Positions 1 through 64,000 of a DNA stretch of 64,000 nucleotides are shown piece by piece. Source of the DNA: Lysobacter sp. K5869 (GTDB taxonomy: Bacteria; Pseudomonadota; Gammaproteobacteria; Xanthomonadales; Xanthomonadaceae); the NCBI RefSeq assembly GCF_018847975.1, contig NZ_CP072597.1, forward strand, positions 5,371,001 through 5,435,000. The letters are read 5' to 3'. The position numbers were made by a program, and so were the translations under genes. Each line of letters starts with the position of its first letter. The first letter of the stretch is position 1. The notes beneath the pieces were generated by a model that did not search any database, had not been told where the DNA came from, and saw only the letters and a program-made list of their open reading frames with translations.

Positions 1-1053
1 GCCGGTCGAACGCTGCGCGCTCGCCGCCACGCCGCGCAGCAAGGTCTCGCCGACGCTGTCGGAGCCGTCCGCGCCGACGCTCACCGCGATGTTGCGCCGG
101 CGCGTGATCAGCCGCTGGCCGTATTCGAGCCAGCGCAGTTCTTCCACCGGCGACACCGAGATGTGCGAATCCGAACCGACGCCCCAGTGGCCGCCGGCGT
201 CGAGGTAATCGCGCAACGGGAACAGGCCGTCGCCGAGGTTGGCTTCGGTGGTGGTGCAGATCGCCACCGTCGCGCCGCTGCGCGCGGTGTCGCGCACTTC
301 GCTTTCGTCCAGATGGGTGGCGTGGACGAGGGTCCAGCGCTCGTCGACGGCGGCGTTGTCGAGCAGCCAGCGCACCGGCCGCGCGCCGCGCACGGCGAGG
401 CAGTCCTCGACTTCGGCGACCTGTTCGGCGATGTGCACGTGCACGCGGCTGTCTGACGGCAGCGCCGCCAACACGTCGCGCATCGGCGCCGGCGGCACCG
501 CGCGCAGGCTGTGCAGGCAGCAGCCCACGCGCAGCATCGGGTTCTGTTCGGCGCGCAGCGTCTCCAGCAAACGCAGGTAGGCATCGACCTCGTGGCCGAA
601 ACGGCGCTGGCGCTCGCCGAGCGGGCGTTCGTCGAAGCCGCCGGTCATGTACAGCACCGGCAGCAGGGTCATGCGGATGCCGGTGTCGCGCGCCGCGGCG
701 ATCAGCGCGCGCGACATCGCCGCCGGGTCGGCGTAGGGCCGGCCGTCGGGCGCGTGGTGCAGGTAGTGGAATTCGCAGACGCTGGTGTAGCCGGCTTCGA
801 GCATCTCGGCGTAGAGCTGCGCGGCCACCGCGTACAGCGCTTCGGGGGTGAAGCGGGCGGCGAAGCGGTACATCGTCTCGCGCCAGGTCCAGAAGCTGTC
901 GGCGGGGTTGGTCTGGCGTTCGGCCATGCCCGCCATCGCGCGCTGGAAGGCGTGCGAATGCAGGTTGGCGATGCCCGGCACGATGCGTTGGCCGGACGCG
1001 TCGCCGCGCCAGCCTTGCGGGGTCCACACGGAATTCGGGGCGGTTGCGTTCAT
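1..1053 (-). CDS. hutF: Formimidoylglutamate deiminase HutF (C-terminus off the left edge)
   Basis: HutF hydrolyses N-formimidoyl-L-glutamate to N-formylglutamate and ammonia in the cytoplasm, the deiminase branch of histidine degradation. 351 codons are in the window; family members are about 450 residues, so roughly the last 80-100 are missing. The translation shows the amidohydrolase metal motif [11 protein letters not shown] at residues 32-42, then [32 protein letters not shown] and GSDSHIS, all typical of HutF. The ATG at 1053 was chosen; an in-frame ATG lies three codons upstream. The N-terminus is odd: only about 13 residues separate the initial GW (14-15) from the [11 protein letters not shown] strand, against about 40 in typical HutF, so part of the small beta domain seems to be absent. 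It is divergent from hutI, which supports the pathway assignment. Confidence 0.9.
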
Positions 1054-1182
1054 GGCCGGCATTCTCGCCTGCGCGGCGGCCGAGGAAAACCGCCGCCGCC
1101 GCGCTTTGCCGAAGCCGGCCGCCCGCGCCGCCGGGGTCGGCACGATGCGCCGGCGTACACAACCGGCGGCGGGCGCAGCCAC

Positions 1183-1198
1183 TAGAATCGCCGGCATG
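1183..1198 (+). promoter_or_regulatory. hutI -10 element placing the start codon at the transcript 5' end
   Basis: TAGAAT at 1183-1188 is followed after 7 bases by the hutI ATG (1196). Transcription would start at or next to the A of the ATG, which predicts a leaderless mRNA; no ribosome-binding site is present. The divergent hutF start has a comparable GAGAAT seven bases before its ATG. No clear -35 was found. Inferred from sequence alone. Confidence 0.4.
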
Positions 1199-2437
1199 AC
1201 GTCCTCATCGCACTCCACCGACCGCCGCCCGTACGACGGCCTGATCCTCGGCGCCTCGCTCGCCGCCCTCGACGGCCGCGACGGCTACGGCGAGATCGCC
1301 GACGCCGCGCTGGCCTGGCGCGACGGCCGCATCGCCTGGATCGGCCCGCGCGCGCAGCTGCCCGCGGCGCCGGACACCCTGGCCGACGAAGTGATCCGCG
1401 CCGAGGGCTGGATCACCCCCGGCCTGATCGACTGCCACACCCATCTGGTCTTCGCCGGCGACCGCGCGCGCGAGTTCGAGCTGCGCCTGCAGGGCGCCAG
1501 CTACGAAGAGATCGCCCGCGCCGGCGGCGGCATCGTCTCCAGCGTGCGCGCGGTGCGCGAGGCCAGCGAGGACGAGCTGCTGCGCCAGTCGCTGCCGCGC
1601 GCCCGCGCGCTCATCGCCGACGGCGCCACCACCGTGGAGATCAAATCCGGCTACGGCCTGAATTTCGACAACGAACGCAAGATGCTGCGGGTCGCGCGGC
1701 GCCTGGGCGAGCAGCTCGGCGTGCGCGTGCGCACCACCTATCTGGCCGCGCACGCGCTGCCGCCGGAGTACCAGGGCCGCGCCGACGACTACATCGAGGC
1801 CGCCTGCGAATGGCTGCCGCGGCTGCATGCCGAAGGTCTGGTCGACGCGGTCGACGCGTTCTGCGAAGACATCGGCTTCAGCCCGGCGCAGACCACGCGC
1901 ATGTTCGAAGCCGCGCGCGCGCTCGGGCTGCCGGTGAAGCTGCACGCCGACCAGCTCAGCGACCTCGGCGGCGGCGCGCTGGCCGCGGCCTTCGACGGGC
2001 TGTCGGCCGATCATGTCGAACACACCTCGCTCGACAGCGTGCGCGCGATGGCCGCGCACGGCACCGTCGCAGTGCTGCTGCCCGGCGCTTTCCACGTGCT
2101 GCGCGAAACCAAGCTGCCGCCGCTGGACGCGTTCCGCGAGCACGGCGTGGCGATGGCGGTGGCGACCGACTGCAACCCCGGCACCTCGCCGCTGCTGTCG
2201 CTGCGGCAGGCGATGCAGCTGTCGTGCACGCATTTCCGCTTGACGCCGGAAGAAGCGCTGCGCGGGGCGACCGTGCATGCGGCCCAGGCGCTCGGGTTGG
2301 CCGAGGCCGGCGCGCTGACGCTCGGCGCGAGCGCGGATTTCGTGGTGTGGGATATCCGGCATCCGGCCGAGCTGTGTTATTGGCTGGGTGGGCGTTTGGC
2401 GCAGCGCGTGCATTGCCGAGGTCGCCGCATCGCTTGA
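1196..2437 (+). CDS. hutI: Imidazolonepropionase HutI
   Basis: HutI is a cytoplasmic metal-dependent amidohydrolase that opens the ring of 4-imidazolone-5-propionate to N-formimidoylglutamate, the substrate of the divergently encoded HutF. The 413-residue product has the usual length. The motif [14 protein letters not shown] carries the HTH metal ligands near residue 80. EIKSGYGL, the KLHADQ strand, the DHVEHTS motif and [10 protein letters not shown] are all conserved HutI signatures. The ATG at 1196 was chosen because TAGAAT sits immediately upstream; the open frame continues further 5' but that part has no similarity to the family. hutU, hutH and hutC are not in the window. Confidence 0.95.
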
Positions 2438-2445
2438 TCGCGCCC

Positions 2446-2715
2446 TGTAGGAGCGGCGTGAGCCGCGACCCACCGCAGCGACGCACGCAAGCGCAGCTCC
2501 CCGAAGCCCCACATCTCCAACTCCGTCATTCCGGCGCAAGCCGGAATCCATTTTGCTTTTGTCTTTGATCGATCCTGCGCCGCGCGGGTACGCAACAGCA
2601 ACGGCAAAATGGATTCCGGCTTTCGCCGGAATGACGGGGTTGGGGGTGGCACGGCTTCGGGGAGTTGCGCTTGCGTACGTCGCTGCGGTTGGTCGCGGCT
2701 CACGCCGCTCCTACA
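2446..2715. repeat. Nested compound palindrome of two dispersed repeat families
   Basis: The outer arms are TGTAGGAGCGGCG... (2446-2470) and its complement ending ...CGCCGCTCCTACA (2691-2715). Inside them lies a second inverted pair: CATTCCGGCGCAAGCCGGAA followed by TCCATTTTG near 2526-2557, and its complement near 2604-2636. Each arm is itself a small hairpin, so the whole 270-bp block can fold into one large nested structure. It fills most of the hutI-dipeptidase gap and no gene was seen in it. Both families recur many times in this window. Confidence 0.85.
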
Positions 2716-2834
2716 AGCAGCCCAGGCGGATTCTCCGTGACCTGTCGCTGCACCGCCGCAACCGGCGCCGCCGCGCTGTTGTACGCTGAGAGTCCCGCGC
2801 GCACCCCTGCGCGCCGCGCCCAACCGGAGGACCC

Positions 2835-4058
2835 GTGCGGATCGCCGCTCTCGCTCTAGCCCTTGCTCTCGCGCCCGCTGTTTCCCTCGCGCCGCTGGCG
2901 GCGCACGCCGATCAGCCCCTCAGCGCGGGCCAACGCTTCGCCCAGGACGCGGTCATCGTCGATACCCACATCGACGCGCCGAGCCTGCTGCTGCGCAACT
3001 GGGCCGATCTCGGCCTGGACACGCCCAAGGTCGAATTCGACTACCCGCGCGCGCGCCAGGGCGGGCTCGATGTCGCTTTCATGTCGATCTACACCTCGCC
3101 CGGCGAGGACGCCGCCGGCACCGCCACCCAAACCGCGCACACCCAGATCGACGCGGTCGAGGCGATGGTCGGGCGCCGTCCCGACCAGTTCGCGGTGCTG
3201 CGTTCGCCGAAGGACTTCGAGCGCTTGAACGCGCACAACCAGCGCGTGCTGCTGGCGCTGGGCATGGAGAACGGCGCGCCGATCGGCGACGACCTGTCCA
3301 AGCTCAAGCTGTTCTTCGACCGCGGCGTGCGCTACATCACCCTCGCCCACAGCGAGGACAACCGCATCAGTGATTCGTCCTACAGCCGCAAGCGCACCTG
3401 GAAGGGTCTGAGCCCGTTCGGCGAAAAAGTCGTCGACGAGATGAACCGGCTCGGCATCATGGTCGACGTCTCGCATTTGTCCGACGACGCCGTGCGCGCG
3501 GTGCTCGCGCGCAGCAAGGCGCCGGTGATCGCCAGCCACTCGGGCCTGCGCCACTTCACTCCGGGCTTCGAGCGCAACCTCAGCGACGAACTGGCCAAGG
3601 CGGTCGCGGCCAAGGGCGGCGTGGTCCAGGTGGTGTTCGGCAACGCCTTCGTCGATCCGGCCTCGGCCGCCGACACCCAGGCCTATTTCGTCGCCAGCGC
3701 CCAGTTCGAGCAGGAGCAGGCGGCGGCGCGCAAGCGCGGGGAAACGCCGAAGAGCAGCGAAGCCTTCGATAAAGAATGGGAAGCCGCGCATCCGCCGCGT
3801 GCGGTCAAGATCGACGCGGTGCTGAACCAGATCGATTACGCGGTGAAGCTGCTCGGCCCCGACCACGTCGGTATCGGTTCGGATTTCGACGGCGTCAGCG
3901 GCGCGCTGCCCGACGGGCTCAAGTCGGTCGCCGATTATCCGAACCTGATCGAAGGGCTGAAGGCGCGTGGGCATTCCGACGAGACCATCCGCAAGGTGCT
4001 CGGCGGCAATCTGCTGCGCGTGTGGGGCGAGGTCGAGGCCAAGGCGGTGCGGCCGTGA
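2835..4058 (+). CDS. Exported membrane dipeptidase, peptidase family M19
   Basis: A zinc-dependent dipeptidase of the renal dipeptidase type, 407 residues. The GTG start at 2835 is preceded by GGAGG at a good distance. Residues 1-25 form a signal peptide ending in AHA-DQ, so the enzyme should act in the periplasm or outside the cell. Family motifs are DTHIDAP near residue 43 (HxD zinc ligands), the EDNR/GVRYITLAHSED strand, VDVSHLSDD, IASHSGLRH and VGIGSDFDG, with the terminal GGNLLRVW typical of M19. Its stop overlaps the next gene (GTGA), so the two are probably translated together. The substrate cannot be read from the sequence; M19 enzymes cleave dipeptides, sometimes D-containing ones. 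Confidence 0.9.
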   Translation: MRIAALALALALAPAVSLAPLAAHADQPLSAGQRFAQDAVIVDTHIDAPSLLLRNWADLGLDTPKVEFDYPRARQGGLDVAFMSIYTSPGEDAAGTATQTAHTQIDAVEAMVGRRPDQFAVLRSPKDFERLNAHNQRVLLALGMENGAPIGDDLSKLKLFFDRGVRYITLAHSEDNRISDSSYSRKRTWKGLSPFGEKVVDEMNRLGIMVDVSHLSDDAVRAVLARSKAPVIASHSGLRHFTPGFERNLSDELAKAVAAKGGVVQVVFGNAFVDPASAADTQAYFVASAQFEQEQAAARKRGETPKSSEAFDKEWEAAHPPRAVKIDAVLNQIDYAVKLLGPDHVGIGSDFDGVSGALPDGLKSVADYPNLIEGLKARGHSDETIRKVLGGNLLRVWGEVEAKAVRP

Positions 4059-4930
4059 GCGCATCGGCGGCCGGGCCCGAATTCGCCCTGCTCGAAGGCA
4101 ATCCCGGCGGATCGCCGACCGGCCATCTGCGTTTCGAGGACGAGGAAGGCGAGACCTTCCTGGAGCCGTTCGATCTGGTGGACACGCTCGGCGAGATCCT
4201 GCGCGCGCTCGAGCATCGCGTCCACATTTACGACAACGGCTGGATCGAGATCGGCGACGACGGCTTGTTCGCGTACCCGCAGCTGGTCGAGTTCACCGAG
4301 CTCGACGGCGAAACCATCCGCACCGCCTGCACCATCCAGTGCAATCATCCGCGGCTGTTCCCGCAGGGTTTGTTCGAGTATCAGCACGCCACCGGCGAGA
4401 ACTTCGACGCCTCGGTCAAGCGCGGCTTCGAGCAATGGGCGCGCACCGACCTGATGGCCCTGCTCGACGCGGCGCGCGACGAGCCGGAAACGTGCATGAG
4501 CATGCGCATGGAGTTCGGCGGCGAGGACGGCGCGCCGAAGCGGCAGCGACGCGTGGTGTTCGGGCCGATCGCGCACTTCGGCCGCGCCCAGACCGAGCCG
4601 GCGCAAGCCGCGGACGCCTGCGGCACCGGCGGCAACGACAGCGAGGACGGCGACGAAGACGGTCACGACTTCTGCCCGTGCTGCTTGTTCACCAATTCCA
4701 TCGACGCGTTCAAGCCCTTGCTCGAAGGCGAAGGCGTGTTCGCGCTGCGCCTGTTCGCCTCGCGCGATCACGAGGACGGCGAATGCACGGCCGATTGCCG
4801 GGTCAACGGCGAAGACTGGCCGCAAGGCCTGGACGGGCTGCGCGATTACGCCGCCACTTGGCCGACCGCGCCGGGGCAGACGCTGGAATTCCGCAAGCAG
4901 TACGTGGTGGTGCAGGACGCGCCGGCGTAG
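4055..4930 (+). CDS. DUF6348-like protein of unknown function
   Basis: 291 residues from a GTG that overlaps the TGA of the dipeptidase gene by 4 bases (GTGA), implying translational coupling. No signal peptide or membrane segment is visible, so it is probably cytoplasmic. It is acidic. A HDFCPCCLFTNS cysteine cluster lies near residues 205-216, then LRLFASRD and ADCRVNG. This pattern, with FEQWARTDLMALLDAARDE and a CMSMRME strand before it, resembles the DUF6348 family from memory. The cysteines could bind a metal. No function is known. The upstream start matters: a longer reading of the same frame would overlap the dipeptidase deeply and is not supported. Confidence 0.7.
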   Translation: MSASAAGPEFALLEGNPGGSPTGHLRFEDEEGETFLEPFDLVDTLGEILRALEHRVHIYDNGWIEIGDDGLFAYPQLVEFTELDGETIRTACTIQCNHPRLFPQGLFEYQHATGENFDASVKRGFEQWARTDLMALLDAARDEPETCMSMRMEFGGEDGAPKRQRRVVFGPIAHFGRAQTEPAQAADACGTGGNDSEDGDEDGHDFCPCCLFTNSIDAFKPLLEGEGVFALRLFASRDHEDGECTADCRVNGEDWPQGLDGLRDYAATWPTAPGQTLEFRKQYVVVQDAPA

Positions 4931-4985
4931 GACGCGTCACGCGGCCCGCGCCGGACCTAAGCGCGCCGAAGCGCCGCCCAAAAAA

Positions 4986-5009
4986 GAAGCCCGGCGCGAG
5001 CCGGGCTTC
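4986..5009. terminator. Bidirectional intrinsic terminator
   Basis: The hairpin GAAGCCCGG/CCGGGCTTC has A-tracts on the left and T-rich sequence on the right. It serves the DUF6348-like gene on + and the convergent Ax21-like gene on -. Confidence 0.8.
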
Positions 5010-5042
5010 TTCGTTCCATCCGCGATGACGCCGACGCAGGGC

Positions 5043-5696
5043 TCAGAAGCTCCAGCGCACGCCGACGCGGTACTGCTTCTGGTCGCTGCCGAATTCGCCT
5101 TCGGCGACGATGCCCCAGCTGTCGTTGAACTTGATCAGGCCGCCCAGCGTGCCGCTGAACTCCTTGTCGTACATGTCGCCGTCGGTGTAGTTGGCCTTGA
5201 TCCAACCCTCGAAATTGCGCGCCAGCTGGCCGCGCAGACCGAGCGAGGCGCGGTAGTCGTCGCCGTCGACGGTGTCGTTGTCGAAACTATGGTTCTTGGC
5301 CTTGAAGCGGGTGCGCACGTAGCTCAGCTCGCCGTTCCACTCGACCCGGTCGCTGAGCTGGTGGTTGTAGCCGAAACCGGCATGGCCCTGCTGCGCGTCC
5401 ACCTCGAATTCGTCGACCTGGCCGAGATTGCCGACGCTGATACCGATACTGTCGTCCTTGCCCTTCTGGTAGCCGCCGAACACGTAGAACTTCTCGCCGA
5501 CCGCGAACGAGCCGTTGATGAAGCCGCCGTTGGCCTTCATGTCCTCGACCTTCACGATCGCCGGCGCATCGACCGGCAGTTCGGCCTGATGGTTGACGAA
5601 CCCGGCTTCGACGTACGAGTGGCTGAGCTTCTCGTAAGCGGCGGCGGAGGTGGAGGCGGCGGCCAGCGCGAGGGCCAGCGCGAGTTGCTTCTTCAT
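5043..5696 (-). CDS. Ax21-family outer-membrane beta-barrel protein
   Basis: 217 residues with a clean signal peptide (MKKQLALALALA...SAAA) and GGGGA at a good distance before the ATG at 5696. The mature part alternates hydrophobic and polar residues and ends in F (VGVRWSF), a BAM-type C-terminus. SYVEAGFV at the N-terminus, FYVFGGYQKG, AGFGYNHQLSD and a late GGLIKFNDSWGI strand match the Ax21/Omp family of Xanthomonas and Lysobacter, as remembered. Ax21 proteins are small outer-membrane or vesicle proteins; their once-claimed signalling role is disputed. It is probably monocistronic, between two terminators. The family call is moderately sure; the barrel nature is nearly certain. Confidence 0.75.
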   Translation of the reverse strand: MKKQLALALALAAASTSAAAYEKLSHSYVEAGFVNHQAELPVDAPAIVKVEDMKANGGFINGSFAVGEKFYVFGGYQKGKDDSIGISVGNLGQVDEFEVDAQQGHAGFGYNHQLSDRVEWNGELSYVRTRFKAKNHSFDNDTVDGDDYRASLGLRGQLARNFEGWIKANYTDGDMYDKEFSGTLGGLIKFNDSWGIVAEGEFGSDQKQYRVGVRWSF

Positions 5697-5892
5697 AAGT
5701 CCCCTTGATCCTTGATTGGTAGGCGTCCCGTTCCTCGGGAGCGGCGGGGATGTTAATGAAAAAATTACAAGCCGTCTCGGATTTTTGAGGTCGGCCACAC
5801 TTACTTCGCGATGCAAGTGAGGTTTGTACTCAAGCGTTGCGGCGAAGACGCACCGGCCGGCACGTCGCGGGCGGCAGGGCCGGAAAAACAAA

Positions 5893-5912
5893 AGCCCCGC
5901 CGGAGCGGGGCT
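5893..5912. terminator. Intrinsic terminator downstream of bTHX gene
   Basis: The hairpin AGCCCCGC/GCGGGGCT is preceded by an A-rich stretch (AAAAACAAA), which becomes the U-tract for the leftward bTHX transcript. Confidence 0.75.
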
Positions 5913-5950
5913 TCGTCGTCGCATCGGCGGCCGTGCGGCCGCGCAGCGAC

Positions 5951-6136
5951 TTACTCCTTGGTGGCCTTCTTCGCCACGACCTTCTTGGCCGGCGCCTTGG
6001 CGACGGCGGTCTTGGCGGTCTTCTTGGCGGCCGGCGCGGCGGCGCTGCCGGTGGCCTTGGTCACGGCCTTGCGGGCGTTGCCGTAGCTGGAGTTGTAGCG
6101 CTTGCCCTTGGCGGTCTTGCGGTCGCCCTTACCCAT
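5951..6136 (-). CDS. Small-subunit ribosomal protein bTHX
   Basis: 61 residues, highly basic. The N-terminal 24 residues (MGKGDRKTAKGKRYNSSYGN) are the core signature of ribosomal protein Thx, which sits in the head of the 30S subunit. The rest is a low-complexity Ala/Lys tail with AAKK, APAKK and AKK repeats, which resembles eukaryotic-like nucleic-acid-binding tails. The ATG at 6136 was chosen because the family starts with MGKGD; GGAGCACGACC precedes it. A terminator follows. It is a single gene unit with no obvious partner. Confidence 0.9.
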   Translation of the reverse strand: MGKGDRKTAKGKRYNSSYGNARKAVTKATGSAAAPAAKKTAKTAVAKAPAKKVVAKKATKE

Positions 6137-6340
6137 GGTCGTGCTCCTGTAATCGTGATGTACGTGTTTCGAAATGACGGCTCGCGCAAGCCGCGAACGC
6201 CGCGGCCGGGATCGCGAAGCCCGGGATCGGCGCGGACGGCTCGCGCGCGAGGCTGCGAAGCCTAGCATAAGCGCCCGGAACGCGGGTTCCGCGGGGCACG
6301 CGGCGGCCCGAGCATGGTTTTCGCAGCGCCGGCGACGCGC

Positions 6341-6748
6341 TCAGTGGGCGCAGCTGGCGTCGTGGATGTGGCCGTGGTTGAGGCGCAGATTGGCCAGATG
6401 GGCCAGCCCGACCAGGGCGCCGCCGAGGGTCATGGCGACGGCGTGCGGGATCAGGGAATGGTGCAGCGGGGCGTACAGCACGCCGACCCACAGCAGGGTC
6501 AGGCCGGGGACGAGGAAACTCAGCGCGCGCAGCGCATGGTGGCGGCGATAGCCCGAGATCACGCTGAAGCAGCCCAGCGCGGTGGCGAAGATCACGAACG
6601 CCAGCTCGAAGCTGTCGCCGAACCACGCCGCCAGCCCCAGCGAGGGCAGCACCGCGATCAGCAGCGGCAGGGCGGCGCAATGCACCGCGCAGGCCAGCGA
6701 GCCGAAGGCGCCGATCCGGTCGAGCAGGCCGCGAAGGAATGCCGTCAT
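6341..6748 (-). CDS. MerC-domain inner-membrane protein
   Basis: 135 residues with about four hydrophobic segments. DRIGAFGSLACAVHCAALPLL near residues 10-30 contains the paired-cysteine motif of MerC proteins, which bind and import metal ions. The C-terminus is His-rich (NHGHIHDASCAH), as in zinc-handling membrane proteins. It is divergent from znuD, and the shared 92-bp promoter region holds a strong Zur-box candidate, so the likely role is zinc homeostasis rather than mercury resistance; no merA, merT or merP is nearby. The family is clear, the substrate is inferred. Confidence 0.8.
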   Translation of the reverse strand: MTAFLRGLLDRIGAFGSLACAVHCAALPLLIAVLPSLGLAAWFGDSFELAFVIFATALGCFSVISGYRRHHALRALSFLVPGLTLLWVGVLYAPLHHSLIPHAVAMTLGGALVGLAHLANLRLNHGHIHDASCAH

Positions 6749-6781
6749 GAGGGGATGACTTATGGGATGGTTGTCAATCAG

Positions 6782-6804
6782 GTAGCGTTACTTTATAACA
6801 TTTC
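6782..6804. promoter_or_regulatory. Zur box between merC and znuD
   Basis: On the minus strand the site begins GAAATGTTATA, identical to one half of the enterobacterial Zur consensus GAAATGTTATA-n-TATAACATTTC. The other half is degenerate; 17 of 22 defined positions match. The core GTTA-N5-TAAC is a perfect dyad. It lies 36 bp before the znuD ATG and 33 bp before the merC ATG, so zinc-loaded Zur could repress both. Confidence 0.75.
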
Positions 6805-6840
6805 AACCTCCCCCGCCAGTTCAGAATCGGCTCTCTCGAC

Positions 6841-8859
6841 ATGTCCAACCCCATCGTGGTCTCTCCCCGCGCTCGTCGCAGCGCGCTCGCTCTGGCTTTG
6901 TCCCTGGCCCTGCCGTTCGGCCAGGCCGCCGCCCAGGACGCCGCCGCCACCAATCCCAGCGACACCCGCCACGACAAGGCTACCAGCCTGGACGCGGTGG
7001 TCGTGACCGCCAACCCGCTCAAGAGCAGCGCCGAAGACCTGGCCCAGCCGGTCGAGGTGCTGGCCGGCGCCAAGCTCGACGAAGCCCGCGGCAACACCCT
7101 GGGCGAAACCGTCGGCAAGCTGCCCGGCGTGCAGAGCTCCAACTTCGGCGCCGGCGTCGGCCGGCCGATCATCCGCGGCCTGGAGGGCGCGCGCGTGGCG
7201 GTGATGAGCGGCGGTTTGGCGACGCAAGACGTCTCCACCGTCAGCCAAGACCACAACGTCGCCATCGAGCCGTTCCTGGCCGACCAGATCGAAGTGCTCA
7301 AGGGCCCGGCCACCCTGCTCTACGGCAGCGGCGCGATCGGCGGCGTGGTCAACGTGGTCGACGGCCGCATCGCCGAAAAGCCGCTCGACGAAACCGTGTC
7401 CGGCCGCGCCGAAATCCGCCGCAGCAGCGTCGACGACGGCGTCACCGGCATGGCCCGCGTCGACGCCTCCGGCGCCGACGGCGCGCTGGTGCTGCACGCC
7501 GACGGCGTGTACCGCAACAAGGACGATTACGACACGCCGCTGGGCCGCCAGCGCAACAGCGCCGTCGATACCAAGACCGGCGCGCTCGGCGCGTCCTTGG
7601 TCGGCGATCTGGGCTTCCTGGGTTTCTCCGCCGCGCGCTACGAAGACAAGTACGGCAATCCGGGCGAGCCGGGCAACCCCGCCGAAGGCGAGCCGCCGGT
7701 GCACATCGACATGAAGCAGAACCGCTTCGAGCTCAAGGGCGGCATCAATCAGGAATTCGGCATTTTCAGCGGCATGCGCGCCAGCGTCGCCAAGACCGAA
7801 TACGAACACACCGAGTTCGAGGGTACCGAGGTCGGCACGCGCTTTCTCAACGACGCCACCGAAGGCCGGGTCGAGTTGACCCACAAACCGCTGGCCGGCT
7901 GGACCGGCGCGCTGGGTTTGCAGGGTTCGGACCGCACCTTCCAGGCCATCGGCGAAGAGGCCTTCGTGCCGCGCACCAAGACCCGCGCCGGCGGCCTGTT
8001 CCTGACCGAACAGCGCGAGTGGGATGCGCTCAAGCTCGAACTCGGCGCGCGCGTGGACAAGGTCAAGCTCAGCCCCGAGGGCGAGGCCAAGCGCGATTTC
8101 ACCCCGGTCAGCCTGTCGGCCGGCTTGCTGTGGAAGTTCAACGACGCCTGGCGCCTGAGCGTCAACCTCGACCGCGCCGAACGCGCGCCGGCCGAGGAAG
8201 AACTGTTCGCCCACGGACTGCACGCGGCCACCGCGTCGTTCGAGATCGGCGATGCGAACCTGCGCAAGGAGCGCGCCGATCAGTTCGAGGTCGGCCTGCA
8301 TTACCACGGTTCGATGTTCGAGGCGAAGGTCGCGGCGTATCAGACCCGCTTCGACGGCTTCATCTATCTGGTCGATACCGGCGAGTTCGAGGAAGGCAAT
8401 CCGGTGCGCCAGTGGAGCCAGGCCGACGCCAAGTTCACCGGCTTCGAGGGCGAGGCCATCGCGCACGTGTTCGACGGCGCCGCCGGCAAGTTCGACGTGC
8501 GCGTGTTCGGCGACACCGTGCGCGCCAAGCTCGACCGCGGCGGCAACCTGCCGCGGATCGCGCCGGCGCGTTTCGGCGGCGAACTGCGCTGGGACGCCGA
8601 CAGCTGGCGCGCCTCGCTCGGCGCCACCCGCTACACGAAGCAGGACAAGGTGGCGGTCAACGAAACCCCGACCGACGGCTACACCTTGGTCGATGCGCAT
8701 CTGGCGTATCACTGGGACGCCGGCAACCTCGGCTACGAGCTGTTCCTCGACGGCAACAACCTCACCGATCAGGAAGCGCGCGTGCACACCTCCTTCCTCA
8801 AGGACACCGTGGTGCTGCCCGGCCGCGGCGTGGACTTCGGCGTGCGGGTGTTCTTCTGA
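6841..8859 (+). CDS. znuD: ZnuD-type TonB-dependent zinc receptor
   Basis: 672 residues; outer-membrane active importer driven by TonB-ExbBD. The basic N-terminus with an LALALSLALPFGQAAAQ signal peptide is followed by a TonB-box-like region (LDAVVVTA), a plug domain (LGETVGKLPGVQSSNFG, RPIIRGLEGARV) and the 22-strand barrel ending in FGVRVFF. GPATLLYGSGAIGGVVNVVD near residues 158-177 is a hallmark of the ZnuD subgroup. A His/acidic-rich loop (EYEHTEFEGTE) near 320-330 could help bind zinc. The Zur box upstream and the MerC neighbour support zinc as substrate. A heme-type receptor is the main alternative. No strong ribosome-binding site is visible before the ATG. Confidence 0.85.
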   Translation: MSNPIVVSPRARRSALALALSLALPFGQAAAQDAAATNPSDTRHDKATSLDAVVVTANPLKSSAEDLAQPVEVLAGAKLDEARGNTLGETVGKLPGVQSSNFGAGVGRPIIRGLEGARVAVMSGGLATQDVSTVSQDHNVAIEPFLADQIEVLKGPATLLYGSGAIGGVVNVVDGRIAEKPLDETVSGRAEIRRSSVDDGVTGMARVDASGADGALVLHADGVYRNKDDYDTPLGRQRNSAVDTKTGALGASLVGDLGFLGFSAARYEDKYGNPGEPGNPAEGEPPVHIDMKQNRFELKGGINQEFGIFSGMRASVAKTEYEHTEFEGTEVGTRFLNDATEGRVELTHKPLAGWTGALGLQGSDRTFQAIGEEAFVPRTKTRAGGLFLTEQREWDALKLELGARVDKVKLSPEGEAKRDFTPVSLSAGLLWKFNDAWRLSVNLDRAERAPAEEELFAHGLHAATASFEIGDANLRKERADQFEVGLHYHGSMFEAKVAAYQTRFDGFIYLVDTGEFEEGNPVRQWSQADAKFTGFEGEAIAHVFDGAAGKFDVRVFGDTVRAKLDRGGNLPRIAPARFGGELRWDADSWRASLGATRYTKQDKVAVNETPTDGYTLVDAHLAYHWDAGNLGYELFLDGNNLTDQEARVHTSFLKDTVVLPGRGVDFGVRVFF

Positions 8860-8977
8860 TCCCAAGCTTCCGGCGCGCGTAACCCGCGCGCCGCCGCTCC
8901 GCGCGCGGAGACGGGGCCGCCCTCTCTCCCGACGCCCGGGTCCGCCCGGGCTCGAAGGCCCCGCCTCCGCGCCCCCG

Positions 8978-9003
8978 AACGCCGGCCCTCGCGGCCGGCG
9001 TTT
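8978..9003 (+). terminator. Intrinsic terminator after znuD
   Basis: A 10-bp GC stem AACGCCGGCC/GGCCGGCGTT with a 5-base loop and a short T run. It overlaps the presumed -35 of the marR promoter. Confidence 0.6.
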
Positions 9004-9036
9004 GCGGTTGCGGACGAATTAGGTGTATATACACCC
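9002..9036 (+). promoter_or_regulatory. marR promoter with MarR operator on the -10
   Basis: GGTGTATATACACC (9022-9035) is a perfect 14-bp palindrome of the kind bound by MarR dimers. It contains a -10-like TATATA (9026-9031); TTGCGG at 9002-9007 is a plausible -35 with an 18-bp spacer. The marR ATG begins 6 bases after the -10, so the mRNA may be leaderless and the repressor would block its own promoter directly. Confidence 0.65.
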
Positions 9037-9037
9037 A

Positions 9038-9487
9038 ATGACCGAGACCGCCGTCCCCGCCCCGACCCAGAGCGTCTGCACCTGCTTTCGCATGCGCAAA
9101 CTTTCGCGGCTGATGAGCCAGCGCTACGACCAGGCGCTGGCGCCGGCCGGGCTCAACCTCAACCAGTACTCGATCCTGCGCCGCACCGGCGGCCGCGGCC
9201 GGCCGCTGGGCGAAATCGCGCACGAACTGGGCATGGACCGCAGCACCCTGAGCCGCGACCTCAAGCCGCTGGTGGCGGCCGGCTGGGTCGAGTCCGCGCC
9301 GGGCGAAGACGCGCGCCAACGGCGGCTGCGCGTGACCGTCGCCGGCCGCGCGGCGATCGAACGCGCGGTGCCGCTGTGGCGGCAGGCGCAGGACGAAATC
9401 GACCAAGGGCTCGGCGCCGAGGGCATCGCGGCGCTGCACGCGCAGTTGGATCGGGCGATCGCGCAGTTGCAGGCAAGCGCGGCGTGA
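9038..9487 (+). CDS. MarR-family transcriptional regulator
   Basis: 149 residues with a winged helix-turn-helix: LNQYSILRRTGG, LGEIAHELGMDRSTLSRDLKPL (recognition helix near residues 65-85), then the wing ...DARQRRLRVTVAG. Three cysteines near the N-terminus (SVCTCF) could sense oxidants or electrophiles, but this is speculation. The ATG at 9038 was chosen over an in-frame GTG at 9023 that lies inside the operator palindrome. It stands 95 bp upstream of an MFS transporter in the same direction, the usual arrangement of a MarR repressor and the exporter it controls. Confidence 0.85.
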   Translation: MTETAVPAPTQSVCTCFRMRKLSRLMSQRYDQALAPAGLNLNQYSILRRTGGRGRPLGEIAHELGMDRSTLSRDLKPLVAAGWVESAPGEDARQRRLRVTVAGRAAIERAVPLWRQAQDEIDQGLGAEGIAALHAQLDRAIAQLQASAA

Positions 9488-9582
9488 TCGCGAACGCAGC
9501 GAACGAAACGCACCGGGCCTGAGCGCCCTTCGACACGGCGCGCGACAACGCGCCTCCCTCCCCTTTCACCGCGCAGAGCCCC

Positions 9583-10836
9583 ATGACGCCCACGTCCCCC
9601 ACGGCTCCACCCAAGCCCGCGTCCTACTGGCCGCTGCTGCTCGCCGCCACCGCGATGCTGCTGATCACGATGGGCATCCGCCAATCGCAAGGCCTGCTGA
9701 TCAAACCCATCGGCCACAGCACCGGCCTGGGCATCGCCGAGATCAGCTTCGCCCTGGCCATCGGCCAATTCGTCTGGGGCGCGGTGCAGCCGTTGTTCGG
9801 CGCGCTCGCCGATCAGCGCGGCCCGGGTCGGGTGTTGGTGTTCGGCGGGTTGCTGTTGGTCGCCGGCATGGGGCTGACGCCGTTCGTGTCCTCGCAATGG
9901 GGCTTGATGGTCACCCTCGGCGTGCTCGGCGCGGCCGGCGCGGGGGCGGGCAGTTTCTCGATCCTGATCGGCGCCACCGCGCAGCGCATTCCCGCGGAAA
10001 AGCGCTCGATGGCGGCCGGCGTCATCAACGCCGGCGGTTCGATGGGCCAGTTCCTGTTCGCGCCGCTGGTGCAGGCGGTGATCGCCGCGGCCGGCTGGAT
10101 GGCGGCGATGTGGACGCTCGCCGTCGCCGCGCTGGCGACGCTGCCGCTGGCGTGGCCGCTGCGGCGCCGGCGCGAGCCCGCATCGCCGACGGCCGCCGCC
10201 GGCGCCGCGCCCGCCGGCATCGGCCTGCGCGAACAACTGCGCATCGCTCTGCGCGAACCGAGCTATTGGATGCTGCACGTGGGCTTCTTCACCTGCGGCT
10301 TCCACATCGCGTTTTTGGTCACGCACTTGCCCGGCGAAATCGCGCTGTGCGGGCTGTCCGACAACGTTTCGGCGATGGCGCTGGGTCTGATCGGCTTGTT
10401 CAACGTCGCCGGCAGCCTCGCCGCCGGCTGGCTCGGCCAGCGCTACCGCATGAAGTACTTGCTGGCCGGCATGTACGCCAGCCGCGCGGCGCTGATCGCG
10501 ATCTATCTGGTCTCGCCGCCGACGCCGACGACGTTCTATCTGTTCGCCGCGGGTTTGGGCGTGACCTGGCTGGCGACGGTGCCGCCGACCGCGGGCCTGG
10601 TCGGCAAGCTGTTCGGCCCGCGCTATCTGGGCACGCTGTTCGGGCTGACCCTGTTGTCGCACCAGATCGGCGGTTTCTTCGGCGCGTGGCTCGGCGGCTT
10701 GGCGATGGCGAAGTTCGGCGCGTACACCTGGATGTGGTACGCCGACATCGTGCTGGCGCTGTTGGCGGCGGCGGCGAATCTACCGATCCGCGAGGCGAAG
10801 CCGGCGGTGGCGGGGTTGGCGGCGGCGAAGGCCTGA
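9583..10836 (+). CDS. MFS transporter, oxalate/monocarboxylate-like
   Basis: 417 residues with 12 predicted membrane segments, in the inner membrane. The pattern MGIRQSQGLLIKPI in TM1, GPGRVLVFGGLLLV after TM2, GAGAGSFSILIG in TM4 and LGVTWLATVPPTAGLVGKLFG in the second half fits the monocarboxylate/oxalate:formate antiporter branch of the MFS. A loop of about 25 residues with RRRREP and Ala/Pro joins the two halves. It is probably co-transcribed with, or repressed by, the upstream MarR protein. The substrate is unknown; organic acid uptake or small-molecule export are both possible. Confidence 0.8.
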   Translation: MTPTSPTAPPKPASYWPLLLAATAMLLITMGIRQSQGLLIKPIGHSTGLGIAEISFALAIGQFVWGAVQPLFGALADQRGPGRVLVFGGLLLVAGMGLTPFVSSQWGLMVTLGVLGAAGAGAGSFSILIGATAQRIPAEKRSMAAGVINAGGSMGQFLFAPLVQAVIAAAGWMAAMWTLAVAALATLPLAWPLRRRREPASPTAAAGAAPAGIGLREQLRIALREPSYWMLHVGFFTCGFHIAFLVTHLPGEIALCGLSDNVSAMALGLIGLFNVAGSLAAGWLGQRYRMKYLLAGMYASRAALIAIYLVSPPTPTTFYLFAAGLGVTWLATVPPTAGLVGKLFGPRYLGTLFGLTLLSHQIGGFFGAWLGGLAMAKFGAYTWMWYADIVLALLAAAANLPIREAKPAVAGLAAAKA

Positions 10837-10854
10837 GCGTTGCCGGTATCCCCC

Positions 10855-11104
10855 GTAGGAGCGGCGTAAGCCGCGACCGCGAACCCGCGGCCACGGCGAA
10901 ACCCTCGTGCAGGCGAGCCCCTGCGGGCGAGTCGCGTCGTCGTTGGAAATTCGCGGTCGCGGCTTGCGCCGCTCCTACAGGGGGCCTTCGGCGGTGGGTG
11001 CGAAGGGCTCGCCGGGGCGATGCGGAGTCGGGTTTACGGCGAAATCGGCGGGCGAATTTCGCCGTCGGTGCGGGTTCGCGGTCGCGGCTTACGCCGCTCC
11101 TACA
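10855..11104. repeat. Three GTAGGAGC-family dyads
   Basis: Forward copy GTAGGAGCGGCGTAAGCCGC at 10855-10874; inverted copies near 10952-10980 and 11077-11104 (each ending ...CGCCGCTCCTAC). They fill the gap between the convergent MFS and zur genes. Either inverted copy can pair with the forward one, so alternative long hairpins are possible; they may also act as a shared 3' end. Confidence 0.8.
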
Positions 11105-11117
11105 TGCGGGGTCTCGG

Positions 11118-11615
11118 TCAGGCCTTGGCGGCTTTCGCCTCGACGCAATCGGCGCACATGCCGTGCACTTCCAGCGTCTGCGCCTGCGGCACGAAACCCA
11201 GCGCGCGGGCGCGGCCTTCGAGCAGGTCGACGATGCGTTCGTCTTCCAGTTCGGTCGCCGATTGGCAGGTGTCGCAGATCAGGAACGGCACCGCGTGCTG
11301 GGCGCCGCCGGGGTGGTGGCAGCCGACGAAGGCGTTGATCGAGGCGAGCTTGTGGATGAAGCCGTGCTCGAGCAGGAAATCCAGGGCGCGATAGATGGTC
11401 GGCGGCGCCGCGGCGTCGTGGGTCGCCTTCATCTGGTCGAGCAGGTCGTAAGCCTTCATCGGCTTGCCGGCGTCGGCGATCAGCCGCAGCGCGTGCGCGC
11501 GGATCGGCGTGAGCCGCAGCCCGCGCTGCTCGCAGGCCCGTTCGACCTCGTGCACGAAGGCGTCGCCGTCGTGGACGTGATGGTGGGGATCGGTGCAGGC
11601 GGTGTTGGCGCTCAT
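11118..11615 (-). CDS. zur: Zinc uptake regulator Zur (Fur family)
   Basis: 165 residues. N-terminal winged helix (RGLRLTPIRAHALRLI, YDLLDQMKA, APPTIYRALDFLLEHGFIHKL) followed by the Fur-type dimerisation domain. Zinc ligands visible are a His-rich start (DPHHHVHD), GCHHPGG, CDTC (structural site) and CADC near the C-terminus. The spacing fits Zur better than Fur: HxH after AFVGC, and no ferric Fur signature HHDH. A start at 11615 was preferred; a longer in-frame start 17 codons upstream adds a Pro/Ala stretch that overlaps the gltX spacing. It lies 40 bp behind gltX, same strand, and its likely targets znuD/merC are 4 kb away. Confidence 0.85.
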   Translation of the reverse strand: MSANTACTDPHHHVHDGDAFVHEVERACEQRGLRLTPIRAHALRLIADAGKPMKAYDLLDQMKATHDAAAPPTIYRALDFLLEHGFIHKLASINAFVGCHHPGGAQHAVPFLICDTCQSATELEDERIVDLLEGRARALGFVPQAQTLEVHGMCADCVEAKAAKA

Positions 11616-11655
11616 GGCGGGCTCCGGTGGCGGCTCGGCGGCCTTCGCTGGGGGG

Positions 11656-13053
11656 TTACCCAGCAATCTTAGTGAGGGCGGCGTCGATGCGTTGCAAGGC
11701 CTGGGCCTGCCCGGCCAGGTAGACCGTGTGCGAGATGTCCGGGCTGACCTGGGTGCCGGTGATGGCCACGCGCAGCGGCTGGGCGACCTTGCCCATGCCG
11801 ATGCCCAGGGCCTCGGCGGCCTCGTGCAGGGCCGCCCCGACCGCGTCGGCGGTCCAGGCCGGCAGCTTGGCCAGACGCGCGCGCGCCTCGGCCAGCGGCG
11901 CCTGGGCGGCGGCGTTCAGGTGCTTGGCCACGGCCGCGTCGTCGTACTGGGTCAGCGGCTGGAACCACACCGCGGCGCGTTCGGCCATGTCCTTGAGCGT
12001 CTGCACGCGGTCGCGCAGCGCGATCACGATGTCGGCCGGCGCCGGGCCGGCGGCGAGGTCGTAGCCCTGCTGGCGCAGATGCCATTCCAGGTGCTTGCCG
12101 ACGTCGGCCGGATCGTCGCTCTTGAGGTACTGCTGGTTCATCCAACCCAGCTTGGCCTTGTCCAGACGCGAGGCGCTGGAATTGACGTCGGCGAGTTGGA
12201 ACAAGCGGGTCATCTCCTCGATCGAGAAGATCTCCTGATCGCCGTGCGACCAGCCCAGGCGGACCAGATAGTTCAGCAGCGCGTGCGGCAGATAGCCGTC
12301 GTCGCGGTACTGCATCACGTCGGCCGCGCCGGTGCGCTTGGACAGCTTGGCGCCCTCGGGGTCGAGGATCATCGGCAGGTGGGCGAAATGCGGCACCGGC
12401 GCGCCCAGCGCTTCGTAGATGTTGATCTGGCGCGGAGTGTTGTTGACGTGGTCGTCGCCGCGCACGACGTCGGTGATCTTCATATCGAGATCGTCGACCA
12501 CGACCGCGAAGTTGTAGGTCGGGTAGCCGTCGGCGCGGAAGATCACCAGATCGTCGAGCTCGCTGTTGGCGATCTCGATCCGGCCCTTGACCTTGTCCTC
12601 GAACACCACCGTGCCTTCGAGCGGGTTCTTGAAGCGGATCACCCGGTTCGGATCGTCGCGGTAGGGCTCGTTGCGATCGCGGTAGGCGCCGCTGTAGCGC
12701 GGCTTTTCCTTGGCCGCCAGCGCGGCGTTGCGCGCGGCTTCGAGTTCGTCCTTGGTCTCGTAGGCGTAGTACGCCGTGCCCGCGGCGACCATCTGCTCGG
12801 CGACTTCGCGGTAACGGTCCAGGCGCTGGGTCTGGTAGATCGGGCCTTCGTCGTAGCCCAGGCCGAGCCAGTCCATCGCCTCCAGGATCGCGTCGATCGC
12901 CGCCTGGGTGCTGCGCTCGCGGTCGGTGTCCTCGATGCGCAGGACGAACTGCCCGCCCGCGCGGCGCGCTTCCAGCCAGCAATACAGGGCGGTGCGGGCG
13001 CCGCCGATATGCAGGTAGCCGGTGGGACTGGGGGCGAAGCGGGTGCGGGTCAT
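11656..13053 (-). CDS. gltX: Glutamyl-tRNA synthetase
   Basis: Class I aminoacyl-tRNA synthetase charging tRNA-Glu in the cytoplasm; 465 residues, the normal bacterial length. The HIGH box is seen as [16 protein letters not shown] (residues 6-21) and the KMSKS loop as [10 protein letters not shown] near 245. The VLRIEDTD strand, the connecting domain and the C-terminal helical anticodon-binding domain follow. The ATG at 13053 fits the family start (TRTRFAPSP). TAAAAT near 13091-13086 on the minus strand is a possible -10. zur follows on the same strand after 40 bp. Confidence 0.97.
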
Positions 13054-13132
13054 GCGCGGGCTCGGGTGGATCGGAGGGAGACCGGGGATTTTAACGGATG
13101 CGGGGCCGGCGGGTTTTGCGGGGGCGGTTGGC

Positions 13133-13216
13133 GGCGCGGCGACGGGCGTGGCAACGGGCGCGGCAACGGGCGCGGCAACGGGCGCGGCGACAGGCGCGGC
13201 GACAGGCGCGGCGATA
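13133..13216. repeat. 12-bp minisatellite, seven units
   Basis: Seven tandem copies of GGCGCGGC followed by AACG, GACG, GACA or GATA. It lies upstream of gltX, between the gltX -10 and the inverted repeat at 13278. Copy number is likely to vary between strains. In some frames it would read as (G-A-A-T)n or PVAA repeats, but no gene uses it. Confidence 0.85.
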
Positions 13217-13277
13217 GGTGCGATGGCCCGGCCTTGCCTGCGCGGCCTTGCCGACGGCGGCGCCCCAGCTCCCGCAC

Positions 13278-13408
13278 CGTCATTCCGGCGAAAGCCGGAA
13301 TCCATTTTGATCTTGCTCCGCGTTGCATGCGCGCCGGATCGGCAAGGGATGCGGCGGGCTCAGCGCAAGCAACAGCAAAATGGATTCCGGCGTTCGCCGG
13401 AATGACGG
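13278..13408. repeat. Inverted pair of ATTCCGG-family repeats
   Basis: CGTCATTCCGGCGAAAGCCG followed by GAATCCATTTTG at 13278-13310 and its near-complement at 13376-13408, with about 65 bp between. Each arm contains the small hairpin ATTCCGGC/GCCGGAAT. No gene lies here. Confidence 0.85.
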
Positions 13409-13521
13409 AGGGGAGATCCTGCGCGGCGTACAAGGCCTCGACCGAGGCCTCGACGCGGCCGAACATCCGCACCCTCGCGGCCCCGCGCCGCCTCACGCCC
13501 GCCCCACCCCGCGAAACCCCA

Positions 13522-13533
13522 TAAACTAGCCCC
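13522..13533 (+). promoter_or_regulatory. lpxH -10 element, leaderless start predicted
   Basis: TAAACT at 13522-13527 lies six bases before the lpxH ATG and no ribosome-binding site is present, so transcription would begin at the start codon. -35 unclear. Confidence 0.35.
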
Positions 13534-14268
13534 ATGACCACGCTCTTCATCTCCGACCTGCACCTAGACGCCGAACGCCCGCAGATCACCGAGCTGTTCG
13601 GCCGCTTCGTCCGCGAGGAAGCCCGCGGCGCCGACGCGCTGTACATCCTCGGCGACCTGTTCGAGGCCTGGGTCGGCGACGACGACCCGGCCGAGACCGG
13701 CGCCTTCGTCGCCCGCGAGCTCAAGGCGCTGGCCGATTCGGGCGTGCCGACCTACTTCATCCGCGGCAACCGCGACTTCCTGCTCGGCCGCGACTACGCC
13801 GCGCGCGCGGGCATGCGCCTGCTGCCGGACCCGAGCGTGATCGTTCTGTACGGCCAGCCCGTGCTGATCGGCCACGGCGACCTGTTGTGCACCGACGACG
13901 TCGCCTACCAACAGTTCCGCGCCCAGACCCGCCATCCGCTGTGGCAGGCGCAGTTCCTGTCGCGGCCGCTGGCCGCGCGCCTGGCCTTCGCCCAACAAGC
14001 GCGCGCGGCGAGCAAGGCGCACCAGGCCGGGCTCAAGGACGCCGGCCGCATGGAAACCATCACCGACGTCGCCCCGGCGACCGTGGCCGACACCTTCGTC
14101 CGCTACGGCGTCGACACGATGATCCACGGCCACACCCACCGCCCCGCGATCCACGAACTCGACGCCGGCGGCCGCGCCCGCAAGCGCGTCGTACTCGGCG
14201 ATTGGTACGAACAAGGCTCGGTGCTGCGCGTGGACCGCGACGGCATGCGCCTGCAGACCCTCGACTGA
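13534..14268 (+). CDS. lpxH: UDP-2,3-diacylglucosamine diphosphatase LpxH
   Basis: Cleaves UDP-2,3-diacylglucosamine to lipid X and UMP, the fourth step of lipid A synthesis, at the inner face of the inner membrane. 244 residues. The calcineurin-like metallophosphatase motifs are in order: ISDLHLD (7-13), [14 protein letters not shown] (about 39-52), [11 protein letters not shown] (about 76-86), [11 protein letters not shown] (about 111-121) and [11 protein letters not shown] near 195. The C-terminal [10 protein letters not shown] is typical of LpxH. It stands alone, followed by a tandem hairpin array. Confidence 0.95.
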
Positions 14269-14295
14269 CCGCCGCGCCGTATCCGCACGGTTTTC

Positions 14296-14832
14296 TGTAG
14301 GAGCGGCGTGAGCCGCGACCGCGACACTGCGCTTACGGCGCAAACTTGCAACCCCGCGGTCGCGACTTGCGTCGCTCCCACAGTCGCTGCGACGAAGCAT
14401 CGATCTCGCCTCAAGCAAGCCGCGACGCAACCTGCATGAGCCACCTGTAGGAGCGGCGCGAGCCGCGACCGCGACACCGCGCTTACGGCGCGAGCTTGCA
14501 ACCCCGCGGTCGCGACTTGCGTCGCTCCTACAGTCGCTGCGACAAAGCATCGATCTCGCCTCAAGCAAGCCGCGACGCAACCCGCATGGGCCACCTGTAG
14601 GAGCGACGCGAGTCGCGACCGCGACACCGCGCTTACGGCGCGAGCTCGCGACCCCGCGGTCGCGACTTACGTCGCTCCTACAGTCGCTGCGACAAAGCAT
14701 CGGTCTCGCCTCAAGCAAGCCGCGACGCAACCCGCAAGGGCTCCCTGTAGGAGCGGCGTGAGCCGCGACCGCGACACCACGCTTACGGCGCGAGCCTGCG
14801 ACCCCGCGGTCGCGGCTCACGCCGCTCCTACA
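14296..14832. repeat. Tandem array of long hairpins, 150-bp period
   Basis: Units begin with TGTAGGAGC at 14296, 14446, 14596 and 14746, exactly 150 bp apart. Each unit is a roughly 87-bp imperfect hairpin (TGTAGGAGCGGCGTGAGCCG ... GTCGCTCCTACA) with an apical ...CGCGACAC-GCTTACGGCG... segment. A roughly 63-bp linker containing AAAGCATCGATCTCGCCTCA and AGCCGCGACGCAACC follows. The first three hairpin-linker units are complete; the fourth has only the hairpin. Hairpin and linker are both highly conserved between units, so the array arose by recent tandem duplication. It is the same family as the single dyads elsewhere in the window. Confidence 0.95.
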
Positions 14833-14875
14833 TCCGCCACGGCGCATCGACCTCGTCGCCGATCAACGCAAACAC

Positions 14876-14902
14876 GAACGCCCGCGATAACCGCGGGCGT
14901 TC
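14876..14902. terminator. Intrinsic terminator of the TonB-receptor gene
   Basis: An 11-bp stem GAACGCCCGCG/CGCGGGCGTTC with a 5-base loop and GCTTTT on the right, CAAACAC on the left; it could act in both directions. Confidence 0.7.
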
Positions 14903-14947
14903 GCTTTTCCGCCTCGCCCGCGCGCTCGCACGCGCGGGCGGTCTCGC

Positions 14948-17206
14948 TCAGAACTTCACTTCCGCCGTCACGAACACTTGCCGCGGCGCGCCCGACTGCA
15001 AGGTGTAGTTCAAGCCCTTCGGATCCGAAGCCACGAAGCCGTTGGTGCCGATGCTGCCGAAGTATTCCTTGTCGAACAGATTGGTCGCGTTCAACTGCAG
15101 CTTGAACGCGTCCGCCCACGACAGTTCCTTCCACTCGTACGAGGCCGACGCGTCCACCACCCAGAACCCGTCGACCTTGGAGTCGTTGAGATAGGTCAGG
15201 TAACGCTTGTCGGTGTACTTCGCGCCCAACTGCAGCGACAAACCGTCTTGCTCCCAACGCAGTTCGGTCGCATACAGACGCTTCGGCGCGTCCACCACCT
15301 GCTTGCCCTTGGTGCGCACCAGGGTCGCGCCGTCGAGGTAATCGGATTCGTACTGCGAATCGTTGAACGCCAGCGAGTGGTACCAGGTCAGCCCGGCGAT
15401 GGGCTTCCACTGCACGGTGATCTCGGCGCCGCGGCTCTCCACGTCGCCGACGTTGGCGAAGCTCGACGCGCAGCCGACGATGCCGGCGCAACGCGCGATC
15501 GCCAACAGACGGTTCTCGAAGTTGACCCGGTACACCGCCACCGACGCTTCGATGCTGTCGCGGCTGGTGCGCAGGCCGGCCTCGAAGGTCTTGGAGCTTT
15601 CCGGTTCCAGCGAACCCACCGCCGCGTCGAAGGCCGCCTGCGAGGTCGAGTGCGGGCCGTTGACGCCGGTGCGGAACGCCGACAGGTTCTCGCTGTAGGA
15701 GCCGAAGATTTCCTCGTGCTCGCTGAGCTGCCAGCGCGCGCCGAGCTGCGGCAGGAAGTTGTCTTCCGACACCAGCTTTCCGCTGGCGCGGCCGGGCGCG
15801 CCGATCAGGGTCTTGCCGTCGGTCTCCACGCGCAGTCCCTTGAAGCCCGCGTCCACGGCCAGGCGGCCGTCGGCGAACTCCATGTGGTCGAGCACGTAGT
15901 ACAGGCGCGTGTCGGTGTCGAAGCGCTGGCGGAACACGCGCTCGGACGGGTTGCGGTAGAAGAAGATGTCGTTCGGCGGCTCGGTCGCCTTCAGATCGTA
16001 GAAATTGCGCTGCACGCCGTGATCGTTCTTCTCCAGCCACAGGCCGGCCTGCAGGCGATGGTTGCCGATCTGCCAGCTCAGGCTCGGCATGAAGCCGGTG
16101 CGCTCGATGTCGTACTCGGTGGTGCGCATGCGCAGCGGCACCGTCGGCGACTTCGAGTACGGCGTGGCCCAATGGCCCTGGCCTTCGTTGGTGTGGTAGT
16201 AGGCGGTGGCCGACAAGGCCAGGTCGGGCGTGGCGTTCCACTCCGCGCTCAGGTACACCAGATCGTCGTTGCGCACGCCGCGGGCGATGTAGTACGCATC
16301 GTCCAGGCTGGTCACGCCGCCGCGGAAGATGCCGTTGGCCGCGTCGATCGCGCGCTGCCAATCCTTGGCGTAGTTGTCCCAATCCATGCCCAGGCGCTTG
16401 GCCGATTCCAGCGACAGGTCGGCGTAGTCGGTCTCGCGGCGGCGCGAGGAATCGGCGAAGCCGGTGATCTTGAAGTCTTCGCCGGCGTAGACGAACTTGC
16501 CGTTGAACTGCGAATTGCGCTGCGGGCCGTCGCCCTTCCACTTGTCGGTGGTGTGGAACATGCCGCTCAAGTAAGCGCTGAAGCCGTTGTGGTCGCCCGT
16601 ATCCATGCGCACGAAGCTGCGGCTGGTCGAATCGCTGCCCAGGGTCTGGGCCAGACGCACGCCGAACTCGGCGCTCGGATCGGAACTGAAGAAGCGCAAG
16701 GTGCCGCCGAGGTTGCCCGACGAGGCGGTGTCGATCGCGCCCGAACCCTGCGAGAGTTCGGCGCCGGACAGGTTCTCCGAGCTGATCGCGCGGCCGATGT
16801 GCAGGCCGTTGTGGTTGCCGTAGCTCATGTCGCCGAGCGGCACGCCGTCGAGGGTGAAGCCGAGTTGCTGCTGCGAGAAGCCGCGGATGCTCAGCTTGCT
16901 CGACCACTCGTAATTGCCCCACGGATCGGAGCTCTGGAAGTGCACGCCCGGCAGCTTGGCCATCACCTTCAGCGGGTTGGTGCCGGCGGCTTCGCGCTGC
17001 AGTTCGGCGCGGCCCAGCGCCTGCACCTGACGGGTCTGGCCGGTGCCGACCACCGAAACCGCGTCGAGCGTGGTGGCGTCGCGGCCGACGTCGGCCGAAG
17101 CGTTGGCGGGCGCGGCATCGGCCGCGGGCGCCTCGGCGGCGAAGGAGTGGCCCGCGTACAGGCAAAGCAGGATCGAGGCGGCGAGGAGCGTCGTCTTCGT
17201 CGTCAT
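14948..17206 (-). CDS. TonB-dependent receptor, substrate unknown
   Basis: 752 residues; outer-membrane gated importer. Signal peptide LLAASILLCLYAGHSFA, TonB-box-like TLDAVSVVGTG, then a plug (NPLKVMAKLPGVHFQSSDP, LSIRGFSQQQLGFTLDGVPL, GSGAIDTASSGNLGGTLRF) and a barrel ending in VFVTAEVKF. The barrel carries aromatic-rich strands and a CAGIVGCASS loop near residue 580 that may form a disulfide. There is no extended N-terminal signalling domain, and no sigma/anti-sigma pair or Fur box was seen. The substrate could be a siderophore, carbohydrate or other ligand; nothing nearby decides it. A terminator follows at 14876-14902. Confidence 0.85.
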   Translation of the reverse strand: MTTKTTLLAASILLCLYAGHSFAAEAPAADAAPANASADVGRDATTLDAVSVVGTGQTRQVQALGRAELQREAAGTNPLKVMAKLPGVHFQSSDPWGNYEWSSKLSIRGFSQQQLGFTLDGVPLGDMSYGNHNGLHIGRAISSENLSGAELSQGSGAIDTASSGNLGGTLRFFSSDPSAEFGVRLAQTLGSDSTSRSFVRMDTGDHNGFSAYLSGMFHTTDKWKGDGPQRNSQFNGKFVYAGEDFKITGFADSSRRRETDYADLSLESAKRLGMDWDNYAKDWQRAIDAANGIFRGGVTSLDDAYYIARGVRNDDLVYLSAEWNATPDLALSATAYYHTNEGQGHWATPYSKSPTVPLRMRTTEYDIERTGFMPSLSWQIGNHRLQAGLWLEKNDHGVQRNFYDLKATEPPNDIFFYRNPSERVFRQRFDTDTRLYYVLDHMEFADGRLAVDAGFKGLRVETDGKTLIGAPGRASGKLVSEDNFLPQLGARWQLSEHEEIFGSYSENLSAFRTGVNGPHSTSQAAFDAAVGSLEPESSKTFEAGLRTSRDSIEASVAVYRVNFENRLLAIARCAGIVGCASSFANVGDVESRGAEITVQWKPIAGLTWYHSLAFNDSQYESDYLDGATLVRTKGKQVVDAPKRLYATELRWEQDGLSLQLGAKYTDKRYLTYLNDSKVDGFWVVDASASYEWKELSWADAFKLQLNATNLFDKEYFGSIGTNGFVASDPKGLNYTLQSGAPRQVFVTAEVKF

Positions 17207-17505
17207 GGGACTTCCGATTTTTATGGGGAACCGCCAACGTGCGCGATCCCTCGCGTCATCGCTCCGGGCGGCGGAGGAGCGAAGGCCGGAAGTCTGTTCG
17301 GGACGTGTGAAAGCGGTATTTCAACTCGGCGTCATTTGATGGATTCGGCGCACGACGTGTGCGCGCGTTGCCGTTGCGGACGCAGGCGCGGTCGCAGGTT
17401 TCGGCGTTTCATGACGTTGTCTATCGCTGCTCGCCGACGCGATTGCGGCGCGCGAACGTATACGCTTCGGCGTTTTTGCGGCGGCGCCGCGCTGCGCGGG
17501 CGCGC

Positions 17506-18126
17506 TTACTCGGTGATGCCGACCGCCAGACCGACGACCTTTCCTTCGCGCAGGTAGTAGCGATAAATCATGCCGTCGTCCGATCCGCGCGTCGTGAATT
17601 CGATTTCCTCGACCCGCTGTCCCAACAGCTGCGCCGGGCCGCGACGCAGCCAATGCCGGCGCTTCGCCGCCTTGATCGCGTCGTCGGCGGGGCTGCCCAG
17701 CTTCACGCCGAACAGATCCACCGACGCCAGCGATTCGGTCCGCCCGGCCACCGCGCGCGGCGGGCCGAAGGACAGCACCAGCATTTCGTCGATCGTGCGA
17801 TAGAGCGGTGCCGGGCCGGTGTCGCTGGCCAGCCGCAGCCAGCGATCCGAGGCGGCATCGTGATACCAGCGGTATTGCATGCCGCTCTCCACGGTCACCC
17901 AGCCTGGGCCGTACGCACGCACGAGCTCGCTCTGGTCGTGAACGGTGGGCAGGAACAGGCGCTTGGCGAAGCTCTCGGCCACGTACGCGCGCGGACGCGC
18001 TGCGGACGCGCCGGCGAAGCAGCACAGCAAGACCAGCGCCGATACGCCGAGGCGCGCGGATTTACCCAAGCCGCCTTCGCGCGAGAGAAAAGATCCGATG
18101 AGCGATGCGGTTCGTCGCGTGTCCAT
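17506..18126 (-). CDS. Secreted or lipoprotein-like hypothetical protein
   Basis: 206 residues, not recognised. A basic N-terminal stretch (MDTRRTASLIGSFLSREGG) precedes a hydrophobic segment LGVSALVLLCCFAGASAA near residues 27-44. This could be a signal peptide, so the real start may be an internal codon closer to it. The rest is soluble with YRWYHDAASDRWLRLASD, LGSPADDAIKAAKRRHW and a C-terminal GMIYRYYLREGKVVGLAVG beta pattern, which suggests a small exported beta domain related to proteins with SmpA/YcfL-like folds, but this is weak. It lies 164 bp behind the DUF455 gene and could be the last gene of that strand's run. Confidence 0.7.
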   Translation of the reverse strand: MDTRRTASLIGSFLSREGGLGKSARLGVSALVLLCCFAGASAARPRAYVAESFAKRLFLPTVHDQSELVRAYGPGWVTVESGMQYRWYHDAASDRWLRLASDTGPAPLYRTIDEMLVLSFGPPRAVAGRTESLASVDLFGVKLGSPADDAIKAAKRRHWLRRGPAQLLGQRVEEIEFTTRGSDDGMIYRYYLREGKVVGLAVGITE

Positions 18127-18290
18127 TCGCTGTTCTCCTGTCAATCCGTGTATCGAAGTCCTTGCCGGCGCGGGTCGGCGCCGCAGTCCATCACCGCTGC
18201 GCGCCGACGGCGCGCTTGCCGAGATCGCCGAACGCCGGCATCGGCTCGCCCCGCGATCTGCCGGCGGCGGCGCCGCCGAGCGCGACGACC

Positions 18291-19115
18291 TCAGTCGCGC
18301 GGATTCGCGAACGCTTCGAGCATGCGCAGTTCTTCGTCGTCGAACCCGGCCGCGCTGCGCGCCTGGAAATTGAACGGGCCGTACAGCACGGCGCGTGCGT
18401 ACTCGGACAGCAGTTCGCGGAAACGCGGATTGGGATCGACCCCGGCGCGCTCGCAATACCAGCGGAACCAGCGCGAACCGGCGGCGACGTGGCCGACTTC
18501 CTCGCGCAGGATCGTTTCCAGGATTTCGACCGTGGCCTTGTCGCCGAGCGAGCGCAGCTTCACGATCATCCCCGGGGTGACGTCGAGCCCGCGCGCTTCG
18601 AGCACGCGCGGCACCAGCGCCATGCGCGCGAGGCCGTCGTGTGCGGTCTTTTCGGCCATTTCCCACAAGCCGTTGTGGGCGTCGAAATCGCCGTAGTCGT
18701 AGCCCAGTTCGCGCAAGCGGCCGCGCAGCAGTTGGAAGTGGCGCGCTTCGTCGTTGGCCACGCTCACCCAATCGGCATAGAACTCGGGCGGCAGGCCGCG
18801 GAAGCGGTAGACGGCGTCCCAACCCAGGTCGATGGCGTTGAACTCGATGTGGGCGATGGCGTGGATGAAGGCCGCGCGGCCCTCGGCGGTGCCGAAGCCG
18901 CGCTTGGGCAGTTCGCGCGGATGCACCAATGCCGGCTTGGACGGCCGGCCGGGCATGCGGATCGGCTCGGGCGCCGGCGCATCGGCGGGCGTCGCCAACT
19001 CGCCGCGCGCGAACGCGGCGGCACAGGCGAAGGTCAGCTCGACCTTGGCTTGCGGCGTATCCGCGTCGAGACAGGCGCGCGCGGCGTCGAACAAGGTGGC
19101 GGGGATGGCGGTCAT
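18291..19115 (-). CDS. Ferritin-like DUF455 family protein
   Basis: 274 residues; an all-helical ferritin-like fold with di-metal ligands recognisable as AHIEFNAIDLGWDA and NDEARHFQLL in the first helix pair and EILREEVGHVAAGSRWF later (Glu/His sets). The family (DUF455) is broadly conserved in proteobacteria and resembles MiaE-type tRNA hydroxylases, but no substrate is established. The start at 19115 (MTAIPATLF) was chosen over an ATG nine codons upstream, MSEPAAAARM. It follows purF after a repeat-filled gap and is probably separately transcribed. Confidence 0.8.
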   Translation of the reverse strand: MTAIPATLFDAARACLDADTPQAKVELTFACAAAFARGELATPADAPAPEPIRMPGRPSKPALVHPRELPKRGFGTAEGRAAFIHAIAHIEFNAIDLGWDAVYRFRGLPPEFYADWVSVANDEARHFQLLRGRLRELGYDYGDFDAHNGLWEMAEKTAHDGLARMALVPRVLEARGLDVTPGMIVKLRSLGDKATVEILETILREEVGHVAAGSRWFRWYCERAGVDPNPRFRELLSEYARAVLYGPFNFQARSAAGFDDEELRMLEAFANPRD

Positions 19116-19188
19116 GCGGGCAGCGGCTGCGGGCTCGGACACAGGGCGACAGCGCGGGCTGGCAAGATCGGCTCGCTCTCTTCACCGC

Positions 19189-19296
19189 CGTCATTCCGGC
19201 GAAAGCCGGAACCCATTTTGACCTTGCCGTTGCTGTCCTCGCTCGCAAGCGCGGAAGCAAAATCAAAATGGGTTCCGGCTTTCGCCGGAATGACGG
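19189..19296. repeat. Inverted pair of ATTCCGG-family repeats
   Basis: CGTCATTCCGGCGAAAGCCG followed by GAACCCATTTTG at 19189-19220 and the complement at 19264-19296, only about 40 bp apart. This is the commonest arrangement of the family here: two head-to-head copies forming one large stem-loop at a gene end. Confidence 0.85.
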
Positions 19297-19431
19297 TCGT
19301 GGGGTGTCCGAAGAACAGGGACGTTAGCGAAGGCGGAACTGCGCGCAGAAGGACACGAGCACCACGGCGAACAAGATCGCCACGACGAACGCCGCGACGA
19401 AACCGGCCGTCCTCGCGCACCGCCGCCGCGC

Positions 19432-20901
19432 TCACGAAGCGCGGCGGGTCTTCTTGGCGTCGTCCGAACGCATCTGCTGGATGCGTTCGAAATAGCCCGG
19501 CTCCACGCCGGTCACGTACTGGCCATTGAAGCAAGACGAATCGAAATGGTCGATGCGGTGCTTGGGGCCGGACACGGCCTGTTCGAGCGCGTCGAGATCC
19601 TGGTAGATCAGCCAATCGCAGCCCAGCAGTTCCTGCACCTGCTCGTCGCTGCGGCCGTGCGCGACCAGTTCCTCGGCCGAGGGCATGTCGATGCCGTAGA
19701 TGTTCGGATAGCGCACCGCCGGCGCCGCCGAGGCCAGATAGACCTTGCGCGCGCCGGCGTCGCGCGCCATCTGCACGATCTGGCGCGAGGTGGTGCCGCG
19801 CACGATCGAGTCGTCGACCAGCAGCACCACGCGGTTGCGGAATTCCAGCGGAATCGGGTTGAGCTTGCGGCGCACCGACTTCGCCCGCTCGCCCTGCCCC
19901 GGCATGATGAAGGTGCGGCCGACGTAGCGGTTCTTGATGAAGCCTTCGCGGTACTTCACGCCCAGGGTGTTGGCGATTTCCAGGGCCGAGTCGCGCGAGG
20001 TGTCGGGGATCGGGATGACCACGTCGATGTCGTGGTCCGGACGCAGGCGCAGGATCTTCTCGCCGAGCGTCTGGCCCATGCGCATGCGCGCCTTGTGCAC
20101 CGAGACGTCGTCCATCATCGAGTCGGGACGGGCGAAGTAGACGTATTCGAAGATGCACGGCGTGTGCGTGCGCGGCTCCGAGCACTGGCGCGCGAACAGT
20201 TCGCCGCGCGCGGTGACCACGATGCCCTCGCCCGGGCGCACATCGCGCACGCGCTCGAAGCCGAGCAGGTCCAGCGCCACCGATTCGGAGGCGACGGCGT
20301 ATTCGTCCTGGGCGCCGATGCGGCGCTTGCCGAGCACCAGCGGGCGGATGCCGTGCGGGTCGCGGAACGCGACCAGGCCCAGGCCGAGCACGGTGGCGAC
20401 CACCGCGTAGCCGCCGACGCAGCGGCGGTGCACGCCCTCGATCGCGGCGAACGCGGCCTCCGGCGTCAGCGCGCCCTGGCGATCGAGTTCGTGCGCGAAC
20501 ACGTTGAGCAGCACTTCCGAATCGGATTCGGTGTTGATGTTGCGGCGGTCCTGCTCGAACACCTCGCGCCGCAACGTGTCGGTGTTGATCAGGTTGCCGT
20601 TGTGGGCCAGCGCGATGCCGTAGGGCGAGTTCACGTAGAACGGCTGGGCCTCGTCGGAGCCTTCGCTGCCGGCGGTGGGGTAGCGGCAGTGGCCGATGCC
20701 GACGCGGCCTTCGAGCAGGCGCATCGAGCCTTCGTCGAACACGTCGCTGACCAAGCCGTTGCCCTTGTGCACGCGCAGGCGCGCGCCGTCGGCGGTGGCG
20801 ATGCCGGCCGCGTCCTGGCCGCGATGCTGCAGCACCGTGAGTCCGTCGTAGAGCTGGGCGGCGACATCCGTGTTGCCGACGATTCCGAGAATGCCGCACA
20901 T
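19432..20901 (-). CDS. purF: Amidophosphoribosyltransferase
   Basis: PurF makes 5-phosphoribosylamine from PRPP and glutamine, the committed step of purine synthesis, in the cytoplasm. 489 residues. The N-terminal glutamine amidotransferase domain begins MCGILGIVG, with Cys2 as the mature nucleophile; the [10 protein letters not shown] and GHCRYPTAG motifs follow. The PRTase domain carries [20 protein letters not shown] (the PRPP loop) near 355-375. It belongs to the conserved folC-SPOR-cvpA-purF cluster. A short hydrophobic frame after the TGA is not a gene (see rejected list). Confidence 0.97.
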
Positions 20902-21127
20902 AGCGCTGGTCCTGCCTGTCGAGTCGCGTGGGAACGCGAGGTGTGTCGTTGAAGCCGCGCCGGGTCGCGGCGGCGCGGATTATCGCTCGCGGCGGCCGCG
21001 ATTGCAGTGTCCGCGACGGCCGCGGGCGCGAAACAACGGGTTGGGCACGTCCGCGATGGGCGCGGCCGCCGCCGTTTTCCAGGGCGCCGCGCGCGATGCT
21101 GCGTTGCGCGCCGGCGCCGCGGAACAG

Positions 21128-22033
21128 TTAACGCACGTGCTTGTCGTCTTGGTTGGCGTCGATCGGGCGGCCATCGTCCTGCATCCGGCGGCCTTCGGCG
21201 CCGTGCGGCGCGCGGTTGTCGCCGCCGCGGCCGGGACCGGCCGGCACCTTCGGCAATAAATCGCGCATCGCGCCGGGCAACAGGTCGGCGAGCCCGCCGG
21301 CGCCGCCCTGCGCGCGCGCTTGCGGCTCGGGCAGCGCGTCCGGCAGCACCTGGGCCGGATCGCCGCCCGCGCCCTGCCCGCCGCCGCCGGCCAGCGCGCC
21401 GAGGCCGTTCAGGCCCTCCAGCCCGCCGAGGCCATTGGGCAGGCCGCCGGGAAGACCGCCGCCGGTCGATTTCATCTTGCCCTTGAGGTTCTTTTCCAGC
21501 TGCCCGGCCTCGCTCTGCACGGTTTCCTGCAGCGAGCCGCCGCGGCCTTCCAGATCGACCTTGTGCGCCATCGCCTTGGGCAGCGCGCTGCGCATGAGTT
21601 GGGCGCCGGGCATCAAGACTTGGGCGACGCTGGACTCGCGCCAGGTGCGCTCGCGCGGCAGCGTGGTCATCGCTAGCACCACCAGCAGCGCGCAGGCGAA
21701 GATCAGCCCGCGCAGGGTGCCCAGGCCCAAGCCCATCAGCCGGTCCATTTCCGACAGGCCGTAGGAGTGGGCGACGGTGCGGATCACCCAGCCCAGGATG
21801 CTCACGGTCAGCCAGATCGCGGCGAAGCACAGGGTGTAGCCGCCGATGTAGGAGCCCCAGCTCACGCCGCTGTCGCTGAGCCCGCGGGCGACGTCGCCGC
21901 CGAACAGGAACGCGCCCAGCCCGGCCAGCAGCCAGGCGCCGAGCGACACCGCCACGCCGATCAGGCCGCGCGCCATGCCCAACACGGCCGACAGCGCCAC
22001 GATCAGCAGCAAGCCCCAGTCCAGAGCCGTCAT
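21128..22033 (-). CDS. cvpA: CvpA family inner-membrane protein with long tail
   Basis: 301 residues, against about 160 in E. coli CvpA. The first half has four membrane segments (MTALDWGLLLIVALSAVLGM..., IGGYTLCFAAIWLTVSILGW, GLGLGTLRGLIFACALLVVL), typical of CvpA. This protein is needed for colicin V production in E. coli and also for membrane or bile stress resistance; its mechanism is unresolved. The C-terminal about 140 residues are an extension: a polar QSEAGQLEKNLKGKMKS piece, then a Gly/Leu/Pro low-complexity run (GGLPGGLPNGLGGLEGLNGL) and a charged end. It lies between the SPOR gene (71 bp) and purF (226 bp), same strand. Confidence 0.9.
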   Translation of the reverse strand: MTALDWGLLLIVALSAVLGMARGLIGVAVSLGAWLLAGLGAFLFGGDVARGLSDSGVSWGSYIGGYTLCFAAIWLTVSILGWVIRTVAHSYGLSEMDRLMGLGLGTLRGLIFACALLVVLAMTTLPRERTWRESSVAQVLMPGAQLMRSALPKAMAHKVDLEGRGGSLQETVQSEAGQLEKNLKGKMKSTGGGLPGGLPNGLGGLEGLNGLGALAGGGGQGAGGDPAQVLPDALPEPQARAQGGAGGLADLLPGAMRDLLPKVPAGPGRGGDNRAPHGAEGRRMQDDGRPIDANQDDKHVR

Positions 22034-22104
22034 TTCGCCTTACTCCCTAGCGTGTGCGGCCGCCGTTGCCTGGCAGCCGGTTGCGGTCGCCTGCGCCCGT
22101 GCGG

Positions 22105-23238
22105 TCACGGGTGCGGCTTGACCAGCGCGTCGCCGATGCCGAGCTTGGCCGCGACTTGTCCCTTCAGCTTATCGGCATCGGCGCGATTGACCACCGGACC
22201 GATGCGCACGCGGTTGAGCGTGCCCTTGTCGGTGCGGACCTGTTCGACGAAGGCGCTGAAACCGGCCGCGCGGGCGCGGTCGCGCAGTTTGTTGGCTTCC
22301 TCGGCGTTGCCGAAGGCGCCGAGCTGGACCGCGAAACCGGTGCCGGCGGCGGCCGGCTTGGCGGGTTCGGGCTTGGCCGGCTCGGGCTTGGCGGCCGGCT
22401 TGGCCGGCTCGACGGGCTTGGCGCTGGCGACCGGCTTGGTGTCGGCGGGCTTCGGCGTTTCCACCGGCTTGGCCGGCTTGGTCTCGGCGGGCTTGGCCGC
22501 GACCGGCTTGGCCGGCTCGGGCTTGGCGGGGTCAGGCTTCGTCGGCTTGGCCGGTTCCGGCGGGAGCGCTGCGGGCTTGGTTGGCTTGGTCTCGCTCAGC
22601 GGCGCCGGCGTGCTGGCCGGCTTGGCCGGCGCGGGCGCCGGGCCGGAGGCCAGATCGGCGGCGTCGGCGTTGAGCACGACCACCTTGGCGTTGATGTCGT
22701 TGCGCACCTTGGTCGAATTCAGGCGCGCGGCTTCGGCGTCGGCCTGGGTCGCGAACGGCCCGATCCGCACGCGGTAGACGGTGCGGCCGTTGGCGCCGGC
22801 CGCGGTTTCCTGGTAGCCCGGCAGGCGCGCGGCCTGCAGCGCGGCGATCACCCGGTCGGCGTCGCCGGCGCTGGCGTAGCTGCCGAAGCTCACCGCGTAG
22901 TCGCCGCCGGCGGTGGCGGCGGGCTGCATGCCCGGGCGGCCGGCGGCGGTGTCCACCGTCGGCAGGGTCTGGCCGTCGCCGGCCGGCGCGGCGCCGTTGG
23001 GCTCGGGCTGCGGGCGCTCCATGCCGACCATGCCGCTCGAAGGTGCGTCGCCCGGGGTCACCAGGGGCAGCTCGCGGGTTTCGGTCTGGCCGCCCTGCGG
23101 CTGGTCGGGCAGGGTCAGCGGAACATCGGAGGCGCCGCTTTCGGGCGCCGGGCCCTTGATCAGCATGGGCAGGAAGATCACCGCCAGTGCGATCAACACC
23201 AACGCACCGATCAATCGCTGTTTCAGGGCAGGTTCCAT
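22105..23238 (-). CDS. dedD: DedD-like protein with two SPOR domains
   Basis: 377 residues. A cytoplasmic stub and one membrane helix (LIGALVLIALAVIFLPMLI, residues 9-27) precede a long periplasmic part. This is unlike E. coli DedD (about 220 residues, one SPOR), because two SPOR domains are visible: YAVSFGSYASAGDADRVIAA (about 115-190) and FAVQLGAFGNAEEANKLRDR (about 305-377). Between them is a Pro/Ala/Lys-rich linker of about 100 residues made of KPAEP/KPA repeats. SPOR domains bind peptidoglycan stripped of stem peptides at division sites, so a cell-division role is expected. The name follows synteny with folC and cvpA. Confidence 0.85.
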   Translation of the reverse strand: MEPALKQRLIGALVLIALAVIFLPMLIKGPAPESGASDVPLTLPDQPQGGQTETRELPLVTPGDAPSSGMVGMERPQPEPNGAAPAGDGQTLPTVDTAAGRPGMQPAATAGGDYAVSFGSYASAGDADRVIAALQAARLPGYQETAAGANGRTVYRVRIGPFATQADAEAARLNSTKVRNDINAKVVVLNADAADLASGPAPAPAKPASTPAPLSETKPTKPAALPPEPAKPTKPDPAKPEPAKPVAAKPAETKPAKPVETPKPADTKPVASAKPVEPAKPAAKPEPAKPEPAKPAAAGTGFAVQLGAFGNAEEANKLRDRARAAGFSAFVEQVRTDKGTLNRVRIGPVVNRADADKLKGQVAAKLGIGDALVKPHP

Positions 23239-23467
23239 CGCTACTCAGTCGCTCGCTGGCCGGGGTGCCGCGCGAATTATACCCCCGGCCGGCGGCACGG
23301 CCGGACGCGGGGTGTGCGCTGCCGCGCAGTGTTCAGAAACGCACGTCGGGCAAACGGCTCGGCAGATGCGATGGGGCTGCGGCGTTCGCGACGAGGGCCG
23401 GCGATTTCCTCGCGTGGAAATGCTCCGCCGCTTTCGTATCGAATCGGCGAAGGCTTCGGCCCCGCGC

Positions 23468-24733
23468 TTACTCGGCGGCCAACGCTTCCAACGCCTCGGC
23501 CGCGGTATGGAACGAGCCGAACACGAGGATGCGTTCGCCCTCGCCCGCCGCCGCGCGCGCGGCGGCCAGCGCCTCGGCGACGCTGGCATGGCGCTGCCCG
23601 TGCTCGGCCGCGCCGCCGCGCAAACGTTCGGCGAACGCGTCCACCGACACCCCGCGTGGGCCGCTCAGGCCGGCCAGATGCCAGGCCGCGACGCGTTCGC
23701 CCAGGGCCGCGACCACGCCGGCCGCGTCCTTGTCGCCGAGCGCGGCGAACACCGCGCGGGTCGGCCGCGGCGGCTGCGCTTCGAGCCACGCCGCCAGTTC
23801 GCGCGCGGCCTGCGGGTTGTGGCCGACATCGACCAGGATCTCGGCGCCGCCGCGTTCGAAACGCTGCAAGCGCCCGGCCACGCGCGCCTGCGCCACGCCG
23901 CGCGCCAACGCCTCTTCGCTCGGCGCCGTGTCCAGCGCGCGCAGCGCGGCGATGGCGACCGCGGCGTTGCGCATCTGCACCGGCGCGCTCAGCGCCGGAC
24001 GCGGCAATTCGGCCTCGTAACCGACTTCGCGCCAGTTCCAGCGCGCCTCGTCGTCCGCCGCCGGCGCGAAGAAGAAATCGCAGCCCGCGCGCACCGCCGA
24101 GGCGCCGATCAGATACGCATGGCGCAGCACGCTCGACGGCGGATCGTCGTCGCCGAGCACCAGCGGCTTGAAGCCGCGGGCGATGCCGGCCTTCTCGAAG
24201 CCGATGCTCTCGCGGTCGTCGCCGAGGTAATCCTGGTGATCCAGATCGACCGTGGTGATCACCGCGACATCGGCGTCGACGATGTTGGTCGCGTCCAGGC
24301 GTCCGCCGAGGCCGACTTCCAAGATCGCCAGATCCAGCCCGGCGCGCTCGAACAGCCACAGCGCGGCCAGGGTGCCGTACTCGAAATAGGTCAGCGCCAC
24401 CTCGCCGCGCGCGGCCTCGATGGCCTCGAACGCGGCGACGATGTCGGTATCGGCCGCATCGCGGCCGTCGATGCGGATGCGCTCGTTGTAGGCCAGCAAA
24501 TGCGGCGAGGTGTACGCACCGACCCGGCGCCCGTCGGCGCGGGCGATGGCCTCGATGAAGGCGACCGTGGAGCCCTTGCCATTGGTGCCGCCGACGGTGA
24601 TGACCTCGCGGCCGGGGCGGGTCAGGCCCAGGCGCTTGGAGGCTTCGCGGATGCGGTCGAGCCCCATGTCGATGGACTTGGGGTGGATGCGTTCGATGTG
24701 GGAGAGCCAGTCGGCGAGGGAGCGGGTTTGCAT
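23468..24733 (-). CDS. folC: Folylpolyglutamate / dihydrofolate synthase
   Basis: FolC adds glutamate to dihydropteroate and to tetrahydrofolates, in the cytoplasm; it is a Mur-ligase-like enzyme. 421 residues. The P-loop is GGTNGKGST (48-56); TSPHLLAYNERIRIDG, TYFEYGTLAALWLF, LEVGLGGRLDATNIVD and TTVDLDHQDYLG follow, then the C-terminal LVDVGHNPQAA motif. ATG 24733 was chosen; GACAAT six bases upstream suggests a leaderless transcript. First gene of the folC-SPOR-cvpA-purF run. Confidence 0.95.
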   Translation of the reverse strand: MQTRSLADWLSHIERIHPKSIDMGLDRIREASKRLGLTRPGREVITVGGTNGKGSTVAFIEAIARADGRRVGAYTSPHLLAYNERIRIDGRDAADTDIVAAFEAIEAARGEVALTYFEYGTLAALWLFERAGLDLAILEVGLGGRLDATNIVDADVAVITTVDLDHQDYLGDDRESIGFEKAGIARGFKPLVLGDDDPPSSVLRHAYLIGASAVRAGCDFFFAPAADDEARWNWREVGYEAELPRPALSAPVQMRNAAVAIAALRALDTAPSEEALARGVAQARVAGRLQRFERGGAEILVDVGHNPQAARELAAWLEAQPPRPTRAVFAALGDKDAAGVVAALGERVAAWHLAGLSGPRGVSVDAFAERLRGGAAEHGQRHASVAEALAAARAAAGEGERILVFGSFHTAAEALEALAAE

Positions 24734-24745
24734 GGGGGTATTGTC
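24734..24745 (-). promoter_or_regulatory. folC -10 element, leaderless start predicted
   Basis: On the minus strand GACAAT (24745-24740) is followed by six bases and the folC ATG. No ribosome-binding site is present. The -10 is a weak match, so confidence is low. Confidence 0.3.
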
Positions 24746-24867
24746 GCCGATCCGGGGGGCTGGCGGGTCGGGCGCAGGGCGATCGGTGCGGGGCTCGCTC
24801 AAGTTCAAGTGGCGCGGTGCGGCTTGTCGTTCCGGTGGGAGTCGGAATCCTTTAGCCGTTGCCGTTG

Positions 24868-25586
24868 CTCTTCGCTTGGACGCATCTGTGCCCGAGGCCC
24901 ACGTCCCAAAGCCCCGGAGGGCGCGCGCATGGATGCGCGCGTGCGCCGTAGGGGCATGGATGCCCCTTACGGCGCAGCCCCGCGCCGGGTGCTGGACCTA
25001 GTGGCTCTTGATTCGAAAACAAGGAAAGCGCCTTTCTTTGGTTACTTTCTTTGGCAAGACAAAGAAAGTAACTCGGCCGCTTGCGGACGAAAGCTTTAAG
25101 CGTTTGATCTTCGCTTGTCGTCGTGCGCTCTTGCCAGAGAAAGCGGAAGCAACATCAAAATGGATTCCGGCTTTCGCCGGAATGACGGCGTGTGAGCTGC
25201 GCTTCTCGCAGGTGGCGCCCCCACTCCGTCATTCCGGCGAAAGCCGGAACCCATTTTGACTTTGCTGTGGGTTCGCTCTCAACGCAATCACGAGTGAGGA
25301 CAAGCTCCAATCCAAAGCGTTCCGTCCGCAAGCGGCCGGGTCACTTTCTTTGTCTTGCCAAAGAAAGTAACCAAAGAAAGGCGCTTTCCTTGTTTTCGAA
25401 TCAAGAGCCACTAAGGCTCAAAGGGGCGCGGGGCCGCGCCATAAGGGTCATCCTGACCCATGGCGCGCGTGCGCATCCATGCGCACGCCCTCCGGGGCTG
25501 CGGGGCGTGTGCTTCGGTCGGAGATCCGTCAAGGCGAAGGGCAACGGCAACGGCAAAATGGATTCCGGCTTTCGCCGGAATGACGG
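24868..25586. repeat. Large compound palindrome, copy 1
   Basis: A roughly 720-bp mosaic with two-fold symmetry. GTGGCTCTTGATTCG at 25001-25015 is mirrored at 25397-25411, with long matching arms that include TTGGTTACTTTCTTTGGCAA. ATTCCGG-family repeats sit at the centre (25155-25187 and 25226-25259) and at the right end (25554-25586). The outer arms carry further dyads such as CCGTAGGGGCATGGATGCCC. The frames within it (for example FFGYFLWQDKESNSAACG) recur as products of the repeat and are not genes. Copy 2, in opposite orientation, is at 49826-50545. Confidence 0.9.
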
Positions 25587-25618
25587 GGCGGCAGGTGCGC
25601 CGTCGTTGTGTTGTCTCG

Positions 25619-25698
25619 GTCGCAGCTTGCGCAGCTCCTACAGTCGGATACGAACCGGCCGAAGCCCCTGTAGGAGCTGCGCAAGCTGCGACCGCGAC
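25619..25698. repeat. Inverted pair of GTAGGAGC-family dyads (TGC variant)
   Basis: GTCGCAGCTTGCGCAGCTCC at 25619 onward and TGTAGGAGCTGCGCAAGCTG at 25670-25689, in inverted orientation with about 25 bp between; downstream of the histidine phosphatase gene, where they may form its 3' end. Confidence 0.85.
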
Positions 25699-25815
25699 AA
25701 TGCGATTACGACGAGACTCCCATCGCCACGCCGGAAACGCGGAAGCGGCTCGCCGCCTCCGCGCAAAACTCCAACGCCACGATGCGAACGGAACGATCCG
25801 CTCGCCCAGCGCGCC

Positions 25816-26460
25816 TCACAACGCCCGATGCACCGCCTCCCCGAACAACGCCGTGTGATGGCTGCAATCGTTCAACCGCACCACATCGAGCCGGTCGACG
25901 CTATCGCCTTCGAGCAGATTCAACGTCGTCGGCGCCTGCCGGAACGTCCACAGCTTGGCCAGCGGAATGCCGAGGATCTTGCACAGCAGCACCCGGTTGA
26001 CCGCATCGTGCGCGACCACCAGCAAAGTGTCGTCCTCCTTCAAACCTTCGCAGGCTTTCGCGAACGCGGGCCACGCGCGATCGAGCACGTGCACGATCGA
26101 TTCGCCGCCGGGCATCAACACCTCATGCGGCGTTTCGCGCCAGGCGCGCAGGCGGTCGCCGTCGCGCTCGCGGATCTCGCTGGCGAGCAGGCCTTCCCAC
26201 GTGCCGTGCGCGATTTCCATCAGGCCCGGATCGAACTTGAGCATGCTCGCGCGCTCTTCGCCGAGCGCGAGTTCGGCGGTGCGCCGCGCGCGCGACAGCG
26301 GCGAGGCCACCGCGCGGGTGATCGGCACTTCGCGCAGGCGCGCGGCGAGCGCGCGCGCCTGGGTTTCGCCGACCGGCGACAGCGCGATGTCTTCCTGCCC
26401 CTGGTAGCGGCCTTCGGCGTTCCAGGGGGTTTCTCCGTGACGGGCTAGCAGGATGCGCAT
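25816..26460 (-). CDS. Histidine phosphatase (phosphoglycerate mutase superfamily), possible phosphoserine phosphatase
   Basis: 214 residues. The phosphohistidine motif is LLARHGETPWN (residues 4-14), with the second half ASPLSRARRTAE near 53 and the later VVAHDAVNRVLL (about 148-159). The gene starts 4 bp after serA stops on the same strand, so the two are probably one transcript. SerA makes 3-phosphohydroxypyruvate for serine synthesis; metal-independent phosphoserine phosphatases of this superfamily are known (PspA of Hydrogenobacter). A role as the serine-pathway phosphatase is therefore plausible but inferred; a cobalamin or sugar phosphatase is equally possible. Confidence 0.85.
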   Translation of the reverse strand: MRILLARHGETPWNAEGRYQGQEDIALSPVGETQARALAARLREVPITRAVASPLSRARRTAELALGEERASMLKFDPGLMEIAHGTWEGLLASEIRERDGDRLRAWRETPHEVLMPGGESIVHVLDRAWPAFAKACEGLKEDDTLLVVAHDAVNRVLLCKILGIPLAKLWTFRQAPTTLNLLEGDSVDRLDVVRLNDCSHHTALFGEAVHRAL

Positions 26461-26464
26461 GCGC

Positions 26465-28027
26465 TTACACCTGCGCCAGCGAGAGGATGCCCGGGGTCGC
26501 GCGCAGCGCCGCCAGTTGTTCCTCGTTGACCGGACGGTCCACGGTGATCGCCGCGCGCGCCTGACCGTCGCCGGCCGCGCCCAGAGCGAAATTCACGATG
26601 TTGACGCCGGCCGCGCCGAGCGTGGTGCCGACCACGCCGATCATGCCGGGGCGGTCCTCGTTGCGCAGCAGCAGCACGTGCGCCTGCGGGTCGAATTCGA
26701 TTTCCACGCCGTCCAGGCGGACCACGCGCGGGCCGCGGTGCAAGGTCGCTTCGATTTCGCGGGTGCGCTTCTCGCCGACCACGCGCAGCCGCAGCAGGCG
26801 GTCGAAACCGTCGCCGTCGCCACCCAGGGTTTCCGAGACCACGAGCCCGCGCGACGCGGCTTCCTGCAACGCGTTGACCGGGGTGACGCGGCCCGACGCG
26901 GTGCCGAGCAGCGCCGCCACCAACAAGCGCGACAGCGGCCGGGTGTCGAGCGCTTCGGTGCGCCCGGCGTAGGTGATTTCCAGGCGCGTCGGCGCCGGCA
27001 CCAGACGCGCGGCGAGACGGCCCAGCGCCGACATCAGCGGCATCCACGGGCCGACTTCGCGCGCGGCTTCGGCGGTCAGCGGCGGCAGGTTGACGCAGCC
27101 GGCGACCGCGCCGGTGGCGACGAAGTCGATGATCTGCCGCGCCAGGATCGTGCTGACCGCTTGCTGCGCTTCGCTGGTGGACGCGCCCAAGTGTGGGGTC
27201 AAGATCAGCTTCGGATTCGCGCGCAGCGGCGAATCGGCCGGCAGCGGTTCGGTGACGAAGGTGTCGAGCGCGGCGCCGGCGATGTGGCCTTCCTCGATCA
27301 GCGTCAGCAACGCGGCCTCGTCGACCAGACCGCCGCGCGCGGCGTTGATGAGGTAAGCGCCCTTCTTCATCGAGCGCATGCTCGCTTCCGACAGCAGGTT
27401 GGTCGTTTCCTTGGTGCGTGGGATGTGCAGGGTGACCACGTCGGCCCACGCCAGCAGTTCTTCCAGCGACTTCAGCGGCACGCTGCCCTTGCCGGCGGCG
27501 GACGCGGGCAGGAACGGATCGTGCGCGGCCACTTCCATGCCGATGCCCTGCGCCTTGCGCGCGACCGTGCCGCCGATGCGGCCCAGGCCGATCACGCCGA
27601 GCTTCTTGCCTTCCAACTCGAAGCCGGTGAGGCCGTTCTTCGGCCATTCGCCGGCCTTCATGCCGGCGTCGGCGCGCGGGATGTGGCGGGCCAGCGCGAA
27701 CAGCAGCGAGATCGCGTGCTCGGCCGCGGCCAGGGTGTTGCCGTCGGGCGCGTTCATCACCGCGATGCCGCGCTCGGTGGCGGCTTCCACGTCGATGGTG
27801 TCGACGCCGGCGCCGGCGCGGCCGATCACGCGCAGCTGCGCGGCGTCGGCCAGCGCTTCGGCCGGGACCTTGGTCGCCGAGCGCACCAGGATCGCGTCCA
27901 CGCCCTTGAGCGCGGCGGCGAGCGCGGCGGTGTCCTTGATCGGGTCGGAGACGACGACGTCCCAGCCCGCCTCGCGGAACAGGGCCAAACCGTCTTCGTG
28001 GATGCCATCGCAGGCCAGTACTTTCAT
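26465..28027 (-). CDS. serA: D-3-phosphoglycerate dehydrogenase, long form
   Basis: SerA oxidises 3-phosphoglycerate to 3-phosphohydroxypyruvate with NAD, first step of serine synthesis. 520 residues, the long type with NAD-binding and substrate domains, an intervening ASB domain (about 320-445) and a C-terminal ACT domain (VLLLRNEDRPGMIGVVGTTL, about 450-470). The Rossmann motif is GVIGLGRIGG near 145, with RSATKV and GRAGAGVDTIDV before it and the catalytic ARGGLVDE, EP and HLGAST regions after it. The ACT domain suggests allosteric control by serine. Histidine phosphatase follows 4 bp on. Confidence 0.95.
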   Translation of the reverse strand: MKVLACDGIHEDGLALFREAGWDVVVSDPIKDTAALAAALKGVDAILVRSATKVPAEALADAAQLRVIGRAGAGVDTIDVEAATERGIAVMNAPDGNTLAAAEHAISLLFALARHIPRADAGMKAGEWPKNGLTGFELEGKKLGVIGLGRIGGTVARKAQGIGMEVAAHDPFLPASAAGKGSVPLKSLEELLAWADVVTLHIPRTKETTNLLSEASMRSMKKGAYLINAARGGLVDEAALLTLIEEGHIAGAALDTFVTEPLPADSPLRANPKLILTPHLGASTSEAQQAVSTILARQIIDFVATGAVAGCVNLPPLTAEAAREVGPWMPLMSALGRLAARLVPAPTRLEITYAGRTEALDTRPLSRLLVAALLGTASGRVTPVNALQEAASRGLVVSETLGGDGDGFDRLLRLRVVGEKRTREIEATLHRGPRVVRLDGVEIEFDPQAHVLLLRNEDRPGMIGVVGTTLGAAGVNIVNFALGAAGDGQARAAITVDRPVNEEQLAALRATPGILSLAQV

Positions 28028-28739
28028 CGTCGCAAGCTCCAGGTCGTGAGGGGATCAGACGAGGAAACGCTTGCGAGCCGGCACTGCGGGAAAGATCGCC
28101 TGGGGTGCTCCGGCGCCGCGCGCCCACTTGGGGCCGGGAACCGGGACCGCCTGGGGCGGCGCCGCTCGGGAGCGGCTTTCTGACACGGGTCGGGAGACGG
28201 GGCCGGCTGGCATGGGAATCCGCGACTGCCCGGGCAGCCTACGGCAGGCGGCGCGCCGCTGGCAAGCGCCGCGTGCGCGGAGGACGGCCGCGCTTACGCA
28301 ACCCGGCGCCGACGGCCGCATCGCGCGCACGGTCGTGCGACGGCGCAGCGCGGCGTGCGACGGCACCGCGCGCTGCGATTCGCTGGCGGCCGCAGTGGAT
28401 GCGACGCCTCCAGGGCAATCGCCGGTTCCGCCCCCCCGCTGTAGGAGCTGCGCAAGCTGCGACCGCGACAATTCAACCGCGACGCAAACAACCGCTCGCC
28501 AGCTTGCGCGCGCTCGCGCGAGGCTCCTAAGCTGCCCCGGCGAGCGGCCGCGACGCGGCCGGCGCCGCCGGCGCGACCGCCGGGGACCAGGGACGGGTCC
28601 GGCCCGCAGGCTTCGCGCGAACGGCGCGGCCGCGCCGGCCATACTCCGCGGCGTGCGCCGCCGCCCCGCTCTCCTTCGTCTGCGCCGACGCAACGCGCCG
28701 GGTTGCGCCCGGCGTTCCCATCGCGATAAGGAGATCGAC
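28028..28739. other. 712-bp gap with one dispersed dyad
   Basis: The gap between divergent serA and the first DUF6289-like gene contains a GTAGGAGCTGCGCAAGCTGC dyad at 28441-28460 but no convincing gene on either strand. The open frames here have biased composition and no recognisable family. AAGGAG at 28729-28734 is the ribosome-binding site for the next gene. No -10 or riboswitch was identified. Confidence 0.5.
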
Positions 28740-28955
28740 ATGCGCAAGAAAAAACTCGTTCTGATGCTCGGCCTCGGCCTGACCCTGTTCGCCACCGCCG
28801 CCTCGGCGGTGTTCGTCGGCCGCGGCGAGTACGCGACGTACTACCGCAACGGCGAATTAGTCGGCGCCGAATCGCGCGACTGCGACAACAACCTGAGCCA
28901 ATGGGGCGAAGTCACCGACGACTACCAGATGGGCTTTTGGTCCTGCGGGATCTGA
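28740..28955 (+). CDS. Small secreted protein, DUF6289-like (1 of 3)
   Basis: 71 residues. Signal peptide MRKKKLVLMLGLGLTLFATA ending ASA near residue 23; mature part of about 48 residues. AAGGAG lies a good distance before the ATG. The mature sequence is acidic with YATYYRNGELVGAESRDC and a second cysteine three residues from the end (SCGI), so one disulfide is likely. The pattern (YY...G..VG....C.......G......C) recalls the DUF6289 family. Two paralogues follow in tandem. A terminator at 28981-29012 ends this unit, so it is probably transcribed on its own. The function is unknown; a role as secreted small protein or precursor peptide is only speculation. Confidence 0.75.
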   Translation: MRKKKLVLMLGLGLTLFATAASAVFVGRGEYATYYRNGELVGAESRDCDNNLSQWGEVTDDYQMGFWSCGI

Positions 28956-29299
28956 TCGCGGCGAACCTCCAAGCCGATGGAAACGGCGGGTCGATCCCGC
29001 CGTTTCTTTTTCCGCCGCGCGCGTCGGCGCGCCGGCGTCGTCCGGTCCGCTGCGCGGCGCGCCCTTCGCCGCTCGCTCGACCGCGACATCGCGACTCGCG
29101 CATTGGCCCTGACGCGACCCGCGAAACCGCGTCGCGGCATTCGACCAATTCCCGATTCCAATCGCCGCGAGCGCCCGCATCGCACGACCCGCGTCACAAA
29201 GCAACGATCAGGTGTTTTTTGTCACGTGAGTAAAGCCGGCGCGAAGCCTAGCTTTCCTGGCGCCGGCGATCTGCCGGCGATCCGAAAGAGAGAATCGCC
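28956..29299. other. 344-bp gap, terminator at left end
   Basis: Apart from the terminator at 28981-29012, this region contains no recognisable gene. The AT-richer stretch AACGATCAGGTGTTTTTTGT near 29202-29221 may belong to the promoter of the next small gene. Confidence 0.4.
28981..29012 (+). terminator. Intrinsic terminator after the first DUF6289-like gene
   Basis: The stem AAACGGCGGG/TCCCGCCGTTT is followed by CTTTTT; 25 bp downstream of the TGA. Confidence 0.85.
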
Positions 29300-29527
29300 A
29301 TGCGCAAGAAATTCGCTCTGGGGCTCGGCCTGGCGGCGATCGCCGTCGTCGGCGCCGCGGTAGCCGCGATCGGTCCGACCGGTCCCGGCCAGATCTACAC
29401 CTATTACGACGACAACGGCGGCGTGGTCGGCCAGTCGTCGATCCATTGCGACGGCACGCCCGAATCGTGGGGCAAGTTCACCAAGAACTACGGCGTCGGC
29501 TACTACATCTGCGATCCGGAACCGTAA
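29300..29527 (+). CDS. Small secreted protein, DUF6289-like (2 of 3)
   Basis: 75 residues. Signal peptide MRKKFALGLGLAAIAVVGAA ending AVAA near 23. The mature part has YTYYDDNGGVVGQSSIHC, TPESWGKFTKNYG and a C-terminal ICDPEP, with the same two-cysteine spacing as its neighbours. GAGAGAATCGCC precedes the ATG. Clear paralogue of the genes on both sides: the signal peptides share MRKxFALGLGL. Confidence 0.75.
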   Translation: MRKKFALGLGLAAIAVVGAAVAAIGPTGPGQIYTYYDDNGGVVGQSSIHCDGTPESWGKFTKNYGVGYYICDPEP

Positions 29528-29755
29528 CCGGCGCGGACGCGTCCGGCGTTCGCGCGCGTTGCGACCGCCGGGCGGCATCGTTGGACCGCAACACCGCCGC
29601 ACCGCAGTAACGATCGAACCGACCCACGCAGCGCTCGACCCGCTCCGACGAGAGCGACGTCATGCGAGCCGCGCACCGCGCGTCGAAGATCCCGTCTGCG
29701 TCCGCGCCCTGACGCGCGGACGTCCATCTTCCGCACCGCCACACAGGAGTTCGTC

Positions 29756-29989
29756 ATGCGCAAGTCTTTCGCCCTCGGTCTCGGCCTGACCGCCGCACTG
29801 GTCGCCACCGCCGCCCTCGCCCGCCCGCCGGGTCCGGACGAAATCGGCGAGTTCTACTTCTACTACGACGCCGCCGGCAACGTCGTCGGCCAAGCCGAGC
29901 TGAGCTGCGACGGCACCTACAGCGAGTCGGGCGTGCGCACCGCCAAGTACAGCAGCGGGCATATGGTTTGCCCGCCGCCGCGCGATTGA
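29756..29989 (+). CDS. Small secreted protein, DUF6289-like (3 of 3)
   Basis: 77 residues with signal peptide MRKSFALGLGLTAALVATAA. Mature YFYYDAAGNVVGQAELSC matches its upstream neighbour closely; the second cysteine is in HMVCPPPRD. An AGGAG lies before the ATG. A 33-bp perfect inverted repeat begins 52 bp after the stop and faces the convergent S46 gene. Confidence 0.75.
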   Translation: MRKSFALGLGLTAALVATAALARPPGPDEIGEFYFYYDAAGNVVGQAELSCDGTYSESGVRTAKYSSGHMVCPPPRD

Positions 29990-30040
29990 TGCCGTTGGAT
30001 TGAGTCGGCCGCGGCGCAGCGCCATGCGCCGCGGTTTTGA

Positions 30041-30121
30041 AGCGGGAGATAGCGTGTAGAAGTTAGGAGATAGAAAAACAGGCTTTCGCTATCTCCTAAC
30101 TTCTACACGCTATCTCCCGCT
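30041..30121. repeat. 33-bp perfect inverted repeat between convergent genes
   Basis: AGCGGGAGATAGCGTGTAGA plus 13 more bases at 30041-30073 is exactly complementary to 30089-30121; a 15-base loop separates the arms. The stem is markedly richer in A/T than the surroundings and includes GGAGATAG-type heptads. It could terminate both the DUF6289 unit and the S46 peptidase gene whose stop is at 30130. Confidence 0.95.
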
Positions 30122-30129
30122 CCAAAGCT

Positions 30130-32334
30130 TCACCGGCCCGACGCCGGCACGCCCATCTCCGCCAGCAACCGCGGCGCCGGAAACGCCTCCTGCATGATCC
30201 AGCGCATATAGCGCTGATCGACCGAGATCGTGCGGGTCGCGGCCGGATCGAACAGCCAGCTCGCGCTCACCGATTCCCAGTTGCTGTCGAAGGCGATGCC
30301 GACGAGCTTGCCCTGCCCGTCGAGCACGGGCGAGCCGGAGTTGCCGCCGGTGATGTCGAGGTCGGCGAGGAAGTTCACCGGTACCGATTCCAGACGCTTG
30401 TCGGCCAATGCGCCGAAGCGCTTGGCCGCGATCGCGCCGAGCAAGGGCTGCGGCGCGGCGAACGGCGCGGCGCCACTGTTGCGCGCGGCGATTTCCTCGA
30501 CCCGGGTGAACGGCAGCTGCTTGGCGCCGTTGTCCTTGGTGTAGGCGGTCACGGTGCCGTAGCTCAGCCGCAGCGAGCCGTTGGCGTCGGGATACGCGGC
30601 GCGGCCGACGCTCTTGCGGAAGTCCGCCAACGCCTTCAGATACAGCGGCCGCGCGGCCAAGGTTTCGCCGGCGCGGGTGCGGATTTCCTGCTCCATCTGC
30701 AGCAAGGTCGGCATCGCCGCGACCGCGAAGCCCAGCGCGCCGTCCTTGAGCGCGTCCTTGCTCTCGAACGAAGCGCGGTCGGCGTTGAGCCAACCGGCGC
30801 GCTGCTCGACGCCGAGCATGCGCGACTTGCCGACGCGGTCGAGCGCGCGCTTGATCGCCTTCTCGTCGTCGCCGTCCAGCCATTGGTCGATGGCGGCGAC
30901 GCGGTGTTCCTTGCCGAGCTTGACGTACTCGCGCAGCCAATAGGTGAGGATCTGCCGGTCCACGCGCACGTCGCTGCGGCGGTCGAACTGCTTGAAGCCG
31001 TTCTCGAACGCGGCGCGGTCGCGGTCGTGGAAGCCGTTCTCGCGCTGCGCGTCGGGCTTGGCGCGTTCGATCGCGCCGCGATACAGCTGCGCGGCGTTCC
31101 ACAGCGCGCCGGTGGCGGCGAGCTGGCCGAGGATCAGGTCGCGGTCGCGCTCGGCGCGCGCCTGATTGCCGAGTTCGACCAGCCGCGCGTGCGCGTCCAG
31201 CGCCGCCTGCCCGGCCGCGCCCTTGCCGCGCAGCCATTGCAGCAACTCGTTTTCCTCGTTGCGCTTGAGCTGCGCGGTACCGGCGCGGCGGAAACTTTCG
31301 ATCTGGCTTTCGTAGTTCTTGGCCGCGCCGAGCCAGCCGCGAACGGTCGCCGCGTACTTGGCCTGGGTCTGCGGGTTCTTGCGGCTTTCGGCCTCGACCA
31401 GCGCGGCCAGACGCTTGTAGTGCGCGGCCACGGTCGGATAGGTCCACTCGGCGTTGGCCTGGAAATCGTCGGCCATCGCGTAGCGGTTGGTCAGCGAGGG
31501 AAAGCCGGCGAGCACGACGAAATCGCCCGCGCCCAGCGGCTTGTCGGCGATCTTGAGCCAACGCTTGGGCTGATACGGCACGTTGTCGATCGCGTACGGC
31601 GCCGGCTTGCCGTCCTTGCCGACGTAAGCGCGGTAGAAAGCGAAATCGCCGGTGTGGCGCGGCCACATCCAGTTGTCGGTTTCGCCGCCGAAATTGCCGA
31701 TGCCTTCCGGCGGCGCGTAGACCAGGCGCAGATCGCGGATTTCCAGGCTGCGCTGCAGTTCGAAGCGGTTGCCGCCGAAATAGCTGTACAAGCGGCAGCC
31801 GTAGCCGGGCGTGCGCTCGCAATCGCTCACCAGTTGTTTTTCCAGCGCGTCCAGCGCGGCCATGCGCGCGGCCGGATCGGCGGCGGCGGCGAGCGCGGAC
31901 TGCACCTTCGCGGTCACATCCTGGACCGAATCGAGCACGAAGATGCGCGCGTTCGGCCCGGCCGAGACTTCCTCGTTGTTGGTGCCGGTCTTGAAGCCGT
32001 CGCGCAGCAGATTGCGCTGGCCGGTGGAGTTCAGCGCGATCGCGCCGAGCGCGCAGTGGTGGTTGGTCAGCAGCAGGCCCTTGGACGAGACGAAGCTCGC
32101 CGTGCAGCCGCCCAGCGGCACCACCGCGCCGAGCGGGTCGCCCTTGGGGTCGGCCCATTGCGCCAGTTGCTTGGGCGTCGCGCGCAGGCCGGACTGCTTG
32201 AGCGCCGGCGCCAGTTCCGACAGTTGCGAAGGCGTCCACAGGCCTTCCACCGCGCGCGCCGCGCCGTTCCAGGCCAAGCCGCTCAGCAACGTCCCTGTCA
32301 TCGCCATCGCCTTGGCCAGCGCCGTGTATCGCAT
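30130..32334 (-). CDS. S46 dipeptidyl-peptidase, Ser at the S1 position (copy 1)
   Basis: 734 residues; exported by a signal peptide (about 1-28) to the periplasm. S46 serine peptidases release dipeptides from N-termini. Counting from the ATG at 32334, the catalytic triad is His92 (LLLTNHHCALG), Asp230 (RHTGDFAF) and Ser666 (GGNSGSP). Two cysteines (GGCTAS, NHHC) flank the His site. At the residue that decides P1 preference in DPP7/DPP11 (Gly against Arg in the motif FDxNWE), this copy has Ser (IAFDSNWE, residue 684). A large helical cap domain occupies about residues 290-590. It is the third gene of a tandem S46 trio on this strand. Confidence 0.92.
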   Translation of the reverse strand: MRYTALAKAMAMTGTLLSGLAWNGAARAVEGLWTPSQLSELAPALKQSGLRATPKQLAQWADPKGDPLGAVVPLGGCTASFVSSKGLLLTNHHCALGAIALNSTGQRNLLRDGFKTGTNNEEVSAGPNARIFVLDSVQDVTAKVQSALAAAADPAARMAALDALEKQLVSDCERTPGYGCRLYSYFGGNRFELQRSLEIRDLRLVYAPPEGIGNFGGETDNWMWPRHTGDFAFYRAYVGKDGKPAPYAIDNVPYQPKRWLKIADKPLGAGDFVVLAGFPSLTNRYAMADDFQANAEWTYPTVAAHYKRLAALVEAESRKNPQTQAKYAATVRGWLGAAKNYESQIESFRRAGTAQLKRNEENELLQWLRGKGAAGQAALDAHARLVELGNQARAERDRDLILGQLAATGALWNAAQLYRGAIERAKPDAQRENGFHDRDRAAFENGFKQFDRRSDVRVDRQILTYWLREYVKLGKEHRVAAIDQWLDGDDEKAIKRALDRVGKSRMLGVEQRAGWLNADRASFESKDALKDGALGFAVAAMPTLLQMEQEIRTRAGETLAARPLYLKALADFRKSVGRAAYPDANGSLRLSYGTVTAYTKDNGAKQLPFTRVEEIAARNSGAAPFAAPQPLLGAIAAKRFGALADKRLESVPVNFLADLDITGGNSGSPVLDGQGKLVGIAFDSNWESVSASWLFDPAATRTISVDQRYMRWIMQEAFPAPRLLAEMGVPASGR

Positions 32335-32540
32335 CCAAACGTCCTGGGTTTCGCGGGAGGACGAGTCTAGCCTGGAGAAAAGTGTGAAGGCCATTGCCAA
32401 AAGAGACATCGACGCATCGAAGCGCTCCGATTAACGCCGCGCTAATTTTTCCAGCGGTGAAAACTAAAATTTTCGTTAGCGCGAACGAGGCGTGGGCTTT
32501 GTTCGTGAGCAACGTTGACATCACTGTTTTTTGGCCCCGT

Positions 32541-32604
32541 CGCGCCACTTCGTGGCGCAACGTCCCGCAAAAAAACAAAACGCCGGCCCGAAGGCCGGCG
32601 TTTC
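32541..32604 (-). terminator. Intrinsic terminator of S46 copy 2
   Basis: The stem ACGCCGGCC/GGCCGGCGT (32580-32601) with flanking A/T pairs is preceded on + by AAAAAAACAAAA, which becomes a U-rich tract for the leftward transcript. A second small hairpin, GCGCCACTTCGTGGCGC, sits at 32541-32557. Confidence 0.85.
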
Positions 32605-32626
32605 GTTCGCAGCGACGCCGCGGCGC

Positions 32627-34804
32627 TTACTTCTTCTTCGGCGCCACGCCGAGCTCCGCCAGCACCTGCGGCGCCGGGTAGACCTCCTGCATGATCCAGC
32701 GCATGTAGCGCTGATCGACCGCGATCATGCGGGTCATGGTCGGATCGAACACCCAGTTCGAGCTCACCGATTCCCAGTTGCCGTCGAAGGCCAGACCGAC
32801 CAGCTTGCCCTGGCCGTCGAGCACGGGCGAACCGGAGTTGCCGCCGGTGATGTCCAGATCGGACAGGAAATTCACCGGCACCGTCTTCAGGCGCTTGTCT
32901 TCCAAACCGCCGTAACGCTTGTCGGCGATGGCTTCCAGCAGCGAATCGGGCGCGTCGAACGGATCCTGGCCGGTGGCCTTGGCCGCGACTTCCTCGAGCT
33001 TGGTGAAGGCGGCCTGCTTGGCGCCGTCGAGCTTGGTGTACGGCTTGACGTTGCCGAAGGTGATGCGCAGGGTCGAGTTGGCGTCGGGGTAGACCGCCTG
33101 CTTCTGGCTCTTGCGGTAGTCGATCACGCCCTGCAGGTAGGCCGGACGCGCGACCGCGCCCTCGCCCGCGGCGACCTTGGCGTCCTGCTCGATGCGTAGG
33201 TTCGCCGGCAGCAGCGCCTGGGCCAGCTGGATCGCCGGATCGCGGCTCTTGTCCAGCGTCGCGCGGTCGGCGTTCAACAGCGCCAGCCGCTCCTTGAGCG
33301 CGCCGAGCTTGGTCTTGGCGAGCTTGTCCAGCGCGCGCTTGACCGCCTTCTCGTCGTTGCCGCCGAGCCAACGGTCGAGTTCGGGAATGCGCTCGCCGGC
33401 CGGCAGCTTGACGTATTCGCGCAGCCAGTAGGCCTGAAGCTCGCGGTCCATGCGCGGGTCGTAGCGGCGGTCCATCTGCTCCAGCGCGGCCTTGTTCTCG
33501 GGCAGATCGCGCTGCTGGTAGCCCTGCTCGCGCTCGGCGTCGGGCTTGGCGCGCTCGACCGCGGCGCGGTACAGCAAGGTCGCGGCGCTGATCGCGCCGC
33601 TGCGGCGCAGCTGTCCGTAAACCAGATCGCGCTGACGGTGGCCGACGTTGCGCGCCTGCAGCTCTTCGAGCTTGGCGTGCGCGTCCAGCGCGGTCTTGCC
33701 GGCGTCGCCGCGCTTGCGCAGCCACGCCAGCACGGCGGTTTCGTCCGCGTGCTTCTTGGCGCCGGCGTCGATGCGCTTGAAGCCTTCCAGCTGGCCGTCG
33801 TAGTTCTTCAGCACGTTCTGCCAGCCGCGCACGGTGCTGGCGTACTTCACCCCGATCTCCGGGTCCTGCTTGGCGGTGCGCTCGACCAGCGCGACCAGAT
33901 TCTTGTAGTGCTGGGCGATGGTCGGGTAGGTCCAGCTCTGGGTCGCGTCGAATTCACTGGCCAGGGCGTAGCGGTTGGTGCGGCCCGGATAGCCGGCGAC
34001 CATGACGAAATCGCCCTCGCCCAGCGGCTTGTCGGCGATCTTCAGCCAATGCTTGGGCTGATACGGAACGTTGTCCTTGGCGTACTCGGCCGGCTTGCCG
34101 TCCTTGCCGACGTAAGCGCGGTAGAACGAGAAATCGCCGGTGTGGCGCGGCCACATCCAGTTGTCGACTTCGCCGCCGTAGTTGCCGATGCTGCCCGGCG
34201 GCGCGTAAACCAGGCGCACGTCCTTGATCTCGATGTTGCGGAACAGGCGGTAGGTGACGCCGCCGAAGAAGCTGTAGATCTCGCAGCTGTAGCCGGCTTC
34301 GGCCTCGCACTGCGCGACCAGACGCTTGGACAGCGTCTCGGCGGCCTGGGTGCGCTCGATCGGGCTGGCGGCGCCGTCGATGGCGGCCTTGATCTGCGCG
34401 GTCACGTCCTGGATCGAATCCAGCGCGTAGATGCGCGAGGACGGGCCGGCGGAGACTTCCTCGCCGCGGGTCGGCGCGTTGAAGCCGTCGCGCATCAGGT
34501 TCTTCTGCGCGGTCGAATTGAGCTGGATCGCGCCGTACGCGCAGTGGTGGTTGGTCACCACCAGGCCCTGGTTCGACACGAAGCTGGCGGTGCAGCCGCC
34601 GAGCGAGACCACCGCGCCCATCGGGTCGCCGGTGAGGTTGGCCAGTTGCTTGGGATCGAGCTTGAGGCCGGCCTTCTTCAGCGGCGCGGCGATCTCCGGC
34701 AACTGCTGCGGCACCCACATGCCCTCCACCGCCGCGGCCGGAGCCGACAGCCCCATTCCCAGCGTCCCTGCCGCGACGGCGGCGGCCAAAAGCGTGTAGC
34801 GCAT
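32627..34804 (-). CDS. S46 dipeptidyl-peptidase 7 type (copy 2)
   Basis: 725 residues with signal peptide ending near residue 25 (APAAA-VEG). His86 (VVTNHHCAYG), Asp224 (RHTGDFSF) and Ser657 (ITGGNSGSP) fall at the same numbers as the catalytic residues reported for DapBII of Pseudoxanthomonas. The S1 residue is Gly675 (LAFDGNWE), as in DPP7/DapBII, which accept aliphatic and aromatic P1 residues. So this copy is predicted to cleave Xaa-hydrophobic dipeptides. Cys71 and Cys88 flank the active His as in copy 1. It is flanked by a strong terminator and by copy 3 upstream. Confidence 0.95.
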   Translation of the reverse strand: MRYTLLAAAVAAGTLGMGLSAPAAAVEGMWVPQQLPEIAAPLKKAGLKLDPKQLANLTGDPMGAVVSLGGCTASFVSNQGLVVTNHHCAYGAIQLNSTAQKNLMRDGFNAPTRGEEVSAGPSSRIYALDSIQDVTAQIKAAIDGAASPIERTQAAETLSKRLVAQCEAEAGYSCEIYSFFGGVTYRLFRNIEIKDVRLVYAPPGSIGNYGGEVDNWMWPRHTGDFSFYRAYVGKDGKPAEYAKDNVPYQPKHWLKIADKPLGEGDFVMVAGYPGRTNRYALASEFDATQSWTYPTIAQHYKNLVALVERTAKQDPEIGVKYASTVRGWQNVLKNYDGQLEGFKRIDAGAKKHADETAVLAWLRKRGDAGKTALDAHAKLEELQARNVGHRQRDLVYGQLRRSGAISAATLLYRAAVERAKPDAEREQGYQQRDLPENKAALEQMDRRYDPRMDRELQAYWLREYVKLPAGERIPELDRWLGGNDEKAVKRALDKLAKTKLGALKERLALLNADRATLDKSRDPAIQLAQALLPANLRIEQDAKVAAGEGAVARPAYLQGVIDYRKSQKQAVYPDANSTLRITFGNVKPYTKLDGAKQAAFTKLEEVAAKATGQDPFDAPDSLLEAIADKRYGGLEDKRLKTVPVNFLSDLDITGGNSGSPVLDGQGKLVGLAFDGNWESVSSNWVFDPTMTRMIAVDQRYMRWIMQEVYPAPQVLAELGVAPKKK

Positions 34805-34880
34805 GCGTATACCCCTGATTCGTAAAGAAAAAGACTATCGAGTTTAACTTGGATGGAGCGTGGCGTGGAGCTGGTGGTTA

Positions 34881-34957
34881 GCTGCTAGGAGATAGGAGGT
34901 AGGAGGTAGGAAAAGCGAAGAGCCGCTATCTCCTAACTCCTATCCGCCATCTCCTGC
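34881..34957. repeat. Imperfect hairpin built of GGAGATA/GGAGGTA heptads
   Basis: The left arm GGAGATAGGAGGTAGGAGGT (with AGG) and the right arm ...CTATCTCCTAACTCCTATCC... are complementary with a few mismatches. The short loop contains GGAAAAGCGAAGAGCC. Same sequence style as the 33-bp palindrome at 30041, and it lies at the 3' end of S46 copy 3. Confidence 0.85.
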
Positions 34958-34959
34958 CT

Positions 34960-37113
34960 TCACTCCGCCGGCAACTGCATTTCCTTCAACAAATGCGGCG
35001 CCGGATACACCTTCGCCAGCAGCCAGCGCAGATAGCGCATATCGACGTGGATCGCGCGCTTGTACCGCGGGTCGAACATCCAGCTGGCGCTGACCGCTTC
35101 CCAGTTGCTGTCGAAGTTCAGGCCGATCAACCGGCCGTTGGCGTCGAGCACGGGCGAGCCGGAGTTGCCGCCGGTGGTGTCCAGGTTGGTCAGGAAATCG
35201 ACGGGTTGGGTCTTGAGCTCGGGATCGGCGGTGCTGCCGAAATCGCCCTTGGCGATGGCGTCGCGCAGAGCTTGCGGCGCGTCGAAGGGATCGGCGCCGG
35301 TGTGTTTCTCGACGATGCCCTGCACCGTGGTCAGCGGGCGGTAGCGCACGCCGTCGCGCGGGTCCATCGAGCTGACCGCGCCGAAGCTCACGCGCAAGGT
35401 CGAGTTGGCGTCCGGATACACCGCGCGGCCCTGCGACTTGCGGTAGGCGATCAGCGCGCGCATGTAGGCCGGGCGCAAGCGCAGCAGTTCGCCTTCGCGC
35501 GCCTTGCCTTCCTCGTCCATGCGCAACACCGCCGGCAGCAGCGCGGCGGCGGCCTTGAGCAGGCTGTCGCCGGAGCCGGCGAGCTTGGCCGCGTCGTCCT
35601 GCATCGCGCGCAAGCGCACCGCTTCTTCGCCGAAGCCGGTGCCGGCGTACAGCGCATCGAGCGTGCGCTGCAGCGCGGCGCGGTCTTCGCCGGCGAACAC
35701 GCGCTCGTACTCGTCGACGCGCTGGCTCTTGGGCAGCGCCTTGTATTGCAGCAACAGTTCCAGCAGCAGCGCCTTCTCCACCTGCGGCGCGTAACGGCGC
35801 TGCACTTGCTTGAGGCGGCCGACGATCAAGGTTTCGTCGCGCTGCTGATAGCCGGTTTCGCGCTGCGCGTCGGGCTTGCCGCGTTCGTGCGCCAGACGCT
35901 GCACGGTCAAGGCGGCGTTGAGCAACTGCGGCTGGGTGCGGATCGCCGTCAGCAGTTGATCGCGTTCGCGCGTGGCCGCGCCGGCGTCGAGCACTTTCTG
36001 CGCGGCATCGATGTCGGCGCGGATCGCGCGCGCGTCGGGCTGCTTGTCGAGCCACGCCAGCATCGCCTTCTCGTCCTCGCCGCGCACCCGCGCCGCGTCG
36101 CTGCGGCGCAGGCCGTCGAGCTCGCCCTGGGCGCGCTTGAGCGTGTTCTTGAAGCCCTTGACCTGCGCCGCGTAGCTCACCTGCGCCTCGGGCGAACCGG
36201 CCGCGGCCGCGTCGATGGTCTTGATCATGTCGCCGTACAGCGCGACCCGCGAGGGCAACTGCCACTGGATCTGCTGGACGAACTCGGACGCCATGCGATG
36301 GCGGTAGGTCGTGCCCGGATAACCGGCGAGCATCGCGTAATCGCCCTCGCGCACCGGCTCTACCGCGATCTGCAGATGGCCCGGCGGCTGATACGGCACG
36401 TTGTCGGGCGAGTAGTCGGCCGGCTTGCCGTCCTTGCCGACGTAAGCGCGCAGCAAGGTGAAATCGCCGCTGTGGCGCGGCCAGACGAAGTTGTCGATCT
36501 CGCCGCCGTAGTTGCCGATGCTGTCCGGCGGCGCGTACACCAGACGGATGTCGCGCAGTTCGAGCTGGCGGATCAGATAGAAATCGCTGCCGTAGTACAT
36601 GTTGGCGACGCTGCAGCGATAGCCCGCTTCGCGCTCGCACTCGGCGACCAAGGTCTTGGTCGCGCCGTCCACGGCGTCGAAGTAGGCGCGCCCGCGCTTG
36701 CCGCGCGCGTCCTTGAGGATGCGGTCGGTGACCTTGTCGAAGCCGGTGGTCACCAGCACGCGGAAATCCGGATTGGCCGGCAGTTCGGCGGCGCGGTCGG
36801 CGGCGACGTAGCCGTCGCGGATCAGGTCGCGTTCGGGCTTGGCGTTGTACTGGATCACGCCGAACGCGACGTGGTGGTTGGTCAGCACCAAACCGTCGCC
36901 GGACACGAACGAACCGGTCGCGCCGCCGACCTTCACCACCGCGTTCATCGGCGCCCGGGTCAGTTCGGCCAAGCCGGCCGGGTCGCCCTTGAAGCCGGCC
37001 GCGCGCAGCTGGCGGGCGATGTCGGGCAGTTGCGAAGGCATCCACATGCCTTCATCGGCCTGGGCGGCGGTGGCGCACAGCGCCAGGGACAGGGCTAACA
37101 CACGGGGGCGCAT
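34960..37113 (-). CDS. S46 dipeptidyl-peptidase, divergent form (copy 3)
   Basis: 717 residues, signal peptide MRPRVLALSLALCATAAQA. Triad at His80 (LVLTNHHVAFG), Asp217 (RHSGDFTL) and Ser651 (TTGGNSGSP). Unlike copies 1 and 2, it lacks the two cysteines around the active His (GGATGSF, NHHVAFG). The S1 position is Ser669 (LNFDSNWEAV). The Asn before FD (LNFD) is shared with DPP11-type enzymes, whose S1 Arg is however absent here. Substrate preference is therefore uncertain. Upstream-most gene of the trio. Confidence 0.92.
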   Translation of the reverse strand: MRPRVLALSLALCATAAQADEGMWMPSQLPDIARQLRAAGFKGDPAGLAELTRAPMNAVVKVGGATGSFVSGDGLVLTNHHVAFGVIQYNAKPERDLIRDGYVAADRAAELPANPDFRVLVTTGFDKVTDRILKDARGKRGRAYFDAVDGATKTLVAECEREAGYRCSVANMYYGSDFYLIRQLELRDIRLVYAPPDSIGNYGGEIDNFVWPRHSGDFTLLRAYVGKDGKPADYSPDNVPYQPPGHLQIAVEPVREGDYAMLAGYPGTTYRHRMASEFVQQIQWQLPSRVALYGDMIKTIDAAAAGSPEAQVSYAAQVKGFKNTLKRAQGELDGLRRSDAARVRGEDEKAMLAWLDKQPDARAIRADIDAAQKVLDAGAATRERDQLLTAIRTQPQLLNAALTVQRLAHERGKPDAQRETGYQQRDETLIVGRLKQVQRRYAPQVEKALLLELLLQYKALPKSQRVDEYERVFAGEDRAALQRTLDALYAGTGFGEEAVRLRAMQDDAAKLAGSGDSLLKAAAALLPAVLRMDEEGKAREGELLRLRPAYMRALIAYRKSQGRAVYPDANSTLRVSFGAVSSMDPRDGVRYRPLTTVQGIVEKHTGADPFDAPQALRDAIAKGDFGSTADPELKTQPVDFLTNLDTTGGNSGSPVLDANGRLIGLNFDSNWEAVSASWMFDPRYKRAIHVDMRYLRWLLAKVYPAPHLLKEMQLPAE

Positions 37114-37204
37114 GGTGATTCCGTACGGCGATGAAGCCGCGACGATAGGCCAAGCCGCCCGCCGCGGGCAAACCGGCCGGGGCGGCCGCGGCGCGGCCGG
37201 GGCG

Positions 37205-37210
37205 TATAAT
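37205..37210 (+). promoter_or_regulatory. tdh promoter -10
   Basis: A perfect TATAAT lies 52 bp before the tdh ATG in an otherwise very GC-rich gap. No convincing -35 was seen upstream (GGGGCGGCC region). Probably the sigma-70 -10 of the tdh promoter. Confidence 0.55.
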
Positions 37211-37262
37211 TCCGGCTTCTTTCCCGCCCGGCCCGGCCGCGGCCCCTAGGTATCGAATTCCC

Positions 37263-38297
37263 ATGACGCAAACGATGAAGGCACTGGTCAAGCGCGAAGC
37301 CGGCAAGGGCATCTGGATGGAAGAGGTGCCGGTGCCGAGCCCGGGTCCGAACGAGGTCCTGGTCAAGCTCGAGAAGACCGCCATTTGCGGCACCGACCTG
37401 CACATCTACCTGTGGGACGAGTGGAGCCAGCGCACGATCAAGCCGGGCCTGGTGATCGGCCACGAATTCGTCGGCCGCATCGCCGAACTCGGCCCCGGCG
37501 TGACCGGCTACAAGGTCGGCCAGCGCGTCTCGGCCGAAGGCCACATCGTCTGCGGCCACTGCCGCAACTGCCGCGCCGGCCGCCAGCACCTGTGCCCGAA
37601 CACCACCGGCATCGGCGTCAACCGCGACGGCGCGTTCGCCGAATACATCGTCATGCCGGCCAGCAACCTGTGGCCGATCCCGGACCAGATCCCGAGCGAG
37701 CTGGCCGCGTTCTTCGACCCCTACGGCAACGCCGCGCACTGCGCGCTGGAGTTCGACGTGGTCGGCGAGGACGTGCTGATCACCGGCGCCGGCCCGATCG
37801 GCATCATCGCCGCGGGCATCTGCAAGCACATCGGCGCGCGCAACGTGGTCGTCACCGACGTCAACGATTTCCGCCTCAAGCTCGCCGCCGACATGGGCGC
37901 GACCCGCGTGGTCAACGTCGCCAACCAGTCGCTCAAGGACGTGATGGCCGACCTGCACATGGAAGGCTTCGACGTCGGCCTGGAAATGAGCGGCAACCCG
38001 CGCGCGTTCAACGACATGCTCGACTGCATGTACCACGGCGGCAAGATCGCCATGCTCGGCATCATGCCCAAGGGCGCCGGCGCCGACTGGGACAAGATCA
38101 TCTTCAAGGGCCTGACCCTGCACGGCATCTACGGCCGCAAGATGTACGAGACCTGGTACAAGATGACCCAGCTGGTGCTGTCGGGTTTCCCGCTCGGCAA
38201 GGTGCTGACGCATCAGTTGCCGGTGGACGAATTCCAGAAGGGGTTCGATCTGATGGAAGCGGGCAAGGCCGGCAAGGTCGTGCTGAGCTGGAACTGA
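37263..38297 (+). CDS. tdh: L-threonine 3-dehydrogenase
   Basis: Oxidises L-threonine to 2-amino-3-ketobutyrate with NAD, the substrate of the downstream Kbl. 344 residues; zinc-dependent medium-chain dehydrogenase. Catalytic zinc ligands Cys in [13 protein letters not shown] (about residue 42), His in GHEFVGRI and Glu; structural zinc cysteines in [18 protein letters not shown] (about 93-110). Rossmann motif [20 protein letters not shown] near 170-190. It is followed by a terminator, yet kbl has its own promoter, so the two are close but probably separate units. Confidence 0.97.
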
Positions 38298-38341
38298 TCG
38301 GAGCCGATGCGACGCGTCCGCGTCGCTGAGGATGCGCGAAC

Positions 38342-38368
38342 GAAGCGGCCCGCGGGCCGCTTCTTTCG
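38342..38368 (+). terminator. Intrinsic terminator after tdh
   Basis: The 22-base self-complementary stem GAAGCGGCCC/GGGCCGCTTC is followed by TTTCGTTTT, 44 bp after the tdh stop. Confidence 0.8.
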
Positions 38369-38433
38369 TTTTCGCGCCGCGTTCGCCGCGGCCGCTGAAC
38401 GGCCGGCGCCGCAGACCGGCCGGCGCGATGGAC

Positions 38434-38439
38434 TAGAAT
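38434..38439 (+). promoter_or_regulatory. kbl promoter -10
   Basis: TAGAAT 30 bp before the GTG start of kbl. The same hexamer precedes hutI. No strong -35 visible. Confidence 0.45.
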
Positions 38440-38469
38440 GGCGGCTTTCCTCTGTCCGGAAACCGCACC

Positions 38470-39672
38470 GTGTCCGACGCCTCCCTGACCCGCCACTACG
38501 CCGACACCCTCGACGAGATCCGCGCCGCCGGCCTGTTCAAGTCCGAGCGCATCATCACCAGCCCGCAGTCGGCCGAAATCGTGCTCGAAGACGGCCGCAC
38601 GGTGCTGAACTTCTGCGCCAACAACTATCTGGGGCTGGCCGATCACGCGGACATCATCCAGGCGGCCAAGGACGCGCTCGACACCCACGGCTTCGGCATG
38701 GCCTCGGTGCGCTTCATCTGCGGCACCCAGGATCTGCACAAGCAGTTGGAAAAGACCATCGCCGATTTCTTCGGCACGCAAGACACGATCCTCTACGCCG
38801 CCTGCTTCGACGCCAACGGCGGCTTGTTCGAGCCGCTGCTGGGCGAGAACGACGCGATCATCTCCGACGCGCTCAACCACGCCTCGATCATCGACGGCGT
38901 GCGCCTGTGCAAGGCCAAGCGCTTCCGCTACGCCAACTGCGACATGGCCGACCTGGAAAAGCAGCTGCAAGCCGCCGACGCGGCCGGCTGCAAGACCAAG
39001 CTGATCACCAGCGACGGCGTGTTCTCGATGGACGGCTTCATCGCCCCGCTCGACGAAATCGTCGCGCTGGCGAAGAAGTACGGCGCGCTCGTCCACATCG
39101 ACGAATGCCACGCCACCGGCTTCCTCGGCGCGACCGGCCGCGGTTCGGCCGAAGTGAAGGGCGTGCTCGACCGGATCGACATCTTCACCGGCACCCTCGG
39201 CAAGGCCATGGGCGGCGCGCTCGGCGGCTTCACCACCGCCAAGAAGGAAGTGATCGAACTGCTGCGCCAGCGTTCGCGCCCTTACCTGTTCTCCAACTCG
39301 CTGCCGCCGCACGTGGTCGCCGCGGGCATCAAGGCCTTCGAGATGCTGTCGGCGGCCGGCGAGCTGCGCGAGCGTCTGGCGCAGAACACCGCCTACTTCC
39401 GCGAGCGCATGACCGCGGCCGGCTTCGACGTGAAGCCGGGCGTGCATCCGATCAGCCCGGTGATGCTGTACGACGCGCCGCTGGCGCAGAAGTTCGCCGA
39501 GCGCCTGCTCGAGGAAGGCATCTACGCGATCGGCTTCTTCTTCCCGGTGGTGCCGCAGGGGCAGGCGCGCATCCGCACCCAGATGTCGGCCGCGCATACC
39601 CGCGAGCATCTGGACCGGGCGATCGACGCCTTCATCAAGATCGGCCGCGAACTCGGCGTCATCAAAGCCTGA
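38470..39672 (+). CDS. kbl: Glycine C-acetyltransferase (2-amino-3-ketobutyrate CoA ligase)
   Basis: A PLP enzyme that cleaves 2-amino-3-ketobutyrate with CoA to glycine and acetyl-CoA, completing threonine catabolism begun by Tdh. 400 residues from a GTG at 38470. Family signatures: [51 protein letters not shown] and the PLP-lysine motif [14 protein letters not shown]; the C-terminal [14 protein letters not shown] is also conserved. The two-gene threonine pathway is complete here. Confidence 0.95.
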
Positions 39673-39765
39673 CCGCCGCCATGCCCGCACGGATGCGGCC
39701 GCCGCACGCGAATCGGGCCCTGGCGGCCCGGTTCGCCGTTCTCGACGCCGGCGCGGCGCGCTGAC

Positions 39766-40152
39766 ATGCGCTCCGCGCTGCGCCGCCGTTTGCTGCAAGC
39801 CGCGCGCACCGACGCGCTGGCCTCGCTCGACGGCGACACTTGGCAGACCCGCTGCCTGCACTGCCGCCGCGCCCTCGCCCTGCGCGCCGACGGCGAAGCG
39901 CTCGGCGCGACCTCGCTCGAACACGTCGTCCCCAGCGCCTGGTTCGGCCGCCGCGCCGCGGCCGAGCTGTGCGCGCGGGTCGGCGACCACGCCGACGATC
40001 CGCGCAACCTCGCCCTCGCCTGCGCGCCGTGCAATCACGGCAAGGGCTGCAGCCACGACGCGCGCGGCCCGGGCGACGCCCGCGCGCGCGAGGTGGTCGC
40101 GGCGTTGCTGGATGCGCGCCTGTCGCGTTGGCGCGAGCCGACCGAAGACTGA
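39766..40152 (+). CDS. HNH-type nuclease domain protein
   Basis: 128 residues. Zinc-finger-like HNH fold: Cys30/Cys33 (CLHC), His-containing LEHVVPS (51-57), Asn81 (RNLALAC) and CAPCNHGKG (86-94). These are the metal and catalytic positions of HNH endonucleases of the McrA/Cas9-HNH type. The N-terminus is rich in arginine. No methylase, integrase or specificity partner is nearby, so a restriction or homing role is not supported. HNH domains also occur in DNA-repair and toxin proteins. The first ATG after kbl was used; no clear ribosome-binding site. Confidence 0.75.
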   Translation: MRSALRRRLLQAARTDALASLDGDTWQTRCLHCRRALALRADGEALGATSLEHVVPSAWFGRRAAAELCARVGDHADDPRNLALACAPCNHGKGCSHDARGPGDARAREVVAALLDARLSRWREPTED

Positions 40153-40227
40153 GCGGCCGACGCTGCGCCAGCGCCGCGCATCGACCGTCGCGACGGGGCC
40201 GCGCGCGGCCCCGTCGCCCAGCGCCGA

Positions 40228-40746
40228 TCAGGCTTGGCTCATCGCCTGTTCGAGTTCCTGCATATCGCGCTCGAACATCTGCAATTGCCCGTCGAGCAAG
40301 AACCGGGTGATCGCCGACGGCGGCCGCTCCAGCTGCAAGTTCATCAGATAACTGCTCGCCATCTGCATCCGCTTCTGCGCCGAGTCGGCTTCCGCTATTG
40401 CCCGCTCCAGCGCCTGCAGATCGCGGTACTGCCCGTTCGCGCGCGAGTCCTTGTGCGCCGACTCCAGCTGCATCAGCTTGTTCGTCAGCATGATCGCGTC
40501 GGCGCGCGCGATCGACAACGCGATCTGCGCCTGGCTCGGATTGTTGTCGAGATAGTAATTGGCCATCTGCATGTCCATCTCGAACTTCATCCGCTCGGTG
40601 CGGATGGTGCTCAGCAGTTGTTGCGCCACGGCCGGATCGGCCTGCGCGCCCGCGCTGAACAGCAGCGCCGCCAGCAAGGCGAAACCGCGCAACGCGCCGG
40701 CGCTGCGACGCAGGCGCGACAGGGCGGTCGTGAATCGGTGGGTCAT
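40228..40746 (-). CDS. Secreted helical protein, paralogue of the upstream gene
   Basis: 172 residues, not recognised. Signal peptide (SAGALRGFALLAALLFSAGAQA) from the ATG at 40746, mature start DPAVAQQLLSTIR. The mature part is predicted all-helical with heptad-like stretches (ALERAIAEADSAQKRMQMAS) and no cysteines. It ends in ELEQAMSQA. The preceding gene on this strand (40854-41396) has the same layout: DPAV at the mature N-terminus, YRD-ALERA in the middle and QLELAMSQA at the end. The two are evident paralogues in tandem, 107 bp apart. Possibly a small periplasmic helical bundle; the function is unknown. Confidence 0.7.
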   Translation of the reverse strand: MTHRFTTALSRLRRSAGALRGFALLAALLFSAGAQADPAVAQQLLSTIRTERMKFEMDMQMANYYLDNNPSQAQIALSIARADAIMLTNKLMQLESAHKDSRANGQYRDLQALERAIAEADSAQKRMQMASSYLMNLQLERPPSAITRFLLDGQLQMFERDMQELEQAMSQA

Positions 40747-40853
40747 GGGTTTGCTCCTCGAGAATGAAATCGCCGGGCCCGGCGTCGCGCCGGCCGCGTG
40801 GCGACGAAAACAGCCTGCGCGCGGCGCGACTTCGCCGGCGCGGACGAGCGCGC

Positions 40854-41396
40854 TCAAGCCTGGCTCATCGCCAGCTCAAGCTGATTCAAGTGCGCGTTGA
40901 AGGTGATCAGATCGACCTGCAAGCGGGTCTGGAACTCGGGCGAGGTCGGCTGCTGCGCCAACATCTGCAGATCGATCGACAGGAACTGGGTGTCGTTGCC
41001 GGCCAATTGAGCGTAGTTAGTGGCCCGCTCCAGCGCGGCGCGGTCGCGGTACAGGCCGCGGTCGAGCGAGTCGCGGTTCTCCTTGACCAGACGCACGAAG
41101 TCCATGTTGAGCCTGATCGCCTGCACTTGCGCCGACAGATAGCTGTTCTTGGCCGCCGCGATGTTGCCGCCGGCCGCCTGCTGGCGCGCCAGCTGGAGGT
41201 ATACGTCGAGCACCTGCCGGTCTTGCCGCATCAGTTGCATGATCTGGCTGGCCACCGCCGGATCGGCCGCGGCTTTGCCGCTGAACGACAGGACTGCGGC
41301 GAGCAGCGCCGCGCTCAGCAGCATCAGCAGCGCGCGTGCGCGGCGCAGCGGCGCCGGTCGCGTGGACGCAATGGAAGCGGTCGTTGGGTACGACAT
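40854..41396 (-). CDS. Secreted helical protein of a paralogous pair
   Basis: 180 residues from the ATG at 41396 (other in-frame starts lie upstream). Signal peptide RARALLMLLSAALLAAVLSF, mature part from about ADPAVASQIMQLMRQD. Predicted helical, cysteine-free, with LYRDRAALERATNYAQL and a C-terminus QLELAMSQA almost identical to that of its downstream paralogue. The conserved DPAVAxQ start and AMSQA end suggest a functional motif at each terminus. The pair probably forms a two-gene operon. Confidence 0.7.
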   Translation of the reverse strand: MSYPTTASIASTRPAPLRRARALLMLLSAALLAAVLSFSGKAAADPAVASQIMQLMRQDRQVLDVYLQLARQQAAGGNIAAAKNSYLSAQVQAIRLNMDFVRLVKENRDSLDRGLYRDRAALERATNYAQLAGNDTQFLSIDLQMLAQQPTSPEFQTRLQVDLITFNAHLNQLELAMSQA

Positions 41397-41753
41397 GGGA
41401 TCTCTCCTTGAAAGGGAAATAAGCGAACGGAAAGGCGGCGCGTGCCGCGGCGGCGCGGATCGGGGGATCGGCGCGCGCAGTGCGATCGTTTGCGTCTCCG
41501 GCCTGCGTGCGGGGCGGGCCCGGGCCGGCGTGGCACCTCCTTGTTCTCGCGCCGTCTTCCTGTTCGCGCCGGCGGATCGCACACGCCGGCGCCGACGGCG
41601 CCCTGCCGAAACTGTAGCCGCGGCCCGAAGCGACGACCGATACCGGAGTCGGATTTCAACGCCGCTGCGCGCGCGGCGGCGGCGCGCGAACGCTAACTGC
41701 GTCGGGTTTCTCGCGGCGGCCTGCGCCCGGCGCGCGACGCCTGCGGCGCCGCT
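41397..41753. other. 357-bp gap without a recognisable gene
   Basis: Upstream of the secreted-protein pair and downstream of the pseudouridine synthase, both on the minus strand. GGAGAGATCCC precedes the 41396 start. Nothing else identified; the region is GC-rich with no clear promoter. Confidence 0.4.
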
Positions 41754-42494
41754 TCAGCGCAGCTTGCGCAGATCGTCTTCGTCCAGCGCGCGCCATTGGC
41801 CCTTGGGCAGTTCGCCCAAGGCCAGTTCGCCGATGGCGACCCGCACCAGCCGCAGCGTGTCCAGCCCGAACGCGGCGAGCAATCGACGGATCTGCCGGTT
41901 GCGGCCTTCGTCGAGCACGATCTCCAGCCACGCGTTCTTCTCGCCGCTGCGCAGCAGCCGCGCCGACTTGGCGCGCAGCCACTCGCCCTCGTCGTCCACG
42001 CCCGCTTCCAGCGCGCGCAGTTGCGTGTCGTCGGGAATCGCGTCGATCTGCACGCGATAGGTCTTGTCCGGACCGCGCTCGGGATCGGTGATGCCCGCGG
42101 CCCACTGCGGGTCGTTGCAGAACAGCAGCAGGCCTTCGCTGGCCTTGTCCAGACGGCCGACCGGCGCCAGCCACGGCAGCGGCGCGCCGTCGAGCGTGGC
42201 GCCGTCGAGGCAGCGGTAGACGGTGTCGCGGCCGCGTTCGTCGCTGGCGGTGGTGACCAGCCCGCGCGGCTTGTTGAGCATCAGATAGACCCGGCGCGGC
42301 GCGGCGCCGAGTTCGCCGCCGTCGACCAGGATGCGCTGGCGCCCCTGCACGATGGGAAATTCCGGGTCGCGCACCACCCGCCCGTCGACCGACACGCGCC
42401 CGGCCGCGATCCAGCGCGCGGCCTCGGTGCGCGAGCACACGCCCTGTTTGGACAGCACGCGGGCGAGGCCGTGTCGGGGCGGTTTTTTATTCAA
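41754..42494 (-). CDS. RsuA/RluB-family pseudouridine synthase
   Basis: 246 residues. An N-terminal S4 RNA-binding domain (GLARVLSKQGVCSRTEAARW, GRVSVDGRVVRDP) precedes the synthase core with the catalytic-Asp motif PVGRLDKASEGLLLF near 110-124. KTYRVQID and LDEGRNRQIRRLLAAFGL also match the family. It converts a uridine in rRNA to pseudouridine. S4 plus short core fits the RsuA/RluB/RluE/RluF subfamily (16S or 23S targets); the exact target cannot be read off. Two further Lys/Pro residues open the protein (MNKKPPRHG). Confidence 0.85.
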   Translation of the reverse strand: MNKKPPRHGLARVLSKQGVCSRTEAARWIAAGRVSVDGRVVRDPEFPIVQGRQRILVDGGELGAAPRRVYLMLNKPRGLVTTASDERGRDTVYRCLDGATLDGAPLPWLAPVGRLDKASEGLLLFCNDPQWAAGITDPERGPDKTYRVQIDAIPDDTQLRALEAGVDDEGEWLRAKSARLLRSGEKNAWLEIVLDEGRNRQIRRLLAAFGLDTLRLVRVAIGELALGELPKGQWRALDEDDLRKLR

Positions 42495-42795
42495 GGCGGT
42501 TCGCGGCGGAAAGTGAGGGGACGCGCGGCATTATCGCAATCGGCGCGGCCCGGCGCGAAGCGCGGCGGCGCGCGGAGTTTCTGCGCCGCGCTGCGTTTTT
42601 CGCGGCCAGGGCTCCGATTCCGCTGGGTTTGTTTCGGTCGCGCGGATCCGAAACAAACCCGTCGCGAAACCGAAGTCCCGCCACGGCGAATATTCCGCGC
42701 GCGTTCGCGCTGGATTCGCGCTGGATTCGCCGGGCCCGAAAACGAAACGGCCGCGGGCGAACCCGCGGCCGTCGGAAACCTCGCGCGAGCGCGGC
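42495..42795. other. 301-bp gap
   Basis: Contains the terminator at 42748-42771. Elsewhere there is a direct repeat of TTCGCGCTGGA near 42710-42730; no gene seen. Confidence 0.4.
42748..42771 (-). terminator. Intrinsic terminator of the secreted hypothetical gene
   Basis: The 10-bp stem CGGCCGCGGG/CCCGCGGCCG with loop CGAA is preceded by AAAACGAAA, which gives a U-rich tail on the leftward transcript. Confidence 0.75.
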
Positions 42796-43329
42796 TTACT
42801 TCTTTTTCTTGCCGTCCTCGGCCTTGGCCGGCCCGGCCTCGGCGACCGGAGCGGGCGCCGGCGCGGCGGCGCCCGGCGCGCCCTTGGCCACGCGCACGCC
42901 CTTGGCCTTCATCCAGGCGGCGAATTCGTCGGCGGTCATGCGCTTGCCGCCCTGGCTCATGTCGAAGCGCCAGGGGGTGTTGTCGAACTGGGTCTGCGGC
43001 TTGTACGCGGCCGGATCGTTGGCCGAGGGCATGCCGGTCGAGGCCGGGGTGGCCTTGGCCACGGTGCAGGCGTCGAGCTTCATGCGCAGCAGCACCTGAT
43101 CGACCGACAGCGCTTCGTCCAGCGCCTGCGACAGCACGCCGGTCGGCGCACCGAGCTGATGCGAGGGGGCGACGAGTTCCGGCGCCACCGGCGCGATCAA
43201 GGTCGGCTGCACCGGCTGCGCGCGCGAGGCGGTCAGCGCGGCGCAGTTGGCGGCGCCGGTTTGCGCCTGCGCGGACGCCGCGACCAGGACCAACAACAGA
43301 GGGGACGTGGCGGCAAGCAGTCGGCGCAT
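42796..43329 (-). CDS. Secreted hypothetical protein
   Basis: 177 residues, not recognised. Signal peptide MRRLLAATSPLLLVLVAASA ending AQA near 23. Two cysteines in the mature part (ANCAALT and LDACTVAK) may form a disulfide. The middle has FDNTPWRFDMSQGGKRMTADEFAAWMKAKGV, and the C-terminus is Ala/Pro-rich and ends in a KKKK tail. It is divergent from the 44-kb porin region and adjacent to a pseudouridine synthase on the same strand; context gives no clue. Confidence 0.65.
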   Translation of the reverse strand: MRRLLAATSPLLLVLVAASAQAQTGAANCAALTASRAQPVQPTLIAPVAPELVAPSHQLGAPTGVLSQALDEALSVDQVLLRMKLDACTVAKATPASTGMPSANDPAAYKPQTQFDNTPWRFDMSQGGKRMTADEFAAWMKAKGVRVAKGAPGAAAPAPAPVAEAGPAKAEDGKKKK

Positions 43330-44063
43330 GGGGCTCTCTCCAGTTCGGCGCGGGACGATTCCGGCGCGGTGCGCGGCATCGTCGGTGCGCGCCAGTGTAG
43401 GCGGCCGTGCCGGATCGGACAACCCGCAAAATCAGTCGCTTATCGCTCTTTCTTATGAACGGGCGGAACTGCGGCGCGCAAGCGGCGGACGCGGCGAGGA
43501 CGACCGTCTGTCGCTTATTGGGGGCGAGGGAGAAACTTCGGTGCGGGGCGAGGTTTGGCAGCGCATGGCTACGCGCCGTCGATACGCCGACGCGATAGGG
43601 ATCGGACGCCTCGGCGCTTTTCTTCGATTGTCCGCCTGTCGCACGCGCCTGAGGTCGAGCACGCTAGATCGCGCGAGCGCCTCTCTCCGACCGAGTGATT
43701 CGCCCTGCAGCGAACGCCGTTACGGACGAGCCCGATCGCGGGTCATTGCTTGGACACGCGACGAAGATGATGTGCAGGTCGGGAGCGGCGCCGGCACTGC
43801 GCGCGTTCTCCCGCGCGCCTCAAGCGCAAGCGAGGCCGCTGAGTCGCACCGCGGCATAGGACGTCGGCCGCCAGTCGAGCGTGCAGGACCGACGGTTTTG
43901 AGCGAGCGGCGCGCCCCTGACCGTCGGCGCGCCGATGCGCGCGCGAACCGAAACCGCCGAGACGGCCGCACCCGACCCGACCCGCAAACAAAAAAGAAGC
44001 CCGGCACGAGGCCGGGCTTCTTCGGTATCGCTACGCGAGCCGCGAACGGCGCGCGCTTGCCGC
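43330..44063. other. 734-bp gap without a gene, terminator at right
   Basis: From 43440 to 43980 no frame is convincing on either strand: the candidates are rich in Arg and have no family resemblance. GC content looks slightly lower near 43440-43560. The terminator at 43996-44020 belongs to the porin gene. An unannotated small RNA cannot be excluded. Confidence 0.4.
43996..44020. terminator. Intrinsic terminator of OmpA copy A
   Basis: The 10-bp stem GAAGCCCGGC/GCCGGGCTTC follows A-rich AACAAAAAA on the left. It is the same stem type as at 4986 and 45492. Confidence 0.85.
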
Positions 44064-45143
44064 TTAGTTCTGAGCGTTCAGCTCGGTACGGCGATTCTTC
44101 TCGCTCTTGCAGCCCGGCAGCGTCTGCGCGGTCTGCTCCAGCGGACGGCTCTCGCCGTAGCCGACCGGACCCGCCAGGCGACCGGCGTCGACGCCGTTGC
44201 TGGTCAGGAAGTCGTACACGGCCTTGGCGCGGCGCTCGGACAGCTTCTGGTTGTACGCATCCTTACCGCACAGGTCGGTGTGACCGGCGACTTCGACGCG
44301 CAGGCTCGGGTTGCGCTTCAGGATCTCGGCGGCCTCGTTGAGGATGGCCACGGCGTCCGGACGCAGGGTCGCCTTGTCGAAATCGAAGTTCACGCCCTTC
44401 AGGTCGATCGAGACCGGAACCGGGCAGCCGTCCGGACCGATGGTCTGGCCAGCCTGCGAGTTCGGGCACTTGTCGTCGCAGTTGTTCACGCCGTCGCCGT
44501 CGTCGTCCTTATCGGCGCAGCCCGGCTCCACGACCGGAGCCGGAGCCACAGCGGCGACGGGTTCCGGACCCAGCGGGACCACGATGCCGACCGAAGCCAG
44601 CACGTCGCCGAACCAGTCTTCCTTCGAAGCGTTGACGCTCTGGTCGTCGAAGTCGGCGCGGTACGCCAGCTCGGTGCGGATGCCGACGCGGCCCAGGTCG
44701 CCCTGGATACCGACGCCGACCTTGGCGGCGAAGTTGCCGTCCTTACGCTTGGCCGGCGACAGCGGCGACGGAATGAAGTATTCCTCTTCCGAACGCTGGT
44801 AGCCGATGCCCGCCAGGATGTACGGGTTCCAGTTGCGGCCGTCGGTCACGAAGTGGCGGCGCAGGTCCAGCGAGATGCCGTACTGGCTCCAGTTGGCGTC
44901 CTGGTTGGCGTCGAACTTCGGGTTCTGATAGTTCAGTTCGCCGTCGAGCGACCAGTTCTTATTGAGGAACTTGCCCAGGCCGATCGCGCCGAACGGAGCG
45001 TTGCGGGTGCCGCGGTCGTTGTCCTGGATGTTCATGCCGGCAGCGCCGGTCAGGTACCAGCGGTCATCGAAATCCTGCGCGCTGGCCACCTGCGAGAAAG
45101 CCAAGCCCGCCAGCAAAGCGGTGCTCAACATACGGATCTTCAT
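44064..45143 (-). CDS. OmpA-family outer-membrane protein, copy A
   Basis: 359 residues: signal peptide (MKIRMLSTALLAGLAFSQVA), a beta-barrel of eight strands to about 195, a thrombospondin-type calcium-binding-like stretch (DKDDDGDGVNNCDDKCPNSQ) near 212-231, and a peptidoglycan-binding OmpA domain (FDFDKATLRPDAVAILNEAA, VAGHTDLCGKDAYNQKLSER, GYGESRP). It links the outer membrane to peptidoglycan. A tandem copy upstream is almost identical in the mature part but differs in the signal peptide. Two cysteine pairs (NNCDDKC and DLC...PGC) are conserved. Confidence 0.92.
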   Translation of the reverse strand: MKIRMLSTALLAGLAFSQVASAQDFDDRWYLTGAAGMNIQDNDRGTRNAPFGAIGLGKFLNKNWSLDGELNYQNPKFDANQDANWSQYGISLDLRRHFVTDGRNWNPYILAGIGYQRSEEEYFIPSPLSPAKRKDGNFAAKVGVGIQGDLGRVGIRTELAYRADFDDQSVNASKEDWFGDVLASVGIVVPLGPEPVAAVAPAPVVEPGCADKDDDGDGVNNCDDKCPNSQAGQTIGPDGCPVPVSIDLKGVNFDFDKATLRPDAVAILNEAAEILKRNPSLRVEVAGHTDLCGKDAYNQKLSERRAKAVYDFLTSNGVDAGRLAGPVGYGESRPLEQTAQTLPGCKSEKNRRTELNAQN

Positions 45144-45569
45144 TTGTAACTCCTTCAGATCGATCGGAACGGGGGGTAGATCGGGACTGTGTGATCGGGA
45201 CAGTCTTATGCGGCGCTGACTCTAGTGCAGAGACACTTTCAGCACCGGCACGAGCCGAGCGCCGCGGTCACTGGCGGGGGATCATACACTGTCAAGAAGT
45301 TTGTTAATACCACTTAACGTAGTGCGGACGGGCAAGAACAGGTTCGTTAGTTAACGCTTCCACGCTTTTTGTGCGCACATCGGGACAGTTGGCCCGACGA
45401 ACGGTCGAATATGGCGAGGAATCTGCGCACCAGTTCCGAATTCCCGAATGCTCCTCACGCGAGTGCCGCATAAGAAAACCACACACAAAAAGGAAGCCCG
45501 GCACGTGGGCCGGGCTTCCCGGTATCGCAAGCCTCGGGCCCGCGGGCCCAAGGCAGCCGCTGCGTCCGA
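45144..45569. other. 426-bp inter-copy gap, low GC
   Basis: Contains a terminator (45492-45519) for copy B on the right side and an AT-richer upstream region for copy A (AAGAAGTTTGTTAATACCAC, near 45295-45315), which likely holds its promoter. No coding frame is supported. Confidence 0.45.
45492..45519. terminator. Intrinsic terminator of OmpA copy B
   Basis: The 10-bp stem GGAAGCCCGG/CCGGGCTTCC follows ACACACAAAAA on the left, giving a U-tract for the leftward transcript. Confidence 0.85.
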
Positions 45570-46649
45570 TTAGTTCTGGACGTTGAGCTCGGTGCGGCGG
45601 TTCTTCTCGCTCTTGCAGCCCGGCAGCGTCTGCGGGGTCTGCTCCAGCGGACGGCTTTCGCCGTAGCCGATCGGGCCCTGCAAGCGGCCGGCATCGACGC
45701 CGTTGCTGGTCAGGTAGTCGTAAGCGGCCTTGGCGCGGCGCTCGGACAGCTTCTGGTTGTAAGCGTCCTTACCGCACAGGTCGGTGTGACCGGCGACTTC
45801 GACCTTCAGCTCGGGGTAGCGCTTCAGGATTTCGGTGGCCTCGTTGAGGATGGCGATCGCATCCGGACGCAGCGTGGCCTTGTCGAAATCGAAGTTCACG
45901 CCCTTGAGGTCGATGGTGACCGGAACCGGGCAGCCGTCCGGACCGATGGTCTGGCCAGCCTGCGAGTTCGGGCACTTGTCGTCGCAGTTGTTCACGCCGT
46001 CGCCGTCGTCGTCCTTATCCGCGCAACCCGGCTGCACCGGCGGCGGAGCGACGACCGGAGCGGCCGGTTCCGGACCCAGCGGCACCACGATGCCGACCGA
46101 GGCGAGCACGTCGCCGAACCAGTCTTCCTTCGAAGCGTTGACGCTGCTGTCGTCGAAGTCGGCGCGGTACGCGAGTTCGGTGCGGATGCCGACGCGGCCC
46201 AGGTCGCCCTGGATGCCGACGCCGACCTTGGCGGCGAAGTTGCCGTCCTTACGCTTGGCCGGCGACAGCGGCGACGGAATGAAGTACTCCTCTTCCGAAC
46301 GCTGGTAGCCGATGCCGGCGAGGATGTACGGGTTCCAGTTGCGGCCGTCGGTCACGAAGTGGCGGCGCAGGTCCAGCGAGATGCCGTACTGGCTCCAGTT
46401 GGCGTCCTGGTTGGCGTCGAACTTCGGGTTCTGATAGTTCAGTTCGCCGTCGAGCGACCAGTTCTTATTGAGGAACTTGCCCAGGCCGATCGCGCCGAAC
46501 GGAGCGTTGCGGGTGCCGCGGTCGTTGTCCTGGATGTTCATGCCGGCAGCGCCGGTGAGGTACCAGCGGTCGTCGAAGTCCTGGGCGCTGGCCACTTGGG
46601 CGAGGCTCAGGCCACCCAGCAGGGCGGCGCAGAGGAGTTTCTTATTCAT
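45570..46649 (-). CDS. OmpA-family outer-membrane protein, copy B
   Basis: 359 residues with the same architecture as copy A. The mature region from QDFDDRWYLTG to about residue 165 is identical in amino-acid sequence in both; the first differences are one residue in the late barrel (DDSS versus DDQS), the linker after PLGPEP, and about ten scattered residues in the OmpA domain. The signal peptide (MNKKLLCAALLGGLSLAQVA) is clearly different from copy A. GGAGCTACAAC precedes the ATG. Tandem duplication, probably kept uniform by gene conversion. Confidence 0.92.
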   Translation of the reverse strand: MNKKLLCAALLGGLSLAQVASAQDFDDRWYLTGAAGMNIQDNDRGTRNAPFGAIGLGKFLNKNWSLDGELNYQNPKFDANQDANWSQYGISLDLRRHFVTDGRNWNPYILAGIGYQRSEEEYFIPSPLSPAKRKDGNFAAKVGVGIQGDLGRVGIRTELAYRADFDDSSVNASKEDWFGDVLASVGIVVPLGPEPAAPVVAPPPVQPGCADKDDDGDGVNNCDDKCPNSQAGQTIGPDGCPVPVTIDLKGVNFDFDKATLRPDAIAILNEATEILKRYPELKVEVAGHTDLCGKDAYNQKLSERRAKAAYDYLTSNGVDAGRLQGPIGYGESRPLEQTPQTLPGCKSEKNRRTELNVQN

Positions 46650-46914
46650 GTTGTAGCTCCTGGTTCTTAATAAATGGAAACCGCGTCTGCGAGGTTTCTA
46701 CCGTTCAGGACGGCCGCCTGGACGACGCCGACCCGCGCAGGGTAGGTTTGCCAACGTGAAAGCGGTGTTAACAACCGTCTAACATTCGAGCCGGTTCCAT
46801 GAATTATGGGATCCGGTCGCAATTCGTTCAGCTTGGAAGCTGCCGTTCCGTTCAGCCGGAACTGCACTTCTGGAGTGCGAATCCGCACGCGCGGATTCGC
46901 ACCCGATGCGCTTA

Positions 46915-48363
46915 TCAGCGCACGAACAGGCCCATGAACTCCGTCACCGGCAGCGCTTCGAGCTCGGCCGGGTTGTTGGCCAGGGCCAGCAGGCGGTCGG
47001 CCTGGGCGGCCGGCAGCTTGGCGCGGATGGCGGCTTCGAACTTGGCCATCAGCACCGGGATGCCCTCGGCGCGGCGCTTGCGGTGGCCGATCGGGAAGTC
47101 GATGGAGACCTTGTCGGTGGACGTGCCGTCCTTGAAGAACACCTGCACCGAGTTGCCGATGTAGCGCTTGTCGGGGTCGAAGTAGTCCTTGGTGAACTGC
47201 TCGTTCTCCTTGACCGTCATCTTGTCGCGCAGGGCGTCGATACGCGGGTCGCTTGCGACGGCGTCGACGTAATCGTCCGCGGTCAGGCGGCCGAAGATCA
47301 GCGGCACGGCGACCATGTACTGCAGGCAGTGGTCGCGGTCGGCGTAGTTGGCCAGCGGGCCGGTCTTGTCGATGATGCGCACACCGGCTTCCTGGGTCTC
47401 CAGCTCGACGCGCTCGATCTGGTCGAGCTTGTCCTTGACCTGATCGTGCAGCTGCATCGCGCACTCGACCGCGGTCTGGGCGTGGAACTCGGCCGGGAAG
47501 GAGATCTTGAACAGCACGTTCTCCATCACGTAGCTGCCGAACGGACGCTCGAACTCGAACTGCTTGCCCTTGAAGGCGATGTCGTAGAAGCCCCAGGTCT
47601 TGACCGACAGCGCGCTCGGGTAGCCGACCACGCCCTTGTTGGCGTTGAGCGCGTGGGTGACGGCGCGGCGGCAGGCGTCGCCGGCGGCCCAGCTCTTGCG
47701 CGGGCCGGTGTTCGGCGCGTGACGGTAGGTGCGCAGCACGCCGTTGTCGATCCAGGAGTGCGAGACGGCGGTGATGATCTCTTCCTTGGCGCCGCCGAGC
47801 ATCTGCGTGGTCACCGCGGTCGAAGCCAGACGGACCAGGATCACGTGATCGAGGCCGACCCGGTTGAACGAGTTCTTGAGCGCGTAGCCGCCCTGGATTT
47901 CGTGGGCCTTGATCGCGTGGCCGAGCACGTCGCGCACGGTCATGGCCTTGCCGCCTTCGGCCTCGGCCTTGCGGCCCAGGTAGTCGGCGACGCCGAGGAT
48001 GGCGCCGAGGTTGTCGGACGGGTGGCCCCATTCGGCGGCCAGCCAGGTGTCGTTGAAGTCGAGCCAGCGGATCTGCACGCCGATGTTGTAGGCGGCCTGG
48101 ACCGGGTCGAGTTCGTAGGAGGTGAACGGCACGCGCGCGCCGCCCTTCATCTCGCCGCCCGGCACCAGCGGGCCGAGGTGCTTGAGGCATTCCTTATGGT
48201 CCATCGCCAGCGCCGCGCAGGCCAGCGAGTCGAGCAGCATGTAGCGCGCGGTGTCGTAAGCCTCTTTCGAGTCGATCTTGTAATCGGCGACGTAGTCGGC
48301 GATGTCGACCATCGGCTTGTCGGGGTCGGGGCGGACGGTCGAACGGATGTCGAAGTGGCTCAT
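46915..48363 (-). CDS. prpD: 2-methylcitrate dehydratase PrpD
   Basis: 482 residues. Dehydrates 2-methylcitrate in the methylcitrate cycle of propionate breakdown; PrpD also has some aconitase activity. Features: LDSLACAALAMD, IRWLDFNDTWLAAEWGHPSDNLG near residues 98-120 and HEIQGGYALKNSFNRVGLDH around 165-184, all typical of the MmgE/PrpD family. It stands alone: no prpB, prpC or acnD is adjacent. A short start GATGTCGAAGTGGCTCAT region at 48363 shows MSHFDIRS. Confidence 0.92.
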   Translation of the reverse strand: MSHFDIRSTVRPDPDKPMVDIADYVADYKIDSKEAYDTARYMLLDSLACAALAMDHKECLKHLGPLVPGGEMKGGARVPFTSYELDPVQAAYNIGVQIRWLDFNDTWLAAEWGHPSDNLGAILGVADYLGRKAEAEGGKAMTVRDVLGHAIKAHEIQGGYALKNSFNRVGLDHVILVRLASTAVTTQMLGGAKEEIITAVSHSWIDNGVLRTYRHAPNTGPRKSWAAGDACRRAVTHALNANKGVVGYPSALSVKTWGFYDIAFKGKQFEFERPFGSYVMENVLFKISFPAEFHAQTAVECAMQLHDQVKDKLDQIERVELETQEAGVRIIDKTGPLANYADRDHCLQYMVAVPLIFGRLTADDYVDAVASDPRIDALRDKMTVKENEQFTKDYFDPDKRYIGNSVQVFFKDGTSTDKVSIDFPIGHRKRRAEGIPVLMAKFEAAIRAKLPAAQADRLLALANNPAELEALPVTEFMGLFVR

Positions 48364-48564
48364 GGGGCGAAAGGCCTGCGGTGAGAGAGCCCGCTATTTT
48401 GCCAGAGCGCGGCGGCGCGGCGGATCGCACGCGTACGGATACGGCCGCGAGCCCGACATCGCATCAACAATCGACCATCATCGGCACGATTGCCGACAAC
48501 GACGGAACGATCAGGCGCGACCGCGCGGCTTGGAAATCGCCCGAGCGAGGATCACCCTTGCCGC

Positions 48565-49356
48565 ATGGACATCCCCACCCGCTTGCCGACCCTGTTCCTT
48601 TCGCACGGCTCGCCGATGCTGGCGCTGGAGGACTCGCCCGCCGGGCGCTTCCTCGACCAACTGGGCCAGCAACTGCCGTGGCCGCGCGCGATCGTGATCG
48701 CCTCGGCCCACTTCATGACCGACCGGCCGATGGTCGGCGGCCACGTGCGCCCGCACACCGTGCACGACTTCGGCGGCTTTCCGCAGCCGCTCTACCAGAT
48801 CCAGTACCCCGCCCCGGGCCAGCCGCGGCTGGCCGAGGAAGTGACCGCGCGGCTGGCCGACGCCGGCTTGAACCCGAAGCTGCGCGACAACCACGGCCTC
48901 GACCACGGCGTGTGGGTGCCGCTGCGGCGCATGTACCCGCAGGCCGACATCCCGGTGGTGCCGCTGTCGGTGCTGCCCTACGGCACCGCCGCGCAGCACT
49001 ACGCCGTCGGCCAAGCCTTGGCGGCGTTGCGCGACGAAGGCGTGCTGGTGATCGGCTCGGGCGGTTTCGTCCACAACCTCGGCGACCTGGACTGGGGCCA
49101 ACGCGACGCGCCGATGCCGCCGTGGGCCGCGGAGTTCGCCGCGTGGATGCACGAGAAACTCGCCGCGGGCGACCGCGAGGCCTTGCTCGACTGGGAAGCG
49201 CGCGCGCCGCATGCGCGGCACGCGCATCCCACGGTCGAACACCTGATGCCGCTGTTCGTGGCGCTGGGCGCGGCGGGCGCCGAGCCGACCGCGCGGACGA
49301 TCCATCGTTCGCATGAGATGGGGTCGTTGGCGTTGGATGCGTTCGCGTTCGATTGA
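48565..49356 (+). CDS. Extradiol ring-cleavage dioxygenase, DODA/YgiD type
   Basis: 263 residues. A LigB-like extradiol dioxygenase of the 4,5-DOPA dioxygenase family. Predicted zinc/iron ligands His14 (FLSHGSPML), His50 (ASAHFMT) and His in LRDNHGLDHGVWVPL (about 113-118), with GSGGFVHNLGDL near 170. E. coli YgiD acts on DOPA. No catechol pathway genes are nearby, so the physiological substrate is unclear. The ATG at 48565 was preferred to an upstream in-frame start that adds an unrelated Arg-rich segment. Confidence 0.88.
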   Translation: MDIPTRLPTLFLSHGSPMLALEDSPAGRFLDQLGQQLPWPRAIVIASAHFMTDRPMVGGHVRPHTVHDFGGFPQPLYQIQYPAPGQPRLAEEVTARLADAGLNPKLRDNHGLDHGVWVPLRRMYPQADIPVVPLSVLPYGTAAQHYAVGQALAALRDEGVLVIGSGGFVHNLGDLDWGQRDAPMPPWAAEFAAWMHEKLAAGDREALLDWEARAPHARHAHPTVEHLMPLFVALGAAGAEPTARTIHRSHEMGSLALDAFAFD

Positions 49357-49470
49357 TGCGCGTGCGGGCGGTCCGCGCATCGGTCGGCTGCCGATAGGCG
49401 CGTTGGCGGCGGGCGCGCCGTTGCGCGATGCATCCTCGCAGCGGCATTCGCCGCGAAACATCGGCGGCCC

Positions 49471-49497
49471 GCTGTAGGAGCTGCGTAAGCTGCGACC
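49471..49497. repeat. GTAGGAGC-family dyad
   Basis: TGTAGGAGCTGCGTAAGCTG (TGC variant) at 49472-49491. First of a dense cluster of repeats that fills the 1.4 kb between the dioxygenase and lysR genes. Confidence 0.8.
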
Positions 49498-49714
49498 AAC
49501 CGCAGCGACGTCGCTCCGCCGAATTTTCCCGAAGCTCCGCAACTTCGGTACGTCGTTCCGGTTAAAGCCGAAATCCGTTAGCCGTCGCTGTTGCCCTTTG
49601 CCTTTTGACGCATCCTCACCCGAAGCACACGCCCCGTAGCACCGAAGGGCGATCGCAAAGGACGAACCCTTGGGATTTCGGCCGTGGCGGGGGTTTCGCC
49701 GTAAGCGCGATGTC

Positions 49715-49797
49715 GCGGTCGCAGCTTGCGCAGCTCCTACAGGGGCTCCGGCCGGTTTCGTTTCCGACTGTAGGAGCTGCGCAAGCTGCGACTGCGC
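49715..49797. repeat. Inverted pair of GTAGGAGC-family dyads
   Basis: GTCGCAGCTTGCGCAGCTCC at 49718 onward and TGTAGGAGCTGCGCAAGCTG from 49770, about 25 bp apart. The intervening GGGGCTCCGGCCGGTTTCG resembles the spacer at 25642. Confidence 0.85.
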
Positions 49798-49825
49798 CAC
49801 CGCAATGACGACGCCCCCACCTACC

Positions 49826-50545
49826 CGTCATTCCGGCGAAAGCCGGAATCCATTTTGCCGTTGCCCTTCGCTTTGACGGATCTCCGACCCAAGCCCACGC
49901 CCCGCAGCCCCGAAGGGCGTGCGCATGGATGCGCACGCGCGCCATGGGTCAGGATGACCCTTATGGCGCGGCCCCGCGCCGCCATGAGCCCTAGTGGCTC
50001 TTGATTCGAAAACAAGGAAAGCGCCTTTCTTTGGTTACTTTCTTTGGCAAGACAAAGAAAGTGACCCGGCCGCTTGCGGACGGAACGCTTTGGATTGTCG
50101 CTTGTCGTCACTCGTTGTTGCGTTGAGAGCGAACCCACAGCAAAGTCAAAATGGGTTCCGGCTTTCGCCGGAATGACGGTGGGTGGGGTGTTCCGCCACG
50201 TGCGAGAAACGCAGCTCACACTCCGTCATTCCGGCGAAAGCCGGAATCCATTTTGATGTTGCTTCCGCTTTCTCTGGCAAGAGACGCACGACGACAAGCG
50301 AAGATCAAACGCTTAAAGCTTTCGTCCGCAAGCGGCCGAGTTACTTTCTTTGTCTTGCCAAAGAAAGTAACCAAAGAAAGGCGCTTTCCCTGTTTTCGAA
50401 TCAAGAGCCACTAGGTCCAGCACCCGGCGCGGGGCTGCGCCGTAAGGGGCATCCATGCCCCTACGGCGCACGCGCGCATCCATGCGCGCGCCCTCCGGGG
50501 CTTTGGGACGTGGGCCTCGGGCGGGGATACGTCCAAGCGAAGAAC
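49826..50545. repeat. Large compound palindrome, copy 2 (inverted relative to copy 1)
   Basis: About 720 bp. GTGGCTCTTGATTCG at 49994-50008 mirrored at 50397-50411, with ATTCCGG repeats at the left end (49826-49857) and in the middle (50147-50177, 50221-50253). Its right half matches the reverse complement of the left half of copy 1 almost base for base, for example TCCAGCACCCGGCGCGGGGC near 50415 against GCCCCGCGCCGGGTGCTGGA near 24979. The orientation is opposite to copy 1. Frames inside it are repeat products, not genes. Confidence 0.9.
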
Positions 50546-50581
50546 AACAGCAGCGTCAACAGCAACAACGGGAGCGGCAGC

Positions 50582-50616
50582 GGCTAACGGCTAACGGCTA
50601 ACGGCTAACGGCTAGC
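50582..50616. repeat. Five GGCTAAC heptamers
   Basis: Tandem GGCTAAC x4 followed by GGCTAGC, at the right edge of compound palindrome copy 2. Short, likely variable by slippage. Confidence 0.9.
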
Positions 50617-50679
50617 GGACTACGACTCTCGCCAGAACAACGAGGCAACGGAAGTTGCGGCGTCGTTGCACCGGCGCGG

Positions 50680-50764
50680 TCGCAGCTTGCGCAGTTCCTA
50701 CAGGGACAACCGAAGCGACGCCGTCGTTGTGGCGGCGCGGTCGCGGCTTACGCCGCTCCTACAG
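50680..50764. repeat. Two GTAGGAGC-family dyads, same orientation
   Basis: GTCGCAGCTTGCGCAGTTCC (50682-50701) and GTCGCGGCTTACGCCGCTCC (50740-50759), both the complement orientation; downstream end of the LysR gene at 50779. Confidence 0.8.
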
Positions 50765-50778
50765 GCGTGCAGGAACGC

Positions 50779-51693
50779 TCACGCGTGCCGCTCCCACGGC
50801 GGCACGTCGCCGAACGATTCGGCGACGAAATCGACGAAGGCGCGCACCCGCAACGGCACGTAACGCCGCTGCGGCATCACCGCGTGGATCGCGGTATCCG
50901 GCAATCGGTGCTGCGGCAACACCTGCACCAGCCGCCCCGCGCGCAAGTCTTCGTGCACGTGCCAGACCGAGAAATGCGCGATCCCCAACCCCGCCAACGC
51001 CGCATCGCGCAGCACTTCGCCGAAGTTGCTCTCCAAACGCCCGTTGACCCGCACCACGGTCTCGCGCCCGGCGGCGTCGAGCATGCGCCAGTCCTCGATC
51101 CGCCTCTGCGCGCCGACCAGCAGCAGACATTCGTGTTCGGTCAGATCCTGCGGCACCCGCGGCGCGGTGCGGCGGCGCAGGTACTCGGGCGAACAGGCCA
51201 GCACGCGGCGGTTGTCGGCGAGCTTGCTCGCGACCAAGCTCGAGTCGCTCAAGGCGCCGATGCGGATCGCCAAGTCCATGCCCGAGGCGATCAGGTCCAG
51301 GTTCTCGTCGCTCAGGTTCACGCTCAGCCGCACCAGCGGGTAGCGGCGCTGGAACTCGGGCAGCAGCGGCGAGAGGTACATGCGGCCGAACGAGGCCGAG
51401 GTGGTCACGCGCACCAGGCCGGCCGGCTCGCTGCCGGCGCGGCGCAGGTCGTCGGTCAGGCCTTCGAGTTCCTCGATCAGGGCGCGGCCGCGGTCGGCCA
51501 GGGCCTGGCCCTCGGCGGTGGCGTGCAGTTGGCGCGTGGTCCGGTGCAGCAGGCGCACGCCCAGGTCGCGCTCCAGGCGCTTGAGCCGCTGGCTGGCCAC
51601 CGCCACTGACAGGTCCAGGCTGCGCGCGGCGGCGCTGATCGAGCCCAGGTCCAGGACCCGCAGGAACAGGTTCAGGTCGGCGATCCGGTCCAC
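50779..51693 (-). CDS. LysR-family transcriptional regulator (divergent to an MFS gene)
   Basis: 304 residues. Winged helix-turn-helix at 1-60 (DLNLFLRVLDLGSISAAARSLDLSVAVASQRLKRLERDLG) and a periplasmic-binding-protein-like effector domain from about 88 (GLVRVTTSASFG, LVRLSVNLSDENLDLIASG, DLAIRIGALSDSSLVASKL). The pattern resembles the CrgA/DsdC-type subfamily often found divergent to exporters. It is divergent from the MFS gene at 51788 across a 94-bp gap with an AT-rich GATTTTCAATTTTTGGTTAA, a likely shared operator. Confidence 0.88.
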   Translation of the reverse strand: MDRIADLNLFLRVLDLGSISAAARSLDLSVAVASQRLKRLERDLGVRLLHRTTRQLHATAEGQALADRGRALIEELEGLTDDLRRAGSEPAGLVRVTTSASFGRMYLSPLLPEFQRRYPLVRLSVNLSDENLDLIASGMDLAIRIGALSDSSLVASKLADNRRVLACSPEYLRRRTAPRVPQDLTEHECLLLVGAQRRIEDWRMLDAAGRETVVRVNGRLESNFGEVLRDAALAGLGIAHFSVWHVHEDLRAGRLVQVLPQHRLPDTAIHAVMPQRRYVPLRVRAFVDFVAESFGDVPPWERHA

Positions 51694-51787
51694 GGGATTT
51701 TCAATTTTTGGTTAAGAGTGATTCGCCATCCTGCCGGTTTTTCCACAAGATGCAACGACCCAGACTGCCGCATCCCTCTCCTCCCGG

Positions 51788-53074
51788 ATGCGTCCCATGC
51801 ACGCCCCCTCCTCTTCCGCCGCCGTCGCCGCGCCCGCCGCGCCCGCCGCGGGCGGCCGCGCGCGCCTGCCGGTAGCGCTGTACGCGCTGACCGTCGGCGC
51901 GTTCGGCATCGGCACCACCGAGTTCGTCATCATGGGCCTGCTGCTGCAGGTCGCCGCCGATCTGCAGGTCGGGCTGGCCGCGGCCGGGCTGCTGATCTCC
52001 GGCTACGCGCTGGGCGTGTTCGTCGGCGCGCCGGTGCTCACCGTCGCCACCGGGCGGATGCCGCGCAAGGCGGTGCTGGTCGCGCTGATGCTGATCTTCA
52101 CCCTCGGCAACATCGTCTGCGCGATCGCGCCGAACTACGAAGTGCTGATGATCGCGCGCGTCATCACCTCGCTCGCCCACGGCACCTTCTTCGGCGTCGG
52201 CGCGGTGGTCGCGACCGGCTTGGTGCCGGAAGACCGTAAGGCGTCGGCGATCTCGATCATGTTCACCGGCCTGACGGTCGCCACCCTGCTCGGCGTGCCG
52301 GCCGGCGCGTGGCTGGGCCTGCACTTCGGCTGGCGTTCGACGTTCTGGGCGGTCGCGGTAATCGGCGTGATCGCGACGCTGGTGATCGCCACGCTGGTGC
52401 CGAAGGACCGCAGCAAGCCCGAACCGGTAGCGCTGCGCCGCGAAGTGCGCGCGGTGCTGCATCCGCAAGTGTTGCTCGGCTTGCTGATGACCGTGCTCGG
52501 CTTCGCCGGCGTGTTCACCGTCTACACCTTCATCCAGCCGATCCTCACCACCCTCAGCGGCTTCGGTGAAGCAGCAGTGTCGCCGATCCTGCTGGTGTTC
52601 GGCGGCGGCATGATCCTGGGCAATCTGATCGGCGGACGTTTGGCCGACAAGCGCTTGGCGCCGGCCTTGATCGGCACGCTGGTCGCGTTGGCGCTGGTGC
52701 TGGGCGTGATGACATTCGCGCTGCACAACCGAGTCGCGACGGTCGCCTTCGTCGGCTTGCTCGGCGTGGCCGCGTTCGCGACGGTGCCGCCGCTGCAGTT
52801 GTGGGTGTTGCAGAAGACCGACGCGGCCGGGCAGAACCTCGCCTCCAGCCTCAACATCGGCGCGTTCAACCTCGGCAATGCGCTGGGCGCGTGGCTCGGC
52901 GGCGCGGTGATCGAGCACGGGCCGGGGCTCGGCGCGGTGACCTGGGTCGCGGCGTTGGTGACGGTGTCGGGCTTGGCGCTGGCCTTGGTGGCGGCGAAGT
53001 TGGATGCGAACGGGCGGGCCGTGGACGATGCGCCGCGCAGTACGGGGCGGGCCGCCGCGGCTTGCGCGAATTGA
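51788..53074 (+). CDS. MFS transporter, DHA1 (drug/sugar exporter) type
   Basis: 428 residues, 12 membrane segments after a Pro/Ala-rich cytoplasmic N-terminus (start also possible three codons later at 51797). IGTTEFVIMGLL in TM1 and LVPEDRKASAISIMFTGLTVATLLGVPAG in TM5 are typical of the DHA1 branch that includes AraJ and YdhP. It likely exports a small molecule by proton antiport, and its LysR neighbour is the likely regulator. Substrate unknown. Confidence 0.85.
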   Translation: MRPMHAPSSSAAVAAPAAPAAGGRARLPVALYALTVGAFGIGTTEFVIMGLLLQVAADLQVGLAAAGLLISGYALGVFVGAPVLTVATGRMPRKAVLVALMLIFTLGNIVCAIAPNYEVLMIARVITSLAHGTFFGVGAVVATGLVPEDRKASAISIMFTGLTVATLLGVPAGAWLGLHFGWRSTFWAVAVIGVIATLVIATLVPKDRSKPEPVALRREVRAVLHPQVLLGLLMTVLGFAGVFTVYTFIQPILTTLSGFGEAAVSPILLVFGGGMILGNLIGGRLADKRLAPALIGTLVALALVLGVMTFALHNRVATVAFVGLLGVAAFATVPPLQLWVLQKTDAAGQNLASSLNIGAFNLGNALGAWLGGAVIEHGPGLGAVTWVAALVTVSGLALALVAAKLDANGRAVDDAPRSTGRAAAACAN

Positions 53075-53210
53075 TCCCAAGCGCCCGACGAGCGAAGGCG
53101 CCGAATGCTCGGCTTCGCCGAAATAAGAGCGCAGCCGCGTTCGCCGGAACCACGGCAAGAAGCGACGAAAACCGCTGCGACGCAAGCAGCGCTCAGCGGA
53201 ACACCCCGAC

Positions 53211-53246
53211 CGTCGTCCCCGCGAACGCGGGGATCCAGGGCTTCAT
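53211..53246. repeat. GTCCCCGCG-type dispersed dyad
   Basis: CGTCGTCCCCGCGAACGCGG then GGATCCAGGGCTTC. The stem CCCCGCG/CGCGGGG resembles the ATTCCGG family in layout (dyad, GGAATCC/GGGATCC), but the sequence is different, so it is a third repeat family. One copy only. Confidence 0.7.
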
Positions 53247-53333
53247 CGCGACATGACTCTCGAACTTCCGAACGCCCGCCGTAACCGAAGCGAAGACGAA
53301 ACCCGCCGTCGCCCCAACGACGGCGGCACCGAC

Positions 53334-54248
53334 TCAAACGTTCTCCGGCACCGCCTCGAACCCCGGCAACCCCGGCACCTCGCGCGCGAGGAAATCCACG
53401 AACGCCCGCGTCCGCGCCGGCAGATGCCGCCGCGCCGGATACGCCACGTACGCATCGTGCGAAGCCGCGCGCCACTGCGGCAAGACCCAGCTCAACCGGC
53501 CTGCATCGATCAGATCCTGGACCAACCACGCCGGCGCCAAACCGATGCCCGCGCCCAAGGCGAAGCTTTCGCGGATCGCCAGCGAATTGTTGATCCGATA
53601 CCGTCCGTTCGCCGCGAGCGACAGCGTGCGCCCGTCCGGCCCGGTCAGTTCCAAGGCTTCGCTGGCGCCCGCGTAACGCAGGTAGTTGTGCGCGGCGACA
53701 TCCGCCGGTTCGCGCAACGGCGGATGCGCGCGCAGGTACTCGACCGAGGCGACCAAGCCGCGCGGCGAAGCGGCCACGCGCCGCGCCACCAGATTCGGCG
53801 GCAAGCTGGCGCCGAGCCGCAGCGCCACGTCCATGCCCTCCTCGACCAGATCGATGTAGCGGTCGTTGAGGATCAGCTCGATCTCGACCTGCGGATGCAA
53901 GGCCAGGAACGCCTGCGCCAACCGGTTGAGATGCAGCACGCCCAGGCTCACCGACGCCGCCACGCGCAGCAGCCCCGCCGGGGTCTGGCTGAGCCCGCGC
54001 GCGTCGTCGACCGCCTCGCCGTATTCCTCCAGCACCCGCCGCGCGCGTTCGTAAAAGCGCCGGCCCTGTTCGGTCGGCGCCAGATGAGTGGTGCTGCGCT
54101 GGAGCAAGCGCACGCCGAGTTCGCGTTCCAGCGCGGCGACCTGCTTGCTCACCGTCGGCTGGGTGGTGCGCAACTCGCGCGCCGCCGCCGACAGGCTGCC
54201 CAGCTCGACCGCGCGCACGAAGGTCCGCATGCCGCGAAGCGTGTCCAT
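53334..54248 (-). CDS. LysR-family regulator, divergent to a GDSL esterase
   Basis: 304 residues. Helix-turn-helix near 15-55 (AVELGSLSAAARELRTTQPTVSKQVAALERELG) and the effector domain (GLLRVAASVSLGVLHL, VEIELILNDRYIDLVEEGMDVAL). Members of this subfamily typically control neighbouring catabolic or efflux genes. Divergent from the GDSL gene at 54374 across a 125-bp gap with ATTCCGGTTTGGAAT, a symmetrical element near 54267-54281 that may be its operator. Confidence 0.88.
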   Translation of the reverse strand: MDTLRGMRTFVRAVELGSLSAAARELRTTQPTVSKQVAALERELGVRLLQRSTTHLAPTEQGRRFYERARRVLEEYGEAVDDARGLSQTPAGLLRVAASVSLGVLHLNRLAQAFLALHPQVEIELILNDRYIDLVEEGMDVALRLGASLPPNLVARRVAASPRGLVASVEYLRAHPPLREPADVAAHNYLRYAGASEALELTGPDGRTLSLAANGRYRINNSLAIRESFALGAGIGLAPAWLVQDLIDAGRLSWVLPQWRAASHDAYVAYPARRHLPARTRAFVDFLAREVPGLPGFEAVPENV

Positions 54249-54373
54249 CGGGGTCTCCCGCTCTTCATTCCGGTTTGGAATGAATCCTATGCGATCGCGC
54301 CGGCTACTGCGCCATTTCGGAAGAGCCTAACGTGCCTCGCGTCGAATCCCCGACGCCTCAACGGTTCCCGCCC

Positions 54374-55624
54374 ATGAACGCTCCGCTTCCGCGCCAAGCC
54401 CTCGCCGCCGCCGCGCTCGCCCTGTCCCTGCTCGCCCCCGCCCGCGCCGCCGAGCCGGCGCGCTGGGTCGGCACCTGGACCGCCAGCCCGCAAGCCACCT
54501 GGGGCGCCGGTTTCGTTCTGCCCAACAACGCGCCGGACCGGGTGCGCGACCAGACCATCCGCCAAGTCGCGCGCATCAGCGTCGGTGGCCAGCGCGTGCG
54601 CATCGCGCTGTCGAACGCCTACGGCCGCGAGCCGGTGACCATCGGCGCGGCGCGCATCGCCCGCAGCCTCGGCGCCGATCGCACCGACGCCGGCAGCGAC
54701 CGCGCGCTGACCTTCGGCGGCCGCGCCTCGGTGGTGCTGTTGCCGGGCGCGCCGGTGCTCAGCGATCCGGTCGAACTCAGCGCGCCGGCGCTGGCCGAAC
54801 TCGCGGTCAGCCTGTACCTGCCGCAAGACACCGCGCTGCGCAGCTTCCACTGGGAAGGATCGCAAGACGCCTACCTCGCCCGCGGCGACCGCGCCGCGCA
54901 GCCCGTGCTGGACGGCGCCGAAAAGATCTCCAGCCGTCCGTACTTGAGCGGCGTCTACGTCGAATCCGCGCGCCCCACCCGCACCGTCGTCGCGTTCGGC
55001 GATTCGATCACCGACGGCGCCGCGTCCACGCCGAACCGCAACCAGCGCTGGCCGGATTTCCTCGCCCAGCGTCTGGCCGAGCGCGACATCGCCGTGCTCA
55101 ACGCCGGCATCTCCGGCGCGCAGGTGTTGAACGACGGCATGGGCGTCAGCGCGCTGGCGCGGTTCGAGCGCGACGTGCTGGCCCAGCGCCCGGATACCGT
55201 GGTGCTGCTGATGGGCATCAACGACATCGGCTGGCCCGGCAGCAGCTTCGAGCCGACCCGCGAAGCGATGAACGCGCAACGCCTGATCGACGGCTACCGC
55301 CAGTTGATCGCGCGCGCCCGCCAGGCCGGCGTGCGCATCGTCGGCGCCACGCTCACCCCGTTCGAGGATGCGCTGTCCGATGCGCCGGTCAAGCATTACT
55401 TCAACGCCGACAAGGAAAAGGTCCGCCAGCAGGTCAATCGCTGGATCCGCACCAGCGGCGAATTCGACGCCGTCGCCGATTTCGACGCGCGGCTGCGCGA
55501 CCCCAAGCACCCCGCGCGGATGCAGGCCGCTTTCGATTCCGGCGACCGCCTGCATCCGGGCGACGCAGGGTATCGCGCGATGGCCGATTCGCTGGATGAG
55601 GCGGTCCTGTTTGGGGCGCGCTGA
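54374..55624 (+). CDS. Exported GDSL/SGNH-hydrolase esterase
   Basis: 416 residues from ATG 54374. An upstream in-frame ATG at 54332 adds 14 residues before the signal peptide and is not preferred. Signal peptide LALSLLAPARA. SGNH blocks: block I VVAFGDSITDGA (catalytic Ser near 205), Gly in LNAGISGAQVLNDGMG, Asn in LLMGINDIGWPG, and DRLHPGDAGY (catalytic Asp-His) near 393-402. An N-terminal beta domain (about 40-200) precedes it. Likely a lipase, esterase or rhamnogalacturonan-acetylesterase-like hydrolase in the periplasm or outside. Regulated perhaps by the divergent LysR. Confidence 0.85.
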   Translation: MNAPLPRQALAAAALALSLLAPARAAEPARWVGTWTASPQATWGAGFVLPNNAPDRVRDQTIRQVARISVGGQRVRIALSNAYGREPVTIGAARIARSLGADRTDAGSDRALTFGGRASVVLLPGAPVLSDPVELSAPALAELAVSLYLPQDTALRSFHWEGSQDAYLARGDRAAQPVLDGAEKISSRPYLSGVYVESARPTRTVVAFGDSITDGAASTPNRNQRWPDFLAQRLAERDIAVLNAGISGAQVLNDGMGVSALARFERDVLAQRPDTVVLLMGINDIGWPGSSFEPTREAMNAQRLIDGYRQLIARARQAGVRIVGATLTPFEDALSDAPVKHYFNADKEKVRQQVNRWIRTSGEFDAVADFDARLRDPKHPARMQAAFDSGDRLHPGDAGYRAMADSLDEAVLFGAR

Positions 55625-55636
55625 ACGAGTTTGAAG

Positions 55637-55717
55637 CAAGGAACGTAGCGAAGAGGAACGAGGAACGAGTAAAACCGGGCGCGCCACGCGTTTCTCGTTT
55701 CTCTCCACTCGTTCCTA
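55637..55717. repeat. Imperfect hairpin built of GGAACGA heptads
   Basis: The left arm AAGGAACGTAGCGAAGAGGA then ACGAGGAACGAGTA pairs with CTCGTTTCTCTCCACTCGTT then CCTACG, with several mismatches. It lies between the GDSL and alcohol dehydrogenase genes. Same design as the hairpins at 30041 and 34881. Confidence 0.75.
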
Positions 55718-55789
55718 CGCCCCATCCCCCCACAATCCGGTTTCGCCCCGACGAAGCCGCTCCCACACCCCACGCTCCCGGAGTCCGCA

Positions 55790-56806
55790 ATGAAAGCCGT
55801 AGCCCTCACCCGTTACCTGCCCATCGACGATCCGCAGTCGCTGACCGACGTCGAACTGCCCGCGCCCGTCGCCGGCGGCCACGATCTGCTGGTGCGGGTC
55901 GAGGCGATCTCGGTCAATCCCGTCGACACCAAGGTGCGCTCGCCCAAGCCGCAGGTCGAAACGCAGCCGCGCGTGCTCGGCTACGACGCCGCCGGCACGG
56001 TCGAGGCCGTCGGCGAGAACGTCGCCCGCTTCAAGGTCGGCGACAAGGTCTATTACTCGGGCGACATCACCCGCCCGGGCAGCAACAGCGAACTGCAGTT
56101 GGTCGACGAACGCATCGTCGGCGCGGCGCCGACATCGCTCAGCGCCGCGCAGGCCGCGGCGCTGCCGCTGACCGCGATCACCGCGTGGGAGTTGCTGTTC
56201 CAGCGCATGCCGTTCGACAGCGAGAACGGCGGGCGCGGCAACAAGCTGCTGGTGATCGCCGGCGCCGGCGGCGTGGGCTCGATCGCGATCCAGATCGCCA
56301 AGCGCGCGGGCTTCGAGGTGATCGCCACCGCCTCGCGCCCGGAAACCGTCGAGTGGTGCCGCAAGATGGGCGCCGACCACGTGATCGATCATCGCCAGCC
56401 GCTGACGCCGCAGCTCAAGGCGCTGGGCATCGAACAAGTCGAAGCGGCGATCAACCTCGCCGACACCGACCGTTACTGGACCGAACTGGGCGAACTGCTG
56501 GCGCCGCAGGGCAGCGTCGGTCTGATCGTGGAGCCGGCCGGCGCGCTCAAGATCGGCGATCCGTACAAGCTCAAGTGCATCGGCATCCACTGGGAAATGA
56601 TGTTCGCGCGGCCGCGCTTCCGCACGCCGGACATGATCGAGCAAGGCAAGATCCTCGACCGCGTCGCGCAGTTGATCGACGCCGGCGAACTGCAGGGCAC
56701 GCACACCGAAACCCTCGGCCGCATCGATGCGGCGACGCTGCGCGAGGCGCACCGCCGGCTGGAATCGGGCACGACCATCGGCAAGCTGGTGTTGGCGGGC
56801 TGGTAA
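55790..56806 (+). CDS. Zinc-type alcohol dehydrogenase-like / quinone oxidoreductase family
   Basis: 338 residues. Medium-chain dehydrogenase fold without the usual zinc cysteines. KAVALTRYLPIDDPQSLTDV opens the protein, VEAISVNPVDTKVRS follows (45), then the NADPH-binding VIAGAGGVGSIAIQIAKRAG near 155-174. A classic TIGR02817-like family (YhdH/qor relatives). The substrate is likely a quinone or enone. It is preceded by a good GGAG and ends at a terminator. Confidence 0.85.
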   Translation: MKAVALTRYLPIDDPQSLTDVELPAPVAGGHDLLVRVEAISVNPVDTKVRSPKPQVETQPRVLGYDAAGTVEAVGENVARFKVGDKVYYSGDITRPGSNSELQLVDERIVGAAPTSLSAAQAAALPLTAITAWELLFQRMPFDSENGGRGNKLLVIAGAGGVGSIAIQIAKRAGFEVIATASRPETVEWCRKMGADHVIDHRQPLTPQLKALGIEQVEAAINLADTDRYWTELGELLAPQGSVGLIVEPAGALKIGDPYKLKCIGIHWEMMFARPRFRTPDMIEQGKILDRVAQLIDAGELQGTHTETLGRIDAATLREAHRRLESGTTIGKLVLAGW

Positions 56807-56827
56807 CGCAGCCATCGGCGCATAGAA

Positions 56828-56853
56828 AAAGGGGCCGGCGAACCGGCCCCTTT
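56828..56853. terminator. Bidirectional intrinsic terminator
   Basis: The stem AAGGGGCCGG/CCGGCCCCTT with loop CGAA, A-run to the left, TTTCGTTTT to the right. Shared by the dehydrogenase gene and convergent fusA2. Confidence 0.85.
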
Positions 56854-56867
56854 CGTTTTGCTGCGCC

Positions 56868-58931
56868 TTAAGCGGCTTTAGGCAAACCACGCGCGACTTC
56901 GTAACCGTCGAACACCATCGACGCCGACGCGCGGCCCTGGCTCAGCGAACGCAGCGTCGTCGTATAGCCCGACAACTGCGCCAACGGCGCGCGCGCCGTC
57001 ACGTCGCTGCGGCCGCCCTTGTCCTCGATGGACAGAACGCGACCGGAACGCCGCTGCAAGTCGCCGACCACGTCGCCGACGTTCGCCGCGGGCGTGTCCA
57101 CCACCAGCGCCATCACCGGTTCGAGCAAGGTCGTGCCAGCTTGCGCCAGCGCGGCCCTGAGCGCATCGGCGGCGGCGCGTTGGAACGCCTGCTCCGAGGA
57201 GTCCACCGCGTGGGTTTCGCCGTCGGTCAACGCGACGGTGAGGCCCACCACCGGGAAGCCTTGCGGCCCCTCGGCCAGCGCCGCGCGCAGCCCCTTCTCG
57301 GTCGCGCCGACGAAGTTGCGCGGAACCACGCCGCCGACGGTGCGGTCGACGAACTCGAACTGCCCGTCCTCGCGCGGGGTCACGTCGATGACCACGCGCG
57401 CGAACTGGCCGCTGCCGCCGGTCTGCTTGGACAGCTTGCCTTCCACGCCGCGCACCGCGCGGCTCGGCGTCTCCTGATAGGCCACGCGCGGCGAACCGGT
57501 GCGCACCTCGACGTTCCACAGCTCGCGCAGGCGATCGACCATCACTTCCAGATGCAGCTCGCCCATGCCCCAGACCAAGGTCTCGCCCGTATCCGCATCC
57601 GTACCGACACGGAACGACGGATCTTGCTGGGCCAGGCTAGCCAACCCCTGGCCGAGACGGATCAAGTCGCTGGACTTGGCCGCGGTCAAACGCCACGACA
57701 ACACCGCCGGCTGCGCCTGGATGCTGTCGAGCGCCAAACGCTCGCCGGCGTCGCTGAGCGTCTCGCCGCTGATCGCGTCTTTCCAGCCCACGACCGCGAC
57801 GATTTCGCCCGCGTACGCCACGTCCACGTCCTGGCCGCGGTCGGCTTGCACGACCTGCAAACGGCCGACGCGCAACGCCTTTTCGCGCCGCGACGCCCAC
57901 ACCGTGTCGCCGACCCGCAGCGTGCCCGAGTACAGACGAACGAACGTCTGCGCGCCGTGCTCCTGCTGCACGATCTTGAACACCAGACCGGCGAGCGGAC
58001 CTTGCCCGTCGGGCGCCAGTTCGACCTCGCCGCGTTCGCTTTGCGCGCGCACGGCCGGCCGGTCCAGCGGCGACGGCAGGTAATCGACGACGGCGTCGAG
58101 CAGCGGTTCCACGCCCTTGTTCTTGAACGCGGAGCCGGCCAGCACCGGGGTGCCCGCGCCGGCCAAGGTGGCCCGGCGCAGCGCGGCCTTGAGCAGCGCG
58201 ACGTCGATGGCGCGGCCGTCGAGGAAGGCCTCGGCGAGCGCGTCGTCGTGGTCGGCGACCGCTTCGATCAGGCGCTGGCGCGCCGGCTCGAAACGAGCCG
58301 CGTCTTCGTTCGTCCAGGCCTGCCGCGACAGGGTGCCGGCGTCGTCCCACGACACGCGTTCGCGCGCCACGTAGTCGATCCAGCCGCTCAGCTCGGATTC
58401 CGCGCCGACGGTTTCGCCCAGCGCCCACGGCACCGCGTCGAGCTTGTCGCGCATTTGCGCCAAGGTGCGGTCCAGCGAGGCGCCGACGCGGTCCATCTTG
58501 TTGACGAACGCGATCAGCGGCACGCCGTGGCGACGCGCTTGGCGCCACACGGTTTCCGATTGCGGTTGCACGCCGTCGACGCCGCTGAACACGGCGACCG
58601 CGCCGTCGAGCACGCGCAGCGAACGTTCGACTTCGATCGCGAAGTCGATGTGGCCCGGGGTGTCGATGACGGTGAGGCGATGCTCGGCGCCGTCGTGCGG
58701 CGTCCAGCGCGCTTGCACGGCGGCCGCGCCGATGGTGATGCCGCGGCGGCGTTCGATCGGATCGAAGTCGGTGGTGGCGGCGCCGTCGTGGACTTCGCCG
58801 GTGCGATGGATCGCGCCGGTTTTCCACAGCAGGCGTTCGGTCAGCGTGGTTTTGCCGGCGTCGACGTGGGCGATGATGCCGAGGTTGCGCCAGCGGGTGA
58901 TCGGGGTGTTGCTGACAAGCGGGGTGTTCAT
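56868..58931 (-). CDS. fusA2: EF-G paralogue (FusA2-like translation factor)
   Basis: 687 residues; a GTPase of the EF-G superfamily acting on the ribosome. G1 AHVDAGKT (21-28), G2-like RRRGITIGA, G3 DTPGHIDF, G4 NKMD and the later domains (GMGELHLEVMVDRL, GGVVPRNFVGATEKGL, LRSLSQGRASASMVF) are all present. It differs from canonical EF-G in the switch region (TDFDPIERRRGITI for MD..EQERGITI) and is shorter, so it is not the housekeeping FusA, which is usually encoded with rpsL/rpsG. It resembles EF-G2 or ribosome-protection-type paralogues. A short leader ORF and a terminator lie upstream. The start ATG at 58931 has only a weak GAG. Confidence 0.85.
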   Translation of the reverse strand: MNTPLVSNTPITRWRNLGIIAHVDAGKTTLTERLLWKTGAIHRTGEVHDGAATTDFDPIERRRGITIGAAAVQARWTPHDGAEHRLTVIDTPGHIDFAIEVERSLRVLDGAVAVFSGVDGVQPQSETVWRQARRHGVPLIAFVNKMDRVGASLDRTLAQMRDKLDAVPWALGETVGAESELSGWIDYVARERVSWDDAGTLSRQAWTNEDAARFEPARQRLIEAVADHDDALAEAFLDGRAIDVALLKAALRRATLAGAGTPVLAGSAFKNKGVEPLLDAVVDYLPSPLDRPAVRAQSERGEVELAPDGQGPLAGLVFKIVQQEHGAQTFVRLYSGTLRVGDTVWASRREKALRVGRLQVVQADRGQDVDVAYAGEIVAVVGWKDAISGETLSDAGERLALDSIQAQPAVLSWRLTAAKSSDLIRLGQGLASLAQQDPSFRVGTDADTGETLVWGMGELHLEVMVDRLRELWNVEVRTGSPRVAYQETPSRAVRGVEGKLSKQTGGSGQFARVVIDVTPREDGQFEFVDRTVGGVVPRNFVGATEKGLRAALAEGPQGFPVVGLTVALTDGETHAVDSSEQAFQRAAADALRAALAQAGTTLLEPVMALVVDTPAANVGDVVGDLQRRSGRVLSIEDKGGRSDVTARAPLAQLSGYTTTLRSLSQGRASASMVFDGYEVARGLPKAA

Positions 58932-58958
58932 AAAAAGCTCGCATTCGTGGCCAACGTA

Positions 58959-58977
58959 CGGGTCGCCGCGCGACCCG
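58959..58977 (-). other. Hairpin between the 9-codon leader ORF and fusA2
   Basis: An 8-bp stem CGGGTCGC/GCGACCCG with a 3-base loop (coordinates as on +). It lies 20 bp downstream of the leader-ORF stop and 27 bp upstream of the fusA2 ATG, where it could modulate ribosome access to fusA2. Confidence 0.5.
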
Positions 58978-58997
58978 GTTGGCGACGGGACGCGCGG

Positions 58998-59027
58998 CTA
59001 GGCTTGGGTGTCTTCCGTGGTATTCAC
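58998..59027 (-). CDS. Candidate 9-codon leader peptide of fusA2
   Basis: A strong AAGGAG eight bases before a GTG starts VNTTEDTQA and a TAG stop, 66 bp upstream of the fusA2 ATG. The leader has a better ribosome-binding site than fusA2 itself, and its first residues (NTT) resemble the start of FusA2 (MNTP). Short leader ORFs like this often couple ribosome occupancy to expression of the next gene. Not yet shown to be translated. Confidence 0.45.
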   Translation of the reverse strand: MNTTEDTQA

Positions 59028-59105
59028 GACACGTTCTCCTTGGGTTTTCGCTTGCTTCGGTTAGAGGGGAAGCCGGCATCGGCCGGCGGTTTCGCGAAAA
59101 GCGGG

Positions 59106-59133
59106 CAATAAAAAAGCACCCGGTCGGGTGCTT
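59106..59133 (-). terminator. Intrinsic terminator inside the fusA2 leader
   Basis: On the minus strand AAGCACCC-GACC-GGGTGCTT is followed by TTTTATTG: an 8-bp stem, 4-base loop and U-tract, oriented toward fusA2. No other gene is upstream on this strand within 150 bp, apart from the 32-codon ORF at 59161-59259, so it is best read as a leader terminator. The alternative is the 3' end of a small RNA or of that ORF's own transcript. Confidence 0.75.
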
Positions 59134-59160
59134 GTTTCGTACGACTTCGAGCGACGCCGG

Positions 59161-59259
59161 TCAGTAAGACCGCGAAGCGAAGATCGCAGGAGGCAGGCGC
59201 ACCCGGCCCGCGCTCGCGCGCAGGGCGTTCAGCGATATCAGGAGCGGGAAGCGCTGCAT
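59161..59259 (-). CDS. Candidate 32-residue leader ORF before the terminator
   Basis: ATG at 59259, TGA at 59163-59161; MQRFPLLISLNALRASAGRV plus 12 residues. The stop lies 27 bp before the leader terminator. No ribosome-binding site is obvious, so translation is uncertain. Codons 18-21 (GGC CGG GTG CGC) contain CCGGGTGC, an exact repeat of the terminator's 3' arm region, so this RNA segment could pair with the terminator's 5' arm. The ORF has no similarity to known proteins. Confidence 0.4.
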   Translation of the reverse strand: MQRFPLLISLNALRASAGRVRLPPAIFASRSY

Positions 59260-59301
59260 GACGGGATGGCCTGAGGAAAGGGGTGGGTGTTGCGTGTGCA
59301 T

Positions 59302-59329
59302 ATCGTAGGGGCGGCGCGGCGGGAGTCAA
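59302..59329 (-). promoter_or_regulatory. Sigma-70-like promoter for the fusA2 leader
   Basis: On the minus strand, -35 TTGACT (59329-59324), 16-bp spacer, -10 TACGAT (59307-59302). Predicted transcription start near 59295, about 36 nt before the 32-codon ORF. Confidence 0.55.
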
Positions 59330-59400
59330 GCGGCGCGGGCGCCCGCGCCGTGGGATTTATCGTTCCAAATCGCGCGATCCCGCGACGCTCCGTTCGGGCC

Positions 59401-59499
59401 CTGTAGGAGCGGCGCGAGCCGCGACCGCGGCAACGCAACCATGACGAAGGTTGCGGTGTAGTTGCGTTGTCGCGGTCGCGGCTCGCGCCGCTCCTACAG
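59401..59499. repeat. GTAGGAGC-family hairpin with near-perfect dyad
   Basis: CTGTAGGAGCGGCGCGAGCC at 59401-59420 and the complement ending ...GCGCCGCTCCTACAG at 59485-59499, with GTTGCG/CGCAAC inner pairs. It lies just behind the SMC operon's stop and could terminate it. Confidence 0.85.
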
Positions 59500-59512
59500 G
59501 GGGATGGCGAAC

Positions 59513-62320
59513 TTACGCGGCCTTGCCGGTCTTCTCGACCTGCCGCTTCAACACCGCCACCGGCTCCGCCCAGGTGTTGCCGCCGCGGCGCTTGCTCGTG
59601 GTCAGCACCAGATCCGAGGGATCGAACACGTTGAGGTTGTGCGTGATCGGCGTGGTCAGGATGTACTGCGCGTCGGTGGCGCGCAGGAAGCGGCCGACCT
59701 TCTCGATGTTGAACACGTCCAGGTGCGCGAACGGTTCGTCGATGAACACGAAGCCGCCCGGCTGATCCTCGTCGCGCAGCAAGGCCACCAACAGCAGCAG
59801 CGACTTCATCACCTGCTGGCCGCCGGAGGCTTCGCCGTCGTCCAGGCCGATCCAGCCCTTGCGGTCGAAATCGAAGCGCACCGACAGGCCGGCCTGCGCC
59901 AGCGCGACGTCGTTGTTGGCCAACTCCGGCATGTCGGCGTCGACGCCGATGCCGGCCAGTTCGCCGAGCGCGGACAGATTCTTCTTGTAGCGGCGCACGG
60001 TCGCGCGCAGCACGTTGATGTAGGCCCCGCGCGCTTCCTCGGTGAGGCGCTTGGCGCGGTCGAGATGGCCTTCGCGGCGCATGATCGAACTGGCCAGATC
60101 GTCGTGGTCGGCGCCGATCTTGTCGCGCAGCGGGACGCAGGATTCGTCGACGACGAAGCCGCCGCGTTCCAGGCGGTCGTCGATGCGCTCCATCTCGCGG
60201 CGCACCGCCGAGGCGCTTTCGTACTCCTCGCGCGCGGCGTGCAGCGCGGCCGCGGTGCGCCAGGACTCGGGCATGATCCCGCGCTTGCGCCGGTAATCGA
60301 CGATGCGCTGGATCAGGCTCTGACGCTCGCCGTTGATCTGCTGCGCGCGTTCGCGCAACTCGCGCGCCAGCGCGTCGATCTGGCCCTGGCGCTTGGCCGC
60401 GGCGATGCCTTCGGCCTTGTCCTGATCGCCGGCTTCGTCGATGCGCGCGCGCGCCTGCGCCAGCGCGGCCGCGGCGGCGCCGGCGGTTTCGGCCAGTTCC
60501 GGCAGGCGTTCGGCGGCAGCGGCGAATTCGCCGGCGCGGGTCACCAGTTCCTGGGTCGCGTCCAGGCCGAGCAGGCGCGACTGGTCGGCGTCCACGCGCT
60601 GGCTCAGTTCGCGCAGCTCGGCTTCGCGCGCGTGCGCGCGCTGGGCGATGGTTTCCTGTTCGGCGCGCAGCTCGGCCAACTGCGACTGGCGCGCGCCGCT
60701 GCCGAAGTGCTGCTGGTTGCCGCCGATGTGGCGGCCGCCGCGGCTTTCGCGCAGATAGCCCTTCTGGGTGATCCAGTCCTGCTGCGCCGGCAGGCGCGAG
60801 CCGTGTTCGATGTCGGTGACGCGGCGGATGCGGTCGAGCTGGCGCGGCAGCCACGCCGGCGGATCGGCCGAGAAGCGCACCACTTCCAGCAACGAGCCCG
60901 CGCTCGGCTTGGGCACCGGCGCGCGCTCGGCGACGATGAAGTGGCGGTACTGCTGGCTTTCGCCGAGCTGCCACGCGGCGCGCGCGTCCCTCGGGTTCTC
61001 CAGCACCAACAGATGCCGGTACGGCGCCAGCACCGCTTCGATCGCGACCGACCATTGCGGATCGACGATCTCGACCAGTTCGGTCAGCACCCGGTGATCG
61101 ATGTTGGCCTTGTCGAGCGAGGCGCGGAAATCGCGTTCGAACGGCTCGACGATGCGCCCGCCGCCGCTGAGGGCGGCCAGCTGCGCGGCCAGTTCGCCGG
61201 CGCGCTTGCGGTCGCGCTCGGCTTCCAGCTTGAGTTCGGCTTGGCGGCGGCGGCCGTTTTCGACCGCGGCGCTGAGCGAATCCACGTCGAGCTCGCCGCG
61301 CTGCGCTTGCAGCTTGGCCAACTCGTCGCGGCGCTTGACCAGCATTTCGGCATCGCGCGCGGCGTCGCGGGCCTGGGTGAAGGCCTGTTCGCTGGCGCCG
61401 ACCTGACGGCGCGCCTCGCGCATGGCTTCGACCAGCGACTCACGGCCGCCCGAGGCGATCGCGTCCTCGCGCTGCATGTCGTCGAGCGAACGCTCGCGCT
61501 CGCGCAGCGCGCGGCGCAGGCCGGTCAGGCGCGGCTTGGCGCCTTCGATGGCATTGCGCTGATCGGCCAGTTCGACCTTGGGCGCGATCTCGGTTTCCAG
61601 GCGCTGGCGCTGGTTGCGCAACGCGTTGTATTCCTCGAACGAGCGCACGTCGGCCTTGGCCGATTCCAGGCGCAGGTGCAGGCCGGCCAAGTCCTGGCCG
61701 AGCTGCTGCAGTTCTTTTTCGACGTCGAACTGCTCGGTGCGCGCGCGCTGGTAGTCGTCGAGCACGGCCTTGTCTTCGAACACGTCGAAGATCAGTTGCA
61801 GCAGTTCGCGCGGCGAGTATTGGCAGAGCTTGTCGGTGGCGCCCTGCTCCAGGGTCAGCACGCGGCAGATCGCGCGGGTCAAACCGGCGCCGGCCAGACG
61901 CACGCGGTAATCGCGCACGCCGAGCCATTCGCCGCCTTGTTCCAGCGTTTCCACCGGCACGTCGCCGCCGACGATTTGATAATCGCGGCTCCAGTCGCCG
62001 CCGCGCTTGCGGATGCGGCAGGCGAGCGTGACCTGATCGTCCTTGATCGGGAAGAACGGCCGGCCGCCGCGGCGGTCCGGACTGTTGCTGACCACCGCGC
62101 GCAGCCACGCGTACGGCTTGCCGTTGTGGCGCAGATAAGTTTTGTAGTCGCGCGCGGTGTCGCGGTCTTCGATCGCCAACAGGGTGCGCAGCGCGTCGAG
62201 CAAGGTGGTCTTGCCCGAACCGTTGGGGCCGACCACGGTGACGATGGACGCGTCCAGCGGCAGTTGGAAGCGCTGCCAGTAGTCCCAGTGCACGACTTCG
62301 AGCGAGCGGAACTCAAACAT
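59513..62320 (-). CDS. SMC-like condensin ATPase (MukB/MksF/JetC type)
   Basis: 935 residues. Head: Walker A GPNGSGKT (31-38), ABC signature EASGGQQ (830-836), Walker B FVFIDEP (857-863) with DE at 861/862 and the D-loop AHLD. Long coiled coils flank a hinge-like region near 405-460 (DPQWSVAIEAVLAPYRHLLV, RAAWQLGESQ). Such SMCs work as dimers closed by a kleisin and KITE partners. The upstream genes on the same strand fit these parts: KITE at 62313 (8-bp overlap ATGTTTGA) and kleisin at 63350. It is shorter than MukB (about 1,480) and JetC (about 1,100). No nuclease gene follows before the terminal repeat and fusA2 leader. Confidence 0.88.
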   Translation of the reverse strand: MFEFRSLEVVHWDYWQRFQLPLDASIVTVVGPNGSGKTTLLDALRTLLAIEDRDTARDYKTYLRHNGKPYAWLRAVVSNSPDRRGGRPFFPIKDDQVTLACRIRKRGGDWSRDYQIVGGDVPVETLEQGGEWLGVRDYRVRLAGAGLTRAICRVLTLEQGATDKLCQYSPRELLQLIFDVFEDKAVLDDYQRARTEQFDVEKELQQLGQDLAGLHLRLESAKADVRSFEEYNALRNQRQRLETEIAPKVELADQRNAIEGAKPRLTGLRRALRERERSLDDMQREDAIASGGRESLVEAMREARRQVGASEQAFTQARDAARDAEMLVKRRDELAKLQAQRGELDVDSLSAAVENGRRRQAELKLEAERDRKRAGELAAQLAALSGGGRIVEPFERDFRASLDKANIDHRVLTELVEIVDPQWSVAIEAVLAPYRHLLVLENPRDARAAWQLGESQQYRHFIVAERAPVPKPSAGSLLEVVRFSADPPAWLPRQLDRIRRVTDIEHGSRLPAQQDWITQKGYLRESRGGRHIGGNQQHFGSGARQSQLAELRAEQETIAQRAHAREAELRELSQRVDADQSRLLGLDATQELVTRAGEFAAAAERLPELAETAGAAAAALAQARARIDEAGDQDKAEGIAAAKRQGQIDALARELRERAQQINGERQSLIQRIVDYRRKRGIMPESWRTAAALHAAREEYESASAVRREMERIDDRLERGGFVVDESCVPLRDKIGADHDDLASSIMRREGHLDRAKRLTEEARGAYINVLRATVRRYKKNLSALGELAGIGVDADMPELANNDVALAQAGLSVRFDFDRKGWIGLDDGEASGGQQVMKSLLLLVALLRDEDQPGGFVFIDEPFAHLDVFNIEKVGRFLRATDAQYILTTPITHNLNVFDPSDLVLTTSKRRGGNTWAEPVAVLKRQVEKTGKAA

Positions 62321-63353
62321 CGGCCGCGGCCTCCTCGTGCTTCACGGTGTCGGGGGACGCAGGATCGTCCTGCGGTGCGGATGCGCCGGCATCGGGCGAT
62401 GCCGCGTCCGCGGCGGGCGCGCTCGCGCTCGCGGCTTCGTCGCTGGCCGCGACGACGTCCGCGGCCGCGGCCTCATCGGCATCGACCGCTTCGCCGGCGA
62501 CGACGGCCGTCGCCGCCGCGACGGCTTCGGGCAGCACCTCGTCCGCATCGGACGTATCGGCGCCTTCCACCGCTTCGATCGCCGCCTGGAACGCGTCGTA
62601 ATCGTCGGCCTGCAAACCCGCCGCGGCGAGCGCGGCGTCGGCCAGTTCGGCCGCGCTCGCGCCCTCGCCTTCCTCGAGCAGCGCATCGGCGGCTTCGCGT
62701 TCGGCCATCTCCAGCGCGTGCTGGCGCGCCTCGGCGACGACGAACGACAGCGCGCCGTCCATCACCCGCCCGGCGATGCGTTCGTAATCGAAGGCCAAGT
62801 CCAGCATCGGCCCTTCGTGGATCTTTTCCTTGCGCCGCAGGATGAAGCCCTGCCGCGCCAGCGAACCCAGGTTGAACTGGATGCGGGTCTTGCCGCCGAG
62901 CTTCTCGCCGAAGTCGGCCATCAGCGTGCGTTCGTTGATCGGCTCGACCACTTCGGCGCCGACCGGCACCGGCTTGAGCTCGGCGAACATCTGCTCCTGG
63001 TCCTGATCGCGGTCGGCCTTCTGCCGCGCGATCTGGCGCTGGCGCTTGGGCAGCACCAGCAGCGCCCACAGCACCACGAGCAAGGCGATGGCGTCGCGGT
63101 CGAGCTGCAGGTTGGTCGAAGACCAGGCCTTGGCGCTGCCGAACACCGCCGATTCCTGCGGGCGGGCGATGCCGACGGCGATGTGCGCCGCATACGGATG
63201 TTCGAGCAGGCGCATGCCGACCGAGGCGAGGCGCCGGTCGAGGTCGTTGCGCAGTTCGGCGTCGGTCAGCAGTTCGCGGACCGCGGCGTCGTCGCGCGCC
63301 AGCCAGCGTTCGGCCAGCAGTCGCGCGATCAGGGAGGCGATGGGATCGTTCAT
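62313..63353 (-). CDS. KITE (MukE/MksE/JetB-like) condensin subunit
   Basis: 346 residues. The first 230 are helical with winged-helix character (LIARLLAERWLARDDAAVRE, ELRNDLDRRLASVGMRLLEHPYAAH, DRDAIALLVVLWALLVLP, then FNLGSLARQGFILRRKEKIH), as expected of KITE proteins that bind kleisin. The C-terminal about 110 residues are acidic and Ala-rich. It overlaps the upstream kleisin stop (ATGA at 63353-63350) and the SMC start (ATGTTTGA), so the three genes are translationally coupled. No clear homologue is assured; the identification rests mostly on position and fold features. Confidence 0.65.
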   Translation of the reverse strand: MNDPIASLIARLLAERWLARDDAAVRELLTDAELRNDLDRRLASVGMRLLEHPYAAHIAVGIARPQESAVFGSAKAWSSTNLQLDRDAIALLVVLWALLVLPKRQRQIARQKADRDQDQEQMFAELKPVPVGAEVVEPINERTLMADFGEKLGGKTRIQFNLGSLARQGFILRRKEKIHEGPMLDLAFDYERIAGRVMDGALSFVVAEARQHALEMAEREAADALLEEGEGASAAELADAALAAAGLQADDYDAFQAAIEAVEGADTSDADEVLPEAVAAATAVVAGEAVDADEAAAADVVAASDEAASASAPAADAASPDAGASAPQDDPASPDTVKHEEAAADV

Positions 63354-64000
63354 GCGGTGGGTACGGTGTCCTTGGCCGCTTTCTTGGCGCGCCGCTTGGG
63401 TGCGGCGCCGCTTTCGGCGGTCTTCTTGTCGTCGTGTTCGTGGTCGTCGTGTTCGCTGTCCGCGGCGTCGCGGCCGGCGGCGCGCTTGCGCTTCTTCGGC
63501 GGCGCAGCTTCGGCAGAAGCGGCCTCGGCGGAGGCGGCGGCGTCTTCGCCCTCCTCCGCCACGGCCTTGCGCTTGCGCGGCTGACGCGCGCGCAGCAGGT
63601 CTTCTTCGCTCAGCGTGTCCAGGCGGCCGCGGCTCATGTAGGCGACGCCGGAATGGCCGACGGTCTCGAACACCGGCTCCACCCGCCACGCCAGCGGCAG
63701 CCGCGCCATCGAGGCGCTGACGCCTTCGCGGTTCTCCGCGCCGGGGTCGCCGATCAGGCCGAGCAGCGACAAGCGATACGCGCTGACCGAGAAATTGTCG
63801 TGCGGCACCACTTCGGCCAACACCGCCGACGGCAGCGACGCGTCGTCGGCCGCGGGCCCACCGGCCAGCGCGGTGAGCTGGTCGAGCCAGTTCTCGGCGA
63901 AACCGAAATCGGTCGCCGCCGCGGGCGAGCCTTCCGCGCTCGGCGCGGCCTGCGCCGGCGGCAGCGATTGGTCCTCGCGCGCTTCGCGCTCGCGTTCGAC
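63350..64000 (-). CDS. Kleisin-like condensin subunit (MukF/MksB/JetA-like), N-terminus off the right edge
   Basis: The last 216 residues are present. A structured section (FAENWLDQLTALAGG, FSVSAYRLSLLGLIGDPGA, RLPLAWRVEPVFETVGHSGVAYMSRGRLDTLSEEDLLRAR) is followed by a Lys/Ala/acidic tail (RKRKAVAEEGEDAAASAEAA, PPKKRKRAAGRD, EHDDHEHDDKK). Kleisin identity is inferred from position: ATGA overlap with the KITE gene and SMC downstream. The extremely charged tail is unusual and could bind DNA or divalent metal (EHDDHEHDD). Confidence 0.5.
   Translation of the reverse strand, partial: VEREREAREDQSLPPAQAAPSAEGSPAAATDFGFAENWLDQLTALAGGPAADDASLPSAVLAEVVPHDNFSVSAYRLSLLGLIGDPGAENREGVSASMARLPLAWRVEPVFETVGHSGVAYMSRGRLDTLSEEDLLRARQPRKRKAVAEEGEDAAASAEAASAEAAPPKKRKRAAGRDAADSEHDDHEHDDKKTAESGAAPKRRAKKAAKDTVPTA

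Follow-up and report, generated by a model that had tools for sequence, protein, structure and literature searches.

We propose that fusA2, which encodes a spare elongation factor G (EF-G) in Lysobacter sp. K5869, is controlled by a two-stage leader, and we give this reading a probability of roughly two in three. The first stage is likely to be a ribosome-mediated transcription attenuator: the leader has the sequence features of one, they are well conserved, and the mechanism that we draw from them is a proposal. The second stage, which we predict from RNA structure, could be a translational gate, with the odds about even. To our knowledge, a second EF-G is common in bacteria and its purpose is unclear. 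Because this leader is conserved and accompanies every fusA2 copy that we sampled in the family, it should show when the cell wants the protein, which is probably when ribosomes move poorly.

The features lie on the minus strand of the window (the whole stretch of DNA that was analysed, 64,000 nucleotides, which is part of a 5.97-Mb genome labelled G000). From promoter to gene, they are:

59302..59329 (−), promoter of the fusA2 transcription unit, TTGACT-N16-TACGAT, the sole promoter-like site found in 58850-59550
59161..59259 (−), leader ORF 1 (LP1), 32 codons, MQRFPLLISLNALRASAGRVRLPPAIFASRSY, recognized by its conserved PLL and its length
59236..59238 (−), codon 8 of LP1, a very rare ATA (Ile) and a candidate slow step, from codon counts
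59190..59215 (−), protector hairpin (anti-antiterminator) in LP1, from pairing and covariation
59199..59205 (−), antiterminator strand CGGGTGC, LP1 codons 19-21, which can pair with 59131-59125 and whose bases recur in the terminator 3′ arm
59106..59133 (−), intrinsic terminator, AAGCACCC-GACC-GGGTGCTT and a T-tract, from a scan and covariation
59036..59041 (−), AAGGAG, the Shine-Dalgarno sequence of ORF 2, with GGAG invariant in 68 distinct rows
58998..59027 (−), ORF 2 (LP2), GTG...TAG, 9 codons, MNTTEDTQA, recognized by its conserved Shine-Dalgarno sequence and start
58966..58997 (−), hairpin S1, in which 58997-58987 pairs with 58976-58966 and whose first base directly follows the stop codon of ORF 2
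58978..58983 (−), GCCAAC in the S1 loop, 5′ strand of the likely helix S2, invariant in 68 of 68 distinct rows and a perfect complement of 58955-58950
58950..58955 (−), GTTGGC, 3′ strand of S2, invariant in 68 of 68 distinct rows
56868..58931 (−), fusA2, an EF-G paralogue of 687 aa

An earlier reading of this DNA from its letters alone (the sequence-only reading) had proposed an attenuator here, and its promoter, 32-codon ORF, terminator, AAGGAG with a 9-codon ORF, and fusA2 start at 58931 all lie where it placed them on the minus strand. The attenuator holds up in the sequence tests below, but as an account of the leader it was incomplete. The 9-codon ORF and a small hairpin were named and given no role; both are conserved, and this ORF and the predicted pseudoknot that follows it, which the reading omitted, are at least as well conserved as the attenuator.

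On one strand, the window has a promoter, a short ORF, an intrinsic terminator, and a gene, in that order, which is the layout of an attenuator. The promoter has 9 of 12 matches (shuffles gave a mean of 0.1), and the scan of 58850-59550 found no second promoter-like site between the terminator and fusA2, which bears out the earlier statement that no good promoter lies there. By eye, most of the 80 relatives have a TTGAC-type −35 and a CAGAAT-, CAGACT-, TACTCT-, or TAGAAT-type −10 at the same place. A script found LP1 and a terminator before fusA2 in 80 of the 81 leaders that we collected; in the one that it missed (L167), its terminator pattern failed, and this leader has both the ORF and the terminator and is absent from the LP1 counts. 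Among the 81 leaders, one contig is counted twice (L004 and L151), and the leaders were collected with models that contain the conserved bases, so the invariance among them is partly by selection. In leaders that we call Stenotrophomonas-type, including L003, a −10-like TAGAAT ends just 7 nt before the ATG of LP1, and LP1 may be read there from a leaderless transcript. (The label comes from L003, of Stenotrophomonas maltophilia E301, whose LP1 is identical to that of several genomes of the genus labelled g29. Another genus, g7, is by our guess Xanthomonas.)

LP1 is 28-36 codons long in the 80 leaders, with the consensus PLL...R.SAGRVRLP and a fall in conservation after L-P. As expected of a coding sequence, length differences inside the aligned ORFs are whole codons. 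The three residues of PLL are kept in 62, 63, and 63 of 63 distinct ORFs while the first Leu is written in five different codons, which argues for selection on the peptide. No strong Shine-Dalgarno sequence is visible by eye before LP1. The codon after PLL is ATA in 38 of the 42 variants that have Ile at this position, and the remaining 21 of the 63 variants have Lys or Thr. ATA is not used at all among 13,844 codons in 29 ORFs of the window (picked on length and codon bias), and it accounts for 3 of 1,852 Ile codons in 76 fusA2 genes. Thus, the Ile-bearing leaders seem to retain a rare, probably slow codon for a purpose. In the R-V-R core, the first Arg is written as CGG in 61 of 62 cases, although CGG makes up 10% of the Arg codons in the window. 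Five codons upstream, a conserved Arg uses CGC alone (60 of 60), and two codons downstream, the Arg uses CGC or CGT (46 of 46). CGG is thus preferred at the core Arg and not at its neighbors, which points to selection on the RNA of the core as well.

The role that we propose for this RNA begins with a repeat. The 8-mer CCGGGTGC lies at 59206-59199, within LP1, and a second copy lies at 59123-59116, in the terminator 3′ arm; both positions agree with the sequence-only reading. In the window alone, this could be chance: when LP1 was recoded at random with the peptide and the local codon usage kept, 5.5% of the synonymous versions had a 7-bp match to that arm of the terminator (P = 0.055). Chance is rejected only through the relatives. 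Among them, the core CGGGTGC and the terminator 5′ arm GCACCCG (59131-59125) pair in 94.2% of cells of the alignment, over 74 distinct sequences, and the pairing recurs with compensatory changes. The terminator stem (8 bp, 59133-59114, then the T-tract) is paired in 100% of cells over 74 distinct rows, with 46 double-change cells versus 9.4 in shuffles. The protector hairpin, which overlaps the core, is paired in 93.0% of cells, again over 74 distinct rows, with 51 double-change cells versus 23.6. For each of these three helices, the paired cells and the covariation score were above all 500 shuffles, which are uncorrected for the relatedness of the rows. For the antiterminator, two further counts, of pairs that have changed on both sides and of kinds of pair, were no higher than in shuffles (195 of 500 each). 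At one of its pairs, U-A stands in 49 rows and C-G in 23, with one row of U-G and one row unpaired, and the change from U-A to C-G was probably one or two events.

The antiterminator, the terminator, and the protector hairpin are mutually exclusive, and each has compensatory changes, few of which are independent. The exclusive terminator and antiterminator are thus present across the relatives, and more weakly in the Stenotrophomonas-type clade: in 18 of the 80 leaders, all of this type, the match of the core to the arm comprises 4-5 Watson-Crick pairs and is no better than elsewhere in the ORF. An extra hairpin upstream of the protector hairpin is paired in only 72.6% of cells and was left out of the model. 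It is possibly a polymerase-pause hairpin.

The sequence-only reading also held that the position of the ribosome on the ORF decides the fold. We folded the RNA of 58 leaders, one for each distinct LP1 peptide among the 80, with the leader ended before the terminator 3′ arm and with only the RNA ahead of the ribosome free to fold. As long as the ribosome stood four or more codons short of the core Arg, the antiterminator had a probability above 0.5 in at least 95% of these leaders at each position; from three codons before that Arg onward, it did so in 0 of 58. (The loss when the ribosome covers the core is built into the model.) With no ribosome, 83% of the 58 leaders favor the antiterminator before the 3′ arm is made, so an absence of translation should also give read-through. 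This sharp switch would fit the claim, but it is not seen in equilibrium folds of full leaders, with the ribosome footprint held unpaired, which mostly favor the terminator. It was preferred for most ribosome positions in all 11 leaders folded in this way. In six of them (L090, L098, L102, L161, L171, and L204), the antiterminator rose above 0.5 for certain positions; in the other five it never did, and in L204 it was preferred even without a ribosome. As equilibrium favors the terminator, the scheme needs kinetic, co-transcriptional folding.

From these comparative features (the ORFs, the exclusive helices, the compensatory changes, and the linkage to fusA2), we infer the direction of the switch, its signal, and the action of the second stage. 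RNA polymerase would start at 59329-59302, and a ribosome would follow on LP1. A prompt ribosome would cover the antiterminator strand, or the protector hairpin would re-form behind it; the terminator would then fold and fusA2 would be off, which would be the default. If elongation were slow before the core of LP1, then the core would pair with the terminator 5′ arm, giving read-through into fusA2. The slowing would be a general block of translation, with the timing perhaps set by the conserved rare ATA codon. The signal that we favor, which has perhaps an even chance of being right, is translation that is slow in general, with elongation held back by ribosome-targeting compounds or by a shortage of working EF-G. 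Should the attenuator operate as we draw it, it would be one that senses ribosomes ahead of the gene for a core elongation factor.

Attenuators of the trp, phe, and his type have mutually exclusive 1:2, 2:3, and 3:4 helices, with strand 2 in or near the leader ORF, and the fusA2 leader is like them in this respect. It differs in that its gene is not biosynthetic and in that it has no conserved run of codons for one amino acid. (Amino-acid-specific attenuation is rejected on this ground; runs of three of one residue occur in 6 of 80 LP1 peptides.) The Rfam model Phe_leader scores 19.7 bits on this region of the window, where the gathering threshold is 55. In logic, the nearest system is the PA5471.1 leader of armZ in Pseudomonas aeruginosa, for which transcription attenuation that is relieved by stalled or impaired ribosomes has been proposed (PMC12057347, PMC13041342). 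Both have a short leader ORF and a downstream terminator. In contrast to fusA2, the target of PA5471.1 is an efflux-pump anti-repressor, and the portions of those papers used here do not mention a second ORF with a pseudoknot; this comparison covers layout and target. In target, the nearest is MsrDL-msrD of Streptococcus (PMC10314930), where a leader peptide and an intrinsic terminator precede the gene for a translation factor. However, MsrDL is MYLIFM and senses macrolides, the stalled ribosome obstructs the terminator, and no antiterminator strand within the ORF is described in the sections that we cite. The toiL-topAI uORF of E. coli detects ribosome inhibitors of several classes by a refolding of the RNA, according to the part of the report drawn on here (PMC12121999), which resembles what is only proposed for the fusA2 leader, but it works on translation and on Rho-dependent termination rather than on an intrinsic terminator.

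ORF 2 begins after a spacer of 24 to 238 nt from the terminator (in the 53 leaders measured). Its Shine-Dalgarno sequence, start, and spacing are kept in 81 of 81 collected leaders, and its ribosome site is the strongest in the leader. The ribosome site of fusA2 is mostly weaker (typically GGA, AGGA, or GAG; 5 of 79 have GGAG or AGGAG). ORF 2 has 9 codons in 68 leaders, 10 in 3, 14 in 8, and 22 in 2. At the position of its stop codon, the triplet is TAG in 69 of 81, TGA in 2, TGG in 8 (L172 and L175-L181), and CAG in 2 (L005 and L166). In the 10 leaders without the usual stop, the next stop codon is in the hairpin loop in eight and beyond it in two. TAG is the stop codon of 0 of the 29 window ORFs and of 9 of the 76 fusA2 genes.

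The hairpin that follows covaries: 7 of the 11 pairs of S1 have changed on both sides, with 71 such cells versus 16.2 in shuffles (0 of 500 as high). With a narrower set of rows (21 distinct), the covariation score of S1 and S2 was no better than in shuffles (133 of 500). S2 is invariant and so is without covariation support. With the 5′ arm of S1 masked, 60 of 65 distinct folds had a plain hairpin closed by the bases of S2, and we consider the S2 helix likely. The predicted S1/S2 pseudoknot would have 11 bp in S1, 6 bp in S2, a short first loop, and a second loop of about 8-11 nt. Such dimensions resemble those of a coronavirus frameshift pseudoknot. The small hairpin read earlier at 58977-58959 overlaps the 3′ half of this larger, conserved structure, which consists of the hairpin at 58997-58966 and the helix 58983-58978/58955-58950. 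Many folds also contain an inner helix within S2, formed by the 3′ arm of S1 and a C-rich stretch. By eye, it is absent in L102, L190, L200, and L205, so it is not required. The distance from GTTGGC to the start of fusA2 is 14-21 nt in all but one of the 79 leaders in which the start was placed (78 of 79). (L161 and L184 are not in the counts for the fusA2 start and frame.) We also considered translation of fusA2 from the GTG in GGAGAACGTGCCATG and rejected it, as that frame is open in only 15 of 79.

On the read-through transcript, a ribosome on ORF 2 would stop at the edge of the pseudoknot, 14-21 nt before the weaker start of fusA2. Ribosomes on ORF 2 would open S1, and their traffic would melt or keep the pseudoknot and so set the translation of fusA2. 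A more specific idea, which we find quite improbable, is that the second stage is a mechanical sensor of EF-G capacity: the ORF 2 ribosome would have to translocate into a coronavirus-like pseudoknot at the stop codon, and its speed in doing this, which would vary with the supply of working EF-G, would set translation of the backup EF-G. If so, the two stages together would form a homeostatic circuit for translocation with two inputs. Provided that the attenuator acts as proposed, the pseudoknot that follows would bring control of transcription and of translation together in one leader. The odc1 motif of alpha-proteobacteria also combines a uORF and a predicted pseudoknot in one leader (PMC8632094). 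It differs in its gene and bacterial class, and the part of the paper that describes it mentions no attenuator stage; this comparison is of descriptions, not sequences.

The linkage of the leader to fusA2 was assessed with two covariance models, R1 (ORF 2 and the hairpin) and R2 (LP1 and the terminator). Within the genus, 20 of 20 genomes searched (G000 included) match fusA2 with this leader. Among 395 sampled genomes of the family, R1 matched in 75, R2 in 83, and a protein search found fusA2 orthologues (E ≤ 1e-200) in 73. The genomes with a strong R1 match (≥69.8 bits) are the same 73, and all 73 also match R2. Because the protein search makes no use of the RNA models, it could have found fusA2 without the downstream element, and there was no such case among the 395. 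For the other two R1 matches (G045 and G160), the score is 27 bits, and a tblastn search of the fetched stretches gave no EF-G. Beyond the 73, R2 matched G224 (73 bits) and, weakly, nine others (≤33 bits). In G224 (L238, G224:C1:1421867-1422019), LP1 and the terminator are kept, and fusA2, ORF 2, and the downstream element were not found; nor was any EF-G found in the 10 kb around them. The ORFs beside it are transposase-like by eye. Apparently, G224 has lost fusA2 and the attenuator was left behind.

Most genomes of the family are without the whole unit (322 of the 395 have no fusA2 at this threshold). The unit is patchy even within genera: in g29, for example, G047 has no R1 match. In 369 genomes drawn from the class, R1 matched three (G000, G088, and G758). 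G758 belongs to another family, and 197 genomes of that family gave five strong matches with the same layout and one weak match. (Weak matches to R1 or R2 are those of 26-35 bits. Three of these, L182, L183, and L185, were checked by tblastn and had no EF-G; they were dropped as chance R1 matches, along with L002, which is on the same contig as L091, and L248, at 27 bits.) With Rfam release 15, no family reached its gathering threshold in the loci of 8 relatives, and matches in the window at 58500-59800 were all below threshold. Among the open-access papers that our searches listed, none is about this leader, and the same holds for those on fusA2 together with Xanthomonas or Stenotrophomonas (subscription papers and preprints were not covered). 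The two covariance models and the 81 sequences provide a handle for finding the conditions that induce EF-G2.

The first stage might instead be a drug- or peptide-specific arrest of the Erm, MsrDL, or PA5471.1 type, where the nascent chain of LP1 stalls for one ligand or antibiotic class. PLL would sit in the tunnel and R-x-x-L-P at the peptidyl center, and position, not general speed, would decide the fold. Attenuators of this sort are known, as parts of two papers cited above describe (PMC10314930, PMC12057347), and conservation of the PLL and R.SAGRVRLP blocks, with the drop after L-P, would fit. A +x+ motif (RVR, RAR, or RGR), which is named as a macrolide-arrest motif in a portion of PMC10314930, occurs in the core in 56 of 80 leaders, but it is absent from the other 24 (for example, 17 have RAC). 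Also, a ribosome stalled at L-P would lie over the core and favor the terminator, which is the wrong direction for induction, and RNA pairing accounts for much of the conservation of the core. We therefore consider a specific arrest unlikely. Far less likely still is that the leader serves to make the short RNA that ends at the terminator, as a small RNA acting in trans or for a small protein, and that read-through into fusA2 is incidental. LP1 is flanked by a promoter and a terminator, and RNAs of this kind are common. However, a strong match to LP1 and the terminator is present in all 73 fusA2 genomes of the family and otherwise only in G224, where fusA2 looks lost, and such a product would give no role to the pairing between the ORF and the terminator.

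For the second stage, ORF 2, the hairpin, and GTTGGC could together be the site of a trans-acting regulator (such as a ribosomal protein or EF-G2) that exerts feedback on translation, with the translation of ORF 2 being secondary. Pseudoknots are known sites of ribosomal-protein feedback (the S4/alpha operon and S15), and if the sequence is recognized, then we would expect what we see, with the bases of S2 invariant and S1 covarying freely. But a pure protein site would not need a Shine-Dalgarno sequence and a start for ORF 2, which all 81 leaders have, and we give this explanation a low probability. A pseudoknot of 11-bp S1 and 6-bp S2 right after a stop codon also brings to mind recoding from ORF 2 into fusA2, by a frameshift, by readthrough of the stop codon, or by bypassing over the hairpin, to yield an N-terminally extended EF-G. 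In the window, readthrough would be in frame (offset 96) and open. Across 79 leaders, however, the offset from ORF 2 to fusA2 modulo 3 is not conserved (33, 30, and 16), and readthrough is open in 29, a +1 shift in 30, and a −1 shift in 16. A consistent landing codon is also lacking, since the last codon before the stop position recurs among the first eight codons of fusA2 in just 39 of 79. With neither a consistent frame relation nor a landing codon, recoding is hardly credible and we reject it.

The gene that the two-stage leader would control encodes a full-length EF-G: its product scores 718.6 bits with TIGR00484 (cut-off 659.4) and contains the EF-G domains of Pfam. We read 76 of the 81 fusA2 genes (the other 5 have no ORF of over 600 codons that ends in the fetched stretch). 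The P-loop, DTPGH, and NKMD motifs of the GTPase are present in 76 of 76, and RGITI in 69. The closest named relative that we found is Lysobacter enzymogenes ATCC 29487, whose fusA2 protein is 97% identical. Within G000, fusA2 is 46% identical to another EF-G, which is encoded directly before a gene that resembles EF-Tu. fusA2 looks monocistronic because the next downstream ORFs with Pfam matches are on the opposite strand.

Several minor observations concern other copies and the neighbors of fusA2. A third EF-G-like gene (G000:C1:5449339-5451330, 33% identity) lies about 19 kb from fusA2, outside the window. The fusA2 match at G149:C1:3772797-3774845 has one in-frame TAG and may be a decayed copy or a sequencing error. 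Upstream of fusA2, also on the minus strand (window 59513-62320), is a gene for a 935-aa SMC/RecF-like AAA protein, which is under the curated NCBIfam cut-off in each of the best 25 of the 26 families that it matched. Between this gene and the fusA2 promoter lies a near-perfect inverted repeat of about 100 bp (59398-59502). It gave the best sub-threshold Rfam matches of the window region (to miRNAs and sRNAs, all sub-threshold), and to the eye it is REP-like.
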